64,000 nt of DNA from Chloroflexus sp. Y-396-1 (GTDB taxonomy: Bacteria > Chloroflexota > Chloroflexia > Chloroflexales > Chloroflexaceae): NCBI RefSeq assembly GCF_000516515.1, contig NZ_KI911784.1:1954881-2018880 (forward strand). Direction: 5' to 3'. This document shows, in pieces, positions 1-64,000 of the stretch. Position numbers and translations under genes: made by a program. Position 1 is the first letter of the stretch. Each line of letters opens with the position of its first letter. The notes under the pieces were generated by a model that saw nothing but the letters and a program-made list of their open reading frames with translations, ran no database searches and was not told the DNA's origin.

Positions 1-1064
1 CGAATACCGAGATTGATCCGGGCTTGTGGATCACGGGCGTACACACGGTACATATAGTCGCGTTCTTCATCGGTTACCATCTCGAGGGTTAGTTCATCGT
101 GGTTACGAAGGAAGATCGCCCACTGGCAATTATCGGGGATAGGTGGCGTTTGCCGCATAATGTCGATAATCGGGTAGCGATCCTCAAGATGTACCGCCAT
201 AAAAAGGCGTGGCATTACCGGAAAATGGAAGGCCATATGGCACTCATCGCCATCGCCAAAGTATGCCACCGCATCTTCTGGCCACTGGTTGGCTTCGGCC
301 AGAAACATACGCCCGTGGTACTTTTCGTCCATGTGGCGGCGTAACCGTTTGAGAAAGGCGTGGGTTTCTGGCAGGTTTTCACAGTTTGTACCCTCGGCTT
401 CGTAGAGATATGGGATCGCATCGAGACGCATGCCATCAACACCCAGATCGAGCCAGAACTCCATCGCCTTAAAAACAGCACGTTGTACTGCCGGATTTTC
501 AAAATTAAGATCAGGCTGATGACTGTAGAAACGGTGCCAGTAGTAGGCCTGAGCGACCGGATCCCACGTCCAATTGCTGGTCTCAAAATCTTTGAAGATA
601 ACCCGCGCATCTTTATACCGGTCAGGTGTATCCGACCAGACGTAAAAATTGCGTGCTGACGTGCCGGGCTTCGCCCGTCGCGCACGTTGGAACCAGGGAT
701 GCTGGTCTGAGGTGTGATTACAGACCAGCTCGGTGATCACTCGTAGCCCACGGCGATGCGCTTCACGGATAAAAACTTTAAAGTCGGACAGCGTGCCGTA
801 GTTAGGATGAATATTGGTGTAGTCGGCAATATCATAACCATCATCACGGAGTGGCGAGGGGTAAAACGGGAGCAGCCAGATTGCTGTCACGCCCAAGTCT
901 TGCAGGTAATCGAGCTTGCTGGTCAGGCCAGGAAAGTCTCCAATACCGTCACCGTTGCTATCGCAAAAAGCACGCACATGCAACTCGTAGATGATCGCAT
1001 CTTTATACCAAAGTGGATCATCAGCTAATAGAGTCGGCGTCTTGGCCGGACGGACACGATTCAT
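1..1064 (-). CDS. treS: Trehalose synthase (maltose alpha-D-glucosyltransferase), 3' part off the window
   Basis: GH13 enzyme that interconverts maltose and trehalose in the cytoplasm. The frame is open from the ATG at 1064 to the window edge (354 codons), so the C-terminus is missing. Visible GH13 features are an N-terminal region reading [20 protein letters not shown], the strand [34 protein letters not shown], and the nucleophile motif GMRLDAIPY (Asp about 215), followed by AEANQWPED with the likely acid/base Glu and FLRNHDELT. The TreS type is judged from these GH13 motifs and from the glgE partner. A GAGGGAG ribosome site sits 6 nt before the start. It lies 22 nt downstream of glgE and is presumably co-transcribed, feeding trehalose-derived maltose to the GlgE pathway. 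A maltokinase may be fused or follow outside the window. Confidence 0.9.
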
Positions 1065-1086
1065 GCTACTCCCTCATCCACCATTA

Positions 1087-3126
1087 TCAGGCGAAATACT
1101 CAAAGCCACGCTCATCACGACGTAACCGGCGAATACAAAAGATATGCACCGGTGCAGCCGGACTTAATTCCACATAGTTAAACTCACCCGACCAGGGATA
1201 CCGTGCATCGGACAACAGGTCGTGGGCCTGGAAAACACCGTTAAGATTCCATTCGGCCAGTGGTACCTGCACCCAACCACGATGAGTGCGTTCAGGATCG
1301 AGGTTGACCACCACCAGAATAATGTCCTGGCCGTCGGTCGAGGTCTTACTATATGCCAGCAGCCACTCGTGTTCGTGAAAATCAATATCGACCCGGTGGA
1401 AGCGTAATGTATCATTGCGTTGTAACGCCGGATGCTCGCGGCGGATGCGATTGAGTTGCGCAATGTAGTGTCGCAGGCTATGTGGTGCATTGAGGTTCCA
1501 GTACCGAATCTCGTACTTTTCGTTGTCGATATACTCTTCACGTCCGGCCACCGGCACGTGTTCCATCAACTCGTATGCCGGGCCATAGATTCCCCAGCTC
1601 GCGGTGAGGGTAGCCGCCATGGCTGCGCGGGTCATAAACACCGCCCGTTGACCGGTATAAAATTGAGGGGTCAGGATGTCAGGCGTATTCGGCCAGAAAT
1701 TCGGGATGAAGAAATCACTGACCGGGCGCGAATTGAGTTCCAGCAGATAACTGGTTAGCTCATGTTTGGTGGTGCGCCAGGTGTAATAGGTATAACTCTG
1801 GGTAAAGCCAATCTTTGCCAGATGGTACATCACTTTCGGGCGGGTAAACGCTTCCGAGAGAAAGATCAGATCGGGATAGCTGCTCTTCAACGAATTGAGG
1901 CACCAGTCCCAGAAGCGGAAGCTCTTGGTATGTGGGTTGTCTACGCGGAAGATGCGCACCCCTTGCTCAATCCAAAATTCAAAGATGCGGCGTAACTCTT
2001 GCCACAACCCCTGCCAGTCATCCGATTCAAAATCGAAGGGGTAGATGTCCTGATACTTTTTCGGTGGATTCTCGGCGTACTGGATTGTACCATCTGGCCG
2101 GGCGCGGAACCATTCTGGATGTTCACGCACATACGGGTGATCAGGCGAGCACTGAAATGCAATGTCAAGGGCGATCTCGATCCCGTATTTCTGCGCTTCA
2201 GTGACCAGTGCGCGAAAATCGTCCAGGGTTCCCAATTCAGGATGGATACTCATATGGCCGCCATCGGCATTGCCAATGGCCCACGGGCTACCCGGATCAT
2301 TCGGCCCGGCGGTGAGGCTATTGTTCTTCCCCTTGCGGAAGGTATACCCAATTGGATGAATTGGCGGCAGGTAGAGCACATCAAAACCGAGTTCAGCGAT
2401 ATACGGCAACCGCTTAATGACATCGCGGAACGTACCGTGCCGCCCCGGTTCATCGGCTGTCGAACGCGGGAAAAGCTCGTACCAGGCCGAAAAGCGTGCT
2501 CGCTCACGCTCCACCGTTATCGGGTAGACCTCCGATTCGGTCGCGAACCGGCGTGGTAAATGAACAGCCACGAGCGAATGAATTTCACCGGCAAATGCTG
2601 TATCAATATCACCGGCCATCAAAGCGGCTTCGGCCACATGCAAGACGGCCGCATCTGCACCGCTTGCCTGCCGCGCTGCTTCACCGACCAGCATTGCACC
2701 AATTTGCAAATCAACCCGCACATCCTGACCGGCAGCCAGTCGTTTTTCCAGTTGGTGGACCCAGGTTGCAAACCGGTCAATCCAGGCTACAATTTGAAAT
2801 TCATGCCGACCAATACTGGTCAAGGTAAACTGACCCTCCCAGCGGTCGTTGACCAGCATGCGCATCGGTGCTTCGTGCCAACTTTTGGAACCTACCGGGC
2901 GATGGCGGACAACTGCTGTCACCTCATCATGACCGTCGGCAAAGAGATCGCAACTCACGGTGAGGGTATCACCAATAATCCGCTTCACCGGATAACGTCC
3001 ACCATCGATAGTTGGTTCAACCGCCTCAATGATAACTCGGCGCCGACCTTCGCCAATTGCGGCTAGATCGAGCTTTGTTTTCGTAGCCGTGCGGCGAGCG
3101 CGCGTGCGTGACTCCTTGACGGTCAT
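1087..3126 (-). CDS. glgE: Alpha-1,4-glucan:maltose-1-phosphate maltosyltransferase
   Basis: Transfers maltosyl units from alpha-maltose 1-phosphate onto alpha-1,4-glucans (GH13 subfamily 3). The protein has 679 residues, normal for GlgE. The N-terminal part (about 25-200) has the all-beta and helical insert region of the family, and the GH13 barrel begins near FSAWYELFPRS. The nucleophile is Asp396 in FRVDNPHTKSF and the general acid is Glu425 in FLSEAFTRPK, at almost the same positions as in the Streptomyces enzyme. I chose the ATG at 3126 because GAGGAGG lies 9 nt upstream. A TTG six codons earlier (3144) would put that ribosome site inside the gene. With treS 22 nt downstream it forms the TreS-GlgE glycogen/alpha-glucan route. 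Confidence 0.95.
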   Translation of the reverse strand: MTVKESRTRARRTATKTKLDLAAIGEGRRRVIIEAVEPTIDGGRYPVKRIIGDTLTVSCDLFADGHDEVTAVVRHRPVGSKSWHEAPMRMLVNDRWEGQFTLTSIGRHEFQIVAWIDRFATWVHQLEKRLAAGQDVRVDLQIGAMLVGEAARQASGADAAVLHVAEAALMAGDIDTAFAGEIHSLVAVHLPRRFATESEVYPITVERERARFSAWYELFPRSTADEPGRHGTFRDVIKRLPYIAELGFDVLYLPPIHPIGYTFRKGKNNSLTAGPNDPGSPWAIGNADGGHMSIHPELGTLDDFRALVTEAQKYGIEIALDIAFQCSPDHPYVREHPEWFRARPDGTIQYAENPPKKYQDIYPFDFESDDWQGLWQELRRIFEFWIEQGVRIFRVDNPHTKSFRFWDWCLNSLKSSYPDLIFLSEAFTRPKVMYHLAKIGFTQSYTYYTWRTTKHELTSYLLELNSRPVSDFFIPNFWPNTPDILTPQFYTGQRAVFMTRAAMAATLTASWGIYGPAYELMEHVPVAGREEYIDNEKYEIRYWNLNAPHSLRHYIAQLNRIRREHPALQRNDTLRFHRVDIDFHEHEWLLAYSKTSTDGQDIILVVVNLDPERTHRGWVQVPLAEWNLNGVFQAHDLLSDARYPWSGEFNYVELSPAAPVHIFCIRRLRRDERGFEYFA

Positions 3127-3395
3127 GAAATGTATCCTCCTCAACCTGATAAGCGCTTTTCAAGAGTAATCAGGTGTTTGACACAACAAATTAGTCCACA
3201 CCAGTGCACTTCCGATGATGGTGTGTCCGGTGTGTATGACGATGTTCAGTAGATTCTGCTTCTTGATTGTACGTTGCTCAACCGGATGTGTCAAACTGGT
3301 TGCAGGCGGTACTGATGGTGAAGTTGGCGGTGATGGGCGCCTATCACAAGGAACGGGTGCAGCACCGCTGCGCCCCAACATTTACATCACATACA

Positions 3396-3524
3396 TCACA
3401 AATTCACAGTAGCACGAGCGGTACCGGCCCGTTGCGAACGAGCAATCACCGTGACGCTACTCCCACCTGGGGCGCGAACAGTCCAGGTTAAGCGTCGCAA
3501 ATGGTCAGTAGGAAAACTACCGCC
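3396..3524 (-). pseudogene. In-frame C-terminal tail of the M14 peptidase, beyond the amber codon
   Basis: The 42 codons directly after the TAG at 3525-3527 stay in the same frame and end at TGA (3396-3398). The tail has alternating hydrophobic residues and motifs LRRLTWTVRAPGG and AGTARATVNL, typical of the last strands of the beta-sandwich that follows M14 catalytic domains. It has no start codon or ribosome site of its own. A single base change (TAG to CAG or TGG) would give a 556-residue protein. Confidence 0.7.
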
Positions 3525-5066
3525 CTACAAAGCGCGCTTATTAGCTCGGCCTTCAAGTTGACCGATCTCTTGGCGACGGTCGCCGCTTACTATCTCACCT
3601 CCCTCTGGTAGTACTACTTCAACCTCGATAGGTCGTACAGCTTTCACTTCCAACGCCTTCCGGCTACCGTAGGTCGGGAGATAGCCACTGTTTACCACGA
3701 CCGCCTGTAAACGGTAGAGATCACCACCGAGCGCTTCGGCTTGCACGTGGCGTAATTCGAGGCGTGGTCCGGTTTGGGCAAAGGCGAGGACAAAACGTGT
3801 ATTTGGCTCTAGAGTTCGCAGCAAGAACTGCTCTGGTGGATTGCCAAAGGTTCGCCGTTCGATCCATCCGCCAATCTCCACCGGCCCTAGCTGTGGATGG
3901 TTAAACGGACGCCAGTTGACAAAACCGGCTCCACCGAGCTGCTCATCATTCCAACGCAGCAATTTCAAATCATCCTCTTCTGGATGATCGCGGAACCACT
4001 CAATGAAATCACGATCTTTAATCCCCGCCTCGCCGATCATGTCCCAGAGTTCGACCATAAAGGCAAAGATACCGAGCTGTTCATAGGCCCAATCATCAAA
4101 TGCACCGCGCATCACTTCACGCGGGTGATAGCGAAATCCGTGATAGACGGAAACGTGTTTGTAGCCGGTGATCTCTTGACCACGATTCCCCAACTCTTTG
4201 TATGTCCACAGATCGTCAATAGGCATCTGATCGTCGGGCTTGTCGGAATAAGGGCGTAGAATAGCGCCAGAGTAGGTATGATACGAGATAGCGCCACTGA
4301 CGTTCACATGTGAGGTGAGAAATGCAACAGCAGCGCGAATTTCGGGTTCTGAGGTCGGGAAGGGACCGGCCCCCGGTTGAATACCCTCAGGCGCCCAGAT
4401 GTAGGGAAAATTGCGGTTGAAATCCAATCCTTGTGCTGGTGGTGCAATCTTGACCTCGTAGCCATCGAAATTACGGATCAATCCCTCAGTGTAGACGCGA
4501 TAGTAGGTTCCACCACGTTCATCAGGAGCACGGCGGCGCATCAGCCGCGGATCACGCTCGCTTACCTTCCACCCGCCGTCAGGGTCAACAATCCGCATCT
4601 GTAAAATCAAACCGTCACCATCGATGTCGGCCGGGTACAGACCATCACGCTCGTCGGTGAATGGGTAGCGACGGGTTCCTGAACGAACGTAGACCGGTGA
4701 TGTTAACGCTTGCTCCATACCGTCAGGATTGAGACAGGGTACAATGTACAGAGCACGTTCGTCGAGCAAGGCAGTCAGGTTGGGATCATGACCATACCCA
4801 TTCAGGACGGTCTGGATCACGTGGAGTGCACCCATACAGCCGGTGACTTCGGTAGCATGAATGTTGGCATCAAGCCAGAATGCCGGTTTCTCGTCGTCGG
4901 GTCCGGTCGCCCGATTGGTCAGGGTCATTAACCAGATCGGACGGCCTTCATAGCTGGTGCCAATGCTTTGTAACGAACACAGGTTGGGATACTCCTCGGC
5001 CCAGGCTTTCAACGCGGCTTCAACTTCGTGTGGACGGTAGTAGCGGGTGAAATCAATGTTGGGCAT
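3525..5066 (-). CDS. M14 family zinc carboxypeptidase, ended by an in-frame amber codon
   Basis: Metallocarboxypeptidase A-like enzyme of 513 residues. Zinc ligands are visible as His70 and Glu73 in NIHATEVTG and His263 in SYHTYSG. Glu339 in AFMVELWD is the likely catalytic base. There is no signal peptide, so it is predicted to be cytoplasmic. The start ATG at 5066 has AAGGA 7 nt upstream. The reading frame stops at TAG (3525-3527), but the same frame continues for 42 more codons to TGA at 3396-3398. That tail reads like the end of the C-terminal beta-sandwich domain common in bacterial M14 enzymes (for example LTWTVRAPGGSSVTVIARS). The protein is therefore probably truncated by a nonsense change, or read through. 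The catalytic domain is complete. Confidence 0.88.
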   Translation of the reverse strand: MPNIDFTRYYRPHEVEAALKAWAEEYPNLCSLQSIGTSYEGRPIWLMTLTNRATGPDDEKPAFWLDANIHATEVTGCMGALHVIQTVLNGYGHDPNLTALLDERALYIVPCLNPDGMEQALTSPVYVRSGTRRYPFTDERDGLYPADIDGDGLILQMRIVDPDGGWKVSERDPRLMRRRAPDERGGTYYRVYTEGLIRNFDGYEVKIAPPAQGLDFNRNFPYIWAPEGIQPGAGPFPTSEPEIRAAVAFLTSHVNVSGAISYHTYSGAILRPYSDKPDDQMPIDDLWTYKELGNRGQEITGYKHVSVYHGFRYHPREVMRGAFDDWAYEQLGIFAFMVELWDMIGEAGIKDRDFIEWFRDHPEEDDLKLLRWNDEQLGGAGFVNWRPFNHPQLGPVEIGGWIERRTFGNPPEQFLLRTLEPNTRFVLAFAQTGPRLELRHVQAEALGGDLYRLQAVVVNSGYLPTYGSRKALEVKAVRPIEVEVVLPEGGEIVSGDRRQEIGQLEGRANKRAL

Positions 5067-5267
5067 AGACGAATCCTTGCTTAATCAAACATTCTTTGCC
5101 CTAATAGTACCATGAAATGGCTACGCCATGCACAACCGGCAGAGTATGGTATACTGCTGCTAATAACTGCAAACCAGGCTCCATATTGCATCTCCTATTC
5201 GATCTCCGCTTCCTCCCACCTCTGGGGCACGGAAGGGATTGAGGGATGATGGTGGTCAGTCATACTG

Positions 5268-5606
5268 AGAGCATGATCAACATCTAGCTTTGGATGAGGC
5301 TCGACAATGGGATGCAATAGAGTGTTTCGGGGAACGCTGGCGGGCAAGGTATACATCTCTGCGACGCGCTGGAACAGGGTTGCAACGGTTTCAGGGCCAA
5401 TACTGCGGAGCACGCCTGGTGGTCCTCACCTTCCCCTTGGCCCCTTCCTCTTAGATCACCCCTCTCCCGCAGCGCGGGAGAGGGGATGGGGGTGAGGGCA
5501 GCCCGCTCGGCAGCGGGAACGTGCGGTGCCTGGCGGAACAGAACAATGGTTGCAGATGCACGGTACGAGCCTCATGAGAAATTCGAGTTTTCGATCACGC
5601 TCTGAG
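5268..5606. repeat. Dispersed repeat family A, copy A1, in the 5067-5662 gap
   Basis: Left end resembles AGAGCGTGATCAAAAACC (degenerate here). The right end at 5575-5606 is its inverted counterpart, with TTTTCGATCACGCTCT. The interior carries the family core GGTTGCAACGGTTTCAG, TGCGGAGCACGCCTGG and a hairpin CCTCTCCCGC/GCGGGAGAGG at 5461-5484. The rest of the 5067-5662 gap shows no gene. It fills the space between the divergently transcribed M14 and PP2C genes. Confidence 0.7.
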
Positions 5607-5662
5607 AGCGTCTGTAAGCGACGTTTGTAATGATGGTAGGCATTGAGGCAATGGAGTCGCCA

Positions 5663-6631
5663 ATGCGTGTGCGATATAATGGCCGAACCGATGTTGGTCA
5701 GCGGCGTGAGGTTAATCAAGACGCTTTCGGGAGTGCTGAGATCGACCAGGGCACGCTGCTCGTTGTCTGTGACGGAATGGGTGGTCATCTCGCCGGTGAA
5801 GTCGCCAGCAAGTTAGCGGTCGAGACGATCATCGAATCTTTTCGCCCAAATAGCGATCCGGCTGAAGGGTTGCGCCAGGCCTTTATCGCTGCGAACCAGC
5901 GGGTATATCAAGAAGGTCGTGGCACGATGGGCACCACGGCAGTAGCGGCATTCTTCTGGCATAACACCCTCTACGTTGCGAATGTCGGTGACAGCCGGGC
6001 GTATCTGGTGCGTGAAGGTCAGATTCGTCAACTGACCAATGACCATTCGCTAATCGGCGATCAGGTGGCTGCTGGTCTCCTCACCGCCGAGCAGGCCCGC
6101 ACGTCAACGATCCGCAATATCATTACCCGCGCTATCGGCCATCAATCCCACGTGGAGGTTGATCTCTTTCGCGAACCTCTTTTGTCGGGTGACACCATTG
6201 TGCTCTCGACAGATGGGATGCATGGTTTGCTGACTGACGATGAGATCGCAGCGATTGTCAGTATGCACCCTCTCGACGTTGCTACCCGACGGCTGGTGGA
6301 TGAAGCAAATAGGCGGGGTGGTCCTGATAATATTACGGTCGTTGTTGCTCAAGTTGATAGTCTTGAGCCGACGGTAAGTGATGTGTCAACCGGGACGGTC
6401 GCTGTAGTAGCAGGGCCGACAACACCACCAATGGCACGACCCCTTTCACCGATCGGTTTGGGAGGTGCTGTTCTGGTGTTTGTTTTGCTGATAAGCCTGG
6501 CCGTTTCGATTCTGGTAAACGATAAGCCTTCACCCGTCCCCTTGCTCAGTTCACCAACGATTGTTGTCACTGCTACGCCGATTCCAACGATCACCGTTCC
6601 AGCAACCATCATCCCAACTGAGACTCGCTGA
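5663..6631 (+). CDS. PP2C-type serine/threonine protein phosphatase, membrane-anchored
   Basis: Mn/Mg-dependent PPM phosphatase. Motifs appear in order: NGRTDVGQRREVNQDAFG at the N-terminus, VCDGMGGH (metal aspartate), VGDSRAYL, LSTDGMHGLLTDDEI and GGPDNITVVVAQVD. The catalytic domain covers about residues 1-235. It is followed by a linker and one transmembrane helix (about 262-284), then a Thr/Pro-rich tail, so the catalytic domain faces the cytoplasm with a short outside tail. The ATG at 5663 has GGAG 6 nt upstream. An in-frame ATG at 5630 has no ribosome site. No Ser/Thr kinase is seen nearby. The substrate is unknown. Confidence 0.88.
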   Translation: MRVRYNGRTDVGQRREVNQDAFGSAEIDQGTLLVVCDGMGGHLAGEVASKLAVETIIESFRPNSDPAEGLRQAFIAANQRVYQEGRGTMGTTAVAAFFWHNTLYVANVGDSRAYLVREGQIRQLTNDHSLIGDQVAAGLLTAEQARTSTIRNIITRAIGHQSHVEVDLFREPLLSGDTIVLSTDGMHGLLTDDEIAAIVSMHPLDVATRRLVDEANRRGGPDNITVVVAQVDSLEPTVSDVSTGTVAVVAGPTTPPMARPLSPIGLGGAVLVFVLLISLAVSILVNDKPSPVPLLSSPTIVVTATPIPTITVPATIIPTETR

Positions 6632-6784
6632 TCGGATATTTGCTGCTGGTGTAGATAGACAGCGATAAAACGTGGTAGAATAATAACCGAACGTTTGTTT
6701 GATTATCTGATCATCGCAGCGCGAACGTTGTCTCGTTCTTGGTGCACAATCGCATCTGGCTTATAAGACACCGGATGATGCTGT

Positions 6785-8626
6785 ATGCCCATTCGTCTGC
6801 TTGATGAAACCATTGCCGCGCAGATCGCCGCCGGCGAAGTCGTTGAACGACCGGCCTCGGTTGTAAAGGAGCTGCTGGAAAATGCTCTCGATGCCGGGGC
6901 GAGGCGGATTCTGATCGAAGTACGGGGTGGTGGCTTGCGCGAGATTCGTGTCCAAGACGATGGGTGTGGTATCCCGGCCGATGAGGTTGAACTGGCCTTT
7001 GCCCGCCATGCAACCAGCAAACTCAGCTCGGCTGATGACTTGTGGGCGATTCGGACATTAGGTTTTCGCGGTGAGGCATTGCCGAGTATTGCCAGTGTCG
7101 CGCAGGTTATTTGCATAACCCGGGTCGCTGATGCCGAGCTTGGAGTTGAACTGCGTATTGCCGGCGGTGAAGTACAATCTCGCCTGCCATGTGGTTGTCC
7201 GGTGGGTACGACGATCACGGTACGGAACCTCTTCTACAATACGCCCGTCCGTCGCGAGTATCTCCGCTCTGAAGCAACTGAAACCAGTGCCATCAGTGCG
7301 GTTGTGCAGCAATACGCTCTGGCATACCCTGAAGTCAGTTTTACGCTGCTCATTGATGGACGCATGGCATTGCAAACTAGCGGCGATGGTGATCTACGGG
7401 CGGTGGCTGTCGAGCTATATGGGCTAGAAGTGGGCAAAGCGTTGTTACCGGTACAGGCAGAGGCTGGCGCCGATGAGACCTGGGTGGCCGTGAGTGGTCT
7501 CATTTCACCACCAGAACTGACCCGCAGCTCGCGCAACTATCTGTCACTCTTCGCCAACCGGCGCGCCTTGCAACCGCGTGGAGCATTGGCGGCAGTGGTC
7601 GAAAATGCTTATCACACCATGTTGATGAAGGGGCGTTTTCCGATAGTCATTCTCGATCTGCGCGTGCATCCGGCGGCTATCGATGTGAACGTACACCCGA
7701 CAAAGAGCGAGGTTAAGTTCCGTTATGCTGCCCATGTCTACAGTGTCTTGGGACGAGCTATTCGTGACGCCCTGATCAGCGGAGCCGGAGTCCCGACTTG
7801 GGAAGCCCCTGATCCGGCGACAGTCCAGCGACGCTTTGAGTTGCGTCGGTTGGGTCAGGAAGCGAGCACAAAGCCGTCGGCGTGGGGGGGTGGCGCTTCG
7901 GCCTGGGATCGTGACCGATCACGCTGGGATGCGGGATCGTCGGCGACTATGCCAGATACTCCGTTGCAGATGCCAATGGACGCCCCTGTACTTGATGATT
8001 CAAACCGTCCGCTGTCGCCTCCAACTTCAACCCCGACTCCGACTGCTGCGCTGCCACCATTGCGGGTGGTTGGGCAAGTAGGGTTAACCTACATCGTGGC
8101 TGAAGCACCCGAAGGGATGTACCTGATCGACCAGCATGCGGCGCACGAACGCATCACTTACGAGAAGTTAATGAACCAGTACGCTCAGCGTGCCGTCGAG
8201 TCGCAGCAGTTACTTATTCCCCAGGCCGTTGAGGTTAGCCCAGAAGCGAGTGCGCTTCTGCTGGGGAATGCTGATCGATTAGCTGAATGGGGATTTGTGA
8301 TCGAACCATGGGGAACTGGTGTCCTGGTTCGCGCAATACCGGCGACTCTGCCGACCGATGAGTTAGCACAGGCAATTCACGAGATTGTCGAGTATCTTGC
8401 CGGACGCGGCGGAAGTAGCCCGCTAGAGTGGCATGAAGCGATGTTGATTACGCTGGCATGCCACACGTCAGTGCGCGCCGGCCAGCCCCTCTCCCATGAT
8501 GAAATGCGTCAATTGTTGCAGCAACTTGAACGGTGTGTCAGTCCGCGAACCTGTCCGCACGGTCGTCCGACAATGATCCTCATGACGCCTGCTCAACTTG
8601 AACGGCAGTTCGGGCGTCGAGTGTAG
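6785..8626 (+). CDS. mutL: DNA mismatch repair protein MutL
   Basis: GHKL ATPase of 613 residues that links mismatch recognition to strand incision. The N-terminal ATPase shows ENALDAGA, DDGCGIP and ATSKL...GFRGEAL. A Pro/Ser/Thr-rich linker covers about 345-425. The C-terminal dimerisation domain contains the endonuclease motif DQHAAHERITYE (residues 449-460, DQHA-x2-E-x4-E) and CPHGRP (from Cys590). It is thus the nicking type of MutL found in bacteria without MutH. The gene stands 153 bp after the phosphatase. No MutS is in the window. Confidence 0.96.
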   Translation: MPIRLLDETIAAQIAAGEVVERPASVVKELLENALDAGARRILIEVRGGGLREIRVQDDGCGIPADEVELAFARHATSKLSSADDLWAIRTLGFRGEALPSIASVAQVICITRVADAELGVELRIAGGEVQSRLPCGCPVGTTITVRNLFYNTPVRREYLRSEATETSAISAVVQQYALAYPEVSFTLLIDGRMALQTSGDGDLRAVAVELYGLEVGKALLPVQAEAGADETWVAVSGLISPPELTRSSRNYLSLFANRRALQPRGALAAVVENAYHTMLMKGRFPIVILDLRVHPAAIDVNVHPTKSEVKFRYAAHVYSVLGRAIRDALISGAGVPTWEAPDPATVQRRFELRRLGQEASTKPSAWGGGASAWDRDRSRWDAGSSATMPDTPLQMPMDAPVLDDSNRPLSPPTSTPTPTAALPPLRVVGQVGLTYIVAEAPEGMYLIDQHAAHERITYEKLMNQYAQRAVESQQLLIPQAVEVSPEASALLLGNADRLAEWGFVIEPWGTGVLVRAIPATLPTDELAQAIHEIVEYLAGRGGSSPLEWHEAMLITLACHTSVRAGQPLSHDEMRQLLQQLERCVSPRTCPHGRPTMILMTPAQLERQFGRRV

Positions 8627-9097
8627 GGGCAACGTTCTTTCCCTGGCGGATAGTGGCAACAGAGATATTAAGCGAGAGAGAGAGCTTCCTAAGCTCTCTG
8701 TGCCTCCCCATTCCTACGAACGTTTGTGTTCAACCCCCGATGGTCTCTCCGATCGTGCTCGTCACCGCGTGGTGGGGGCGGGTTCCAAATCGGTCCTCAT
8801 CGCGTGCTCCGGCGACGAGCGCAAGTTCTAGCGCAGCACATAGGCCAACAGACTGCGCTTCCAGGGAAACCACACAGGTCATGGTTCACCGTCAGCAGAT
8901 GCGTGACGCTCGTCGGTGGCACTCCGTTTTTGAACCATTTGCTTATCAGATGCAACCCGAAGCCGAAAACTCCGCCAACCCCTACCTCTTACCGGTACTC
9001 AGTCCCTCAATTTGCAAAATTCGTGCAAATTTCTGCGTATCTTTTTGGCATCTCATACGGTTTTATAAATGGACACGTTTCTAGCAATGAGGTGCTT
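8627..9097. other. Intergenic region holding a family C repeat copy
   Basis: No gene with acceptable start and composition was found in these 471 bases. A frame is open across it into the downstream lipoprotein, but it lacks a signal peptide and overlaps repeat sequence. The segment 8843-8970 is a family C repeat. Confidence 0.6.
8843..8970. repeat. Dispersed repeat family C, copy C1
   Basis: This 128-base stretch aligns by eye, with substitutions but almost no length change, to 42415-42541. Shared blocks include CTGCGCTTCCAGG and a following region with ATCAG(A)ATGCA near its end. The similarity is diffuse, not a perfect repeat. There is no obvious terminal inverted repeat. Confidence 0.5.
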
Positions 9098-10381
9098 ATG
9101 CGAATCATTCAACTGTGCATCCTGTTCGTTCTCCTGACTGCCTGTGCTGTCTCGCCGATGCCTGTTCCCACATCGAACCAGAGCACATCTGCCAGCACTC
9201 GTGCGCCGGTTAGCGGTTTCAACAACCCTCTTGAGCCGCGCCTCTGGCTCATCGACGATGCAGCAGAGGTGCTGGCAACGGTAGCCAGTGATCCCGTACC
9301 TGAAAATCTTCCCTCATCACCAGCCACCGGTATCGTCCACCGATTTACGACCGACTGGATCAAAACCTCTCTGCGCTACATTGCCCGTGATGGGCTACCG
9401 CCAACGCGAGCGGCCCGTGAGCTAATGTTGGTTTCGGTGGCGCTAAACGATGCACTTGTGGTCGGGTCTGAGGCAAAAGAAACGATTGATCAGGTGGCGT
9501 TGTTGGCCGGTGCTGCCTGGCCGGTACTGCGCTACCTGCATCCGCAACATAGCGACAATATTGATCGGTCTGTTTACGACGCACGCTGGTACGGATTGTG
9601 GCGTAGAGAGCCGGTACCAGCCGTGCAGCTTGAACGGAGCTTTCAAATCGGGCGTGCGGTTGGTGAGCAGGTTGTGACATGGGCACAAGCTGATGGCAGT
9701 GATGCCGTGCGGGAAGTAACACTACCGGCAGTGGGTGCCTGGTATACCGACAAGTTACCCCTTGATCCACACTGGGGAGATGTAAAAACGGTGCTGATCC
9801 CTTCTGGCGATGCGATCATTCTACCACCGCCTCCTGACTGGGCGAGTGACAGCATGGAAAAAGAGCGAACAACGTTTCTGGCGGCTCAACAAGTGATTAC
9901 CGATGAGCATCGAGAACTGGCGTGGAAATGGCATGCCGACGTTGGTACAGTCACTGTTCCTGGTTTGTGGTTTGAAACGGCTATCACGATGGCCGTGGTC
10001 GGTAATCTTGATGAGGTGCAGACGGCTTCTCTTCTCGCGTATCTCGGCGTGACGATGCACGACACGGCGGTTGTCTGCTGGCACAACAAGTATCTCTACG
10101 GTTTTGTCCGTCCAGAGCAATGGATGGCTCTGATCGAATCGGATTGGCGGCCAACGGTGCCGACACCACCACATCCATCGTATCCATCAGGCCATGCTGC
10201 ATTTAGCTCGGCGGCCGCGAATGTGCTGATGATAGCCTTTCCAAAGCATAAAGATATGTTAGTCGCACAGGCTGCCGATGCCACTCGCTCGCGCATCATT
10301 GGTGGTGTGCATTGGGTGATGGACGGTATGCAAGGTATGGCACTCGGTCGCGACGTTGCGCAATACATTCTTACACATTAA
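9098..10381 (+). CDS. Vanadium-dependent haloperoxidase/PAP2-family lipoprotein
   Basis: Exported lipoprotein of 427 residues. The signal peptide ends in the lipobox LLTAC. The full vanadium haloperoxidase signature is present with exact spacing: Lys331-x6-Arg338-Pro339 (KYLYGFVRP), PSGH ending at His366, and Ser398-Arg399-x5-His405-x3-Asp409. The same fold includes acid phosphatases, so the family signature does not prove halide oxidation. The start at 9098 (GAGG about 7 nt upstream) is preferred because the in-frame extension to 8726 runs through repeat DNA and would bury the signal peptide. It is followed after 13 nt by another exported protein. Confidence 0.85.
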   Translation: MRIIQLCILFVLLTACAVSPMPVPTSNQSTSASTRAPVSGFNNPLEPRLWLIDDAAEVLATVASDPVPENLPSSPATGIVHRFTTDWIKTSLRYIARDGLPPTRAARELMLVSVALNDALVVGSEAKETIDQVALLAGAAWPVLRYLHPQHSDNIDRSVYDARWYGLWRREPVPAVQLERSFQIGRAVGEQVVTWAQADGSDAVREVTLPAVGAWYTDKLPLDPHWGDVKTVLIPSGDAIILPPPPDWASDSMEKERTTFLAAQQVITDEHRELAWKWHADVGTVTVPGLWFETAITMAVVGNLDEVQTASLLAYLGVTMHDTAVVCWHNKYLYGFVRPEQWMALIESDWRPTVPTPPHPSYPSGHAAFSSAAANVLMIAFPKHKDMLVAQAADATRSRIIGGVHWVMDGMQGMALGRDVAQYILTH

Positions 10382-10394
10382 CAGGAGATACATC

Positions 10395-11444
10395 ATGCGT
10401 CTGCATAATCGATTCCGCTCATTGTGGCTGGTATGGATTCTCTTGTTGTGCACGCAACCACTCGCTGCACAGTCGGGGCAACCACATTTGGAGTTAGACA
10501 ACTATATTGATGTAGACTGGTGTGTTGATGGCTTCTTTACCAATCTTCCCTCAACCATTGACGCGGTGCGCTGGCGCTGGAATCAAGAACCAACCGACGA
10601 TCAGCGTTGGCAGTGGTTCACGGTTCAAAATGGCACGGCCACACGTTGTTTGATAATTACTAGTGAAGATCTGAAGCAGGATCCGCCGGTCGTCTATGTT
10701 CAGCTACGCGATCTTGATGGAACAATTATTTCGCTCAGTGCACCGTTTATTAAAGCTCCACCGATTCAGGTCACGATTGAAATTGTGTCGCCCGAACGGG
10801 CTATGAACTATTATACTAACCGTGATCACGTTACTCTGCGCGTGATAAACCATTCAGGTGGACACGATGGGTATATAGCGATCTGGTACGAACCCGGTAT
10901 TGTATTTCACGATTTCTCGCTTAGCCCACAAGAGGAGTTTCAGCGAGACTTTCCGTTACCCGAACGTGAGGGGGAAATCGTGACTACGGTTGTGGTCAAT
11001 GGTGAACGTATAACAAACTCCCGGCAGATCGACTTCGTTGTCACCCGTGATGTGACGCCACCTGTACTTACCAATACCAATGCCACAGTAGAGACGACCG
11101 ATCAGTCTACCCGGCTGATCATGAGCGGGCAGTTTGCCGATGCGTATGCACCCTTGCCGAGGGCTGTCGAATGGCAATTTCTGGCCCGTGATGGAACAAC
11201 CATCGGTGCCCCGGTTTTCCACATTCTGACCGATGATGAAGTACAGGCCGTAACAACAGCCGCCCTCGTCAGTGATGGCACTCCCTATCAATTGGCAGTT
11301 GCGTTGGGGGCAGTACCCAACCAGGCGCATACCCTCCAGGTTAGGGTGTTTGATCGAGCCGGTAACGGCCAACCTATAACACCGATTCAACTGAATAGTA
11401 CCTCGGTTCCTCATATCGTACATATCCCTTTCATCGGACGGTAA
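10395..11444 (+). CDS. Exported protein of unknown function
   Basis: 349 residues with a clear Sec signal peptide (hydrophobic LWLVWILLLC, cleavage near AAQSG). The rest looks like beta-sandwich domains with many Thr/Val/Asp residues and two Cys residues near the N-terminus (DVDWCVDG, TRCLI). I do not recognise a family. The start has AGGAG 7 nt upstream, and the gene lies 13 nt after the haloperoxidase-like lipoprotein. It is therefore probably in an operon with it and possibly with the large adhesin that follows after 97 nt. Confidence 0.72.
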   Translation: MRLHNRFRSLWLVWILLLCTQPLAAQSGQPHLELDNYIDVDWCVDGFFTNLPSTIDAVRWRWNQEPTDDQRWQWFTVQNGTATRCLIITSEDLKQDPPVVYVQLRDLDGTIISLSAPFIKAPPIQVTIEIVSPERAMNYYTNRDHVTLRVINHSGGHDGYIAIWYEPGIVFHDFSLSPQEEFQRDFPLPEREGEIVTTVVVNGERITNSRQIDFVVTRDVTPPVLTNTNATVETTDQSTRLIMSGQFADAYAPLPRAVEWQFLARDGTTIGAPVFHILTDDEVQAVTTAALVSDGTPYQLAVALGAVPNQAHTLQVRVFDRAGNGQPITPIQLNSTSVPHIVHIPFIGR

Positions 11445-11541
11445 GTACTTTCCTTAGCAACTGAGAAGTCCCTCGCTGGGTGCTACTGCTGGTGGCGCTC
11501 TGGGTGAGGGCGTGCTTGAAATCGATGAAGGAGACATTGCA

Positions 11542-14500
11542 ATGACATTGCCCCGCTTCTTGCGCAGCGGTCGGATCTCTATCTTGATGATGCTGATAAT
11601 GCTCCTATTGCTGCCATCGTTACCGTCATCACCAGTTAGAGCGCAGACCGGCACCGGTGGCTTTGCCAGTGCGGTACCGTGCCTGAACAGTGATCTTGAT
11701 CTGGCAACCACCTGTTTTGCCGATACAATTTACACTCCGGTTGCAGCTAACGATCCGGCGCTGGTGCGGGTTACTGTGGGCGGTGTCAAACAGATGCTGG
11801 CGCCGATCGGTACGACGAACAGCGGCTACAATCGACGGATTGCTAACAATAGTGGCATTGGCTCGGTATACGGTCTGGCCTATGACGATGGTGCGATCAG
11901 TGGGATTCGCCGTCTGTTTGCCGCTGCCTTTACCCGTCGCTTTACCAGTTATGGTCCACTCGGCCCTGGTGGTGTCTACGAATACCGCTTCAACGACGGT
12001 CAATGGCGTCCATCGTTCACTGTCCCTAATGCCGGCTTAGATCGCCCAACAAATGATCGTGACGATACCCACATTCTAGCCGCAGTAGGTAAGAGTGGCC
12101 TCGGTGATATGGAAATTAGCCCGGATGGTACTACTCTGTTTATCGTCAATCTCAACACCCGTCAGCTTGAACGGTACGACATTACTGGCGAAACTCCACA
12201 ACGTCTATCACCGATACCAATCCCCTTTCAGCATATTAGCGCCAATCAACGAACGGTGGCGAATCTGCGACCATTTGCGCTCGAGTTTGCGCCAGGCCTT
12301 GATCCAATAACCCGTAGCCCCAGGTTGATGGTAGGAGTTACAGACACAGTGCCGTCTGATGGTAAACCACAAGTGTTCGTGCTAGCGTGGCACATGTTGC
12401 AGAATAGCTGGCAAGTTGTCCTGCATCAGCCCCTTATTACCTACTTTTTCAATGAGCGGTTTGCAGTCTCGACCTATCTTGATACGCTGAAACAGTTGAA
12501 ACCAGAGAATAAAATTACCGGCTGGAATCCTTGGAACGAGAATCTGGCGAAGCTTCCCATTTATCGTGAACATCAAACAATTCTCGATGCACAACCATTC
12601 CTGACAGACATCGAGTTTAGTGCTGATGGTCAATTTCTCCGCCTCGGTTTACGTGATCGAATTGGTGATTTGACCTTTTTTGGCAAACCGCCGTTGGGTC
12701 ATTACAACGCTACTGCGCAGGGAGACTCGCTGAACTATCGGCGAAACAGTGATGGTCAGTGGATACTGGAAGTTTTTTCTACGTACCGGTTCGATCAAGT
12801 GCATATCCGCAATCCCACTTACAAGATGAAAGCTAATCCTAGCGACTGGTTGAATGATCATCTGCATGGCTTTCCTGGGGATAGAGCAGCTCATGTTGAA
12901 AATCACATGGGTAGCCTGCTGGCTATTCCTAATCAAAACGGCACAGAAACAATCGTCGCTACTTCGTTGCTCGGTGACAATGCTTCTGGACTGATGCTCT
13001 ACACCTCGAATCAGCCGCATCCATTTAGAGCGATTACCCTCATTCCACCTGGGAGTGGTAAGTCGACTTCCCTTGGCGATCTCGAACTTCTATGTACCTA
13101 TGCGTTCGTAAGTGGTCAACTCTGGCACGATGTCAACGGTAATGGTGTACGCGAGACCGGTGAACCACCGTTGGCGGGGGTAAAAGTTGAGATTCTGGAG
13201 CCGGAGCGTACAGTTCCGTTGGGAAGTGTCATTACCGCCACTGATGGGAGCTACACAGTTGCAGTGCCCCCGAACCGGGCCTTGTATCTGCGTGTTGCAC
13301 CATCCGAATTTCTGGCCGGTCGGTCATTGGCCGGTATGGTCTATGCCCCAATCGATGCCGACGCCGATGATACCCGCGATAGCGATGCGCATCCGATCTT
13401 CGGTGTCGTGGAGTTCGCCAGTCGTCATACCGGTAACGGGGTGACGGGGCGTGCGCTGCCATTGCCACTCCGTTCAGAACGGGTACAGCATGTCGATATT
13501 GGGCTGACTCGTCAGTTTCAACCGGCGACAATCGGTGATCTGGTCTGGCACGATGTCAATCGTAACGGTGTGCAAGACCCTCACGAGCCGGGTATTGTCG
13601 GTATTCCGATACGGATAGAGCGAATTTCTGGCTCGTCGCCTTCTGTACATGTGTATCCACGCACAACAGTGAGCGATGCTCAAGGGCGTTACAGCTTTAC
13701 CAACCTCGAACCCGGTCAGTATCGAGTTGTCGTTAACTTGCCAGAAGGTTATGCCTTCGCGCCATCTGGACGTGGTGGCGATGCCCAACGCGATAGCGAT
13801 ATTGATGAGCAGAGTGGTTTTAGTCTGCCGTTAGCGATTGATCGCGGCGTGATTCGAGCAGACATTGATGTTGGGCTGACATCCTTACAGCCACAGATGG
13901 ATCTGAGTATTGAACTACGTGCGCCAACTGAGGTGGTGGTCGGCGATGAGTTGCGTTACACCATCAGCTATCGTCATACCGGTCTGGTCACGGCGACCAA
14001 CGTTGCCATACACATGACATTACCGAACGGAATGAGTTTGTTAGATACCAGTCGACCGGTTACTCAACAGGGATCGGTACTGACCTGGCAGATTGGCCGT
14101 GTCCATCCAAATAGTACTGGCACGATTGATGTGCGTGTGCGTACCCCGATAACGATTGGTCGTTCCTTGAGCCAAACCGTTAGCGCAACGGCTGCGATCA
14201 GTGCAAGTCCTCCTGATACAAACCAGACCAATAATAGTGCGACCCAATACACTCGTTTAACACGAGCCGAGCTGAGGATCAGCAAATCAGCGCCGGTGAC
14301 CGTCCTAAGTGGCGATCACCTGCTCTATACGCTGCAAGTTGTCAATCAGGGGAGTGCAGCCGCTGCCAATGTTGTTGTCAGTGATCCATTGCCGCCGCAG
14401 CTTGATTTTGTCAGCATCCTTCGTGCGCCTGCCGGGGCCTGTCGTTACGAAGGTGCAGATCGTACCCTTCGTTGCAATCTCGGTAGTTTGGCACCTGGTC

Positions 14501-16092
14501 AGGAGGTTACGATCAGTCTTCAGACCAGACCACGTATCGGTGTGATCGACCGCTTTGATAATCGGGTGACCGTTACCACGACCACTGCTGGCGATGAACC
14601 GTCCGATAATGTTGCAACTGTCAGTACACTCTACCTGCACCCTAATCCGGCAGTCACTCTGGCCTTTGTCCCGGCTCCGGCAGCCGCTGGCGAGCTGAGC
14701 ACGTTGCAGGTTTCTTATAGGAATCACGGAAATGGCATTGCACGCAATGCAACCCTCACCGTAGAACTACCGACTACTGCCTCTCTTACGAACTATCCAA
14801 CATTCTGCCAGCGTGATGGTAGTCAACTTGTTTGCGCACTCGGTGATCTGGCGCCGGCCACCGATAATCAACTACGGCTAGAGCTGGCGGTACCGGCTGC
14901 TATCAACGCCGATCAATTGAGTGCTACTGCTACTATTACGACAGCGACTCCCGAACACTCTGTCTATCAGCAGGATAATCAGGCCAGTGCGACAGTGGCG
15001 ATCGTGCGTCCAAATCCGTTCGTGCACCTGTACGCACCTGGCAGCATTATCGGCCAGGGGAGTGTCTTTGCCTACACCATTGAGTACGGTAATCTTTACC
15101 GCCGTCGTCCGGTGCAGACACGGGCTGCTGAGAATACTGTTCTCGAACTTGAATTGCCGGCAGACGTGCAACTGGTGGGAGCCAGCTTACTGCCTACCGG
15201 TCAGCATGGGCGTCGCTTACGCTGGGATTTGGCTACGCTGGCGCCACAAACTGCGGCACGGATTGAGGTGGTGGTTCAGACAAAGGTGCCTGCCGGAACA
15301 GTTTTACCCGCTCTGACTCGCATTACCACTACAACACCCGGCGATGATCCGGTTGATAATGTTGCCTCCCTTTCTATTCAGGTCGTTCCTCCGCCAACCA
15401 CGATTGGTACGGCGACCGGTGATCTGCGGGTGGCCATTCGTTCGACCCTCGATCCGGCTACTCGTGATGCCAGTCAAACCAACGGTGTCTATCTCTCTGA
15501 TGGTTCACACATTGCCTGGCCGAGTGGTGAGGTACTCGATCTGACGCCGCAAATCGGCTCGTTGACATTCGCCGATGAACCACTGCCGTGGCCCTACGCC
15601 TACCAGGTGCGGGTTGTTGGCTGGAGTCTGGTTGCGGTTGAGGTAGGCGGTCAGCGTTTCGATTCACGAACGAGCGATAGTCGTGGTGTGGGTGGTTGCC
15701 GACCGGGAGCGCGCCCATCGTTAACACCGCAGCTTCTGAGTGGCTGTGTTTACCGCTATCTCGGTGGTCAAAACCGTGATCAACTCAGCGCCAGTGGGCT
15801 GCGCGAACGTGATCTCGACGATCAGATTCATCTCTACTGGAGTCGCCCACCGCTTCCGTCAATGCGAGCTGATGTCTACCTCTATGCTACTGAGGTGCTT
15901 GAAAAGGCGCGACTGACCATTCAGGTAGAGCTTGAAGTTCAGATTGTCAATCAGGCGCCAGGCAGTATTGGTGGGGTACCGTTACCACCGATACCGGTTG
16001 TGCCGTTACCCGATCCCGCCCGCCAGATTATCACCGGTCAGATCGATGTGACATTGCTTGCCCCACGATCTCTGGTAGCGCCGGGCAGTTGA
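11542..16092 (+). CDS. Large exported SdrD-B/DUF11 repeat protein, adhesin-like
   Basis: 1516 residues with a Sec signal peptide (about 1-35, ending VRAQT). Residues about 40-510 form a region with propeller-like phrases (GLGDMEISPDGTTLFIVN). Two SdrD B-like domains follow, at about 522 (GQLWHDVNGNGVRETGEPP) and 663 (GDLVWHDVNRNGVQDPHEPG). Four DUF11-type repeats start near 786, 907, 1035 and 1156, with TNV or ANVVVSDPLP phrases and closing NVATVS-like motifs. The last 220 residues are unassigned. No LPXTG or membrane anchor is seen, so attachment is unclear. The start at 11542 has GGAG 8 nt upstream, and a codon ten residues earlier is less likely. It sits immediately before the Tad pilus genes, which suggests a surface or pilus-associated role by inference only. 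Confidence 0.85.
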   Translation: MTLPRFLRSGRISILMMLIMLLLLPSLPSSPVRAQTGTGGFASAVPCLNSDLDLATTCFADTIYTPVAANDPALVRVTVGGVKQMLAPIGTTNSGYNRRIANNSGIGSVYGLAYDDGAISGIRRLFAAAFTRRFTSYGPLGPGGVYEYRFNDGQWRPSFTVPNAGLDRPTNDRDDTHILAAVGKSGLGDMEISPDGTTLFIVNLNTRQLERYDITGETPQRLSPIPIPFQHISANQRTVANLRPFALEFAPGLDPITRSPRLMVGVTDTVPSDGKPQVFVLAWHMLQNSWQVVLHQPLITYFFNERFAVSTYLDTLKQLKPENKITGWNPWNENLAKLPIYREHQTILDAQPFLTDIEFSADGQFLRLGLRDRIGDLTFFGKPPLGHYNATAQGDSLNYRRNSDGQWILEVFSTYRFDQVHIRNPTYKMKANPSDWLNDHLHGFPGDRAAHVENHMGSLLAIPNQNGTETIVATSLLGDNASGLMLYTSNQPHPFRAITLIPPGSGKSTSLGDLELLCTYAFVSGQLWHDVNGNGVRETGEPPLAGVKVEILEPERTVPLGSVITATDGSYTVAVPPNRALYLRVAPSEFLAGRSLAGMVYAPIDADADDTRDSDAHPIFGVVEFASRHTGNGVTGRALPLPLRSERVQHVDIGLTRQFQPATIGDLVWHDVNRNGVQDPHEPGIVGIPIRIERISGSSPSVHVYPRTTVSDAQGRYSFTNLEPGQYRVVVNLPEGYAFAPSGRGGDAQRDSDIDEQSGFSLPLAIDRGVIRADIDVGLTSLQPQMDLSIELRAPTEVVVGDELRYTISYRHTGLVTATNVAIHMTLPNGMSLLDTSRPVTQQGSVLTWQIGRVHPNSTGTIDVRVRTPITIGRSLSQTVSATAAISASPPDTNQTNNSATQYTRLTRAELRISKSAPVTVLSGDHLLYTLQVVNQGSAAAANVVVSDPLPPQLDFVSILRAPAGACRYEGADRTLRCNLGSLAPGQEVTISLQTRPRIGVIDRFDNRVTVTTTTAGDEPSDNVATVSTLYLHPNPAVTLAFVPAPAAAGELSTLQVSYRNHGNGIARNATLTVELPTTASLTNYPTFCQRDGSQLVCALGDLAPATDNQLRLELAVPAAINADQLSATATITTATPEHSVYQQDNQASATVAIVRPNPFVHLYAPGSIIGQGSVFAYTIEYGNLYRRRPVQTRAAENTVLELELPADVQLVGASLLPTGQHGRRLRWDLATLAPQTAARIEVVVQTKVPAGTVLPALTRITTTTPGDDPVDNVASLSIQVVPPPTTIGTATGDLRVAIRSTLDPATRDASQTNGVYLSDGSHIAWPSGEVLDLTPQIGSLTFADEPLPWPYAYQVRVVGWSLVAVEVGGQRFDSRTSDSRGVGGCRPGARPSLTPQLLSGCVYRYLGGQNRDQLSASGLRERDLDDQIHLYWSRPPLPSMRADVYLYATEVLEKARLTIQVELEVQIVNQAPGSIGGVPLPPIPVVPLPDPARQIITGQIDVTLLAPRSLVAPGS

Positions 16093-16398
16093 GGGACGAG
16101 TATTTGCGAGTAAGTGAGCAGGTTCATGGCTATGCAATGTAATCGTTCACCACCTCCGCTGTACGTGGGGTGAGTGGGTTAAACAACTCGCGAGCCTGAG
16201 TGCGTGCAGAGGATTCAAAAGCGATCGTTCATTCGTCGCGATAGACCCGATGCTCGAACTGATGTGTCGTGATCTTGCCTGAGCGCGCAGGTGCCATCAG
16301 GTGCAAACTTAATGATGACACACCGACTACGAATCGAATAGAGTGAGGCATTCTGCGGTGCTCAAGGATGATACAGCTTTGTCTTGAAAGGAGGTGTT
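16093..16398. other. Intergenic region before the Tad locus
   Basis: 306 bases between the adhesin gene and the first TadE-like gene. I see no gene, tRNA or strong hairpin. It probably contains the promoter of the pilus operon, but no convincing -35/-10 pair stands out. Confidence 0.4.
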
Positions 16399-16809
16399 AT
16401 GCACTATCACCGATTTTCTGGCCAGACCCTGATCGAAATGGCGCTAGCATTACCGATCCTGCTGACATTGGTGATCGGGTTGTTCATCGTTGGTCAGATC
16501 ATCCTGACCCACTATGCCGTCAATAAGGCTGTGCGTGCGGCAGTGCATCAGGCAGCGCTGACGGGTGGTAATCGGACGGCGACCGAGACGGCTGCTTATC
16601 GAGAATTGAGTGGCAGTCTAGGCATTGACCCAAAGACTGGCGAGGTTGTGATCTCGTGTCCGAATCGGCCTTGTCGGCGTTACGACCCAATCACCGTCGA
16701 GATACGCTACCGTGTTGCCCTGTGGGCACCGACTGCTCTCCTACCTTTCGGTGATGAGATTGTGGTGCGGGCCAGTGCCACCCGTGCTGCCGAGCGTGAT
16801 CAACAGTAG
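16399..16809 (+). CDS. TadE-like pseudopilin
   Basis: 136 residues. The N-terminus has the pattern FSGQTLIEMALALPILLTLVIGLF, a short positive segment followed by a Glu-containing hydrophobic helix (about 10-32), as in TadE/TadG minor pilins (pfam TadE). The rest is a small exported domain with two Cys residues (SCPNRPCR). AAAGGAGG precedes the ATG at 16399. An alternative ATG at 16384 lies before this ribosome site. It is the first gene of the Tad cluster and probably initiates or anchors the pilus. Confidence 0.83.
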   Translation: MHYHRFSGQTLIEMALALPILLTLVIGLFIVGQIILTHYAVNKAVRAAVHQAALTGGNRTATETAAYRELSGSLGIDPKTGEVVISCPNRPCRRYDPITVEIRYRVALWAPTALLPFGDEIVVRASATRAAERDQQ

Positions 16810-16818
16810 GAGAAGACT

Positions 16819-17331
16819 ATGTCTTATCGCGATCCTGGTCAGGCCCTGCCACTATTAGCGCTGATGCTACCGGTCTTAACGCTATTTACCCTGGTCGTGA
16901 TTGAAGTCACCAACCTATGGCTGGAAGTGGCGCTGCTGGAAGACGCCTTACAGCAGGCAACCCGCTCGGCTGTCCAGCAGATCGATTATGCTGCGTTGGC
17001 GCGTAATGACCAGACGCTACGCGGTAACCGGACCTGTTACGCGGTCACTGTGCAAAAGCCCGGTCAGTGTGCAGCGATTGTTAACGTAGCTCATCAATTC
17101 CTGCTTGCCAACTTACGAATTACCTCACTAACCGATCACGATCCTGTCACTATCGCTACCGCCGTGCGTTGGACCGTCTTACCCAAAGGAGGAACCTGTG
17201 CCAATGTAACAACCGCTTCACCTCTCCTCTGCGCCGAACTGCAACCAACGTTACGTGGATTGTTCGGTTTGGGAACCATCACGCCACGTATCCGTGCTGC
17301 CGACATGATTGATCGCTTAGCTCAACCATAA
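16819..17331 (+). CDS. TadE/TadG-like pilus assembly protein
   Basis: 170 residues. The N-terminal segment DPGQALPLLALMLPVLTLFTLVVIEV is a Tad-type pseudopilin helix, followed by an exported domain with several Cys residues (TCYAV, GQCAAI, GGTCANV, LLCAEL). It lies 9 nt after the previous TadE-like gene, with AGGAGA before the start. The exact minor-pilin role is inferred from position and N-terminus. Confidence 0.78.
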   Translation: MSYRDPGQALPLLALMLPVLTLFTLVVIEVTNLWLEVALLEDALQQATRSAVQQIDYAALARNDQTLRGNRTCYAVTVQKPGQCAAIVNVAHQFLLANLRITSLTDHDPVTIATAVRWTVLPKGGTCANVTTASPLLCAELQPTLRGLFGLGTITPRIRAADMIDRLAQP

Positions 17332-17355
17332 CGCTGTAACAGAAGGAGCATTTGT

Positions 17356-18168
17356 ATGTCAGCCATTGGCACTCTTAATCAGGCACTGTCCCGTCGTCGA
17401 AGCAATCCTCTGCCGGCAATCTTAATCGGCCTCGGCGTCATCATTACTGCGGTTTTTACAGTGTTTGCTTTCCTTGAAGCCGGTCGTACCGAGCCGGTCG
17501 TTATTCTGGCGCGTGAGGTGCCTTATGGGCAACGCATCAGTGCCGATGATCTCACGGTTGTATTGCTGCCGCGTCATCGACCGGTACAGCTTACCGGAAT
17601 CAGTTCGCCAACGCTGGCTATCGGGCAATATGCCGCCCGACATCTGGCAGTCAACGATCTGTTACAACCATCGATGTTGATGGAACACGCGCCAACACAG
17701 CCGGTCTATCCCAATGGTGAAGCATTGACGCCGGGAATGGTAGCAATGCCATTCAGCACAGAGACGATTGGGCCGTTAACCCATCGCGACCGCATTAATA
17801 TCGGTTTCAACGATCCAAATGGCTCTCCTGATGTGTGCGATCAGGCCCGAAGTGCGGCTGAAGGTCGTCAACCTACGGTCGTGCCACCATCCTCGCCGTT
17901 GCAACCACGCCCTTACGCCTGTCGTTTGCTCAGCGGCGTGCGTGTGCTCTACGTCGATACTGAAGTAGGTACCGCTTATCTTGAACTGACTCCTTATCAG
18001 TCGCATACGCTTTGGGCGTTGCAGGCAGCCGGTCTCCCATTGTGGGGTGAGCGTTACGGGAGTGATTCGCCGGTTTTGCCAGCACTTGACCGGCTCGATA
18101 TTGGGCAGATCACGGTTGAGGAATTGGGAGCCTCAACGACCTCATTATCTGATGAAGCGCAACCGTAA
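17356..18168 (+). CDS. cpaB: Flp pilus assembly protein CpaB (RcpC)
   Basis: 270 residues. One N-terminal transmembrane helix (about 20-40) is followed by an SAF domain (AREVPYGQRISADDLTVVLL, about 48-100) and a CpaB C-terminal region with TAYLELTPYQSHTLWALQAAG. CpaB/RcpC proteins are periplasmic or cell-surface parts of Tad machines. AGAAGGAG precedes the start, and the gene is 24 nt after the TadG-like gene. A Pro/Ser-rich insertion lies near residues 175-190. Confidence 0.85.
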   Translation: MSAIGTLNQALSRRRSNPLPAILIGLGVIITAVFTVFAFLEAGRTEPVVILAREVPYGQRISADDLTVVLLPRHRPVQLTGISSPTLAIGQYAARHLAVNDLLQPSMLMEHAPTQPVYPNGEALTPGMVAMPFSTETIGPLTHRDRINIGFNDPNGSPDVCDQARSAAEGRQPTVVPPSSPLQPRPYACRLLSGVRVLYVDTEVGTAYLELTPYQSHTLWALQAAGLPLWGERYGSDSPVLPALDRLDIGQITVEELGASTTSLSDEAQP

Positions 18169-18287
18169 TCGCAAGCGATGGCGAGAGCGATCACGAACCG
18201 CTCTCGCTCATCACGCAGTGCGATCGATCAGATGCCGATAACGAGCTGATCATCACCATTCCGAACCATTCTTTTCATGGAGGTTAT

Positions 18288-19496
18288 ATGTCCTCGAACT
18301 GGGATACTCTTATGCATCCATCATCGCCGATAGCGGAAGATGGTCAGGCTATCACTGAAGAGTTGCGCATGTTAGTACGCAGTGGGCGTTTCCGCGATGG
18401 TTGGTATCTGCCGCCAACAGAGGCGTTTGCCCGTCTCGGTTTTAGCAGTACCATTCGTTGGCGCGACGTGGCCTGGTACGGCCCACTTGAAATCTGGCGC
18501 GATCCAGAGCATGGCGTCTCTGACATCCTGTTCAACGGTCCGGCCGATTCACCCTTTTTCGTTGTCCAACGCGGTATGATGGTCAACACCGGAGTCATGG
18601 TTCATCCGGCGTGGATCGATTGGACGCAGCGCCAGCTTGTCTGGCGGAGCCACGATATTCCTCCGGATCAACCATTCTCATCATTTATGCAGGGAGTGGT
18701 CGATGGTTTGCGCTATGCAATAACGGATCGGCACGCCTCACCCGCTGGCCCCAGCCTTGCCATTCGGTTACTGCCCGAACGGTGGACGACCATTGATGAT
18801 CTGGTGCAGAGTGCAGTAATTTCACGTGAAGCGAGTGATTTGTTGCTGGCTGCCCTTAACGGTGGTGCATCAATTCTGATCGCCAGTCCAACCGGGAGTG
18901 GTAAGACAACGCTGGCCGCTGCACTCATGCAGGCTATCGGGAAACACATGCGACTGGTCATTATTGAAGATGGTGGTGAGCTGCCGCGCAGTGCAAATAG
19001 CCTGCATATCGAAGCGCCACCTGAAACCGGTGGATTCAGCCGCGCCGTTACCTTTGCGTTACGTCAGAAGCCCACCTACATCATCGTCGGTGAGGTACGT
19101 GGAGGGGAAGCAATGGCGTTGTTGCAGGCTGCTGCGACCGGTCATCCGGGGTTAGGGACGATCCACGCTGCCACAGTACAGGGCGCTCTGCGTAATCTTG
19201 AACGAATGGCACTGATTGGGTTGGCGAATGAAACAACTGGCGCCGGTCAAGCTGCTGCCCAGATTGTGCGCGGTCTGATTACGTCCGATGCGGTCAATTT
19301 GCTGGTTGTGCAAATCGGGCGGACGCCAAACGGCAAGCGTGGAGTGTTGGCTGTTGAAGAGGTTTTGCCCCAGGGTGCGCAGGGGCAGAGTGGTGATCCG
19401 TTTCCAACCAACCCTCTCTTCCGCTATGACCGTGCCAGCGATCGCCTCGCACGCGCCGGTTATGTGAACGCAGCCTGGGGGCTTGGTCGGATGTGA
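18288..19496 (+). CDS. TadA/CpaF-type secretion ATPase, first copy
   Basis: 402 residues, cytoplasmic hexameric ATPase powering pilus assembly. Walker A is ASPTGSGKTT (Lys206), the Asp-box region VIIEDGGELPR, the Walker B-like segment YIIVGEVRGGEA, and the His box GLGTIHAATVQGALRNLERM. The N-terminal domain (1-180) is shorter and more divergent than in standard CpaF. A GGAGG site precedes the ATG. It lies 119 nt after cpaB. A second ATPase of the same family follows after CpaE. Confidence 0.87.
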   Translation: MSSNWDTLMHPSSPIAEDGQAITEELRMLVRSGRFRDGWYLPPTEAFARLGFSSTIRWRDVAWYGPLEIWRDPEHGVSDILFNGPADSPFFVVQRGMMVNTGVMVHPAWIDWTQRQLVWRSHDIPPDQPFSSFMQGVVDGLRYAITDRHASPAGPSLAIRLLPERWTTIDDLVQSAVISREASDLLLAALNGGASILIASPTGSGKTTLAAALMQAIGKHMRLVIIEDGGELPRSANSLHIEAPPETGGFSRAVTFALRQKPTYIIVGEVRGGEAMALLQAAATGHPGLGTIHAATVQGALRNLERMALIGLANETTGAGQAAAQIVRGLITSDAVNLLVVQIGRTPNGKRGVLAVEEVLPQGAQGQSGDPFPTNPLFRYDRASDRLARAGYVNAAWGLGRM

Positions 19497-19564
19497 TTTG
19501 GACGCTGATGGTGAACTGTCAGTACCGCAGGCATAGCAATGATCTACATTAACGGAGTAGCACC

Positions 19565-20806
19565 ATGGAACTTATTATCTTTAGCGCCATCGAAGGATTA
19601 CAGGCAGAGGTCGAGCAGTTACGAGACGTAGCCGTGCTGGCGCCATCGCGCATCGATCAGGTCCAGCGCTTGTTGACCGGCGCCCGTCCGCCAGATGCTA
19701 TTTACATTGATGATAGTCGCGGTACTCCCTTGGCCGAGTTGTGGGATATAACCGCTCGCGCCCAGCAAGTTGGCGCACGAGTGATGTTAGGTCTGGCCGG
19801 TCCGGCACGGTCGGCGCTGCCTGATGCGCTGGCCGCCGGTATACCGGCAACTGGTGAACGCAACCCGGCGGTGCTGGCCGACTGGATCGGCGCACAAATT
19901 GGTCGTCGTCGCGGTAGTGGCGTCCACCGCCTGCCGGTCATTGCTATCGGTGCGGCTAAAGGTGGTATCGGGAAGACCTTTGCGACCTGTGTTCTCGCGG
20001 AAGGTCTGCGGCGGCGCGGTCTTGATGTGCTGGTATGGGATAGCGACATCTCGAACCCCGGTCTGGTGCCCGCATTTCGTATTCCGGCCAGTGCGCCATC
20101 GTATCTGCATCTGGTGCAGCGCGGTCCATCACATTGGAATCCGACCAGTATTAAACCGTTTATTTTCCAACCTGAACACACCCGTGCCAATCAGCATGGT
20201 TGGGGACGGATCGACCTTCTCATCGGTTCACATGCTGTTGCCCGCGCCGAAAATGATATACGCTTACCCGATTGGCAAGGGCTGTATCAGGGAATTATCG
20301 CACTTGACGGCTACGATGTGGTGTTGATCGATACTCCGCCCGATTACCTGCGCCGACCATACGCGACGCACGTTTTACAGGCAGGGGGAAGCGTCATTTT
20401 ACCAACACCTCCTGGTGCACGTGAACGGATGGGCGTTGGTCATATGCTCGAACACTTTACCGAACTGGCGCCTGAGCGACTCGAACGTTGTACGCTCCTC
20501 TTTATGGAGCCAGAACGTGGCGTGACCGTCACCGTTGGTATGGTCGCTGAGCTTTTCGCTCGTCGTTATCCACGAGTCGGGAATCTGGGCCTCCTGCCCC
20601 GTGAACCACGATTGGCCAGTCTGGCGGATGAGCACGACGGCTACATCTCGATGCTCGACCTCGGCCCACAGAGCCGCTTCGCACGTGCCGCTCATCAGGT
20701 GGTCGAGGCATTGTGTGCTCTGCCGGCCTGCAACCCCGATTGCCAATGCCTCATGTCGGATGGTGGACGCGCTTGCGTGAGCGGTTACCGGGTCAACGAA
20801 CGTTAG
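19565..20806 (+). CDS. cpaE: CpaE-like MinD/ParA-family ATPase of the pilus locus
   Basis: 413 residues. The N-terminal part (1-115) resembles a receiver-like domain without an obvious phosphorylation site. A MinD-type deviant Walker A follows, AAKGGIGKTF (Lys132, Lys137), then VWDSDISNPGLV and VVLIDTPPDYLRRP. The C-terminus has an unusual Cys cluster (CALPACNPDCQC). CpaE proteins place the Tad machinery at its cell site. It lies between the two TadA-type ATPases. Confidence 0.83.
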   Translation: MELIIFSAIEGLQAEVEQLRDVAVLAPSRIDQVQRLLTGARPPDAIYIDDSRGTPLAELWDITARAQQVGARVMLGLAGPARSALPDALAAGIPATGERNPAVLADWIGAQIGRRRGSGVHRLPVIAIGAAKGGIGKTFATCVLAEGLRRRGLDVLVWDSDISNPGLVPAFRIPASAPSYLHLVQRGPSHWNPTSIKPFIFQPEHTRANQHGWGRIDLLIGSHAVARAENDIRLPDWQGLYQGIIALDGYDVVLIDTPPDYLRRPYATHVLQAGGSVILPTPPGARERMGVGHMLEHFTELAPERLERCTLLFMEPERGVTVTVGMVAELFARRYPRVGNLGLLPREPRLASLADEHDGYISMLDLGPQSRFARAAHQVVEALCALPACNPDCQCLMSDGGRACVSGYRVNER

Positions 20807-20839
20807 CTCCTGCAATCTCATAGTTTATCGGAGGCGATG

Positions 20840-22207
20840 ATGCATCCTGCATACCGACCATTAACGGTTATCGAAGAGGGTGGATTGGCCGATCTGATGC
20901 CACAGCAACAGACTGCTACTGATCTAAAGGGCGCCGTCTTGCAGGCGGCCCGTGATCTCCTGCTCCGCGAACTAAGTCCTGCTCTACTCGATCCAGTTGC
21001 GCCCGCAGCCGAGCGTGATCCAGAAGTACTGCGCGTGCTACGGGCGACAATCGGCAAACAAACTGAGTCTGGTGGGCCCTTGGCCGGATTACCTACCGAT
21101 GATGCCAGTCTGCTCCGTCTCTTTCACGACACGATTGGCTGGGGACCGGCCCAACCATACCTCGATGATGAACGGATTCAAGAGGTTAAGATTATCGGTG
21201 ACCGTATCATGGTTCAGGAAGAGGGCTCGGATTTTACTCTCGCCCCCGAACGCTTCAGCTCACCACGGCAGGCGCTTGATCGGGCACTGGTGTTGGCCTC
21301 ACGTCTGGCTGTACCACTTGATCGTAGCCGACCGCAAGATACCTTGCCGCTGGCGCATGGTACCCGGATGCACGTGACGATCCCACCCTGTACTCCTGAT
21401 GATACTGCCTTGATCTGTATCCGGCGCGGCCGACGTACAGCCTGGACGCTCGAAGACATCCTGCGTCGTGACGCCTGTGATGACACTCTCTTTTCTCTCT
21501 TGCAATTGCTGGTACGTGCTCGTTGTTCGTTTCTGATCGCAGGCGAAACCGGTTGTGGCAAAACAGCGCTGCTTGAGGCGATTGTCAATTCATGGCCAGG
21601 CGAACCCCACGTGATCACCATTGAAGACAACACATTGGAGATAAACGTTCGTCATGCAGCCTGGACACGCGAATTGGTTCAGACCAGCCTCGAACCGCAC
21701 GCTTTTGGTCGCGCTGCACGTGAGGTATTGCGGCAGACGCCATCACTGGTTGCGCCGGGTGAAACCCGTGCTGCTGAAGCTGGTGCGATACTCGCCGTAG
21801 CTGTGAGTGGTCACGCTGTCGTTACCACCATCCACGCTCGCAATGCGTTACGTGCCGTCAGTCGGCTAGCCGATTGTGCAGCGATGCCTGGCGCGTACCT
21901 ATACGAGGGTCGGCGGAATAATGCCCTTGAAGACATTTGCGACAATTTCCATGTCGTGATCCATCTGTCGCGCAGCGCCGGACGTCGCTACATCAATGAG
22001 GTTGCGCTGCTCGATGGCTGTGAGGAGACGACTACCGGGTTGCGGCCGCGGATCGTTCCGCTAGCACGGGCCGAACTAGAGCGGACCGGTGTCCGCTGGC
22101 ATTGCTTAGCGCAGGTGCAGAATGATGAACTAATCTGGAATGGTGATGAAATGGTGATGATCAGACACCGGCCATTCTCAGGCAACGTCTGGCAATATTC
22201 AAGCTAA
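20840..22207 (+). CDS. TadA/CpaF-type ATPase, second copy, frameshifted near its C-terminus
   Basis: 455 residues as read. Walker A is AGETGCGKTA (Lys241), followed by VITIEDNTLEI, the Walker B-like segment APGETRAAEA and the His box TTIHARNALRAVSR. The start at 20840 has GGAGG 5 nt upstream; the ATG one codon earlier is too close. The frame ends at 22207 shortly after a perfect 11-bp tandem duplication (22139-22160). Removing one copy joins this frame directly to the open frame up to 22857, giving one protein of about 668 residues. The ATPase core is intact in the short form. Whether the tail is needed is unknown. Confidence 0.85.
   Translation: MHPAYRPLTVIEEGGLADLMPQQQTATDLKGAVLQAARDLLLRELSPALLDPVAPAAERDPEVLRVLRATIGKQTESGGPLAGLPTDDASLLRLFHDTIGWGPAQPYLDDERIQEVKIIGDRIMVQEEGSDFTLAPERFSSPRQALDRALVLASRLAVPLDRSRPQDTLPLAHGTRMHVTIPPCTPDDTALICIRRGRRTAWTLEDILRRDACDDTLFSLLQLLVRARCSFLIAGETGCGKTALLEAIVNSWPGEPHVITIEDNTLEINVRHAAWTRELVQTSLEPHAFGRAAREVLRQTPSLVAPGETRAAEAGAILAVAVSGHAVVTTIHARNALRAVSRLADCAAMPGAYLYEGRRNNALEDICDNFHVVIHLSRSAGRRYINEVALLDGCEETTTGLRPRIVPLARAELERTGVRWHCLAQVQNDELIWNGDEMVMIRHRPFSGNVWQYSS
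22139..22160. repeat. Perfect 11-bp tandem duplication (AATGGTGATGA x2)
   Basis: Two adjacent identical 11-bp units, 22139-22149 and 22150-22160, inside the second TadA-type ATPase gene. As 11 is not a multiple of three, the duplication shifts the frame. Deleting one unit gives the reading IWNGDDQTPAILRQ across the junction. Confidence 0.95.
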
Positions 22208-22857
22208 GCGAACGTCCACGGGCAGTCGCCAGTAGTCGGGCGATTGTCGAAGATGCTCTGACTCAGGCTGCCCTTGCTCGTCAAACCGGTGCCCCTGAAC
22301 GAGCGCTGGCAATCTTACGACGAGCCTGGACCGAACGCAGTGATGAGCGTCTGGCTCAAGCTGCCCGGCAGGCGCTATTGATGATGCCTGTACAGGCACA
22401 TCAGGCAACGACGGCTGCTCGTGAAACGTATGAACAGATTACAGGTGCGTTGAACAGCCGCCATTGGGATCGCGCAGCTGCATTGTATGCTGGGCTTCAT
22501 GCCGACCTCGAACGGTACGCAGCGTTTTCTCCTCCTGGTGGGTGGTCAGTGCTAGCAAACACTATCGCAGTTGCTCAACAAACTGACCGTGATGCACGGG
22601 CTACTGTTGAACGTGCCGATCAAGCGTTACAACAGGGCCGTGCCCGTGATGCGCTCGATCTTCTGATCAATCTTGATCCAGGCCGACTTAGTGATGAAAT
22701 GGCGCTGGCGTTGTTGCGTACTCGCTACGCTGCCCTGAATGCTCTGATCGCAACCGGTGAGGTTAGCTCGGCAGCTTTGATACCGGTTGCTGCGGCGCTG
22801 CGGATGCGCGAGGCTGGATTGAACGGGCAAGAGGGTGGATCACTCCCCGTCGGTTAA
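22150..22857 (+). pseudogene. Out-of-frame C-terminal extension of the second TadA-type ATPase
   Basis: An open frame continues from 22150 to TAA at 22857 with no ATG, GTG or TTG until 22378-22381. The region before that is clearly coding in character (Ala/Leu/Arg-rich helices such as GAPERALAILRRAWTE). A separate gene starting at 22378 or 22381 would be a 158-159-residue protein, but would leave the preceding 76 codons unexplained. The product is helical, with TPR-like character (QQGRARDALDLLINLDPG). The simplest view is that it is the tail of the ATPase, cut off by the 11-bp duplication. Confidence 0.75.
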
Positions 22858-23044
22858 TAGCTTCCCCCTTCTGAAAGAGGAAGGGAGGAAGGTGAGGATC
22901 GACAGCCAGCTCAGGATGATTCGGTGTTTTCTACTTCTTTTCGATGAAGAGTCGCGTTCCCAAGTTCTGCGAACGCAGGTGAGGTTTAAGGTCGATGATT
23001 GAACACAATGGTACCCATCACATAAAAGCAATTCGGAGGAAAGA

Positions 23045-23971
23045 ATGCCTGCTCTCGATACCCTTACCCATCCAGAGACGGCCTGGTTATTACGGGCCGC
23101 ACCGGCTCTGTTGGCCGCATTGATTACTATGACGGCAACATTTATGTTCTGTCAACCGTTGGCTCAATTCCTGAACAGTCTACACCGGTCTCGTCTGGTG
23201 GCCGGTTTCGATCCGGCACTGACCTGGCGACCGCGGCTCTTAGAAACGCAAACAGCGTTGTTGCTGGCAGGGAGTGCAGCAACCCTTAGCAGTGTTGTGC
23301 TTGGATGGATCGGTTCCATCTGGCTTGCGCTGGCTGCTGCGCCGACTGTGGCCGCGCTGGTAGTCCGGCTCGGATTTACCTTCGCTACATACCGTTACAA
23401 TCACCAACTGGAACGTGAATTAACGCCAGCCATTGGTCGACTCAGCGCACTGTTGAGTGGCGGTCTAGGGCTGCGCACTGCCTTAGAACGTATTCTGGCT
23501 GATACGCCAAACGGTCCGCTGCGCAACGAATGGATGTGGCTCATCCAGCAACAGGGGACGCCACTAGCCGATGGCAGTATTGCCACGCTTCGTCAGGTCA
23601 TTGCTGCCCTGGCTGCACAAACCTCCAATTCGCGCCACGAGACGCTCCTCAACCATCTGGCCGTCGTTGCCGATCAACCGCAAGACCTGCAAGCACGGCG
23701 CTGTGCGGCGGCGTATGCTGCATTACAGGCGTCTGAACGACGACGCGAAGAGGCGTTGACCGAACTGGCTCAGATGCGTTACAGCGGTCTGGCTGTTGGG
23801 GGAGCAGGCTGCCTGATGGCGTTCTATCTCCTCACAACCCAATGGGAACGGGTGCGGGTGGCATACAGTTCACCGCTGGGTATGTTCTTTGCGGTTATTG
23901 TCGCGCTCGCTTTGCTGGCTCCGATCATCGGTGGTTTCTGGCTCTCGCGGGTCGAGGATGTTGATTACTAA
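23045..23971 (+). CDS. tadB: TadB-like integral membrane protein (type II secretion F domain)
   Basis: 308 residues with hydrophobic helices near 15-40, 75-120, 245-265 and 275-300. The cytoplasmic middle contains the GspF/TadB-type segment ELTPAIGRLSALLSGGLGLRTALERI. TadB and TadC form the inner-membrane platform that works with the ATPase. GGAGG precedes the ATG at 23045. It is 187 nt after the end of the ATPase extension. Confidence 0.83.
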   Translation: MPALDTLTHPETAWLLRAAPALLAALITMTATFMFCQPLAQFLNSLHRSRLVAGFDPALTWRPRLLETQTALLLAGSAATLSSVVLGWIGSIWLALAAAPTVAALVVRLGFTFATYRYNHQLERELTPAIGRLSALLSGGLGLRTALERILADTPNGPLRNEWMWLIQQQGTPLADGSIATLRQVIAALAAQTSNSRHETLLNHLAVVADQPQDLQARRCAAAYAALQASERRREEALTELAQMRYSGLAVGGAGCLMAFYLLTTQWERVRVAYSSPLGMFFAVIVALALLAPIIGGFWLSRVEDVDY

Positions 23972-24078
23972 TGTAGCCCCATCGTTAACCCAGGGTGGGT
24001 GTGCAACCTGTTCGATTCGGAAGTGGTGTAGCGTCAGAAGTCATCGTTTCTGTGAGAGCTACTTGTCAAGGAGTTTGT

Positions 24079-24828
24079 ATGTCGCATATCCTGTCAATTT
24101 CTACCGCTCCGGCACTCTTGGCCGCCTTGAGTGGTGCATTGTTGGCTGCTCTGGGTGTGGTACTTCGTCGTCAACCGGCTTCAACCAAACCTCTTAATGA
24201 ACGGCAACGTCTGATCATTGGGCAAAGTAGTGGTATTTTCCTCGCACTGATCTGTTTTGGCGCCTCACTCAGTGGTGGTATCTTCTGGATCGCACTTGGC
24301 CTGGCAGCGTATCTAGCATTTGGGATGGTATGGGCACGCCAGCCCCAACGCAGGCGCGCACGCACTGAACGTGAGCTGCGTCAGCTTACACCGGGTTTAA
24401 TCGGGTTTATTCGGGTCGCGTTAGGGAGCTTTGAGGCGCCCAGTATGCTCTTGCGACGCTACTGTACACAGGCAACGCCACGTCAGGCAGCGATGCGTGA
24501 AGTCGTAGCTGCTGCTCTGTCCCTGAGTGAAGAGCAACGGATGCGGCCCTTTGCAGCCCTGGCCGAGATCGCACGCTGCTATCGCTGTCGGGAGCTAATC
24601 GACGTTACTGCGGCGTTGGCTCAGGCCGAAGCCGAGGGGACACCGGTTGAGATGGTGTTGGCCGCTCAACAACAGACGCTCGAAGCGTTGCTGCAAGGCG
24701 AGTTTCGCCGCCTCATTCGTCGGCGCACCGTGTACCTGCTCTTGCTGGCAGCCATCAGTCTGGTGGTGGGGATTTTACTCAACTTACTGTTCGTTATGGT
24801 TGTCGGGAGTAATGTGTTGTCCTTTTGA
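24079..24828 (+). CDS. tadC: TadC-like integral membrane protein
   Basis: 249 residues. Helices are near 10-30, 50-85 and 220-248, with a cytoplasmic GspF-type segment (TERELRQLTPGLIGFIRVALGSFEAP and ALAQAEAEGTPVEMVL). The start at 24079 has AAGGAG 5-6 nt upstream. A longer frame from 23995 lacks a ribosome site. It is the last gene of the Tad cluster. No prepilin peptidase and no secretin gene is seen here. Confidence 0.82.
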   Translation: MSHILSISTAPALLAALSGALLAALGVVLRRQPASTKPLNERQRLIIGQSSGIFLALICFGASLSGGIFWIALGLAAYLAFGMVWARQPQRRRARTERELRQLTPGLIGFIRVALGSFEAPSMLLRRYCTQATPRQAAMREVVAAALSLSEEQRMRPFAALAEIARCYRCRELIDVTAALAQAEAEGTPVEMVLAAQQQTLEALLQGEFRRLIRRRTVYLLLLAAISLVVGILLNLLFVMVVGSNVLSF

Positions 24829-25243
24829 GTATGGCGGGGGGGGACGATAGGGCTTCATAAGATTATTTTCCTGCCTAGCAGTGGCGAGGCGAGGTGAGGA
24901 TTAGGAAAGAGGGATAAGAGCGGGCTAAACCCCCTGCCACTTCCCCGCTTGCGGGGACCTAGAGAGGTTGAGGTCTGCGAGGCCTTGGGGATGAGGTTTG
25001 CGGGGGCTTGAGATCATGGTGGTCTGCTACGCCAACTGATATGTGCCAACTGCCTGCTGCACAGGCGGGCCAGAGGCCCGCGCACCCAGGCGGCTGCGTG
25101 GGGCGGGGATGTTGTGAACGTCTGGATGTTGTTCCTCACTTGTGGTTCGCCGTTCGTGTGCAGGAACGGAGCAACCATCGTAGACAAGATGAAAACTCTG
25201 AAAAAAACTCTAGGCGGATCAGCCTCCACCCTGTCAAATCCCT
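24829..25243. other. Intergenic region, convergent ends of the tad and nuclease genes
   Basis: 415 bases without a gene. It contains a run of eight or nine G at 24834-24842, a small hairpin CCCCGC-TT-GCGGGG (24943-24956) and a GC-rich stretch with GGCGGGCC/GGCCCGC at about 25064-25082. These resemble decayed intergenic repeat material. No T-run follows the hairpin, so termination is uncertain. Confidence 0.45.
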
Positions 25244-26350
25244 CTATGGCGCTATCACTGGTAATGTTGCTTCAACCGTCGGATCAATCGTCAAGAGGGA
25301 GCGATGGACCCAACCTTCTTGCTGGCGTGGGTTCATGATCCGAAACCAGACTCCGTCAGCGGTTCGTCCGAGCAACACCACCGTCTCATTGGCGTGAATT
25401 TGATCGAGAACAGCCCCTTTCAGAGTAGGTTCAGCCCGTACATTCCCACCGTTGAATACTGTAGCCGTTGGTCGAACGGGCGTTGGTGTTGGTGCCGGTG
25501 TAGGCGTTGATGTTGGTGCTGGTGTAGGTGTTGCTTGCGAAGTTGGTTTAACAACGCCGGTCTCTGCGGGTGATGAACCTTGTGATTGAAGATTACTTGA
25601 CGAAGCGGTATTGACTGTGCGCGGAGTAGCACCGCCTGATTGCATGAGCGTACCTTGCCCATTGAGAGTAATCTGCGGCATCCCAGCGAATAAGAGAGCG
25701 ATACCGGCCAGTACAAGGTTCAGCCCAAACGTACCGAGAGCCAACAGTATCCGATCCTGATTCCGTTGTACCTGTTGGGCATTATGGATTCGTTCTGCAT
25801 CGCTTAACCGTTGTAACAGAATCTTATCATCCCACAGCTCAACCGCCTGTCCGCGGGCTTCAAGGCGCGACTGCGGCGTAAATGAACTAGTAGCGACAAG
25901 GATGGCCCGGTCGGCACCCTGGATGTGGAGTGCGCCAACTAGATCGCGCACATAACTAGGACCTACCGATTTACTGTACCGTTTACATTGAACTAGATAA
26001 CGTAAACCATCACGCTCAGCGGTAATATCGACGCCACGATCACCGCTTCCGCCACGTATCACCACATTTTTCCAGCCTAAATCTTCAAGAAGGAGGGCAA
26101 CTCGCTGTTCAAATTCGCTCGGCGAGAGTTCTAGCAGTTGCCGACGGCGCAAGCGTGAAATCCGAAGGTCGATAAGCCAATAGTAGATCGAGAAGATGAT
26201 GGAAAGGCTACCGATAATGAACACAATCTGCCAGATAAGAGGTTGCACCAGGGTAAGACTGCCCAAAATAGCCAAAAATGTCGGCAGGACAATCGTTGCA
26301 TGCAGATTTTCGCTGTTGTAGGAAGAACGTTGCCTGGAACGTCGCGCCAT
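25244..26350 (-). CDS. Membrane-anchored Mrr-type nuclease with C-terminal SH3b domain
   Basis: 368 residues. Two transmembrane helices (about 20-60) come first. An Mrr_cat restriction-endonuclease-like domain (about 74-195) follows, with the PD-(D/E)xK variant GVDI (Asp108) and QCK (Gln121, Lys123), preceded by SEFEQRVALLLEDLGW. A third helix (about 213-238) follows, then a Thr/Pro repeat linker (TPTPAPTSTPTPAPTPTP) and an SH3b domain (NVRAEPTLKGAVLDQIHANE to WVHRSLL). With three helices the SH3b domain would be outside and the nuclease inside the cell. AGGAGA precedes the ATG at 26350. The function is unknown. No methylase is adjacent, so it is not a standard restriction system. Confidence 0.83.
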   Translation of the reverse strand: MARRSRQRSSYNSENLHATIVLPTFLAILGSLTLVQPLIWQIVFIIGSLSIIFSIYYWLIDLRISRLRRRQLLELSPSEFEQRVALLLEDLGWKNVVIRGGSGDRGVDITAERDGLRYLVQCKRYSKSVGPSYVRDLVGALHIQGADRAILVATSSFTPQSRLEARGQAVELWDDKILLQRLSDAERIHNAQQVQRNQDRILLALGTFGLNLVLAGIALLFAGMPQITLNGQGTLMQSGGATPRTVNTASSSNLQSQGSSPAETGVVKPTSQATPTPAPTSTPTPAPTPTPVRPTATVFNGGNVRAEPTLKGAVLDQIHANETVVLLGRTADGVWFRIMNPRQQEGWVHRSLLTIDPTVEATLPVIAP

Positions 26351-26434
26351 GTTGAGGTCTCCTAATTATGAACACTTCACCACAGCGCATAGTACCAGAT
26401 CGGTATTACACGTCCGTTTCCACGCTGTCTGCGT

Positions 26435-26440
26435 TATAAT
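26435..26440 (+). promoter_or_regulatory. Possible -10 box (TATAAT) upstream of lspA
   Basis: A perfect TATAAT lies 40 nt before the lspA start. No good -35 hexamer is found at 16-18 nt, so this is only a candidate. Confidence 0.35.
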
Positions 26441-26479
26441 AGTTCGTATAAACATATCTTGCCCAGGAGGATCATTGCT

Positions 26480-26989
26480 GTGAAGTCGCTGATACAGGCT
26501 CGTTGGATAACGCCATTTCTGGTTGCTACTGTTATGTTAGTGCTTGATCAACTATCAAAGCGCTGGATCGTAGCACAGCTCGGCCCTGAGCCAATGACTC
26601 GCTTTATTCCGTTGGTCGGTGATAACATTCGATTAGCGTATTCACATAATACCGGTATCGCTTTTAGCCTATTCCAGGGCCAGTCTGATGTCTTGACAAT
26701 TGTAGCGCTGATCATCATCGCTGGCGCCGTATACCTTTACGTTACGCAATTGCCTCATCGGCGTCGACTGGTACAGATTGCAATGGGTCTGATTCTTGGT
26801 GGAGCGTTTGGGAATGTCATTGATCGTATTCGTCTCGGCTATGTCGTCGATTTTATTCAGGTAGGCTGGTTTCCGATTTTCAACCTGGCCGATAGTTCTA
26901 TCACCGTTGGAGCTGCGCTTTTAATGTTGCAGTACGCGCTCGATGAAGTCGCTTGGCGGCGAACCCGGCAGGCGATGATTTCACAATAG
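26480..26989 (+). CDS. lspA: Lipoprotein signal peptidase, first of two tandem copies
   Basis: 169 residues, four transmembrane helices, aspartyl peptidase that cleaves prolipoproteins after lipidation. All LspA motifs are present: LDQLSKRW, HNTGIAFSLF, GNVIDRI (Asp115), GYVVDFIQVG and FNLADSSI (Asp138). The GTG at 26480 is chosen because AGGAGG lies 9 nt upstream. The in-frame TTG at 26459 would place that site inside the gene. A second lspA begins 2 nt after its stop. Confidence 0.93.
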   Translation: MKSLIQARWITPFLVATVMLVLDQLSKRWIVAQLGPEPMTRFIPLVGDNIRLAYSHNTGIAFSLFQGQSDVLTIVALIIIAGAVYLYVTQLPHRRRLVQIAMGLILGGAFGNVIDRIRLGYVVDFIQVGWFPIFNLADSSITVGAALLMLQYALDEVAWRRTRQAMISQ

Positions 26990-26991
26990 TT

Positions 26992-27563
26992 ATGCACTCT
27001 CGCTGGATACTACTAGCTCTAGTTGCCGCGCCAGTCTTCGCCCTTGACCAATTGAGTAAGGTTTGGATCACCGACATTCTGTTGCGTAGTAATCAACCTA
27101 TTCCTTTGCTGTTCGATTGGGTGCAACTGGTGTATCACGAGAATACCGGTGTCGCCTTTGGCCTCTTTCCCGATCATGGTGGTTGGCTGTCGGTGGGAGC
27201 CGGATTGGTGTTATTGTTGCTTGCTTTTACGTATCAATATCTGCTCCCTGCCGAGTCAAGCTGGGTGACGACAGCGGTAGGAATGATCTTTGGTGGCGGA
27301 TTGTCAAATCTGCTTGATCGGATTCGGCAAGGTTACGTAGTTGACTTTATCCAATTTGGTTGGTGGCCAGTATTTAATCTGGCCGACGGAGCGATTACAC
27401 TCGGCGTAACAGCACTAGCATTCCACATTATCTTTATCGGTGATGAACCAGCGCCACCCGAACCAGAACCGGTCGATGATGGTTTACTCAGCGAGCTATT
27501 GAGTCGTGATCTGGAGCCAACATCAACTGCCTCATCGCTTCATCGCAACTCGGAGTCATCGTC

Positions 27564-27567
<4 letters not shown>
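26992..27567 (+). CDS. lspA: Lipoprotein signal peptidase, second tandem copy
   Basis: 191 residues. It retains all motifs: LDQLSKVW, ENTGVAFGLF, SNLLDRI, GYVVDFIQFG and FNLADGAI, so both catalytic Asp residues are kept. It differs in a hydrophilic C-terminal tail of about 50 residues rich in Pro, Glu and Ser. The ATG at 26992 follows the stop of the first copy by 2 nt and has no clear ribosome site, so translation is probably coupled. It overlaps rluD by 4 nt (ATGA). Confidence 0.9.
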
Positions 27568-29533
<1,966 letters not shown>

Positions 29534-29542
29534 GCGTATGGT

Positions 29543-29573
29543 GGGCGATGAGTACCAACTGGTACCATCGCCC
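29543..29573 (+). terminator. Strong hairpin after mdh
   Basis: GGGCGATG-a-GTACC, loop AACT, GGTAC-CATCGCCC gives a 13-bp stem with one bulged A, 9 nt after the mdh stop. Only a weak T-rich stretch (TGATTTGCT) follows, so it may be a partial terminator or an mRNA 3' end stabiliser. Confidence 0.55.
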
Positions 29574-29599
29574 TGATTTGCTCTACACAGGTAAGAGAT

Positions 29600-31390
29600 A
29601 TGGCCAGTTCGGCGAAATCGTCAACTTCAACTTCATCACCGCAGCGATCGCTATCGGCCTGGAGTCCTTTGGGCGGTGAGCGCTTCTATGCTGTTGCGCG
29701 CTGGATTTTGATCGTTTTGCTTGGCGTTGTAACCCAATTTCTTACGAATGGTGGACTCTGGCCAGTGACTGCTGATGTAACAATACTTGAAGGTATTTTC
29801 TGGTTGTACGCTGGTTTTACCGTTATTGTGTCTATTCTCACATTTCTGCCATTTGCCGCCAATCTGGTGAGTCTGTCGTATTTATTTGATATTGGGTTTA
29901 TTTCGCTAATGACGTTTTTCGGCGGCGAGCGGATTGTAATCTTTTTTCCACTCTACCTGGTACCATTGACCTACGCTGCCATTCGTCAGCCGCTTTCGAT
30001 TAGTATTCTTTCCGGGTTATTAGCTGCCATTACTTATGGCGCAGCGTTCATTGGTTGGCGACGCCTGATTGCCCCTGATACCTTGATGACTCTGCTTGAT
30101 TATGTTGCGTTGGCCGTGCGAGGCTTCACACTGGCTATTGTGCCATGGGTTACCGGGAATCTTGCCGAGCGGCAGAGTGAGACCAATCGCCAACGGGTGT
30201 TACTCGCTCAGCGTGAAGCAGAGCAGGCGCTAGATGAAGCACGTACCTATCGTGATCAAATGCGTTCGCTTTACCATGTCGCGCTGGCTCTGGGAGGGAC
30301 TGCTGATTATCGTCAAGTACTTGATACCCTACTGCGCGAAAGCCAAACAATTGTGCCTTACCGGGCTGGTATCGTCCTTTTTGCTTCTGGTCAGCCCAAT
30401 GAACTCTACGTTGCCTTTGGCTCAAATCTGGCGCCTGGCGATCTCAACCGTTCGTTGCAGATGGATGCCGGATTGGCGGCTGCACTGCGTGGTAATACGG
30501 CTCAGGTGATTACTTCGTTTGCCCAATTTCCTTCTTTGCAAGAAATTAACACGCTGCGCAACTGCAAAGCAGCCGCTCTGCTCCCACTGCAGGCTGGTAT
30601 GCGTGTGTACGGTCTGTTTGTGGTGGCTACCGATCAGGTACTCAGTACCGATCAGGTTGAAATGTTGATGGCACTTGCCAATTATGCCATCGTGGCGCTG
30701 CATAATGCTCAACTGATTTATGATCTGAAGGAAGAACGTGAAAAACTACTTTCTCGTGAAGAAGAGGTTCGTCATCAACTGGCGCGTGATCTGCACGATG
30801 GCCCCGCACAGGCGATGGCGGTAATTACAATGAAAGCTGAGTTTATCAAGCGTCTGCTTGAACGTGATCCAGCCCAGGCGTTAGCCGAATTAGATGAATT
30901 GAGTGCGATTGCCAAGCGTACCAATTATGAAGTACGCACGATGCTGTTTGAATTGCGACCGTTGATGCTCGAGACCCAGGGGCTTAAAGTTACCCTTGAA
31001 CAATATCTTGAGCGATTGCGGGCAAAGGCTGGCGATACGGCGATCATTCTGGAAGGGAGCGATATTGAGCAGGTTCGACTTGGCTCGAAGGTTGAAGGAG
31101 CGCTCTTTAATATAATCCAGGAATCGGTCACGAACGCGATCAAGCATGCCAAAGCCAGAAACATTTGGGTGCGGCTGCGTCACTTACCAAATCAGATGCT
31201 CGAAGTAGTTGTTCAAGACGATGGTGTTGGTTTTGACAAGGCCGCTGTTCTGAAGTCCTACGAGCGGCGTGGTAGCTTTGGCTTACTCAATATCGATGAG
31301 CGTGCTCGGCTGGTAGGTGGTCGCGCAGAGATTGACTCTGCTCCTGGACAGGGCACGCGGATTACCATTTTTGTGCCGGTTGAGTCGTGA
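29600..31390 (+). CDS. Membrane sensor histidine kinase, NarL/DegS type, with GAF domain
   Basis: 596 residues. The N-terminal membrane domain has five or six helices (about 25-190). A coiled region (190-215) leads to a GAF domain (about 215-375). The HisKA_3 dimerisation domain contains RHQLARDLHDGPAQAMA, with phospho-acceptor His399, and a HATPase follows (ESVTNAIKHAKA, DDGVGFD, GSFGLLNIDERA). It should phosphorylate a LuxR-type response regulator, but none is in the window. Its stop overlaps the rsmA GTG start. The signal is unknown. Confidence 0.88.
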   Translation: MASSAKSSTSTSSPQRSLSAWSPLGGERFYAVARWILIVLLGVVTQFLTNGGLWPVTADVTILEGIFWLYAGFTVIVSILTFLPFAANLVSLSYLFDIGFISLMTFFGGERIVIFFPLYLVPLTYAAIRQPLSISILSGLLAAITYGAAFIGWRRLIAPDTLMTLLDYVALAVRGFTLAIVPWVTGNLAERQSETNRQRVLLAQREAEQALDEARTYRDQMRSLYHVALALGGTADYRQVLDTLLRESQTIVPYRAGIVLFASGQPNELYVAFGSNLAPGDLNRSLQMDAGLAAALRGNTAQVITSFAQFPSLQEINTLRNCKAAALLPLQAGMRVYGLFVVATDQVLSTDQVEMLMALANYAIVALHNAQLIYDLKEEREKLLSREEEVRHQLARDLHDGPAQAMAVITMKAEFIKRLLERDPAQALAELDELSAIAKRTNYEVRTMLFELRPLMLETQGLKVTLEQYLERLRAKAGDTAIILEGSDIEQVRLGSKVEGALFNIIQESVTNAIKHAKARNIWVRLRHLPNQMLEVVVQDDGVGFDKAAVLKSYERRGSFGLLNIDERARLVGGRAEIDSAPGQGTRITIFVPVES

Positions 31391-32265
31391 ATCCTTATCT
31401 CAATCCACAACGAATTCGGGCTGCTTTACGAGCGCTTCATCTGCGCCCAACCCGTGGGATGGGCCAGAATTTTTTGCTCGATGGCGATATTCTGAATACT
31501 ATTGTAGCTGAGGCTTCTCTGACCGCATCGGATACGGTCCTTGAAGTGGGGCCAGGGTTGGGTGTACTTACCTGGGAACTTCTGCTACGGGCCGGAAAGG
31601 TGATCTGTGTTGAGCTTGATCGCCGTCTGGCTGACCGCCTGGCCGCTGAGTTCCGTGATCGGCCACATTTCCACTTAGTGCAGGGCGATATACTGAAGTT
31701 TGCGCCAGCCGATCTGTTGAGTCGGGCTGGAGCCATTCCGCCGTACAAGCTGGTCGCGAACATTCCATACGCAATTACAGCACCGCTCCTGCGCCATTTT
31801 CTCGAGGCGACTGTTCCACCCGACCGCAGCGTTTTGCTGGTACAGTGGGAAGTCGCGCAGCGAATCTGTGCTGGCCCTGGTGATTACAGTGTCCTGGCTC
31901 ATGCGGTTCAGTTGTACGCCGAACCGACTATCATTGCCCGCGTACCGGCTTCGAGTTTCTTTCCCGAACCGGCTGTCGACTCGGCAATCCTCCGTCTAGA
32001 TCGTCGTGTGCAACTGGTAGTTGCTGAAGCTGATGTGAACGATCTTTTTCGTCTTATCAAAGCTGGTTTCCTCCATGCTCGTAAACAGTTGGGTAATGCG
32101 CTTGCTGGTGGGCTGGCGGCGTTTGGTGTTCATGTACCCCGCGAACGGGTCCTGCAAGCGCTCCAGACGGCCGGTATCGATCCGCAGCGCCGCGCTGAGA
32201 CGGTGACGCTGGCTGAATGGGCAACCTTGCTTGCCTGTTTGCCTGAGGTGAGAATGCAGCAGTGA
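31387..32265 (+). CDS. rsmA: 16S rRNA (adenine1518/1519-N6)-dimethyltransferase RsmA/KsgA
   Basis: 292 residues. SAM-binding motif I is VLEVGPGLGVLT, with motif IV NIPYAITAPLL. The N-terminal GMGQNFLLDGDIL segment is typical of KsgA, and the C-terminal helical domain has AGFLHARKQLGNAL. It dimethylates two adenines in helix 45 of 16S rRNA during 30S maturation. The GTG start overlaps the kinase stop (GTGA), so the two are translationally coupled. Confidence 0.95.
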   Translation: MNPYLNPQRIRAALRALHLRPTRGMGQNFLLDGDILNTIVAEASLTASDTVLEVGPGLGVLTWELLLRAGKVICVELDRRLADRLAAEFRDRPHFHLVQGDILKFAPADLLSRAGAIPPYKLVANIPYAITAPLLRHFLEATVPPDRSVLLVQWEVAQRICAGPGDYSVLAHAVQLYAEPTIIARVPASSFFPEPAVDSAILRLDRRVQLVVAEADVNDLFRLIKAGFLHARKQLGNALAGGLAAFGVHVPRERVLQALQTAGIDPQRRAETVTLAEWATLLACLPEVRMQQ

Positions 32266-32850
32266 ACGGTAAGAGTGGCTTCTCACTCCGCCCTTCGGAA
32301 GGATTGTATTTTGTTCCCCTGTCCGTTCCTGCATCGGTTGGGACGGATGCCCAATCTGTCTTTAGCCGTACTATCCCCGTATATCCCTGCCCACGCCTCC
32401 AACTGTAACGGCTGGTTCCTCCTCCGCCCAAATGGCGTTCTCCTGAAAGCTTGATCAAAAAACCCAGCTTTCTCATTAGGCACGTCCCGTACCCATGTGA
32501 CCATTGCGTAAGGGGGTCGCCCTCCCCCCTTCCTCGCCCGCAGTGCGGGAGAGGGGTGGTGCATGAACGCAGTATGGTTGGCAGTCACCGGATCGCCCCT
32601 GCTCTGCTCATCCCCCCTTCCTCGCCTGGTGTGGGAGAGCTAACCGACGCGGCGACGGTTGTGCAACTGATAGACCAGGCCAACCCTCCCCCCTTCCTCT
32701 CCCGCAGCGCGGGAGAGGAAGGGGGGCTAGGGGGGAAGGTGAGGGCGCCAGCTCCGTCTTTCCTGCCGCACCTTAAAATCGTTCTTCCTTTCAGAGTAAT
32801 CTGGGTTATATTACTAAAGAGGAACTTTTTTTATCACGCTGGAGGCATGT
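32266..32850. other. Intergenic region with repeat A2
   Basis: 585 bases with no gene. It contains a partial family A repeat (32446-32745) with two C-rich hairpin cores. Upstream of 32851 there is a weak -10-like TATATT (32812-32817). Open frames here are translations of the repeat. Confidence 0.5.
32446..32745. repeat. Dispersed repeat family A, copy A2, incomplete
   Basis: Begins with AAGCTTGATCAAAAAACCCA, then the family sequence with TCTCATTAGGCACGT and GACCATTGCGT, and includes hairpins CCCGCAGTGCGGG and CCTCTCCCGC/GCGGGAGAGG. The inverted right end is not recognisable, so this copy is truncated or decayed. Confidence 0.65.
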
Positions 32851-33255
32851 GTGGCAGAGCAAACAACGCCTTACTTTGCGAATCTTCATCGGCAGGAATA
32901 TGCAAATTTGATCACATTCCGCAAAAATGGTCAGCCGGTCGTAACGCCGGTTTGGTTTGCTGAACGGAACGGCAAGATTTATGTTATGACCACCGCTAAC
33001 GCCGGTAAAGTCAAGCGGATCCGTAACAATCCCCGAGTCGAGATCGGGCCATCTGATCGGGCCGGTAAGCCGCTAGGGCCAACCGTACCGGCACGAGCTC
33101 GCATCCTCGGCCCAGACGAGGCTAAGATTGCACGCGAGGCGCTCGATGAAAAATATGGCTTGATGAAGGCGATGTTCGATTTTTTCATGAACATTCGGGG
33201 TACTGAACGCGCTTGGATCGAGATCGCGCCAGTTGATGAGACCATCACGTCCTGA
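32851..33255 (+). CDS. PPOX-class flavin/F420-dependent oxidoreductase
   Basis: 134 residues, split-barrel fold of the pyridoxamine 5'-phosphate oxidase-like family (TIGR03666 type). Signature stretches are FRKNGQPVVTPVWFAERNGK, TTANAGKVKRIRNNPRVEIGP and AWIEIAP near the C-terminus. Such proteins bind FMN or F420 and reduce unknown substrates. GTG start, with GGAGG 6 nt upstream. It stands alone between repeat-rich gaps. The substrate cannot be told from the sequence. Confidence 0.82.
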   Translation: MAEQTTPYFANLHRQEYANLITFRKNGQPVVTPVWFAERNGKIYVMTTANAGKVKRIRNNPRVEIGPSDRAGKPLGPTVPARARILGPDEAKIAREALDEKYGLMKAMFDFFMNIRGTERAWIEIAPVDETITS

Positions 33256-33745
33256 TAATTCCGGGCAATGGTAGTTATGAACTGAGAGGGCGGGCAGGAG
33301 CGGGGGCGTCTGGCCCGAACGTAGCGCCTATCCGGAATACCATGTCGCAGATCGGTTGGGGCACAGCGTCGCTGTGCCCATCCATCGATCAGGTTTCATC
33401 CACCGAGCCGTGAGACGATTATTCAGATAGGCACTTAGCCCACTATCGGGGCGGGTTCTAAACCTGTGCCGCCAGTTGCCTGAGATCGCGGGCAGGGACG
33501 GGGCGTCTGACCAGCACTCGCGATGTATGACTTGATGCCATCGCTTAGCGCCTCAGCACGCAATCGAAAGTAGGTTGGAAATCTACCCAATTCTCTTCTA
33601 CACAGGGAGCGGAAGTGGGGCAAGTGAAGGTGACGACGGCCATACGTCACTCACTTGACACACAGCGCCATAGGGTGGTATAAGCGTAGCGAACATAACG
33701 CGAGACAGACTTGGCACCCGGTTGCGCATCCCAGGAGAGAAGAGT
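33256..33745. other. Intergenic region with a family B repeat
   Basis: 490 bases without a gene. 33323-33436 is a family B element. Phrases such as GGGGCGGGTTCTAAACC (33450-33466) belong to diffuse intergenic repeats also seen near 42033 and 8776. The last part should hold the promoter of the metallopeptidase gene. Confidence 0.5.
33323..33436. repeat. MITE-like repeat family B, copy B1
   Basis: About 114 bp. The left end AGCGCCTATCCGGAATA and the right end TATTCAGATAGGCACTT form terminal inverted repeats with few mismatches. The interior has the palindromic core GGGCACAGC-GTC-GCTGTGCCC. It matches the copy at 46334-46449 in order and spacing. Confidence 0.75.
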
Positions 33746-34717
33746 GTGACACATCCGCAACGCGCTTTGTTTGCGCTAATGCCCGTGCTGGCACTATTAC
33801 TGTTGGTAACATTAATGGCTGCCACACCGCCTGCTTCGCCGCCAACATTAAGGGCGGTGGCGTTATCGCCATTAGAAACTGCCACGGCAGCACCTACCGC
33901 TTCTGCAACGCCGAATCCATCACCTCAACCGTTACCAACCCTCACCCCAACCTTAGCCCGTCGTGAATTTATCGAGTCGTATGAAGTGAAGGTTGCGCCC
34001 ACCAGTTTCTTACCCGGACGTGGGCCGGTTTTACCGGGCGAGTTTGTCTACGCTGGTCGGCGTCTTGATTTTTACGTGGGGCGTGGTACGTTTAGCGCCG
34101 ATCAGGTGCGCGACATCGCGGTGAAGGCTGAATATGCACTGGGATACTTGCAGCGCCGGTTTGATGTTGAACTAACCGAGCGTGTCTCGGTCGGCTTCTA
34201 TAATCCGGTGTTAGCGCCAACGCACGACACGCGTGGGATTGCGTATACCCACGACCGGACAAATATCCGTATCTTTTACCGATCTGATGAAGATCCCTAT
34301 AATGCACTGGTCATTTTGACCCATGAATTAGCGCATGCTTTACAGGCCGAGGCATACAGTCGTGAAGCGCAGGCGCGAGCTGATCTGGTCTTGCTTGAAG
34401 GTCTAGCGACCTGGATTTCAGGCGAATACTGGCTGAGCCGCTCTGAATCCTCTTCATTTCAGGCGCGTGCCCGTGAGTTGTATCAGGCTGGTTATCGGGG
34501 GAATCTGGCAGCATTTGCCAACAGTGCCAATTCAATGGCTGCCTACGAAATGTGGGCTGGCTTTGTCGATTACCTGGCTCGCACCTACGGCTGGGACAAG
34601 TTTAACGAACTGTATGCAAATGGTCGGGGACGAGCGCCTAGTTCGGCTGATTACCGAGGCATCTACGGCAAGAGCTTTCAAGAGCTTTACACCGAGTGGT
34701 ACGCTACCCTGCGCTAA
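33746..34717 (+). CDS. Exported gluzincin-type zinc metallopeptidase
   Basis: 323 residues. An N-terminal hydrophobic segment (about 9-28) acts as signal or anchor, followed by a Thr/Pro-rich linker. The catalytic motif is THELAHALQ (His193, Glu194, His197) with a downstream Glu218 in LLEGLATWISGEYW, the arrangement of gluzincins such as M1/M61-like peptidases. The C-terminal helical part ends in SFQELYTEWYATLR, as in the peptidase MA-like family. The GTG at 33746 has AGGAG 8 nt upstream; the TTG eight codons earlier does not. Substrate unknown. Confidence 0.83.
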   Translation: MTHPQRALFALMPVLALLLLVTLMAATPPASPPTLRAVALSPLETATAAPTASATPNPSPQPLPTLTPTLARREFIESYEVKVAPTSFLPGRGPVLPGEFVYAGRRLDFYVGRGTFSADQVRDIAVKAEYALGYLQRRFDVELTERVSVGFYNPVLAPTHDTRGIAYTHDRTNIRIFYRSDEDPYNALVILTHELAHALQAEAYSREAQARADLVLLEGLATWISGEYWLSRSESSSFQARARELYQAGYRGNLAAFANSANSMAAYEMWAGFVDYLARTYGWDKFNELYANGRGRAPSSADYRGIYGKSFQELYTEWYATLR

Positions 34718-34872
34718 ATCTGGGCGACAACATATGTCGGGTGGATGTTTGTCCGACACAGAACCGCAGAGGTGGCGTTCTAGAAGCCACTTGTCTTTCT
34801 GAACAGCAGTAAAATCTCTGCGCTTTCGTAGTTATACCGCATATTGTGATCTGTAGCGGAAGCACATTTGAG

Positions 34873-34912
34873 CCAAAAAGTATCACGCCTGGCTGTATTT
34901 GCCAGGCGTGAT
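34873..34912 (-). terminator. Rho-independent terminator of the flp gene
   Basis: A perfect 12-bp stem, ATCACGCCTGGC (34882-34893) and GCCAGGCGTGAT (34901-34912), with a 7-nt loop. On the minus strand it is followed by CTTTTTGG. It lies 22 nt after the flp stop. Confidence 0.85.
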
Positions 34913-34934
34913 GAGGGAAATTACGTAGCAATGA

Positions 34935-35090
34935 TTAATTGATAGTGTTAGCCAACCTGTTGAAGAGGTTAGCAATGTTGCCGCCGAGCAGTGTCAGAGC
35001 ACCGATCACGACCACTGCGATCAGAACGAGAATAAGCGCGTACTCAACCAGGCCCTGGCCCTCTTCCTTGGCGAAAAAGCTGCGAAGCAT
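34935..35090 (-). CDS. flp: Flp-type pilin (Flp/Fap)
   Basis: 51-residue prepilin, the major subunit of a Tad pilus. Leader MLRSFFAKEEG, predicted cleavage after Gly11 by a TadV-type prepilin peptidase, giving QGLVEYALIL, with the conserved Glu5 of the mature protein and a hydrophobic helix, then ALTLLGGNIANLFNRLANTI. AGGAGG lies 7 nt before the ATG at 35090. A longer frame to 35162 would overlap the promoter. It has its own promoter and terminator, about 10 kb from the tad gene cluster and on the opposite strand, which fits separate, high expression. Confidence 0.93.
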   Translation of the reverse strand: MLRSFFAKEEGQGLVEYALILVLIAVVVIGALTLLGGNIANLFNRLANTIN

Positions 35091-35150
35091 TGTGTTCCTC
35101 CTGAATACTAGTGCTGTTGAACTATACTGTGGAACATCTCCACGTTCTGT

Positions 35151-35179
35151 AGTATAGAGCATCTATTTGGAATTGCCAA
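35151..35179 (-). promoter_or_regulatory. Sigma-70-type promoter of flp
   Basis: On the minus strand TTGGCA (35174-35179), a 17-nt spacer and TATACT (35151-35156). The expected start of transcription is near 35144. The leader can form a hairpin GTGGA-gatgt-TCCAC (35129-35143) close to the 5' end. Confidence 0.75.
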
Positions 35180-35330
35180 TAGCCTAAGAGTACTAATTTT
35201 GAGTGGTACCTGTGGATTGCTTGATTGAGAGCATTATGGTACAGTCATGCTTGTGTAGCCTTAAGAATACATTTTCTTAGGAAGAATTTTGTTTATTTAT
35301 ACAAAGATAAAGTTCAACTAGTTTCGCTTG

Positions 35331-36587
35331 TCATGGAGCATTCTCTTGTTCCGGTTCTCTTCCTCTGAAGCGAAAAAGCTCCAGCGTAAAAACGATAACC
35401 AGTGAGATGCTCGCTCCGAGCAAAGCACCAATCGCCGCTTGTGTTAAAATAGTTCTCCGACTCAGCACTGAGTCTGCTGTCGTTACAGTATGACCTAAAT
35501 AGTGGAATGTAAATGGTATTGGAGGATTGGTAATATCTTGTAACTGCTCGATTTGCTGAGATACTGCGTTCATACGACCCAAGGCAACGTCTCGCTCGTG
35601 CAACAGGGAGCTATACTGAGCGCGTACTCGTTCAACCTCCGCTTGCGACGCCGCGAGTTGATCGTACAGAATCTGTATCGTTCCTAAAGCATCTGGGGCA
35701 ACAATTTGTTTTGTTTTTTGCTGTAATTTTTGGTATTCTTTCTCTAAATTGGTGATTAATTGATTAAGCCAATCAATGTTATATGACGTCTCATCTTCTT
35801 GTGAACTTGTAAGTAGTAACAAATCGTTGTAATGCTCATTGATTTGGCGAACTCGTAATACTATTATTGATGCAATGTTTTCAAGTTCTACAGATGTTAA
35901 CTGATCATTCATTATGTAGTCTCGCAAAGTACGAGCATCCAGAATGAGTAGTTCAAGCTCACGTTCAAGTTGGAAGTACCTGGCAACCGGCTCGCTATCT
36001 GCAATGTTTGCTATCTCGAGAAGTCGCTTGATACGTTGAATTTCTTGCTCTGCGCGTATTAGTTTACCTTGAGACAGAAATGTTTCCACATTGGTTTGAG
36101 CAATATCGTATCGTCGCCTTGCATTGTCTAATTCCTGTTCTAATTGTGCCCCTAATTGTTGATTAACGGTGTAGACCTCATTAGCGAAAGCAATAAACTC
36201 TTTACTCCAGGTCTTTACCAAGTTCATTGCTTCCTCTTGAGAGGTGGCTGAGCTACTTACTTGGATGAGATTTCCATTGAGTGAAACGGTTATCTGCTCA
36301 AGCAGTTCTCCCGATGCTGTTTTTTCTGACTTTCCGAGTAACTTTATCACTTTTCCTTCCAGCAGAGGATGCGTTGCAAGGCTTACCAGTGTCTGTTTAT
36401 GGGTCTCAAATAATGTTTCTGAGACAAGATTATATGACGGGATCGCCAGGATGTGAGCTGTAGCGGTATACGTTGGTAAACGACTGATTGCTAGCCAGCT
36501 CATAATAAGTGCAGAGACCAGCGCTAAGCCGACTACTAGCCACCAACGGCGCAAAATCGCATCGATCAACGGTGTGTAAGCACTCAT
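35331..36587 (-). CDS. Wzz-type polysaccharide chain-length determinant
   Basis: 418 residues. N-terminal transmembrane helix (about 15-35, RRWWLVVGLALVSALIMSW), a large extracytoplasmic domain with long coiled coils (about 120-345), and a C-terminal helix (about 375-402) after a Pro-rich stretch (NPPIPFTF), the standard topology of Wzz/PCP proteins. No kinase domain. It regulates chain length of exported polysaccharide. Its start overlaps the stop of the preceding ligase-like gene by ATGA. The base composition is visibly A+T-rich compared with the rest of the window. Confidence 0.83.
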   Translation of the reverse strand: MSAYTPLIDAILRRWWLVVGLALVSALIMSWLAISRLPTYTATAHILAIPSYNLVSETLFETHKQTLVSLATHPLLEGKVIKLLGKSEKTASGELLEQITVSLNGNLIQVSSSATSQEEAMNLVKTWSKEFIAFANEVYTVNQQLGAQLEQELDNARRRYDIAQTNVETFLSQGKLIRAEQEIQRIKRLLEIANIADSEPVARYFQLERELELLILDARTLRDYIMNDQLTSVELENIASIIVLRVRQINEHYNDLLLLTSSQEDETSYNIDWLNQLITNLEKEYQKLQQKTKQIVAPDALGTIQILYDQLAASQAEVERVRAQYSSLLHERDVALGRMNAVSQQIEQLQDITNPPIPFTFHYLGHTVTTADSVLSRRTILTQAAIGALLGASISLVIVFTLELFRFRGREPEQENAP

Positions 36588-37849
36588 GAGTTCCTCCCCG
36601 ACAATGCAATCGATGGTATATTTGGTGTAGAATCAGACCCTTGTTCAGTGTAAGTACTAAAATAGAAATAGGCGAACAGAATCCAAACCCAATGAACATC
36701 TACTTTTGCTGCTATTAAATCAGACTCCGAGACACTATAGACGAGAACAAAAATTAGAAAAAGTAGACGAAACAGGCTCTTTTCATCGCCTCTCTTATGA
36801 AAGCTGTGCAGAGAGTCTTTGAAGAACTGGAATATGAGCATAAGTATCAGCACTAGTCCACCTAGCCCGAGTTGGAGCCAGATTTCGAGGTACAAATTGT
36901 GTGCATGGATCATCCATGATTCAAGTCTAACCCGTCCGGGAATTTCCACAAAAGCTGTACCGAATCCGTAACCCAATACAGGATTTTGCCAGATAAATGG
37001 CAGAAGTATTTGCCAGAGATAGGTTCGACCTGTTAATTGTGTGTCCCGCCCAAATATGCCTAGCACGTTATCGAGCGATAGCAAAAATATTACTATACTC
37101 GGAATGAGAAAGCTAGCAATAATGATAGCAGACTGGAATAGTCTCGTTGGTTTCCCTGCAAAAAAAGGCTCCATTCGCTGAAGCACTATCCACACTATCA
37201 TAGTGCACAAGATAATGATTACTGTAATCAACCCTGTTGCTGAGTTGGCATATACGATCAGTCCAACCGAGGTTACAGCCAATCCCAACCATAGAAGTCT
37301 TTGCAATTTGCTACTGCTCCTGATTTGAAGTAAACAGACAATAAAGGTAAGTACACAAACTCGACCTAAGATATTTTTATGATAAAATGCACCTCTCCAA
37401 AATGGTGAATCAGGGAAGATTTGGTTTTGTGATTGATCGTACCCAATAATAATTGCGAAAATATTAAGTAACACAATGATAATTGTAAATAGTTTAAAAA
37501 TTTCGACAATGAAGTTATATGTATACCGAGCGGAAAGAAGAAGAGCGTACAAGGTTGCAAACGTGAACAGTGTACTTAACGATAGAGACATATCAGGATG
37601 TAGAGACCATGTTGTAGATATGTAAGCCAGACCAATGATCAGCCACAGATGCCATCTTTTTTTTAGAATAGACAAAATCTGGTATTTGTGCTGAATAAGA
37701 AGGATTGGAAAGCCGTAGAAAATCATAAGCGATAGTGGTTGGAAGAGTATTATTCCAAATGTTCCAGACACGATGATAAGAATAGTGACATGCCACCAAA
37801 GTTCGATCGTTTGTTGCATGCCTTGATCTTTGATGTTTAGAGATTTCAT
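36584..37849 (-). CDS. O-antigen ligase/polymerase-like membrane protein
   Basis: 421 residues with about 11 transmembrane helices and a large outside loop near residues 290-340 (FGRDTQLTGRTYLWQILLPFIWQNPVLGYGFGTAFVE), the Wzy_C/O-antigen ligase signature, followed by HAHNLYLEIWLQLGLGG. It would polymerise or ligate exopolysaccharide chains. It is coupled to the Wzz-type gene (ATGA). A+T-rich like its neighbour. Polymerase and ligase roles cannot be separated from sequence alone. Confidence 0.83.
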   Translation of the reverse strand: MKSLNIKDQGMQQTIELWWHVTILIIVSGTFGIILFQPLSLMIFYGFPILLIQHKYQILSILKKRWHLWLIIGLAYISTTWSLHPDMSLSLSTLFTFATLYALLLSARYTYNFIVEIFKLFTIIIVLLNIFAIIIGYDQSQNQIFPDSPFWRGAFYHKNILGRVCVLTFIVCLLQIRSSSKLQRLLWLGLAVTSVGLIVYANSATGLITVIIILCTMIVWIVLQRMEPFFAGKPTRLFQSAIIIASFLIPSIVIFLLSLDNVLGIFGRDTQLTGRTYLWQILLPFIWQNPVLGYGFGTAFVEIPGRVRLESWMIHAHNLYLEIWLQLGLGGLVLILMLIFQFFKDSLHSFHKRGDEKSLFRLLFLIFVLVYSVSESDLIAAKVDVHWVWILFAYFYFSTYTEQGSDSTPNIPSIALSGRNS

Positions 37850-38075
37850 TTTTGGTATACCCTCTTAAATTAGACTAAGGTTTTATTAGTTCTGAAAATT
37901 GCTGTTGCATTAATCGTTAATTACTATGCTTACAGGAGCATGTCAATGTTCAGATCAAGTGCTATGTAGTCTGATGATCTTTGATACGTTCTCTGTATTT
38001 GTAACTGACCTCGAATCCATATCCAAGCTACGCCCTGCTTCAAGGTGGTGTTCGGAAAATCTCAAAACCGGTATC

Positions 38076-39599
38076 TTATGGGAATACCTTTATCACATTT
38101 ACCAGAATAAAAGACTGGGCAGTGTGCTCTATCACCGCGGCCGCCGCTGAGTCGGTTCTGATAAATAGGATACTCTCATCATCGGCAAACACCTGTCGCC
38201 AGGCTGAATGTAATGCCAGGAGATTAGCAGGTGCCGATCCCCTGCCTACTAACACTGCATCGGGTGGCTGACGGCGCAGAATAGCATCCCAGTCGCCCAC
38301 ACCAAAGTGAAAATCAACATACTCTTCATATATATCTGGTGGGTATACCGTTTCTCGTCGTCCATCCATTCCTACCTGTACCTGTGGCCCGAGGTGCCAG
38401 ATGATGTACTGACCCCAACCGAAATCACACATCAGCCGACCCTGAAATCCACTCTCGCGCAGCAAGGTTGTCGCATGGTGTGGAACACTGGTCACATTGA
38501 TAAAACTCCATGGATTTGTTCCTATTCCGATGAGTAGGATTAATCCAGCTCCAACTAATGGTAGGGGTTGCAACCAGCGTGGGATTGGCACATCCCGGCT
38601 CTGACGGCTGATCGATGCCTGCCACGCTGCACCGACATGTGGTGACATAAAGATGGCAAAGGCGATCCCCATTAGCGGGAGATGACGGATAGCGACCAGC
38701 GGCATGATCCCGACCAACCCAAACAGCCCCATCAAGGTGACGTTACGGGGTAATGGGGATATGTATCCAGCCCAGATGGCAAGGCTCATCACGGCCAAAT
38801 AGATCAATCCCAATGGACTGCGAACAGGTAACGGCTGCCAGTCGGCAATCTCGGGCCGGTCGCCGGTCGCAGTTTCAAACAGAAAGCGTAACAATTCGTA
38901 ACCATACGGGTTGGCAAGCGTAGCCAGAGCAGTTACTGCAACCGGTGGAACCACACTTCGCCACTGTTGTGGGTTAAAGAACAGATGGACAATCGTCCAT
39001 ACCCCTAACACGCCACAGCCGGCGAGGAATCCGCCGTGCAGATTTACCCAGAGCGCGACGATAATCGGCATTAGCCAGAGCAGCCGATACTTCCCCCGTT
39101 CAGCTTCATCAATGATGATCAGCGTACACGCGAAGAGGAGAAAGGTAAACAATTGCGGACGAACAACAAGACAGAACCAAATAGTCGTTAGGACTACACA
39201 CAGCCAGACAAGAAAGGCCGGTATGAATGGCAGTTTTACTAAATGAACCAATCGCCAGAATACGAGACCCAGTGTGAGCCATGTGACAATAACCCGCAGC
39301 AAGATCAGCCCCGCATCGCGCCCGATCAGCCATGCCATTCCCATGAGGACTTCCATGAGCCATTCATGATTGATCCATTTATACCCTTCACTAAGGTACG
39401 AGTACGGATCAACCTGTACAATGCGGCGCTGCTCAATGGCATCGAGACCGAACCGTAGATGTCCCCAGAGATCGGGATCGGTATAAGAACGTAAGCTAAC
39501 GACAAAAATAATAGCAAATCCACAAGCAATAATCCCAATGTGCCAGCGTGTCCAGCGGAATTGGTGAATATCTGGTAATTCCTTCATACGAGTTTCCAT
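38076..39599 (-). CDS. Polytopic membrane protein, GT-C glycosyltransferase-like
   Basis: 507 residues, about 11 helices. An acidic motif in the first outside loop (TDPDLWGHLRFGLDAIEQ) and the following YSYLSEGYKWINHEWLMEVL resemble GT-C lipid-linked sugar transferases. A C-terminal soluble part (after about 390) contains CDFGWGQYIIWHLGPQVQVGMDGR and RREVHYPPD-like text (YPPDIYEEYVDF). It lies between the O-antigen ligase-like gene and a GT87-like gene. Its GC content is closer to the genome average. Donor and acceptor sugars are unknown. Confidence 0.7.
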   Translation of the reverse strand: METRMKELPDIHQFRWTRWHIGIIACGFAIIFVVSLRSYTDPDLWGHLRFGLDAIEQRRIVQVDPYSYLSEGYKWINHEWLMEVLMGMAWLIGRDAGLILLRVIVTWLTLGLVFWRLVHLVKLPFIPAFLVWLCVVLTTIWFCLVVRPQLFTFLLFACTLIIIDEAERGKYRLLWLMPIIVALWVNLHGGFLAGCGVLGVWTIVHLFFNPQQWRSVVPPVAVTALATLANPYGYELLRFLFETATGDRPEIADWQPLPVRSPLGLIYLAVMSLAIWAGYISPLPRNVTLMGLFGLVGIMPLVAIRHLPLMGIAFAIFMSPHVGAAWQASISRQSRDVPIPRWLQPLPLVGAGLILLIGIGTNPWSFINVTSVPHHATTLLRESGFQGRLMCDFGWGQYIIWHLGPQVQVGMDGRRETVYPPDIYEEYVDFHFGVGDWDAILRRQPPDAVLVGRGSAPANLLALHSAWRQVFADDESILFIRTDSAAAAVIEHTAQSFILVNVIKVFP

Positions 39600-39608
39600 T
39601 ATGCGGTG

Positions 39609-40826
39609 TTACATGGAATGAGCTTTGAGCCGATTCAAATATACCTCAAACAATAGGGCGAATGCCATCGAACATGCACTTGATGCCAGCAAAACTGCTA
39701 CTATGGGTCGGTCGCTGAGTACGACGCCAATCCAAGGCACGACAAGTGCTATCGTGAGAAAAGTCTTGGTTACTGTATGTTTCGCCGTGTTCGTGAGCCA
39801 GAGAAAGGAAAGTAACAGCATAGCGGAATCGTAGTTATTAACGTAAGGAATTGACAGCAGTGCAAGAACTGATGACCAGTATATCGTTACTTCAATTGTT
39901 GTATCGAGACGCCATTGGAAGACAAGCCACCAGATGAAGGTGCCAACAAGTGCTATTCCTATCCCAACATATAGCGCGGTTGCGGTATCGGCTTTGCCGG
40001 TCATAGCTGATACGAGCAATGTTGCACCACTCGAGCAGTCGTCACAGGTAGTGAATGTCGTTTGCTCACGAAATCCAATCAGTGTTCGTATGTAGTCTAA
40101 TAACCAAAGTGGGTTTATAATGAGAAAAATTATACATATACTGATATGAGTAAATATTATAACCTTTAGCGGTTTATAATAGCGCTTGAAAAGTAACCAT
40201 CCCACAACAAATATAAAGATAAATCCATCAAGATGTGGTTTATACGTAAGAAGAAACATACCTACAACAAGAAGTGAAGGTTGACTGTGAGTAATCGCAA
40301 ACATGATAAGGGCTATTCCTAGCATAAGAGGAGCAATAAACTGCCCCACGATGAGAAGCATCCAAATACTCGACCAAGATAGTGTGAAAAGGATAGCGTA
40401 TATTTTTGATCTGAAGCTCCAACTGTTTGTGATAAGATGTAAGGTTGTTCCAATAATAGCTATGTTACACCAAAACCAGAATTGGGCAGCATAATCGGGG
40501 GGAAAGAGTCCTAGGAAGAAGAAACTGTAGATAAACCAGGGTGGGTATACATAATACGGTAGAGTAATATCCTGTAGTAAATCACCGAAAACTTGATACG
40601 CTATTGATGACTGAGCTGTGTAATCGTAGATGTAAACCCCTCGTACAAGTCCATACGCGGTGTTGTACAACATCCAGAAATCTGCCACGATTGGAATAGG
40701 CAATGGAATAATCGCCAGTGCTGCGATAGCAAGGATGAGTACAACGATCCCTAGAATGATGTTGGCTAAGGATGTTATTATTCTGTTCATTGGTGAGGAT
40801 TCTATATCGTATTGTTTTTTTCTCAC
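39609..40826 (-). CDS. GT87-like membrane glycosyltransferase (DUF2029)
   Basis: 405 residues, about 10 helices. The segment LPYYVYPPWFIYSFFFLGLF after the first outside loop (DFWMLYNTAYGLVRGVYIYD) is typical of GT87 polyprenyl-phosphate mannose transferases. The GTG start at 40826 overlaps the stop of the upstream kinase gene (GTGA). An ATG at 40790 is the alternative, and neither has a good ribosome site. A+T-rich, like the Wzz and ligase-like genes, suggesting these arrived together. Confidence 0.72.
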   Translation of the reverse strand: MRKKQYDIESSPMNRIITSLANIILGIVVLILAIAALAIIPLPIPIVADFWMLYNTAYGLVRGVYIYDYTAQSSIAYQVFGDLLQDITLPYYVYPPWFIYSFFFLGLFPPDYAAQFWFWCNIAIIGTTLHLITNSWSFRSKIYAILFTLSWSSIWMLLIVGQFIAPLMLGIALIMFAITHSQPSLLVVGMFLLTYKPHLDGFIFIFVVGWLLFKRYYKPLKVIIFTHISICIIFLIINPLWLLDYIRTLIGFREQTTFTTCDDCSSGATLLVSAMTGKADTATALYVGIGIALVGTFIWWLVFQWRLDTTIEVTIYWSSVLALLSIPYVNNYDSAMLLLSFLWLTNTAKHTVTKTFLTIALVVPWIGVVLSDRPIVAVLLASSACSMAFALLFEVYLNRLKAHSM

Positions 40827-41884
40827 GGCACCGGAATCGTCGCTGCGACCCGTGTTCCACGCCCAATGGTGCTCTCAATCCCAAATTCGCCCTGTAACAA
40901 GACCTCGATCTGCTGGCGCATATTTGCCAGTCCCATGTTCTTGCGCGTTCCCGCACTGGCAATCGCTTCTTTGACCGCAAAGCCGCTGCCGTTATCTTCA
41001 ATCAAAATTTGTAGGGTGTTGTCACTCTGCTCAAGCATAACCCGCGCCTGCGTGGCGCCAGAATGACGCACGATGTTGTTGATCGCTTCTTGAATGAAGC
41101 GGAAAATGGTGACTTCGTAGTGACTAGGGAGGCGCTGATCGAGGTTTTGCACCATCAAGTTAATATCAATTTTGTGTTTTTCTGAAACCTGAGCGACGTA
41201 CCGGCGCAGAGTCGGTACCAACCCAAGATCATCGAGGGTCATCGGACGGAGATCAAAGATGAATTTGCGTGTCTCCTGGAGGGTGTTGTTCACGGCGTTT
41301 TTCAGGGCCACCAGCTCGGCCCGGGCCTGATCCAGGTCGCGATCAAGTAGTCGCTGGCAGATTTCGGCCCGTAAGACCAGATTGCTCATCGCTTGAGCCG
41401 GGCCGTCGTGCATCTGAAGCGAAATACGCAGCCGTTCGCTCTCTTGCGATTGGATGATGTTGGCGATCATTGTCTGCGGATCGAATGGCAGATCGGCCAC
41501 TTTTGCACTGCGCTCTAGTTCTACCGCTGCCTGTTCGAGCAGTTCAACGACATCGCTGAGCAGATTCTGCCGGTTGCGCAGGGTTTCACGACGATTCTGC
41601 AATTGTTCAACTTGTGCTCGCATCGTCTGCAAGCGCATCTGAAGTTCGATAAACGTTGTGTAGAAGGTCTTGATGTCGGTCTTTTCGTAGCGCTCCAGGT
41701 TCACATCGAGGTCGCGCACTCGATTAGCGATGGCAGTTTCGCGCATTGCCAGCCGGTCAACCTCTGCCATATTCTGGCGTAGCAATGACTCGACCTCGTT
41801 TATTTCGCGGCGGGTACGTTCGATCTCTTCGCGGTATGATTGAATGGTGGCAGTGATCCGCTGGTGTAATGCTTCGCCTGACAC
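40823..41884 (-). CDS. Cytoplasmic DegS-like sensor histidine kinase
   Basis: 353 residues, no transmembrane segment. The N-terminal half (1-140) is a long coiled-coil sensor, as in DegS. HisKA_3 has RLRISLQMHDGPAQAMSNLV (phospho-acceptor His in QMHDG). The HATPase_c has FIQEAINNIVRHSGA, DNGSGF and GLANMRQQIEVL. No response regulator is adjacent. It is placed directly before the GT87-like gene with a GTGA overlap, so it may be expressed with the polysaccharide genes. Confidence 0.87.
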   Translation of the reverse strand: MSGEALHQRITATIQSYREEIERTRREINEVESLLRQNMAEVDRLAMRETAIANRVRDLDVNLERYEKTDIKTFYTTFIELQMRLQTMRAQVEQLQNRRETLRNRQNLLSDVVELLEQAAVELERSAKVADLPFDPQTMIANIIQSQESERLRISLQMHDGPAQAMSNLVLRAEICQRLLDRDLDQARAELVALKNAVNNTLQETRKFIFDLRPMTLDDLGLVPTLRRYVAQVSEKHKIDINLMVQNLDQRLPSHYEVTIFRFIQEAINNIVRHSGATQARVMLEQSDNTLQILIEDNGSGFAVKEAIASAGTRKNMGLANMRQQIEVLLQGEFGIESTIGRGTRVAATIPVP

Positions 41885-42048
41885 GGCCTTCTCCCGAGTT
41901 GCCAGTATGCCTTGTATCTCTGCTGTTCAGATTATAGACGGTTCGGCGGCAGGATGCAACGCGGGCCTGAGCTTATACCTATTCTTTCGGTGCAAACTGT
42001 GTTGGTACGCCAATCACGCCCGTCAGCGCATGTCGGGGCGGGTTCCTT

Positions 42049-42310
42049 GAGCGCGATCAAAAAACCTGGACTTTTGATGATACTCGACAATAGCATCTCC
42101 AGACGCTGAAACAAGGTTGCAACGGTTTCAGCGCTTGTGCTGTGGAGCACGCCTGGCGGCCCTCACCTTCCCCCAGCCCCCTTCCTCTCTCCCGCGGGGA
42201 GAGGAAGGGGGAGGGTGGGGCTGAGAGCAAGCACGCTGGAACCCCTCACGCAATGCTCGCACAGGTACGTTATGTGTCCGATGAGAAATCTGAGTTTTTG
42301 ATCAGGCTCT
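42049..42310. repeat. MITE-like repeat family A, copy A3
   Basis: About 262 bp, the most complete copy in this orientation. The left end GAGCGCGATCAAAAAACC and the right end TTTTTGATCAGGCTCT are inverted repeats. The interior runs, in order, GGTTGCAACGGTTTCAGCGC, GCTGTGGAGCACGCCTGG, a CTCTCCCGC-type hairpin, CTCACGCAATG, and GATGAGAAATCTGAG. Confidence 0.8.
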
Positions 42311-42414
42311 AACCCGCTCGCGCTGGGCGGTGCCGGTCATCCTCTTGTCGGAACCATCCGCATCGTGGGACCTTGCGACGGGCGTAGGTTCCATCGCGGC
42401 CACCGCAGGACGCG

Positions 42415-42541
42415 AGCCAACGGTCTGCGCTTCCAGGCGACTGCCCGAGACAGGAGTCATCAGCAACGGGTGGGTGATGTTCATCGGTGTCGCTCTGTTG
42501 TTAAACCGTTCGGTTATCGAATGCACACCGAGATTGAGAAC
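42415..42541. repeat. Dispersed repeat family C, copy C2
   Basis: 127 bases that align with 8843-8970. Shared blocks include CTGCGCTTCCAGG, CATCAGCA-like and GAATGCA-like segments in the same order and spacing. Confidence 0.5.
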
Positions 42542-42742
42542 CCTGAAAACCTCTAATCCATCGGTGAACATGTTTCACCTTCCCCTTTCTCTCCTACTTA
42601 GGGAGAGGAAGGGGAAGGGGGAAGGTAAGGGAAGAGGCCCGATTCCGCATCTCTACATCAATTGTCAGCTTCTAACCCATATAACGATCAGGATTTGGTA
42701 TCATACCATGCAGAGTATCGTGTCAAATAGAAGGTTACAGGT

Positions 42743-43648
42743 ATGGAACTTCGTCATCTGCGCTATTTTGAAGCTGTCGCCCGCCATTCTCACGTCACTC
42801 GCGCTGCTGCTGAATTACACATTGCGCAGCCAGCACTTAGCAAGCAGATCAGTCAGCTTGAACGCGAGCTGGGCATTGCTTTATTTGATCGTGTAGGGCG
42901 TAGTCTGCGGTTGACCGAGGCTGGTGAGGCGCTGTTGCCCTATGCGCGTGCGGTGTTGGCGCAGGTTGAAGAAGCGCGAGCGGCAATGGCTGAACGTGTC
43001 GGTCTGAAAGCCGGGCGAGTGTCGATCGGTGCGCCACCGACGGTAGGAGCACATCTGCTGCCGCCGTTACTGACCGTTTTTCACCAGCGGTATCCTGGGA
43101 TCACATTGCGCTTGCACGAAGCCGGTATTCAATCCCTCCTCGATCTGCTTGAAGCGGGTCTGACCGATCTGGCGGTGGTGGCGTTGCCGGTCGACGATGA
43201 GCAACTGGCGGTGACACCGTTACTGAATGAGCCGTTGGTGTTGATCGTCGGTCCCATGCATCCACTGGCGAAACGGAGTGAAGTGGCAATAAGTGAGCTG
43301 CGTAACGAACGCTGGATTTTGTCGCCGGCGAGCTATGAGTTGCGTGAGGCAACATTGAAGGCCTGTCGTGAGGCCGGTTTTACGCCGCAGACGGTGTTGG
43401 AAGGGGGCGAGACAGAGACCCTGGTTCGCTTCGTTGCCGCCGGTCTGGGCATCGCTCTGGTACCAGCGCTGGCGGTGGCTGGTTTCAACAATGTGGTCAG
43501 CCTCAATGTACGCGATCAAACCCTGACCCGTTCGCTTGGTCTCGTCTGGCGCCGTGATCGAACGGCGTCACCAGCGGCCCGTGCGCTGCGTGAGTTTTTG
43601 GTCAATGAAGTGAGCCAGCGCCCGATCGAGACGTTTATCCGTCCGTGA
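42743..43648 (+). CDS. LysR-family transcriptional regulator
   Basis: 301 residues. The winged HTH covers 1-60 (MELRHLRYFEAVARHSHVTR, ALSKQISQLERELGIALFDR) and the LysR substrate domain about 90-295 (SIGAPPTVGAHLLPPLL, ETLVRFVAAGLGIALVPALA). No target gene can be named, because the neighbour upstream is divergent across an 858-bp repeat-filled gap. The 3' end overlaps that of the convergent uvrD gene by 14 bp. Confidence 0.9.
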   Translation: MELRHLRYFEAVARHSHVTRAAAELHIAQPALSKQISQLERELGIALFDRVGRSLRLTEAGEALLPYARAVLAQVEEARAAMAERVGLKAGRVSIGAPPTVGAHLLPPLLTVFHQRYPGITLRLHEAGIQSLLDLLEAGLTDLAVVALPVDDEQLAVTPLLNEPLVLIVGPMHPLAKRSEVAISELRNERWILSPASYELREATLKACREAGFTPQTVLEGGETETLVRFVAAGLGIALVPALAVAGFNNVVSLNVRDQTLTRSLGLVWRRDRTASPAARALREFLVNEVSQRPIETFIRP

Positions 43649-45872
43649 GTGATTCTAGGCGGGCAAAACTGGCCAGTAATCGCCGTTCGCGATCGGAAAA
43701 ACGAACAGTTACTTCTTCGTCACCTTCAATCAGACGGCTGCTCACCACAATCCCTTCGCCAAAGGTCGGGTGACGCACGTGTTGGCCGGGGAAGAATGCT
43801 GCCTTAATCGGTGTTGGCAAAGGGGTATGTTGTCGTGAGTTCTGTGGGGTGTCCTTGCGTTGAGTGAAAGAACGATTACTGAACCTGGTGGTCTGCGGTG
43901 CCGGTGTAGCCCGGTACCCACGATGACGAACCTGTTTGAGAAAGGCAGCAGGAATGTCGGCCAGAAACCGCGAGCGCACACTGGTGGCTACACGCCCGTA
44001 CAGCGTCCGTTGCGCTGTATAGCAGAGGTATAATCGCTGTTGGGCGCGCGTCATTCCGACGTAGAGTAGACGACGCTCCTCTTCGATGGCGTTGCGATCA
44101 TTCATTGCCCGGCTATGCGGGAGCAGACCTTCTTCAATGCCTACCAGAAAGACGTGCGGAAACTCTAACCCTTTCGCCTGGTGCAATGTGATACATGTAA
44201 CCACATCGTTGTTCCGATTCACGCTATCAACATCAGCGATCAGCGCCACGTCTTCCAGAAACGCATTCAATTGATTCTCAAGCGGCATGTTCGCATAAGC
44301 CAGGGCCGCATTGCGCAATTCCTGGACGTTCTGCCAGCGATCGGCAGCCTCTTCTTCTTCGTATTCGCGTCTGAGGGTCGCCAGGACTTCCAGACGGCTC
44401 AGGAGATGATCGATCAGGTCGCCCAGGGGCATCATGGTGTGTAGCCGGTGCAGATCATTCATGAGCGTGTAGAACTCTACCAGCGCAGTGTGGGCCCGGC
44501 TTCCAAATGGATGCGCAACGGTATCGTTTTCCGCCAGTTCACGCAGTGCCTGATAGAGAGGGACGCCCAACTGACGTGCCCAGACAATCAACTCGTTGAC
44601 CGTCCGTTCACCGATGCCTCGTCCTGGCCAGTTGATAATGCGTTGCAGGCTTACGCTATCATACGGATTGGCTACCAGGCGCAGATAGGCGAGAACGTCC
44701 TTGATCTCTTTGCGTTCGTAGAAGCGAACCCCGCCAACGACCTGATAGGGCACATGCGCTGCGACCAACGTCTCTTCGATCAGACGTGACTGAGCGTTAG
44801 TACGGTACATAATCGCACAATCACCGGGACGGGCGATACCCTGGGCGATGAGGTGGAGAATCTCATTCACCACAAATTGCGCCTCATCTTGATCGTCTCT
44901 TGCCTCGTACAACGTTACGGCTTCGCCCTTCCCGTTGGTCGTCCAGAGCCGTTTGGGATATTTCTGCAGGGGACTGGCGTTAATGAGCGATTGTGCTGCA
45001 TCAAGAATGGCCTGGGTGCTGCGGTAGTTTTGTTCGAGTGCGATAACGGTTGCTTCTGGATAATCCTGCTCGAACTGTAAGATGTTGCGAATATCGGCGC
45101 CACGCCAGGCATAGATACTCTGCGCCTCGTCACCGACGACGAAGAGGTTCCGATGGCGTTCTGCCAATGCCCGTACAAGCAAGTACTGAGCACGATTCGT
45201 ATCTTGATACTCATCAACCAGCAAGAAATGGAAACGCTGATGATAGTAATCGAGCACGTTGGGGTGCTTAAGGAACAAGCGCACCGTTTCAACGAGCAGA
45301 TCATCAAAGTCGAGCGCATTGCTCTCGATGAGCAGCTCCTGATAACGAGCATAGCAGCGAGCCACCATCTCGTCGAAATAGCTGCGGATCGAGCGGGCAA
45401 AGGTCTCAGGATCGATCAGCTCATTCTTCGCGTGCGAGATCGCACTCAAGATAGCAAGCGGTGGGTACTGCTTCTCGTTCACATTTAGTTCACGCAGTAC
45501 CCGCTTCATCAGCCGCTCCTGGTCATCACTATCGTAGATCACAAAATCGCGTTCGCGACCCAAATGCACAATATCACGACGCAGCCAGCGGGCACAAATG
45601 GCGTGGAAGGTGCCAACGGTCAAATCGTTTACCGCTTCACCCACGAGCATAGCCAGCCGTTCACGCATCTCACGTGCTGCCTTGTTGGTGAAGGTTACTG
45701 CCAGAATCCGGAGCGGATCGATGCCGATCTCAGTGATCAGATAGGCGATCCGATGCGTTAGTACCCGTGTTTTGCCGCTCCCCGGCCCGGCCAACACCAA
45801 CACCGGCCCCGTTATGGTCGTAACGGCGCGTTGTTGTTGGGGGTTGAGATTCGTCAGCAGGTCAGCGGTCAT
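43635..45872 (-). CDS. pcrA: UvrD/PcrA-type ATP-dependent DNA helicase
   Basis: 745 residues, SF1A 3'-5' helicase for repair and replication-conflict resolution. Walker A GPGSGKTR (Lys34), VDEYQDTN, GDEAQSIYAWRGAD, ALEQNYRST, GLEFPHVFLVG and MTRAQQRLYL. The C-terminal Tudor-like RNA-polymerase-binding segment (PGQHVRHPTFGEGIVV) is present. The start is set at the ATG at 45872. A frame is open for 131 more codons, but that part is translated repeat A4 and lies upstream of a promoter at 45915-45923. Confidence 0.94.
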   Translation of the reverse strand: MTADLLTNLNPQQQRAVTTITGPVLVLAGPGSGKTRVLTHRIAYLITEIGIDPLRILAVTFTNKAAREMRERLAMLVGEAVNDLTVGTFHAICARWLRRDIVHLGRERDFVIYDSDDQERLMKRVLRELNVNEKQYPPLAILSAISHAKNELIDPETFARSIRSYFDEMVARCYARYQELLIESNALDFDDLLVETVRLFLKHPNVLDYYHQRFHFLLVDEYQDTNRAQYLLVRALAERHRNLFVVGDEAQSIYAWRGADIRNILQFEQDYPEATVIALEQNYRSTQAILDAAQSLINASPLQKYPKRLWTTNGKGEAVTLYEARDDQDEAQFVVNEILHLIAQGIARPGDCAIMYRTNAQSRLIEETLVAAHVPYQVVGGVRFYERKEIKDVLAYLRLVANPYDSVSLQRIINWPGRGIGERTVNELIVWARQLGVPLYQALRELAENDTVAHPFGSRAHTALVEFYTLMNDLHRLHTMMPLGDLIDHLLSRLEVLATLRREYEEEEAADRWQNVQELRNAALAYANMPLENQLNAFLEDVALIADVDSVNRNNDVVTCITLHQAKGLEFPHVFLVGIEEGLLPHSRAMNDRNAIEEERRLLYVGMTRAQQRLYLCYTAQRTLYGRVATSVRSRFLADIPAAFLKQVRHRGYRATPAPQTTRFSNRSFTQRKDTPQNSRQHTPLPTPIKAAFFPGQHVRHPTFGEGIVVSSRLIEGDEEVTVRFSDRERRLLASFARLESLTDG

Positions 45873-45914
45873 TGACAGCAGTTGATCGTGCAGATTTTGT
45901 TCAGTTCTTATGAC

Positions 45915-45923
45915 AGTATAGCA
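45915..45923 (-). promoter_or_regulatory. Extended -10 promoter of the helicase gene
   Basis: Minus strand TGCTATACT. The -35 region is weak (TCTGGA), which fits an extended -10 promoter. The expected start near 45908 gives a leader of about 36 nt before the ATG. Confidence 0.6.
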
Positions 45924-45980
45924 TATTCTTCCTCTGCTCCAGAGCAGGTCTGGCTCGGTTCCAGGCTTTTCACTGTTGTC

Positions 45981-46314
45981 ACTAGCATCTCCAGAATAGT
46001 TCGGGGAACGATGGCGAGCAACTGATGACCCCCTCACCATCCCCCCTAGCCCCCTTCCTCTTCCACACGAGGCGAGGAAGGGGGAGGTTGTCCCCTCACC
46101 ATCCCCCTGGCCCCTTCCTCTTCCACACGAGGCGAGGAAGGGGGGGATGAGCGGAGCAGGGGCGATTCTGTGACTGTCGACCATACCGCATTCATGCGCC
46201 ACCCCTCTCCCGCAGCGCGGGAGAGGGGCCGGGGGTGAGGGCGACCCCCTCACGAAAGGTCGCACGGGTACGAGACATGCCCAATGAGAAAGCTGGGTTT
46301 TTGATCAGGCTCTT
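45981..46314. repeat. Dispersed repeat family A, copy A4, with internal tandem duplication
   Basis: The right end has the family sequence AATGAGAAAGCTGGG and TTTTTGATCAGGCTCT (to 46314). The left end is poorly preserved. The C-rich hairpin core occurs three times. Two copies of a unit of about 60 bp with CTTCCACACGAGGCGAGGAA stand in tandem at about 46031-46147, and a third hairpin CCCGCAGCGCGGG follows at 46209-46221. Confidence 0.65.
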
Positions 46315-46333
46315 AATCCACTCGCCACGGCTT

Positions 46334-46449
46334 AGTGCCTATCCGGAATACCCTGTCGCAGAATTAGTCGGGGCGCAGCGCCGCTGCGCCCGTCTACCCA
46401 TCGATGGGTTGGATTCGTTATACCGTGAAACAGGTATTCAGACAGGCTT
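46334..46449. repeat. MITE-like repeat family B, copy B2
   Basis: About 116 bp. Left end AGTGCCTATCCGGAATACC and right end GGTATTCAGACAGGCTTT are inverted repeats. The interior has the palindrome GGGCGCAGC-GCC-GCTGCGCCC and CCATCGATGG. It begins 20 bp after the end of repeat A4. Confidence 0.78.
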
Positions 46450-46590
46450 TTAACAGGATTGAGTTATGAGAGAGGTACACCTTTCACCACTGCTACTGCA
46501 AACGTAAGCGGGTTGTTCGCGTGCACTGGGCAGTGGTATCGGTCACTGAGTTGACACGTGAGCATTCGTCCGTTACGAATTGTACATAAG

Positions 46591-46809
46591 CTACTTTTGG
46601 TGATTGTGCGCTTCTGCAAGATCAGAAGGATCACTGTCGAGCACCGCCAGCGTATCTTCAGGCGCTAATACGCGCACGATTAATTGCAACCGTCCTGGTG
46701 GTGTACCAATAATCTGTTGAAAGATAGCACTGGCCTCAGCAGCAAATAATCGCTTTTGAGCATGATCTGGCGGTTGGTCGCCGCAGTAGAAAACCTCGAG
46801 CATCGGCAT
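46591..46809 (-). CDS. 4-oxalocrotonate tautomerase-like protein with Pro-1
   Basis: 72 residues. It starts MPMLEVFY, so Pro-1, the catalytic base of the tautomerase superfamily, becomes the N-terminus after Met removal. The helix RLFAAEASAIFQQIIG and strand GRLQLIVRVLAP follow the family pattern, though divergent from XylH. GAGAGG precedes the ATG at 46809. It is the last gene of the meta-cleavage operon, 13 nt after the hydratase. It may carry out the 2-hydroxymuconate/oxalocrotonate step. Confidence 0.68.
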   Translation of the reverse strand: MPMLEVFYCGDQPPDHAQKRLFAAEASAIFQQIIGTPPGRLQLIVRVLAPEDTLAVLDSDPSDLAEAHNHQK

Positions 46810-46822
46810 AGAAATACCTCTC

Positions 46823-47644
46823 TCACACAAACCGTAGACTAATTGGTGGTTGACCATGCATTTCAAGCACAAAGATATCACCGCGTTGAGCTGGGATTGT
46901 GGCAGCTAATGCTCCAGAGATGACAATGTCACCAGCCCGTAATGGGATCGCAAACTCGCGTAATTTGTTCGCTAACCATGCGACTGCCAGTGCGGGATGG
47001 CCCAATGCGGCTGCACCTATTCCAAACACAGTTGGCTGACCATTGTGACTCATCATCATGCCAACAGTGCGCAAGTCGCTACTACGCATAGACGTACTCC
47101 AGCTACCAATAGTCAATCCGCCATAGGAAGCATTATCGGCGATAGTGTCGGCCAGCTTGATACGCCAGCGTTCAATTCGGCTGTCAACAATTTCGATGGC
47201 AGCGGCCAATGCTTCGGTTGCTGCGAGTACCTGCTGCGGCGTAATATCGGGCCAGTCGAGCGTTTCACCGATCAAAAATGCAATTTCGCCTTCAACCCGC
47301 GGTTGTAGAAAGTAGTCAAAGGGTACCTCGGCACGACCATTCCTGATCGGGAAATAGCGCGAGGCCCAAAGTGTTCCATAATCTGGCTCTGATACCCCCA
47401 TTTGCTCCTGCACAGCTTTACTGGTCAGTCCAATTTTGCGGCCAATGATTCGCTCGCCGCGGCTTACGCGCAATTCTGTCCAGCGCGTCTGAATTCGGTA
47501 GGCAGTGGCTGCGTCGGTGATTCCCTCACTCTCGGTGAGTGGAGCGATAGTAAATCGCGCTTCCCAGGCCTGATCAAGTTTTCGGGCCAGGGTATCAACC
47601 ATTCCTTCATCAGTGACGCTACCGGTTACTGATTGCTCAGACAT
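46823..47644 (-). CDS. 2-oxopent-4-enoate (2-hydroxypentadienoate) hydratase
   Basis: 273 residues, FAH/hydratase fold. Motifs GRKIGLTSKAVQEQMGVSEPDYG, QPRVEGEIAFLIGE (metal-binding Glu residues), AIEIVDSRI and DNASYGGLTIG are those of XylJ/MhpD-type hydratases. It adds water to 2-hydroxypenta-2,4-dienoate to give 4-hydroxy-2-oxovalerate. Its 5' end overlaps the dehydrogenase gene by 19 nt. GGAGG lies 10 nt before the start. Confidence 0.87.
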   Translation of the reverse strand: MSEQSVTGSVTDEGMVDTLARKLDQAWEARFTIAPLTESEGITDAATAYRIQTRWTELRVSRGERIIGRKIGLTSKAVQEQMGVSEPDYGTLWASRYFPIRNGRAEVPFDYFLQPRVEGEIAFLIGETLDWPDITPQQVLAATEALAAAIEIVDSRIERWRIKLADTIADNASYGGLTIGSWSTSMRSSDLRTVGMMMSHNGQPTVFGIGAAALGHPALAVAWLANKLREFAIPLRAGDIVISGALAATIPAQRGDIFVLEMHGQPPISLRFV

Positions 47645-49080
47645 ATCGTCTTGACCTCCGTGTAGAACTCAAGGCTGTAATGTCCTCCCTCCCGACCAAT
47701 TCCGCTCTGCTTCATACCCCCAAAGGGAACACGGAGATCACGGACAAAAAAGTCATTAACCCAGATTGTACCGGCTTCAAGGGCTGATCCCAGACGTACT
47801 GCACGACCAACATCGCGTGTTTGCACGACTGCTGAAAGGCCATAGCTGACACCATTAGCGATTGCAACCGCTTCTTCTTCCTCGTCAAACGGAGCAACTG
47901 TTACGACTGGGCCGAAGATCTCCTCTTGACACACACGATCATCCGGTTTGACATCAATAATGATGGTCGGTTGAAGGAAGTTACCCTGTGCGAAAGGCTC
48001 AGGCAGAACTGGTGGAGCACCTCCCAATATGACACTGGCACCATCAGTACCAGCCAGATCGATGTAGTTACTGACACGGGTGAAATGCTCACGCGAGATA
48101 AGCGCGCCAACCCGTACATCAGGATCAAACGGATTGCCAATTTTAAGCTGCGCTGCCGCTTGTCGGAAGTGCGAGAGGAAGGCTTCATACACCGGTCGTT
48201 GAACGAGTATCCGCGGCCCGGCGAGGCAAAATTCTCCTTGATTGAAGAACGAGGAACGCAAACTAATCGAAACAGCACGCTCAAGATCAACATCTGCAAA
48301 GATAATGTTGGCTCCCTTTCCGCCAAGCTCAAAAGAGACTCGTTTGAGGGTTGGTGCCGCTGCCGCCATGATGATCGTACCGGTTGTTGTTTCGCCGGTA
48401 AAAGAGATAAGTTTGACGTCGGGATGCTTTGTTAGAAGGGCGCCAGCCGAGTCGGGTCCAAACCCGTGAATAACATTGATCACTCCTGGAGGTATACCGG
48501 CAGCATGCGCTAATTGTGCTAGACGCCAGGTACCAATAGGTGTCAGCTCAGCCGGTTTCAAAACAACGGTATTGCCAAAAGCCAGTGCTGGCCCCATCTT
48601 CCATGTAGCCTGTAACATGGGAATATTCCAGGGTGTAATCAAAGCGGCAACGCCGACCGGCTGGCGGAGCACGTAGTTGATGTAGCCGTTATCCATCGGA
48701 TAGGCCTCACTCCCATGGGTAACAGCAAAATCGGCGAAGAATTCGATGTTGGCTGCGATTCGTGCAATATAACCAGCTTTGTTTTCGGCAATTGGGCGTC
48801 CAACATCCCATGTCTCGATTGCTGCCAGTTCAGCTTCGTGATCACGGATGAGCTGGGCAAACCGTTTAAGTAGTACGCGCCGTTCGGCTGACGGCCTGCG
48901 ACTCCATTCGCCAAAGGCACGGACGGCGGCCTGTACGGCGGCATCTACTTCTTCAGCGCCAGCCTCTGGTGCCGAACCAATGACGTAGTTGGTTGCCGGG
49001 TAGTAAATATCAAATCTTGGTCCACGATCAATAAATTGACCATTTATATAGTGACTGACATGGAAAAAAGGGTAATCCAT
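47626..49080 (-). CDS. 2-hydroxymuconic semialdehyde dehydrogenase (ALDH family)
   Basis: 484 residues, NAD-dependent aldehyde dehydrogenase. Motifs PWNIPMLQATWKMGPALA, FTGETTTG, catalytic Glu in FELGGKGAN and catalytic Cys in NQGEFCLAGPRI are present. The XylG/DmpC role is assigned by context, between the decarboxylase and hydratase genes, where it would give 2-hydroxymuconate. AGGAG lies 7 nt upstream. Its ATG overlaps the decarboxylase stop (TAATG). Confidence 0.87.
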   Translation of the reverse strand: MDYPFFHVSHYINGQFIDRGPRFDIYYPATNYVIGSAPEAGAEEVDAAVQAAVRAFGEWSRRPSAERRVLLKRFAQLIRDHEAELAAIETWDVGRPIAENKAGYIARIAANIEFFADFAVTHGSEAYPMDNGYINYVLRQPVGVAALITPWNIPMLQATWKMGPALAFGNTVVLKPAELTPIGTWRLAQLAHAAGIPPGVINVIHGFGPDSAGALLTKHPDVKLISFTGETTTGTIIMAAAAPTLKRVSFELGGKGANIIFADVDLERAVSISLRSSFFNQGEFCLAGPRILVQRPVYEAFLSHFRQAAAQLKIGNPFDPDVRVGALISREHFTRVSNYIDLAGTDGASVILGGAPPVLPEPFAQGNFLQPTIIIDVKPDDRVCQEEIFGPVVTVAPFDEEEEAVAIANGVSYGLSAVVQTRDVGRAVRLGSALEAGTIWVNDFFVRDLRVPFGGMKQSGIGREGGHYSLEFYTEVKTICLSNQ

Positions 49081-49826
49081 TAGACTACTCCTGTTAACTG
49101 TGCCTGAAGGATACTACTCCCACAAACGACTTCAACAACCCCTGCGACTGCCGGTATGGCCTGCGCTGGTGAGCCAAGAAAGACGATTTGACCGGCTTTT
49201 AGTTCGCCTACCGTTTGGGCTAACCAACAGAGTTGTTGTTCGATGTTGCCGAGGGCAGCAATTGGGCCAGAGGTGCGGAGTTCACCGTTTAGGTAGAGCG
49301 ATAGGTCGCCGTCTGGTATCTGTTCAAGTAAACGTTCACCAAGCAGAAAACCACCACATGAGGCATTATCAGCTACAACTTCCGTCGCACTAAAGCGATA
49401 GTCCGTCCACACACTATCAAGGATATCTACCCCAAGGAAGATACCACCAATGGCTCGCATTGCCATGCCTGGTGTAGCACCTGCGGGTATACTATGGCGC
49501 AGTACAATAGCCAATTCTGGTTCCAGTCGCGGTTGAATAAAGTTATTTAATCTCACTTCTTGCCGGTAGATCATTGATCGGGTAATACGACCGTAAATCG
49601 GTTGTTCCAGACCCATTTGCTGCTGTTTTGACTGGCTGATCAGACCGAGTTTATACCCGATGCACTGAGCATCAGGGTAATGAGCGCGCTGGATACGGTA
49701 GGCACCGTCAAGATCGACCTGCCAGGTGGTGTTTCGACCGCTCATCGTCTGGCGCATCACACGCGCTTTACCAATCGCCTGAGCTAGCATTATCTCAGCA
49801 GCGCTCAAATCTATCTTGTTTTCCAT
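49080..49826 (-). CDS. 4-oxalocrotonate decarboxylase (2-oxo-3-hexenedioate decarboxylase)
   Basis: 248 residues, paralogue of the hydratase family. GYKLGLISQSKQQQMGLEQPIYG, QPRLEPELAIVL and DNASCGGFLLGE correspond to XylI/DmpH. The product 2-oxopent-4-enoate is used by the hydratase, with which it forms a complex in known pathways. No clear ribosome site is seen before the ATG at 49826. Confidence 0.85.
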   Translation of the reverse strand: MENKIDLSAAEIMLAQAIGKARVMRQTMSGRNTTWQVDLDGAYRIQRAHYPDAQCIGYKLGLISQSKQQQMGLEQPIYGRITRSMIYRQEVRLNNFIQPRLEPELAIVLRHSIPAGATPGMAMRAIGGIFLGVDILDSVWTDYRFSATEVVADNASCGGFLLGERLLEQIPDGDLSLYLNGELRTSGPIAALGNIEQQLCWLAQTVGELKAGQIVFLGSPAQAIPAVAGVVEVVCGSSILQAQLTGVV

Positions 49827-49846
49827 AGTTGTGTCGTGCTTACTTC

Positions 49847-50065
49847 CTACGATTGTTCTGAGGATGTATGCTGCCGACGTAACTCCGCCATCGAGGTACC
49901 GCCAACCATCCAGTGTGTTGGCGGCACTTCCTGAATCACAAGACGCACTTCTTCCAATGGTACCTGAAATGCTGCCGCTGCCGCTTTCGAGAGTGCACGA
50001 GCTAGTTCCGTTTTCTGTTCTGTACTCCGCCCTTCGAGCATCGTAATGCGTAAAAGCAGCATCAT
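49847..50065 (-). CDS. 4-oxalocrotonate tautomerase homologue lacking Pro-1
   Basis: 72 residues. LEGRSTEQKTELARALSKAA and VPLEEVRLVIQEVPPTHWMVGG align well with 4-OT (XylH/DmpI), including Arg11 (EGRS) and Arg39 (VRLVI). The N-terminus, however, reads M(M)LLLRITMLEGRS, so the catalytic Pro-1 is replaced by Leu or Met. The start at 50065 has GAGG 6 nt upstream. The in-frame ATG at 50077 gives MRMRMM and still no proline. It may be inactive or have another role. A Pro-1 tautomerase is encoded at the end of the operon. Confidence 0.78.
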   Translation of the reverse strand: MMLLLRITMLEGRSTEQKTELARALSKAAAAAFQVPLEEVRLVIQEVPPTHWMVGGTSMAELRRQHTSSEQS

Positions 50066-50073
50066 CCTCATCC

Positions 50074-50913
50074 TCATTGCTCGGTAAAGAATGCGCTCAC
50101 CAACTGATGAAAACGATGGCTATGCTCAATTTGGGTCCAGTGGCTACAGCGCCCAATAACGTGTAGTTCGACATTGGGTAGTCGCTCAAGCAGATAGTAG
50201 CTCGTATCGAGTGGGACAATAGCATCATCGCGACCGTGTATGAGTAAGACCGGATGCGTAATACGACGTAGCGCTGCATCAGGTACGACAAGGGCATCAA
50301 GATGCGCTTGACGAGGCGCCGGAAACATTGCTGTGTATGAACGGCGAATGTCAGGGCGCATTGCTGCCGCGTAACGAATGCGGACAACCTCGTCAAGACG
50401 GTCTTGCACAAAGGTGTCATCGTTCACAAACCAGCGGATTGCTTGAGCAAGTAATGTTGCTGAAGGGTCTTCGTAGAAACCCCACAAGCGGTCGAGTTCT
50501 GGAGTAAGCTGACATGGGGCACCAATCGAACCCATCAGGACTACTCGCCGAAACCGTTGCGGTGCTTCCATCAGAAGATGGAGTGCTACTGCTCCACCCA
50601 TTGAATTACCAACTAAATTGACCTGTTTTAAACCCAGGGTATCGATAAGTGCTAACATCTGATCGATCCATAGCCGCATCCAACGTCGAATCTCGGTTGG
50701 TGCAGGATCGGGATGCTGGCTATCGCCGAATCCTATCAGATCAGGAGCAATACAATTCCACCGATCACTTAGCGCTGGCAAGACCAGATGCCAGTTTGAC
50801 CAGCCATTTGCACCGGGACCAGAGCCGTGAATAAACAGGATCGCCGGGGCATCGAGTGATCCTTGCTGGTGGAAGGTTGTTGTATGGAGACCGGTCATCA
50901 CTTGTTGAGCCAT
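50074..50913 (-). CDS. Meta-cleavage product hydrolase (2-hydroxymuconic semialdehyde hydrolase type)
   Basis: 279 residues, alpha/beta hydrolase. Oxyanion motif HGSGPGANGWSNW, nucleophile elbow GNSMGGAVAL, acid HGRDDAIVP and base GRCSHWTQIE are as in XylF/DmpD/BphD. It hydrolyses the ring-cleavage product to 2-hydroxypentadienoate and a carboxylic acid. Its stop overlaps the start region of the tautomerase homologue (ATGA). Confidence 0.88.
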   Translation of the reverse strand: MAQQVMTGLHTTTFHQQGSLDAPAILFIHGSGPGANGWSNWHLVLPALSDRWNCIAPDLIGFGDSQHPDPAPTEIRRWMRLWIDQMLALIDTLGLKQVNLVGNSMGGAVALHLLMEAPQRFRRVVLMGSIGAPCQLTPELDRLWGFYEDPSATLLAQAIRWFVNDDTFVQDRLDEVVRIRYAAAMRPDIRRSYTAMFPAPRQAHLDALVVPDAALRRITHPVLLIHGRDDAIVPLDTSYYLLERLPNVELHVIGRCSHWTQIEHSHRFHQLVSAFFTEQ

Positions 50914-50961
50914 ACATTTATTCCGTCGAATGTCATCTCGTGGAAAATACGTTTGCGCTGC

Positions 50962-51471
50962 TCACGATGAGACCGCAGCCATTTTACCGTATTGACCGCG
51001 AAAAAAGAGGAGTGGACGCCCTTCGCGATAGTTCAGGTATTCGACTAAACCGATAAAGAGAGTATGATCGCCAGCCGGATGTACGTCGATAATGCGTGCT
51101 ACGATATGTGCCAGTGCATTTGCCAGTAGTGGTGTATCTGATTGCCAGATAAATGATGGTTGGAAATCAGGTATTGTCTTCCCACTGAAGTGTCGGCTAA
51201 TATATTCCTGGTCTTCGCTCAATTTACTGACCCCATAGCGACGACCAAGTGCTAACATACCGTGCATGCGGGCGTGGCATCCTATGGAAACAAGCACGAG
51301 CGGCGGATCGAGCGAGACTGACAGAAACGCATTGGCTGTCATGCCATGTATCTGACCCTCGTGGACGGTGGTAATAACCGTTACGCCAGTAGCAAAACAA
51401 CCCATCGTCGTGCGAAAGAGGCGTGCGTCGATAGCCTGGGGCGTCGAAGTTATTGCTGTTTGTTTACTCAT
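50962..51471 (-). CDS. Flavin reductase, small component of the two-component monooxygenase (HpaC type)
   Basis: 169 residues, flavin-reductase-like split barrel. [42 protein letters not shown] and [22 protein letters not shown] are family signatures. It would supply reduced FAD/FMN to the HpaB/PheA-type oxygenase encoded at the head of the operon. The start overlaps the aldolase stop (ATGA). Confidence 0.87.
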
Positions 51472-52499
51472 ACAAAATGACCCCTCTGCGTGCTTGATTG
51501 TCGGCGGCGGCTCAAATCGAGAGCCACGTCGATGATCCAGTCTTCCTGACCGGCTACTGCCTGGCGGCGACCCAATTCAACCAGGATCTCGCGCGGATCA
51601 ACGTTATATTGGGCACCAGCTTGCTTGGCGTGTAACAGAAATGTCGAATAAACACCAGCATAGCCAATGGTAATAGCATCGCGATCAGGAAAAGGCTGAA
51701 ACGGCATGATCGGTGCGACGATATACTCAGCCGCGTCCATGAGTCCAAACACATCAAGACCAGGATTCATTCCCAACCGGTCAAGTACTGCTGCCAGCAA
51801 TTCAGTCGCTGCGTTTCCGGCCCCAGCACCTAATCCACGTAAACAACCATCAATCTGATCGGCTCCTGCTTCAAGGGCTGCGAGGGTATTGGCTACGCCT
51901 AACCCCAGATTATTGTGGGCATGGAAGCCAACCTGCACCGACAGAGCTGCTTTTAGGGCGCGGACACGTGCCGCTGCGTCCTGGGGCAGCATTGCTCCGG
52001 CGGAGTCAACAATATAGACACAATCGGCGCCGTATGACTCCATCAATCTAGCTTGCTCGACCAGCTCTTCCGGAGAACGCATATGCGCCATCATCAAAAA
52101 GCCAACCGTCTCTAATCCCAATTCTTTTGCCAGACCGAAATGTTGTTCAGAAATATCTGCTTCTGTACACTGCGTTGCAATCCGAACTATTTGTACACCA
52201 CGGGCCGCTGCCTCTTTTAATTCCCGACGGGTACCGATTCCCGGCAGCATAAGCGCTGCGATCCGAGCACGTTCGGCATTGCTACGAGCGGTTTCGATCA
52301 AATCAAATTCTGACGTGTGCGAAAATCCGTATTGGAGCGAAGAACCGGCCAATCCGTCGCCGTGACTGACCTCAATTACCGGAACACCGGCCCGATCAAG
52401 AGCTTGCACAATTGCAGCTACTTGCTGGCGGGTAAACTGATGACGCATCGGATGCGAGCCGTCACGTAAGGTTGTATCAGTCAGGCGAGGTGTTTTCAT
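51468..52499 (-). CDS. 4-hydroxy-2-oxovalerate aldolase
   Basis: 343 residues, HMG-CoA-lyase-type TIM barrel. [20 protein letters not shown] (metal Asp, catalytic Arg), [18 protein letters not shown] and [14 protein letters not shown] (metal His pair) are the DmpG/BphI/MhpE signature. It cleaves 4-hydroxy-2-oxovalerate to pyruvate and acetaldehyde and channels acetaldehyde to the acylating dehydrogenase, whose gene overlaps it by 4 nt. Confidence 0.94.
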
Positions 52500-53413
52500 A
52501 CAGTTACCTCTAGTTTCGATAACAGATGGCGTGCGAAGAGTTCACCAACCCGTTGTGCTGCGGCGGTCATAATGTCAAGATTACCAGCATAGGTGGGCAG
52601 AAAATCACCAGCGCCTTCTACCTCAAGTAACATGATGATAACCGGTCGTTTCCCCCACGGTGTTGTACGCTGTTCGATAACCGGAAGATTCTTTAAGCGG
52701 TAGCCAGAGACATACTGTTGTACTTCGGCGACCATCTGCGATACCGAATCGCGCACTGCGTTTTCGTCGAAATCACCTTCTGGCACAACGTAGATCGTAT
52801 TGCGCATCAAAATTGGCGGACGAGCTGGGTTCAGAATAATGATAGCCTTCGCCTCACGAGCGCCCCCGATTTCTTCCAAACCACGCGCCGTAGTAAACGT
52901 AAATTCATCAATGTTCTGGCGCGTCCCTGGTCCGGCTGATTGACTCGCTACAGTGCTCACTATTTCAGCGTACCGTACCGGAGTAACCCGGCTGACGGCG
53001 TAGACGAGCGGGATAGTAGCCTGTCCTCCACAGGTAATGAGATTCACATTTGGCGCCTCAAGATGGGCACCGAGGTTAACCGGTGGCACTACGTATGGTC
53101 CTCGTGCCGCAGGGGTTAAATCAATCGCAATCCGACCATGTTCGCGTAAGAGTCTAGCATGACGTACATGGGCTTTGGCGCTGGTAGCATCGAAGACAAT
53201 CCGAATATCGGGATCGGCTAGAATAGCTTCAATACCGTTAGAAGCTGTTGGAATACCGAGCTGCCTCGCTCGCGCCAACCCTTCGGAAGCGGGATCGATA
53301 CCGGCAACCATTGCCAGTTCCATTGCTCCTGATTGGCGGAGAAGTTTGTACATAAGATCGGTGCCTATATTGCCGGAACCGAGGATGGCGACCTTGATTT
53401 TGTCAGCTTGCAT
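52496..53413 (-). CDS. Acetaldehyde dehydrogenase (acylating)
   Basis: 305 residues, DmpF/BphJ/MhpF family. Rossmann motif [15 protein letters not shown], catalytic Cys in [16 protein letters not shown] and the C-terminal [22 protein letters not shown] are present. It converts acetaldehyde to acetyl-CoA with NAD and CoA, in complex with the aldolase. GGAGG lies 9 nt before the ATG. Its 5' end overlaps the iclR gene by 49 nt. Confidence 0.94.
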
Positions 53414-54171
53414 GCAGACGTTCCTCCGTAGTAACCCAGTCGCTCCGAGATACGCTGTGCGCCTTCAATAATGGCACGTGTGTATTGTTCGCGATGGGTA
53501 CGAAAGCGATGAGTCGGTGTTGAAAAGCTGATGGCGGCGATAACCTGCCCTTCATAATCACGTATCGGTGCTGCGACACAGCAGAGTCCAATGGAAACTT
53601 CTTCGAGATCGTAAGCATACCCGCGTTGGCGAACACGTGCCAGCTCTTCGGCAAGAACATCGAGCGACGTAATCGTATTGGGTGTAAATGGATAGAGTTG
53701 CTCATTACCAACGACACGCAAGACCTCAGACCAGGGTTGATAAGCCAACAAGACTTTACCTACTCCTGAGCAGTGTGCCGGTAGACGTACGCCAATCCCT
53801 GATAACTCGACCTGTAGCCCCTGCTGACCGCGCAACTTTTCCAGATAGACAACTGTTCCTGCCTCAAGCACAGCCAGGTGCATTGTCTCACCCCATGTTG
53901 CGACCATCTCTTGCATCACCGTGCGCGCTTCCTTTCGGAACTCTGTCGTTTTGAGCAGTGTCTGCCCTTGTTCGAGTAGGCGCCATCCCAAACGATAGCG
54001 ACCCGGCCCGACCCGTCGCAAGAGGTTCTGTTCTGCCAGACTACTTAGCAGTTCTGAGACACTCGATTTGGGCAGCTCTAGGGCTTTTGCCATCTCACCA
54101 ACGCTCCATTCAGGATGCATTGGTGTGAAGAGCGTTAGAGCGCGCGCTGCTTTTTGCAACGTCTGCAACAT
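53365..54171 (-). CDS. IclR-family transcriptional regulator
   Basis: 268 residues. N-terminal winged HTH (about 1-65: [30 protein letters not shown]) and C-terminal effector domain with [40 protein letters not shown] and [21 protein letters not shown]. The ATG at 54171 has AAGGAG 6 nt upstream and is preferred over an in-frame codon at 54216. It lies inside the meta-cleavage operon and is the likely controller of it, probably acting near the promoter at 56925-56953. Confidence 0.9.
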
Positions 54172-54243
54172 AGGGTGCTCCTTCTTGGGATCAAGAAAAG
54201 AGAAGCGCAGTTTCATAGGGATACTGCGCTTCTTACCGTCCGA

Positions 54244-55223
54244 TTAATCCGAAGCGAGCGCCGGTTCTTGTTCGTGAACAAGTGGCGTGCCGTAAAGGAA
54301 GAATTCACCGGGCAGGTTGCCACCGAACCAGACAATCCCAGCCGCCAGCGTCTCTTCTGTCCAGACAATGGGCTTCCACGCCGGATCGAAAATCAGGTAT
54401 CCTGGATCACCAAACAGCTCAACCCGATTGCCACCCGGTTCGTAGACGTACATAAACATGGCCTGGCTGATACCGTGTTTACCGGGGCCAGCTTCAATAA
54501 AGATGCCCTGCTCACGGAAGACATCGGCCAGGTCATTCAGATTTTGCGGGTATCCGTACCAGTAGCACACATGGTGGAGACGGCCACGGGCGCCCTTTCC
54601 GTCACGCATCAGGGCAATTTCATGAACGAGCGGCGATACACTCAACCAACAACCGGCTTCCACGCCATCATTGAGTACAATATGTTCGCGTAGCCGGAAG
54701 CCGAGTTGTTCCATCAGGAATTGCTTGTTGACAGTTACATCCGACGCCAGCAGGTTAACATGATCGAGCCGACGTACCGGTACACCACGCAACGGGCGTT
54801 TTTGGGACGATTGAGTAGAGGTGACTTCTGATTCTCGTCAGGCTGGAAGTATTCTACTTCCCAAAGAATCTCCATTGGGTGGCCGTCGGGTGTAGTGAAT
54901 TGATAGGATGGTCCATGACCAAGGTCACCATCTAGCCAGCCCTTACCTAACCCTGACGCTTCAATTGCCTTTACCCGTCGCTCAAGGGCTTGTGCTGAGC
55001 TTGCTCGCCATGATACATGACCTAGTCCTGGTTCTTTTGCCTCGGTGATTTTGAGTGTGTGATGATACCAGTCTTCATAGGCGCGTAGATAGACCGATTG
55101 CCCTTGCTGGGTGGTAACCTCCATGCCAAGCAAGTCGCGGAAAAACCAGAGGGTTTGGTCGGGTTTTGGGGTGAGGATTTCGACATGGGCTAGCTGATGC
55201 GTGTCGAAGATCGGTTCACTCAT
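54244..55223 (-). pseudogene. Catechol 2,3-dioxygenase, split by a -1 frame change
   Basis: Two frames make up one extradiol dioxygenase of about 326 residues. The first (55223 to 54735) holds the N-terminal non-catalytic vicinal-oxygen-chelate domain ([23 protein letters not shown]). The second (up to 54792, ending 54244) holds the catalytic domain with all three iron ligands: His in RRLDHVN (codon 54760-54762), His in [10 protein letters not shown] and Glu in GGNRVELFG. They join if one A is added to the five A of the coding strand at 54799-54803, giving NRPKKRPLRGV. GAGGAGG precedes the ATG at 55223. Alternatives are a true mutation, a sequence error or slippage at C-AAA-AAC. Enzyme identity is well supported. 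Confidence 0.85.
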
Positions 55224-55244
55224 AACTGCCTCCTCTTATGTTTA

Positions 55245-56841
55245 CTAATGCTGCCTCGTTACCACATTGACATCAGTCGGGTTGATCAGATCGGCCGTTG
55301 TCCAGCCGTCGAGGTCGTATTCAGCCATGCAGCGCTCGGCAAAGGCCTTCATCTGCTCAGTCACTCCCATCGCTGTTGCGGCCCTCAGCGTCTCGATACG
55401 AATGTTTTCGTGGTTGCCAGCGTAATTACGCTCGTACAGTTCGTGTCGGCCACCGAATTCAGTGCCAATCGCATCCCAGAGCAATTTCATGAGCTTGATC
55501 CGGTCGCACGCACTGTAGCCATTTGAACCACGGACGAAGCGATCAAGATAGGTTCGCACTTCAGGGTTCTTGAGATCGGCAGCGTGTGCGGGGAGATAAA
55601 TCAGAGCGCTGGCTACATCCTTTTCAATCAGGTCCTTAATTTTGACATACGCATCGGGAGCCATGACACGATAAGCAAAAGCCGCTTCCAGGTTAGGTAG
55701 GAGATAACCATCAACCCAGGGCATCGGATTGCGTACCATCGCTTCTGTGAGTTGCCAGAAGAGGTTGCGGTAGGTGACAATCTCTCCCAGTCGTGCCTGT
55801 ACACCTCGGAATTCGGCCACACCGGTTGCCTCTACAGCTTTGAGCATCAGACCGGTAATGAAATCGAGTTTGACTGCAAATCGTGTACCGCCGTGTAGAG
55901 GGAAGCGATGACCGAAGCCAGAAAGAGGGAAGAAGGTATTGACTTTCTCAATATCTCCGTAGACGAATACATTCTCCCACGGGATCAAGACTTGATCGAA
56001 GACCAGGATCGAGTCATTCTCATCCAGCCGACTCGATAGTGGGTAATCAAACGGACTTCCGGTTACAGCGGCATTGTATTCGTAGGAGGTGCGTGCAATG
56101 AGCTTTACGCCGGGTGCATTCATTGGTACGGCGAAGATCAGAGCGAACCGCTTGTCTTTAATGGGAAGTGGACCGTAGTGAGCAATAAAATTGACGTGAG
56201 TCAGTGCACTGCCGGTGGCGACAACCTTGGCACCTGAAACGATCAAGCCAGCATCGGTTTCCCCGTTCAACGTGCATGTATACGTCGCTCACTTCGTCTG
56301 GTGGTCGGTTGCGATCAATTGGTGGATTAACAATCGCGTGGTTCCAGTAGATCAGCTCTTCTTGGGTTTTCCGATACCAGCGCCGAGCATTTTCCTGATA
56401 TGGTGCATAGAATTCGGCATTAGCACCTAATGTACCGGTAAAAGCTGCTTTGTAGTCGGGTGCTCGTCCCATCCAGCCGTATACAGCCCGTTGTAATTCG
56501 GCAATTGTGTCGCGTGCCCGCACCAGATCATCAATCGTGCGTGAACCAGCGAAGAATGGGTGTGTCCAGCCACCACTGCCGGTATCGGTCGGAATCGTCC
56601 ATTTCCAATGTTCTGGCCCACCCCGCTCGACATCTTCCCGATGAAGTTCGTGCAAACGATCGTACCAACGAGCAACCATTCGTGCTGAGTTACGGAAGGC
56701 CGGATGTGTAGTAACGTCTTTGACCCGCTCTCCCTGGAAGTAAACCACCCGATCATCGAGTAGGCTTTCCAGATACTCATGTCCATTCATTGGACGAGCC
56801 TCGGCCACGCTGGTTTCCGCTACCATTTCGGATACCGTCAT
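55245..56841 (-). pseudogene. HpaB/PheA-type flavin-dependent aromatic hydroxylase, split by a frameshift
   Basis: The large component of a two-component FADH2-using monooxygenase (4-hydroxyphenylacetate 3-hydroxylase/phenol hydroxylase family), about 531 residues. The first frame (56841 to 56158) carries [23 protein letters not shown] and [14 protein letters not shown]. The second (from about 56264 to 55245) carries [48 protein letters not shown] and [17 protein letters not shown]. Removing one C from CCCC at 56261-56264 restores [16 protein letters not shown]. With the reductase gene in the same operon and a catechol dioxygenase next to it, phenol or a substituted phenol is the likely substrate. 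Confidence 0.85.
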
Positions 56842-56924
56842 GCCCCACCTCTCTGTGAAATAAAATCCTAGCGCCGTTGCCGCGTCAGCGTGTTAGCTTA
56901 TTTTTTTTCTTCGCGGTACTTTCG

Positions 56925-56953
56925 ATTATAGAGTCAACGATTGTCCCTGTCGA
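56925..56953 (-). promoter_or_regulatory. Promoter of the meta-cleavage operon
   Basis: Minus strand TCGACA (56948-56953), a 17-nt spacer and TATAAT (56925-56930). The expected start near 56918 leaves a leader of about 77 nt before the hydroxylase gene. Just upstream, CTATGTCGAATAG is an imperfect dyad that could be a regulator site. Confidence 0.7.
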
Positions 56954-57072
56954 TACCTCTATTCGACATAGCCGAACGCAGGTAGAAATGGTGGAACACC
57001 CGCGTTGTTATTCATTTTCGTGTACAATGATGGTAATCACCCCCCGCTAACACATCTATCAGGAGGATGACA

Positions 57073-57882
57073 ATGGAAGAGCACGTAGGTGCAGGCGAAC
57101 CATACGTGGTACGCGAGGTTGATCATCGTGGGGTTGTCTCCCTTACCCTTAATCGGCCACGCCAGTTTAATGCGTTGTCGGAAGAGATGCTGGCTGCGTT
57201 GCAAAGCGAGCTCGATGCGATTGCGGCTGACCCGCAAGCCCGTGTCGTGGTTCTGGCCGGCGCCGGTAAGGCTTTCTGTGCCGGGCATGATCTCAAGCAG
57301 ATGCAGGCCCATCCCGAACAGAGCTATTATGAAGACCTCTTTGATCGCTGTAGTCAGATGATGCTGACTATTCAGCGAATGCCGCAACCGGTCATTGCTC
57401 GTGTTCACGGGATAGCGACGGCTGCTGGCTGTCAGTTAGTGGCCATGTGCGATCTTGCCGTCGCCTCAACCGAAGCTCGCTTCGCTGTTTCCGGCATCAA
57501 TGTCGGTCTCTTTTGTTCGACGCCGTCGGTCGCACTGTCACGGAATATTGGGCGCAAGGCAGCGTTCGAGATGTTGGTGACCGGTGCGTTTATCGATGCA
57601 GAAACCGCTCAGCGGCTAGGGTTGGTGAACCGGGTTGTTCCACCAGCAGAACTCGATGCCGAGGTGCAACGATTAGTCGATGCAATACTCTCTAAACCGG
57701 CCGAATCGATTGCGATTGGTAAGTCTCTCTTCTACCGCCAGCTTGAATTGCCTATCGAAGAAGCTTATCGGATCGCTGGTCAGACGATGGCCTGCAATAT
57801 GATGGAGCCTTGTGCTCAAGAGGGGGTGGCGGCATTTGTTGAGAAACGTCCACCGGCTTGGGCGACATCAGAGCGGGTCTGA
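57073..57882 (+). CDS. Enoyl-CoA hydratase/isomerase family protein
   Basis: 269 residues, crotonase fold. VSLTLNRPRQFNALSEEM, oxyanion-hole segments AGKAFCAGHDLKQM and HGIATAAGCQLVAMCDLAVA are clear. The gene resembles ECHDC3-type proteins more than FadB. The ATG at 57073 is chosen because AGGAGG lies 6 nt upstream; the ATG at 57067 directly abuts it. It is divergent from the aromatic operon, so a link to that pathway is only possible, not shown. Confidence 0.85.
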   Translation: MEEHVGAGEPYVVREVDHRGVVSLTLNRPRQFNALSEEMLAALQSELDAIAADPQARVVVLAGAGKAFCAGHDLKQMQAHPEQSYYEDLFDRCSQMMLTIQRMPQPVIARVHGIATAAGCQLVAMCDLAVASTEARFAVSGINVGLFCSTPSVALSRNIGRKAAFEMLVTGAFIDAETAQRLGLVNRVVPPAELDAEVQRLVDAILSKPAESIAIGKSLFYRQLELPIEEAYRIAGQTMACNMMEPCAQEGVAAFVEKRPPAWATSERV

Positions 57883-57920
57883 ACGGGCACTGTTGTTTCT
57901 CTCTGTGGTGGGCAGTGCTA

Positions 57921-58075
57921 AGAGCGTGATCAAAAACCTGGGCTTTTGGCGAGGCTCGACCACGACAGCGCGGTGATGGTCCCCGTGTTGCAGCGCACGC
58001 CTTACCTTCCCCCTAACCCCGTCCTCTTCCCCACGGGTAGCGGAAGGGGGGTGGGATCAGGAGCGAACGAATATT
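57921..58075. repeat. Dispersed repeat family A, copy A5, left part
   Basis: The left end AGAGCGTGATCAAAAACC followed by TGGGCTTTTGGCGAGGCTCG is well preserved, then a C-rich segment with CTTCCCCACGGGTAGCGGAAG. The right end is not adjacent and may be the one at 58425-58446. Confidence 0.55.
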
Positions 58076-58370
58076 GGCAGCTCCACGCGGGCCGTTCAGC
58101 TCCGCCGGGCGCGCCTGCTCCTCAACGTTGAGGTGATGGAGCGCTCCCCTACCCCGCCGATGGCCTAGGTGTCCCCGTTTGGTTCAACACCGCTGGCCGC
58201 GCCATCGGTGTCGATTGGTTGGCGTCCCCGCTGCGACGCGCCGAGTGGGATGCGGTCATTGCGACCATCTCTGCACCGGCAATGATAGGGAGGCCCCAAA
58301 CCTGCTTCCGCAGACGAGCACCGACGCCCACGGCGCACCCGCCAACCCGTAGGCCAGCGGCCCGTGCTCT

Positions 58371-58446
58371 TAGCGCCTCATCAAAAACCCAGATTTCTCA
58401 TCGGGCACATACCGTGCTCGATGTCTGGGTTTTAGATCAGGGTCTA
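58371..58446. repeat. Compact family A element, both ends with most of the interior missing
   Basis: 76 bp. Left end AGCGCCTCATCAAAAACCCA, then GATTTCTCATCGGGCACATA, and right end TGTCTGGGTTTTAGATCAGG. The ends can pair into one imperfect hairpin. Confidence 0.6.
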
Positions 58447-58645
58447 TGGGAAGATTGAGCGCCATTGGTGTGGGTCTGAAAAATTTCTCTTCGAGGAGCA
58501 TATGTGCTACCGCCACCTTTCTCTGCCATCATGGTCTATAGAACGTTTGCGCGAAGATGCGTTTTCCTGCGCTGCACAATCTGTTATTCTGTACGCTCCT
58601 GCATACCCACGTTCGTGCATAGGCGGAAGAGATCAGCAATCGACG

Positions 58646-58674
58646 AAAAAGCGCACTGCTTATGCAGTGCGCTT
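58646..58674 (-). terminator. Rho-independent terminator of tRNA-Glu
   Basis: Perfect 11-bp stem AAGCGCACTGC (58649-58659), loop TTAT, GCAGTGCGCTT (58664-58674). On the minus strand it is followed by a T-run (AAAAA at 58646-58650 on the plus strand). It lies 3 nt after the encoded CCA of the tRNA. Confidence 0.9.
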
Positions 58675-58677
58675 GCG

Positions 58678-58754
58678 TGGTGCCCCCAGCGGGATTCGAA
58701 CCCGCGATCTCCACCTTGAAAGGGTGATGTCCTAGGCCACTAGACGATGGGGGC
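58678..58754 (-). tRNA. tRNA-Glu (anticodon UUC)
   Basis: Folds as a standard cloverleaf: acceptor GCCCCCA/TGGGGGC, D arm with TAGTGGCCTA, anticodon stem TCACC/GGTGG with loop CTTTCAA (anticodon TTC), T arm GCGGGTTCGAATCCCGC. CCA is encoded (58678-58680). Promoter and terminator are both visible. Confidence 0.96.
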
Positions 58755-58767
58755 CTGACGCGCAGGC

Positions 58768-58795
58768 ATTATACCATACTTTTTAATTGTTGCAA
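58768..58795 (-). promoter_or_regulatory. Promoter of tRNA-Glu
   Basis: Minus strand TTGCAA (58790-58795), 16-nt spacer, TATAAT (58768-58773). It is 14 nt from the first base of the tRNA. Confidence 0.7.
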
Positions 58796-58977
58796 CTACC
58801 AGTGGCGCTAGGCCAGGAGTCTCAAAGTTTCCGATTCGGTCGTGGTTAATACACGGCAACCGTCATTCGCGCATTCATGCTCATCTCCGATCCGCGCCAT
58901 CGCACGGCCTGGCCGGGCGTAACACCGTCGTAGTATCTATGCCGGATAGCTCGCCTGGTACCCCTCTCCTTTCCCTA

Positions 58978-59200
58978 AGAGCCTGATCAAAAACGTTTCA
59001 TTAGGCACGTACCGTACCTATGTGACTCTTGCGTGAGGAGGGCCAGCGTTCTTACTCGCAGCACCGGCGCTGACACCGTCGGAACCCTGTGCCATCGCGT
59101 AGCGGAGACGTATGTGTTTTCCACCAGCGTTCCCCGAAACACGATATTGCGTACTATTGTCAAGTCTCATCAAAAGCCCAGCTTTCTGATCACCCCTAAG
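58978..59200. repeat. MITE-like repeat family A, copy A6
   Basis: Left end AGAGCCTGATCAAAAACG. The interior carries TTGCGTGAGG, GCAGCACCGGCGCTGA and TAGCGGAGACG in the same order as copy A7. The right end CCCAGCTTTCTGATCACCCC is decayed. The orientation is opposite to A1 and A3. Confidence 0.65.
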
Positions 59201-59336
59201 CCTCCTTTCCCATCTCCGCACGCGAAAGGAAGGGATGATTGAGGTAAGCGGGGAACCCCCGCCGCCCCCTCCTCTCATTTCTATCTCGTGTTTGGCTCAC
59301 ACGGCGAGGGTAGAAGGCCGCTTTACCGTTACCTGC

Positions 59337-59900
59337 TCAGGCGTCTGGTAATTCGTCATAATAATCGGCCAGTCCGGCTAGAGTCATCTGGGCGAGGAAT
59401 GGCGTAACTTCATTACCAAGCGAGGTACGGAACGCACTGTAATCGATTGCCACTGCCGCCTTCCAGTCACCAGCCTCGGTAAAGCGGGGGAGGTAGCGGC
59501 GTAACTGCGCTGCCAGGAGGCGTCGTGGATTGGGGAGCGCAAAGAGAAGAACTGCCTGCTGCAAATAGGTTGAGAAGGCGATAGTGTTTGTCTCATCGGT
59601 GACCGGTGGTTCACCCAGCTTATCGATAATCCGACGAATAATCTCTGGCCCGATGTGCAAGGGGGCGAACATTGGATCGCGAAAGAGTTCAACGCAGTAA
59701 GCATCAAGTGCTGCCGGATCACGGTGCATTTCAAGGGCCAACGTTCGTTGACCATTTAGGGCACGCACCGCTGCGGCAATACGCTCTTGTTCGGCTGCAT
59801 CGGGTGGATCGGCCAGCCATGTTCCTGCACAGCGGGTTAAGCGGATGGCCTCTTCTCCGCCACCGGCCCGATCAACCGCCCGTACTGCACGACCACGCAT
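59337..59900 (-). CDS. Conserved-looking protein of unknown function
   Basis: 187 residues, soluble, mostly helical and rich in Ala, Leu, Arg and Asp. No signal peptide, helix-turn-helix or known catalytic motif is evident. The start at 59900 is supported by AGAGG 8 nt upstream and an extended -10 promoter about 40 nt before it. A longer frame to 60035 would overlap the cysK promoter. It is divergent from cysK. The product has no family I can name. Confidence 0.65.
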   Translation of the reverse strand: MRGRAVRAVDRAGGGEEAIRLTRCAGTWLADPPDAAEQERIAAAVRALNGQRTLALEMHRDPAALDAYCVELFRDPMFAPLHIGPEIIRRIIDKLGEPPVTDETNTIAFSTYLQQAVLLFALPNPRRLLAAQLRRYLPRFTEAGDWKAAVAIDYSAFRTSLGNEVTPFLAQMTLAGLADYYDELPDA

Positions 59901-59946
59901 AATGGTTTCCTCTCCTGTCTTGCAATGGTTCGTGATTGTGTTGCCA

Positions 59947-59955
59947 AGTATAGCA
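59947..59955 (-). promoter_or_regulatory. Extended -10 promoter of the 59337-59900 gene
   Basis: Minus strand TGCTATACT, identical to the helicase extended -10. No good -35. The expected start is near 59940. Confidence 0.5.
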
Positions 59956-59991
59956 TGATCTTCACGTTTTGTTGTTATTCTAAAACTTGAC

Positions 59992-60007
59992 TTTCTTGCA
60001 CAAGAAA
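59992..60007. promoter_or_regulatory. 16-bp palindrome directly upstream of the cysK -35 box
   Basis: TTTCTTGCACAAGAAA is a perfect dyad that abuts the TTGACA box. It lies between two divergent promoters and is a good candidate operator for a regulator of cysK. Confidence 0.5.
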
Positions 60008-60036
60008 TTGACATTGCTTGCCTATTTGAGTACAAT
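60008..60036 (+). promoter_or_regulatory. Sigma-70-type promoter of cysK
   Basis: TTGACA (60008-60013), 17-nt spacer, TACAAT (60031-60036). The start of transcription is expected near 60043, about 37 nt before the GTG start. Confidence 0.85.
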
Positions 60037-60079
60037 ACTGCTCAGAAGATCATCTCTGTTTAGTGCAAAGGAGCCAGCC

Positions 60080-61009
60080 GTGGCCCGTATTTACAACTGT
60101 ATCACCGAACTCATCGGCAACACCCCACTTGTGCGCCTGAATCGCGTGAACGACACCCATGCGACTGTTGTCGCCAAACTTGAGTTTTTCAACCCAGCCG
60201 GATCGGTAAAGGATCGGATCGGCCTGGCGATGATTGACGCTGCTGAACGTGAAGGCCTCATTCGGCCTGGCGAGACGGTCATTATCGAGCCGACAAGTGG
60301 GAATACCGGTATCGGCCTGGCGCTGGTAGCCGCAGCCCGTGGCTACCGATTGATCCTGACAATGCCTGAGACGATGAGTATCGAACGGCGGAAGTTGCTG
60401 CGCGGTTTTGGCGCCGAGCTGGTATTAACGCCGGGCAGCGAGGGGATGCGCGGCGCGATTGCTCGTGCTGAAGAGCTACTGGCTGAAATCCCAAATAGTT
60501 TTATGCCGCAGCAATTTAAGAATCCGGCCAATCCGGCTATTCACCGTGCGACGACAGCCGAAGAGATCTGGCGCGATACCGATGGGCAGGTTGATATTGT
60601 GGTCGGTGGTGTCGGTACTGGTGGAACCCTGACCGGGATTGGCGAAGTGCTCAAACCACGTCGACCGAGTCTACGGATTGTAGCGGTCGAACCAGAGGCA
60701 TCACCGGTGTTATCAGGTGGTAAGCCCGGCCCGCACAAGATACAGGGTATTGGCGCCGGTTTTATTCCTGATGTCCTGAATACCAGTATTCTTGACGAGA
60801 TTCAGCAGGTGAGTAATGAAGATGCCTTTGCGATGGCACGTCGTCTGGCACGCGAGGAAGGGCTGATGGTCGGTATTTCGAGTGGCGCTGCCGCAACGGC
60901 TGCTCTGCGTGTCGCCCGTCGCCCAGAGAATGCCGGAAAGTTGATCGTCTTTATCGCACCCTCGAATGGTGAACGCTATCTCTCAACGCCACTCTTTGCC
61001 GAGGAGTAG
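60080..61009 (+). CDS. cysK: Cysteine synthase (O-acetylserine sulfhydrylase)
   Basis: 309 residues, PLP enzyme making cysteine from O-acetylserine and sulfide. PLP Lys44 in [31 protein letters not shown], phosphate loop [11 protein letters not shown] and the [11 protein letters not shown] segment are all standard for CysK. The GTG at 60080 has AAGGAG 6 nt upstream and follows the promoter. A longer frame from 59987 would begin before the promoter. Confidence 0.95.
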
Positions 61010-61349
61010 CTGAGAATAGTGTGACCAACCCTTTTCTATGCGCTACGCTATTCTCGTCTAGCCATTTGGCCGATTTCTCCACGATAGAGGCCGAAAGGTA
61101 CGGTTCACGGCGCGGGCAGGGGTGACAATAACCCTGCCCCGGCTATGGAGTCGCTGTGCGCAATGGTCGCGTGGATCCCACCCCTCGACTATGCGAACAT
61201 CCGATGCGCGATTGTTGGTGTAAAGGTGTCGTAACCGCACGGTGCGGGATGCTTGCGTCACACTGTTGGGCTATCTCTGCACGGAAAGAGGGGACAAGGG
61301 TAAAGTCTCTGCGTCCCCGGTTCGCAAGCGCTGATGTTCACCCATTCCA
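61010..61349. other. Intergenic region after cysK
   Basis: 340 bases without a gene between convergent cysK and the MFS gene. Inverted repeats GAGAATAG/CTATTCTC (61012-61019, 61048-61055) and GGGCAGGG/CCCTGCCC (61114-61121, 61132-61139) could act as terminators, but no T-run follows either. Confidence 0.45.
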
Positions 61350-62623
61350 TCAGGCATTTTTCGTCGCTCCTCGTTCTTTCATAACGAGGGCGACTAACAC
61401 CCCAGAACTGAAGGTTAAGCCCCCAACAATCCCAATGGACCAGGGTACGCTCAGAATATCAGCCAGAAAACCTGCTAATACGGCGCCGATGACATAACCG
61501 CTATCACGCCAAAAGCGATAGACTCCTACCGCTGAAGCGCGCCATCCCGGATGCGCAACATCACCAATTGCTGCCAATAGGGTTGGATATACCAACGCCG
61601 TTCCTAGTCCGAGCGATGCGCTCGCGCCGGCCCATATCCAAAAATTGGTGACCACCAACAGAATCCAGATAGCAATAGCCTGTAACAACATGCCGCCGAC
61701 GATCAGTCGTTTTCGTCCGAGATGGTCAGATAGGGCGCCGGTTACGAGTTGGAGGATGCCCCAAACCGCAGGATACAGCGCTACGAGAATACCTACGTCG
61801 CCGAGTGGCAACCCGGCCATCGTGAAAAAGACCGGGAATAAGCCCCACGCCATACCGTCATTGAGATTATTGATCATACCTGCCTGACTTACTGCAAAGA
61901 GATTGCGGTTGCGCCAGCTTGTTAGCAGGAATAATATAATATGGAAGCAAAAGCCTCTCGTTTGGTTGTGTCAGGTGCGAGATGTTGGTGCTGATTCGCT
62001 TCAATGATGGCGAATTCTTTTGTCTCGTGTACAAAAAAGGCGGAGATCAGCAGCCCAGCCAATGCAAATATGATACCAAGCCAGAAAGGAGCTAGCCGTA
62101 AATTGGTGATTGCTGCCAGATAGCTAGCACTAAATGAAGCTACCGCAACTGCTAGATAACCGGCTGCCTCGTTTAAGCCCATTGCGAGACCACGACGCAT
62201 CGGGCCTACCAGATCGATCTTCATAACAGTCGTTGACCAGCATAATCCCTGGTTGATGCCAAGCAAGACATTCGCGAACATGATCCAACTCCAATCAGGA
62301 GCGAGCATGATGATCAACGGTACGGGGAGGCCGATGATCCAGCCGACAACGAGCGTTCGTTTACGCCCAGCCCATTCGCTCATTGCTCCGGCGAATAAGT
62401 TCGTGATAGCTTTCACGAGACCAAAACTGACGATAAAACTAAGCGTAGCCGAATACGAGACCAATCCGAATTCTTCCCCGGCCAATAGCGGTAAAACGGT
62501 ACGCTCGATCCCGACCATACCGCCGACAAAGGCGTTGACGAGTACCAATAAAGCAAATTGCGACCAGTTTTCACGTAAACCGAGAGTACGATGGGGAGAT
62601 GGGATAGACTGAGATGGAATCAT
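61350..62623 (-). pseudogene. MFS transporter, split by a 5-bp tandem duplication
   Basis: Two frames make up one 12-helix major facilitator of about 422 residues. The first (from ATG 62623) has six helices and the MFS motif SEWAGRKRTLVVGWIIG. It ends at 61922. The second continues with TSWRNRNLFAVSQAGMINNL and the half-repeat motif SDHLGRKRLIVGG, ending at 61350. Removing one unit of AATAT x2 (61933-61942) joins them as FASILFLLTSWRNRN. It lies downstream of an ArsR-rhodanese gene on the same strand, with a 300-bp repeat between, so it may once have been under that regulator. Substrate unknown. Confidence 0.82.
61933..61942. repeat. 5-bp tandem duplication (AATAT x2) in the MFS gene
   Basis: Two adjacent AATAT units. 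The extra 5 bp shift the frame of the MFS gene. Removal of one unit restores an uninterrupted frame. Confidence 0.85.
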
Positions 62624-62671
62624 ACGCAATGATCCTATGCCCTGGAATAAAGTGCCTACGGCAATGCTCTT

Positions 62672-62979
62672 AGAGCCTGATCAAAAAACCCAGATTTCTC
62701 ATCGGGCACGTACCGTACTCGTGCGACCATTGCGTGAGGGATTATTCTTTCGCTTCAACCACCCCACGTTCCCCCTTCCTCTCCTCCCACGGGGAAAGGA
62801 AGGGGGCTGGAGGGAAAGTGAGGGTCGCAAAGCGTGCTCCACAGCACCGGCGCTGAACCCGTTGCAACCCGTTTCTCTCGCGTCGCGGAGACGCATGCGT
62901 TGCCCGTCACCGTTCTCCTAACCATTATGAAGATTCCTGATCGAGCCTCATCACAAGCTTAGGTTTTTGATCATTCTCT
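62672..62979. repeat. MITE-like repeat family A, copy A7
   Basis: About 308 bp and well preserved. The left end AGAGCCTGATCAAAAAACCC and right end GGTTTTTGATCATTCTCT are inverted repeats. The interior has GGGCACGTACCGTACTCGTG, a CTTCCTCTCC hairpin core, GTGCTCCACAGCACCGGCGC and CGCGGAGACGCATGCG. Its right end touches the stop codon of the ArsR-rhodanese gene (62979-62981), so it separates that gene from the MFS gene. Confidence 0.8.
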
Positions 62980-63644
62980 TACCACAACGTCGGTACGACC
63001 GGATACCCTGCCAACCGCCACTCGGCGATTCCCTCTTCCAAACGTGCACCGCGACGACCACTGGCTATGATGAACGATAGCGCTTCATCGGCATAACTAC
63101 AGAGTGGGCCACGACAGTAGGCCACTATCAGCTTATCGACCGGTAACTCATCGATTCGGGCCGGTAGTTCGCTAAGGGGGATCGAAATTGCAGCGGGGAG
63201 ATGTGCGGCAACAAACTCCTCGGCCGGACGGACGTCGAGCAAAACGATTTCACCCTGCTTCATGCTTGCTTGTAACTCCGCCATCGTAATTACTGGAAAT
63301 TGCTGACGCTTCGGTCGGTACCGTTCGAGTGCTCGTTCGACGCCGGCAAGTTGCTGGACGGCAATGGTTCGTACTTCATTCCAGAGACGGATGACTGCTG
63401 GATCGGCTAGACGGTAGCGGATCGTCGTTCCTTGCCGTTCACCAATCACGAGTCCACCCTGTTTCAGGCGTTGTAAGTGCTGTGAGGTGTTCGCCACACT
63501 CATTCCCGTGGCATGCGCAAGCTGTTCGACGGTGCGTGGAGCTTGGACGAGGAGGTCGAGCAGTTCGAGGCGATGGGGGTTCGCCATTGCCTGAGTCACT
63601 AAGGCGATCTGTTGAAAGAGGTGCGCTTTTATCGTTCGGTTCAT
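62979..63644 (-). CDS. ArsR-family regulator fused to a rhodanese domain
   Basis: 221 residues. The winged HTH covers about 1-90 (ALVTQAMANPHRLELLDLLVQAPRTVEQLA, SVANTSQHLQRLKQGGLV), with no CxC metal site of classic ArsR. A rhodanese domain (about 118-215: EIVLLDVRPAEEFVAAHLP) has Cys177 in AYCRGPLCS as the likely sulfur-carrying residue. Such fusions probably sense reactive sulfur or oxidant through that Cys. There is no clear ribosome site. A promoter and dyad stand immediately upstream, which suggests autoregulation. Confidence 0.88.
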   Translation of the reverse strand: MNRTIKAHLFQQIALVTQAMANPHRLELLDLLVQAPRTVEQLAHATGMSVANTSQHLQRLKQGGLVIGERQGTTIRYRLADPAVIRLWNEVRTIAVQQLAGVERALERYRPKRQQFPVITMAELQASMKQGEIVLLDVRPAEEFVAAHLPAAISIPLSELPARIDELPVDKLIVAYCRGPLCSYADEALSFIIASGRRGARLEEGIAEWRLAGYPVVPTLW

Positions 63645-63653
63645 ATTTTAGTT

Positions 63654-63671
63654 TTCAATAGATTTATTGAA
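63654..63671. promoter_or_regulatory. Candidate ArsR operator
   Basis: Dyad TTCAATA-gatt-TATTGAA, 9 nt upstream of the regulator start and just downstream of its predicted transcription start. The A+T-rich 7-4-7 layout suits an ArsR-family repressor site. Confidence 0.6.
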
Positions 63672-63683
63672 TATTTGTACGTA

Positions 63684-63712
63684 ACTATACCGGATAAACC
63701 TTGATCGGTCAA
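63684..63712 (-). promoter_or_regulatory. Promoter of the ArsR-rhodanese gene
   Basis: Minus strand TTGACC (63707-63712), 17-nt spacer, TATAGT (63684-63689). The expected start is near 63677, with the dyad at 63654-63671 immediately after it. Confidence 0.75.
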
Positions 63713-64000
63713 GTAATCGTCAAGGTTCTTTGTGCCATCCGTCTTGCCCCTACCATCGCTTGTGCAGGAAGGCTCATCGCATTCAAGGGCCGTGCACCTT
63801 CTACTGGCCTCTTTCTCGCCCGTAAGGCAGCGGGAAAGGCGCGACGACATAGACAACTGTCAGGCGGAGACGATACCGTCATCTGTGCAGACGCTCGCTG
63901 TTGTAAATGAGGAGTTGTCTGTCGTGTAATGCGGCGCTATGTGGCATAGTGCTGGCAAACCTTTCAGATTTCAGATAACAAAATTTCCATCCTACAACAG
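63713..64000. other. Right-hand edge, no gene recognised
   Basis: Open frames here are short and lack ribosome sites and coding character. A loose CTTTCTCGCCCG/GCGGGAAAGG inverted repeat near 63811-63840 resembles decayed repeat material. Confidence 0.4.

What the first reader, a model, noticed from the sequence alone, without database searches (positions are those of the whole stretch)
22139..22160. 11-bp tandem duplication cuts off the C-terminal third of the second Tad ATPase
Seen: a perfect AATGGTGATGA x2, and removal of one unit fuses 20840-22207 with the frame up to 22857 (2007 nt, divisible by three). The downstream frame has no start for its first 76 codons. Inferred: the native protein is about 668 residues. 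The direct repeat could also expand and contract, making it a reversible on/off switch of the tail, that is, phase variation of a pilus motor.
Basis: partly seen in the sequence, partly recalled or inferred. Interest (0 to 1): 0.72.

Follow-up and report, generated by a model that had tools for sequence, protein, structure and literature searches.

The report
Recent frameshift in a pilus motor gene
In this Chloroflexus genome an 11-letter stretch copied twice in a row has knocked a Tad-pilus motor gene out of frame and cut off its helical tail, whereas almost all relatives carry one unbroken gene; it looks like an ordinary recent mutation, with no evidence so far of an on/off switch.

Summary
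AATGGTGATGA stands twice at 22139-22160. Reading past one unit joins the 456-codon ORF (20837/20840-22207) to the downstream frame, giving 668 residues. The window lies in a Chloroflexus chromosome (4.89 Mb, one contig). Six of seven other Chloroflexus species and about 30 further Chloroflexales carry this gene as one ORF of about 656-680 residues with one unit-length at the site; the seventh has an unrelated frameshift far upstream. The tail is never a separate gene and has no second copy in this genome. The tail frame is free of further stops and as constrained as in relatives, so the duplication is recent. A model of the C. islandicus homologue puts the break between the CpaF/TadA-like core and a confident TPR-like helical tail. 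The likely product is an ATPase core without its tail; the tail frame has no start codon for 76 codons and no -1 slippery site. Phase variation is possible in principle (pneumococcal capsule genes switch through short tandem duplications), but nothing here shows it, the repeat is absent from relatives, and no read data were available. Ordinary mutation (or, less likely, an assembly error); low to moderate interest.

The parts
22139..22149 (+). first 11-bp unit AATGGTGATGA
22150..22160 (+). second 11-bp unit; absent from all aligned relatives
20837..22207 (+). second Tad ATPase, truncated ORF (ATG at 20837 or 20840), CpaF/TadA-like core; the last 18 codons or so before the stop are out-of-frame sequence
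22150..22857 (+). orphaned tail frame, 235 codons, TPR-like helical tail; no start codon until TTG 22378
18288..19496 (+). first Tad ATPase (TadA/CpaF type), intact
19565..20806 (+). TadZ/CpaE-like P-loop protein, intact
17356..18168 (+). CpaB/RcpC-like SAF-domain protein, intact
23045..23971 (+). TadB-like inner-membrane platform protein, intact
23995..24828 (+). TadC-like inner-membrane platform protein, intact (named by position and similarity to relatives; no Pfam hit)

Best explanation
A recent, ordinary loss-of-tail mutation. Slipped replication duplicated 11 bp inside a Tad-pilus ATPase gene that is natively one ORF of about 668 codons. The frameshift ends translation about 18 codons after the break, so the cell most likely makes a complete CpaF-like ATPase core without its C-terminal helical (TPR-like) tail, and the tail is not translated. 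Shown: the duplication, the single-gene state in relatives, where the break falls relative to the domains. Inferred: slippage as the cause, loss of the tail's function (probably docking to the pilus platform or a partner), and a partly or wholly impaired second motor. The change can in principle revert by loss of one unit, at a low rate.
For: Repeat and frames. Relatives have one ORF: open frames of 665-677 codons in six Chloroflexus species at 87-88% identity and 660-828 in other Chloroflexales. A codon alignment shows no insertion at the site in any of the ten relatives displayed, six of them Chloroflexus, and the C. aurantiacus-sized genome is also continuous there. No second tail copy in the genome. 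Tail selection in this copy (NG86 dN/dS 0.075-0.13 where computable) lies in the range among intact relatives (0.05-0.14), and there are no further stops, so the break is recent. Neighbouring genes are not split relative to C. islandicus. The break site maps just after W433 of the C. islandicus homologue, between a beta region (372-433) and helices 441-661 with pLDDT mostly 85-96. CpaF-like similarity ends near residue 398. No -1 slippery heptamer and no start for 76 codons.
Against: Only one assembly of this species is held and reads were not available, so an assembly or consensus error is not excluded. Whether the tail-less protein is stable or active was not tested.
Confidence: 0.8

Rival explanations
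1. Phase variation: the two-unit repeat contracts and re-expands, switching the ATPase tail on and off within the population.
For: The unit length is not a multiple of three and loss of one unit restores the frame. Short tandem duplications in capsule genes cause reversible phase variation in Streptococcus pneumoniae (Waite 2001, 2003, cited in PMC4022640).
Against: Only two units; the repeat is not conserved in any relative; PMC4022640 puts reversion for insertions of up to 9 bp at no more than about 1e-5, and re-duplication from a single unit should be rarer still (inference). No read or population data.
Confidence: 0.06
2. Assembly or sequencing artefact: the real chromosome has one unit.
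For: A single assembly; every relative has one unit.
Against: An exact 11-bp duplication is not the usual homopolymer error; the genome is one contig, 99.98% complete; neighbouring genes are unbroken; in 424 kb sampled no other perfect tandem duplication of 10 bp or more was seen to break a gene.
Confidence: 0.12
3. Genuine two-gene state or programmed recoding: core and tail are made as separate or frameshifted products.
For: The tail frame is intact; internal ATGs exist at 22381 and 22384.
Against: No relative has the tail as its own gene; no start for 76 codons; no -1 slippery heptamer; a product from 22378 would lack the first third of the tail.
Confidence: 0.02

Closest known systems
CpaF/TadA pilus ATPase (e.g. 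PDB 8rjf, 9e24)
   Same: The core (profile positions 92-398) matches CpaF by sequence (E about 1e-22) and is the top structural match (Z 17.6 over 330 residues, but rmsd 14.3); Walker A GETGCGKT and the TTIHA motif are present.
   Different: It carries a roughly 220-residue TPR-like tail with no sequence match in the PDB and stands beside a second, shorter TadA-like ATPase in the same operon.
Phase variation by short tandem duplications in pneumococcal capsule genes (Waite 2001, 2003)
   Same: Spontaneous short tandem duplication that shifts the reading frame and can be reversed by losing a unit.
   Different: There reversion was measured; here there is one genome and no measured reversion, in a phototroph's pilus gene.
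Other broken copies of this ATPase: C. aurantiacus-sized genome G003 (one T short at about codon 130) and Oscillochloris sp. ZM17-4 (L054, deletion running into tadB)
   Same: Same gene interrupted.
   Different: Different lesions at different places; not repeat-based at this site; some may be assembly errors.

Membership tests
Tad/CpaF (TadA) secretion ATPase | T2SSE/CpaF-type RecA ATPase domain with Walker A | tested here: met
   Pfam T2SSE E 7.9e-25; TIGR03819 E 1.6e-32, below its curated cut-off; PDB CpaF E 1.6e-22
Tad/CpaF (TadA) secretion ATPase | Lies in a tad operon (TadE, CpaB, TadZ, TadB, TadC) | tested here: met
Tad/CpaF (TadA) secretion ATPase | Hexameric, active ATPase driving pilus assembly | not testable with these tools
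   biochemistry needed
Phase-variable contingency locus | Repeat whose copy number sets the reading frame | tested here: met
   two units out of frame, one unit in frame
Phase-variable contingency locus | Repeat kept, or variable in copy number, among relatives | tested here: not met
   relatives have a single, diverged unit-length
Phase-variable contingency locus | High-frequency reversible switching in a population | not testable with these tools
   no reads or strains available

The most novel reading that the evidence does not exclude
The duplication is a live, reversible switch that toggles the tail of a second Tad motor, so that filaments alternate between two pilus or gliding states.
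Probability: 0.05. Interest if true: 0.55.

Novelty: new member of a known kind. Interest (0 to 1): 0.2.

Why it matters
It is a natural tail-deletion allele of a Tad ATPase whose tail was found here only in Chloroflexales (one class was searched), a group whose gliding has been proposed to depend on its pili, with only Tad genes present (PMC7332563). The strain could serve as a ready-made test of what the tail does. It also warns that automatic annotation would give this gene a shortened, misleading product.

Tried and rejected
Conserved two-gene architecture: rejected, the tail is fused in relatives. Tail supplied from elsewhere in the genome: rejected, a single match. Programmed -1 frameshifting: no slippery heptamer. 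Hot spot of breakage in this gene: other lesions exist (G003, L054, L057), but control genes in the same loci are also sometimes split (TadB in L032, TadC in L043, CpaB in L057), so no clear enrichment. YN00 estimates for the tail were erratic and NG86 was used. The 10-bp repeat at 34669 was checked: it reads in frame through an open gene, a chance repeat. Sequence searches of the tail in the PDB found nothing; Pfam gave only weak TPR-type hits below cut-off. Literature searches for two-ATPase Tad systems found no paper.

Full report
What is there. The window holds two perfect copies of AATGGTGATGA at 22139-22160. The ORF that enters them (ATG at 20837 or 20840) stops at 22205-22207. Reading with one unit joins it to the frame that ends at 22857 and gives 668 residues. 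The downstream frame has no start codon until TTG 22378, 76 codons after its last stop.

How unusual the repeat is. In 424 kb of this genome there is one 11-bp perfect tandem repeat, against about 0.3 expected by a Markov model. The other perfect repeats of 10 bp or more that were inspected lie outside clear genes, keep the frame, or read through an open gene as chance repeats. The repeat length is therefore not the point; the broken frame is.

Where it is. The window is part of a 4,890,986-base single-contig genome. The closest relatives are Chloroflexus species; named loci include C. islandicus, and G003 and G005 have the sizes I recall for C. aurantiacus J-10-fl and C. aggregans (from memory). 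The surrounding operon is a Tad pilus cluster: TadE-like proteins, a CpaB-like SAF protein, a first TadA-like ATPase, a TadZ-like protein, this second ATPase, TadB and TadC.

Relatives. Six of seven other Chloroflexus genomes have this gene as one open frame of 665-677 codons at 87-88% identity to the core. The seventh, G003, lacks one T near codon 130 but is continuous from residue 129 through 660, across the site. About 30 more Chloroflexales genomes have one frame of 660-828 codons. In the codon alignment no displayed relative has an insertion at the site. In a class-level search the tail was found in 41 of 158 genomes; where it is not in one long frame, this duplication, G003's frameshift, or a low-completeness, fragmentary genome is involved. 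This genome has only one copy of the tail.

Age. Tail dN/dS (NG86) between this genome and relatives is 0.075-0.13 where computable, like that among intact relatives (0.05-0.14), and the tail frame has no other stop. The break is recent. Comparison with C. islandicus shows no other split gene across the neighbouring 20 kb, which speaks against a poor local assembly but does not exclude an error at this one site.

What is lost. A profile of homologues matches solved CpaF structures over positions 92-398. AlphaFold2 on the C. islandicus homologue (mean pLDDT 75, pTM 0.46, so the arrangement of domains is uncertain) gives a beta region at 372-433 and a confident helical tail from 441 on. The tail resembles TPR solenoids, but helical repeats match many things, so this is a fold type and not a family. 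The duplication falls right after the residue equivalent to W433, at the boundary. The truncated protein thus keeps the whole ATPase core and loses the whole tail. That the tail docks to a partner is inference from its fold type.

Switch or scar. Short tandem duplications in pneumococcal capsule genes do give reversible phase variation; PMC4022640, citing Waite 2001 and 2003, puts reversion for insertions up to 9 bp at no more than about 1e-5. By that precedent this allele could revert now and then. Nothing indicates a selected switch: two units only, no repeat in relatives, no population data. I rate a live switch at about 5-6%, an artefact at about 12%, and an ordinary recent mutation at about 80%.

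Other breaks in the same gene. G003 and Oscillochloris sp. ZM17-4 (L054) carry different lesions, and a low-coverage MAG (L057) another. Neighbouring tad genes are also sometimes split in other assemblies, so I do not claim repeated loss.

Noticed in passing
L058:12294-14350 (G003, C. aurantiacus-sized genome): About 2 kb of repeated, apparently non-coding sequence lies between the CpaB-like gene and the first Tad ATPase, where the window has about 120 bases.
   Followed up: partly
L016:2380-2460 (G003): The same ATPase gene is one T short in a T run near codon 130 in another Chloroflexus species.
   Followed up: partly
L054:10001-11712 (Oscillochloris sp. ZM17-4): A deletion appears to remove the end of this ATPase and the start of tadB; real or a scaffold error.
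   Followed up: partly
26459-27567: Two adjacent ORFs that look alike (about 45% identity across them in relatives) and, by eye, resemble lipoprotein signal peptidases.
   Followed up: no
46030-46144: A 60-base unit repeated about twice, rich in CCCCT/GGAAGG.
   Followed up: no
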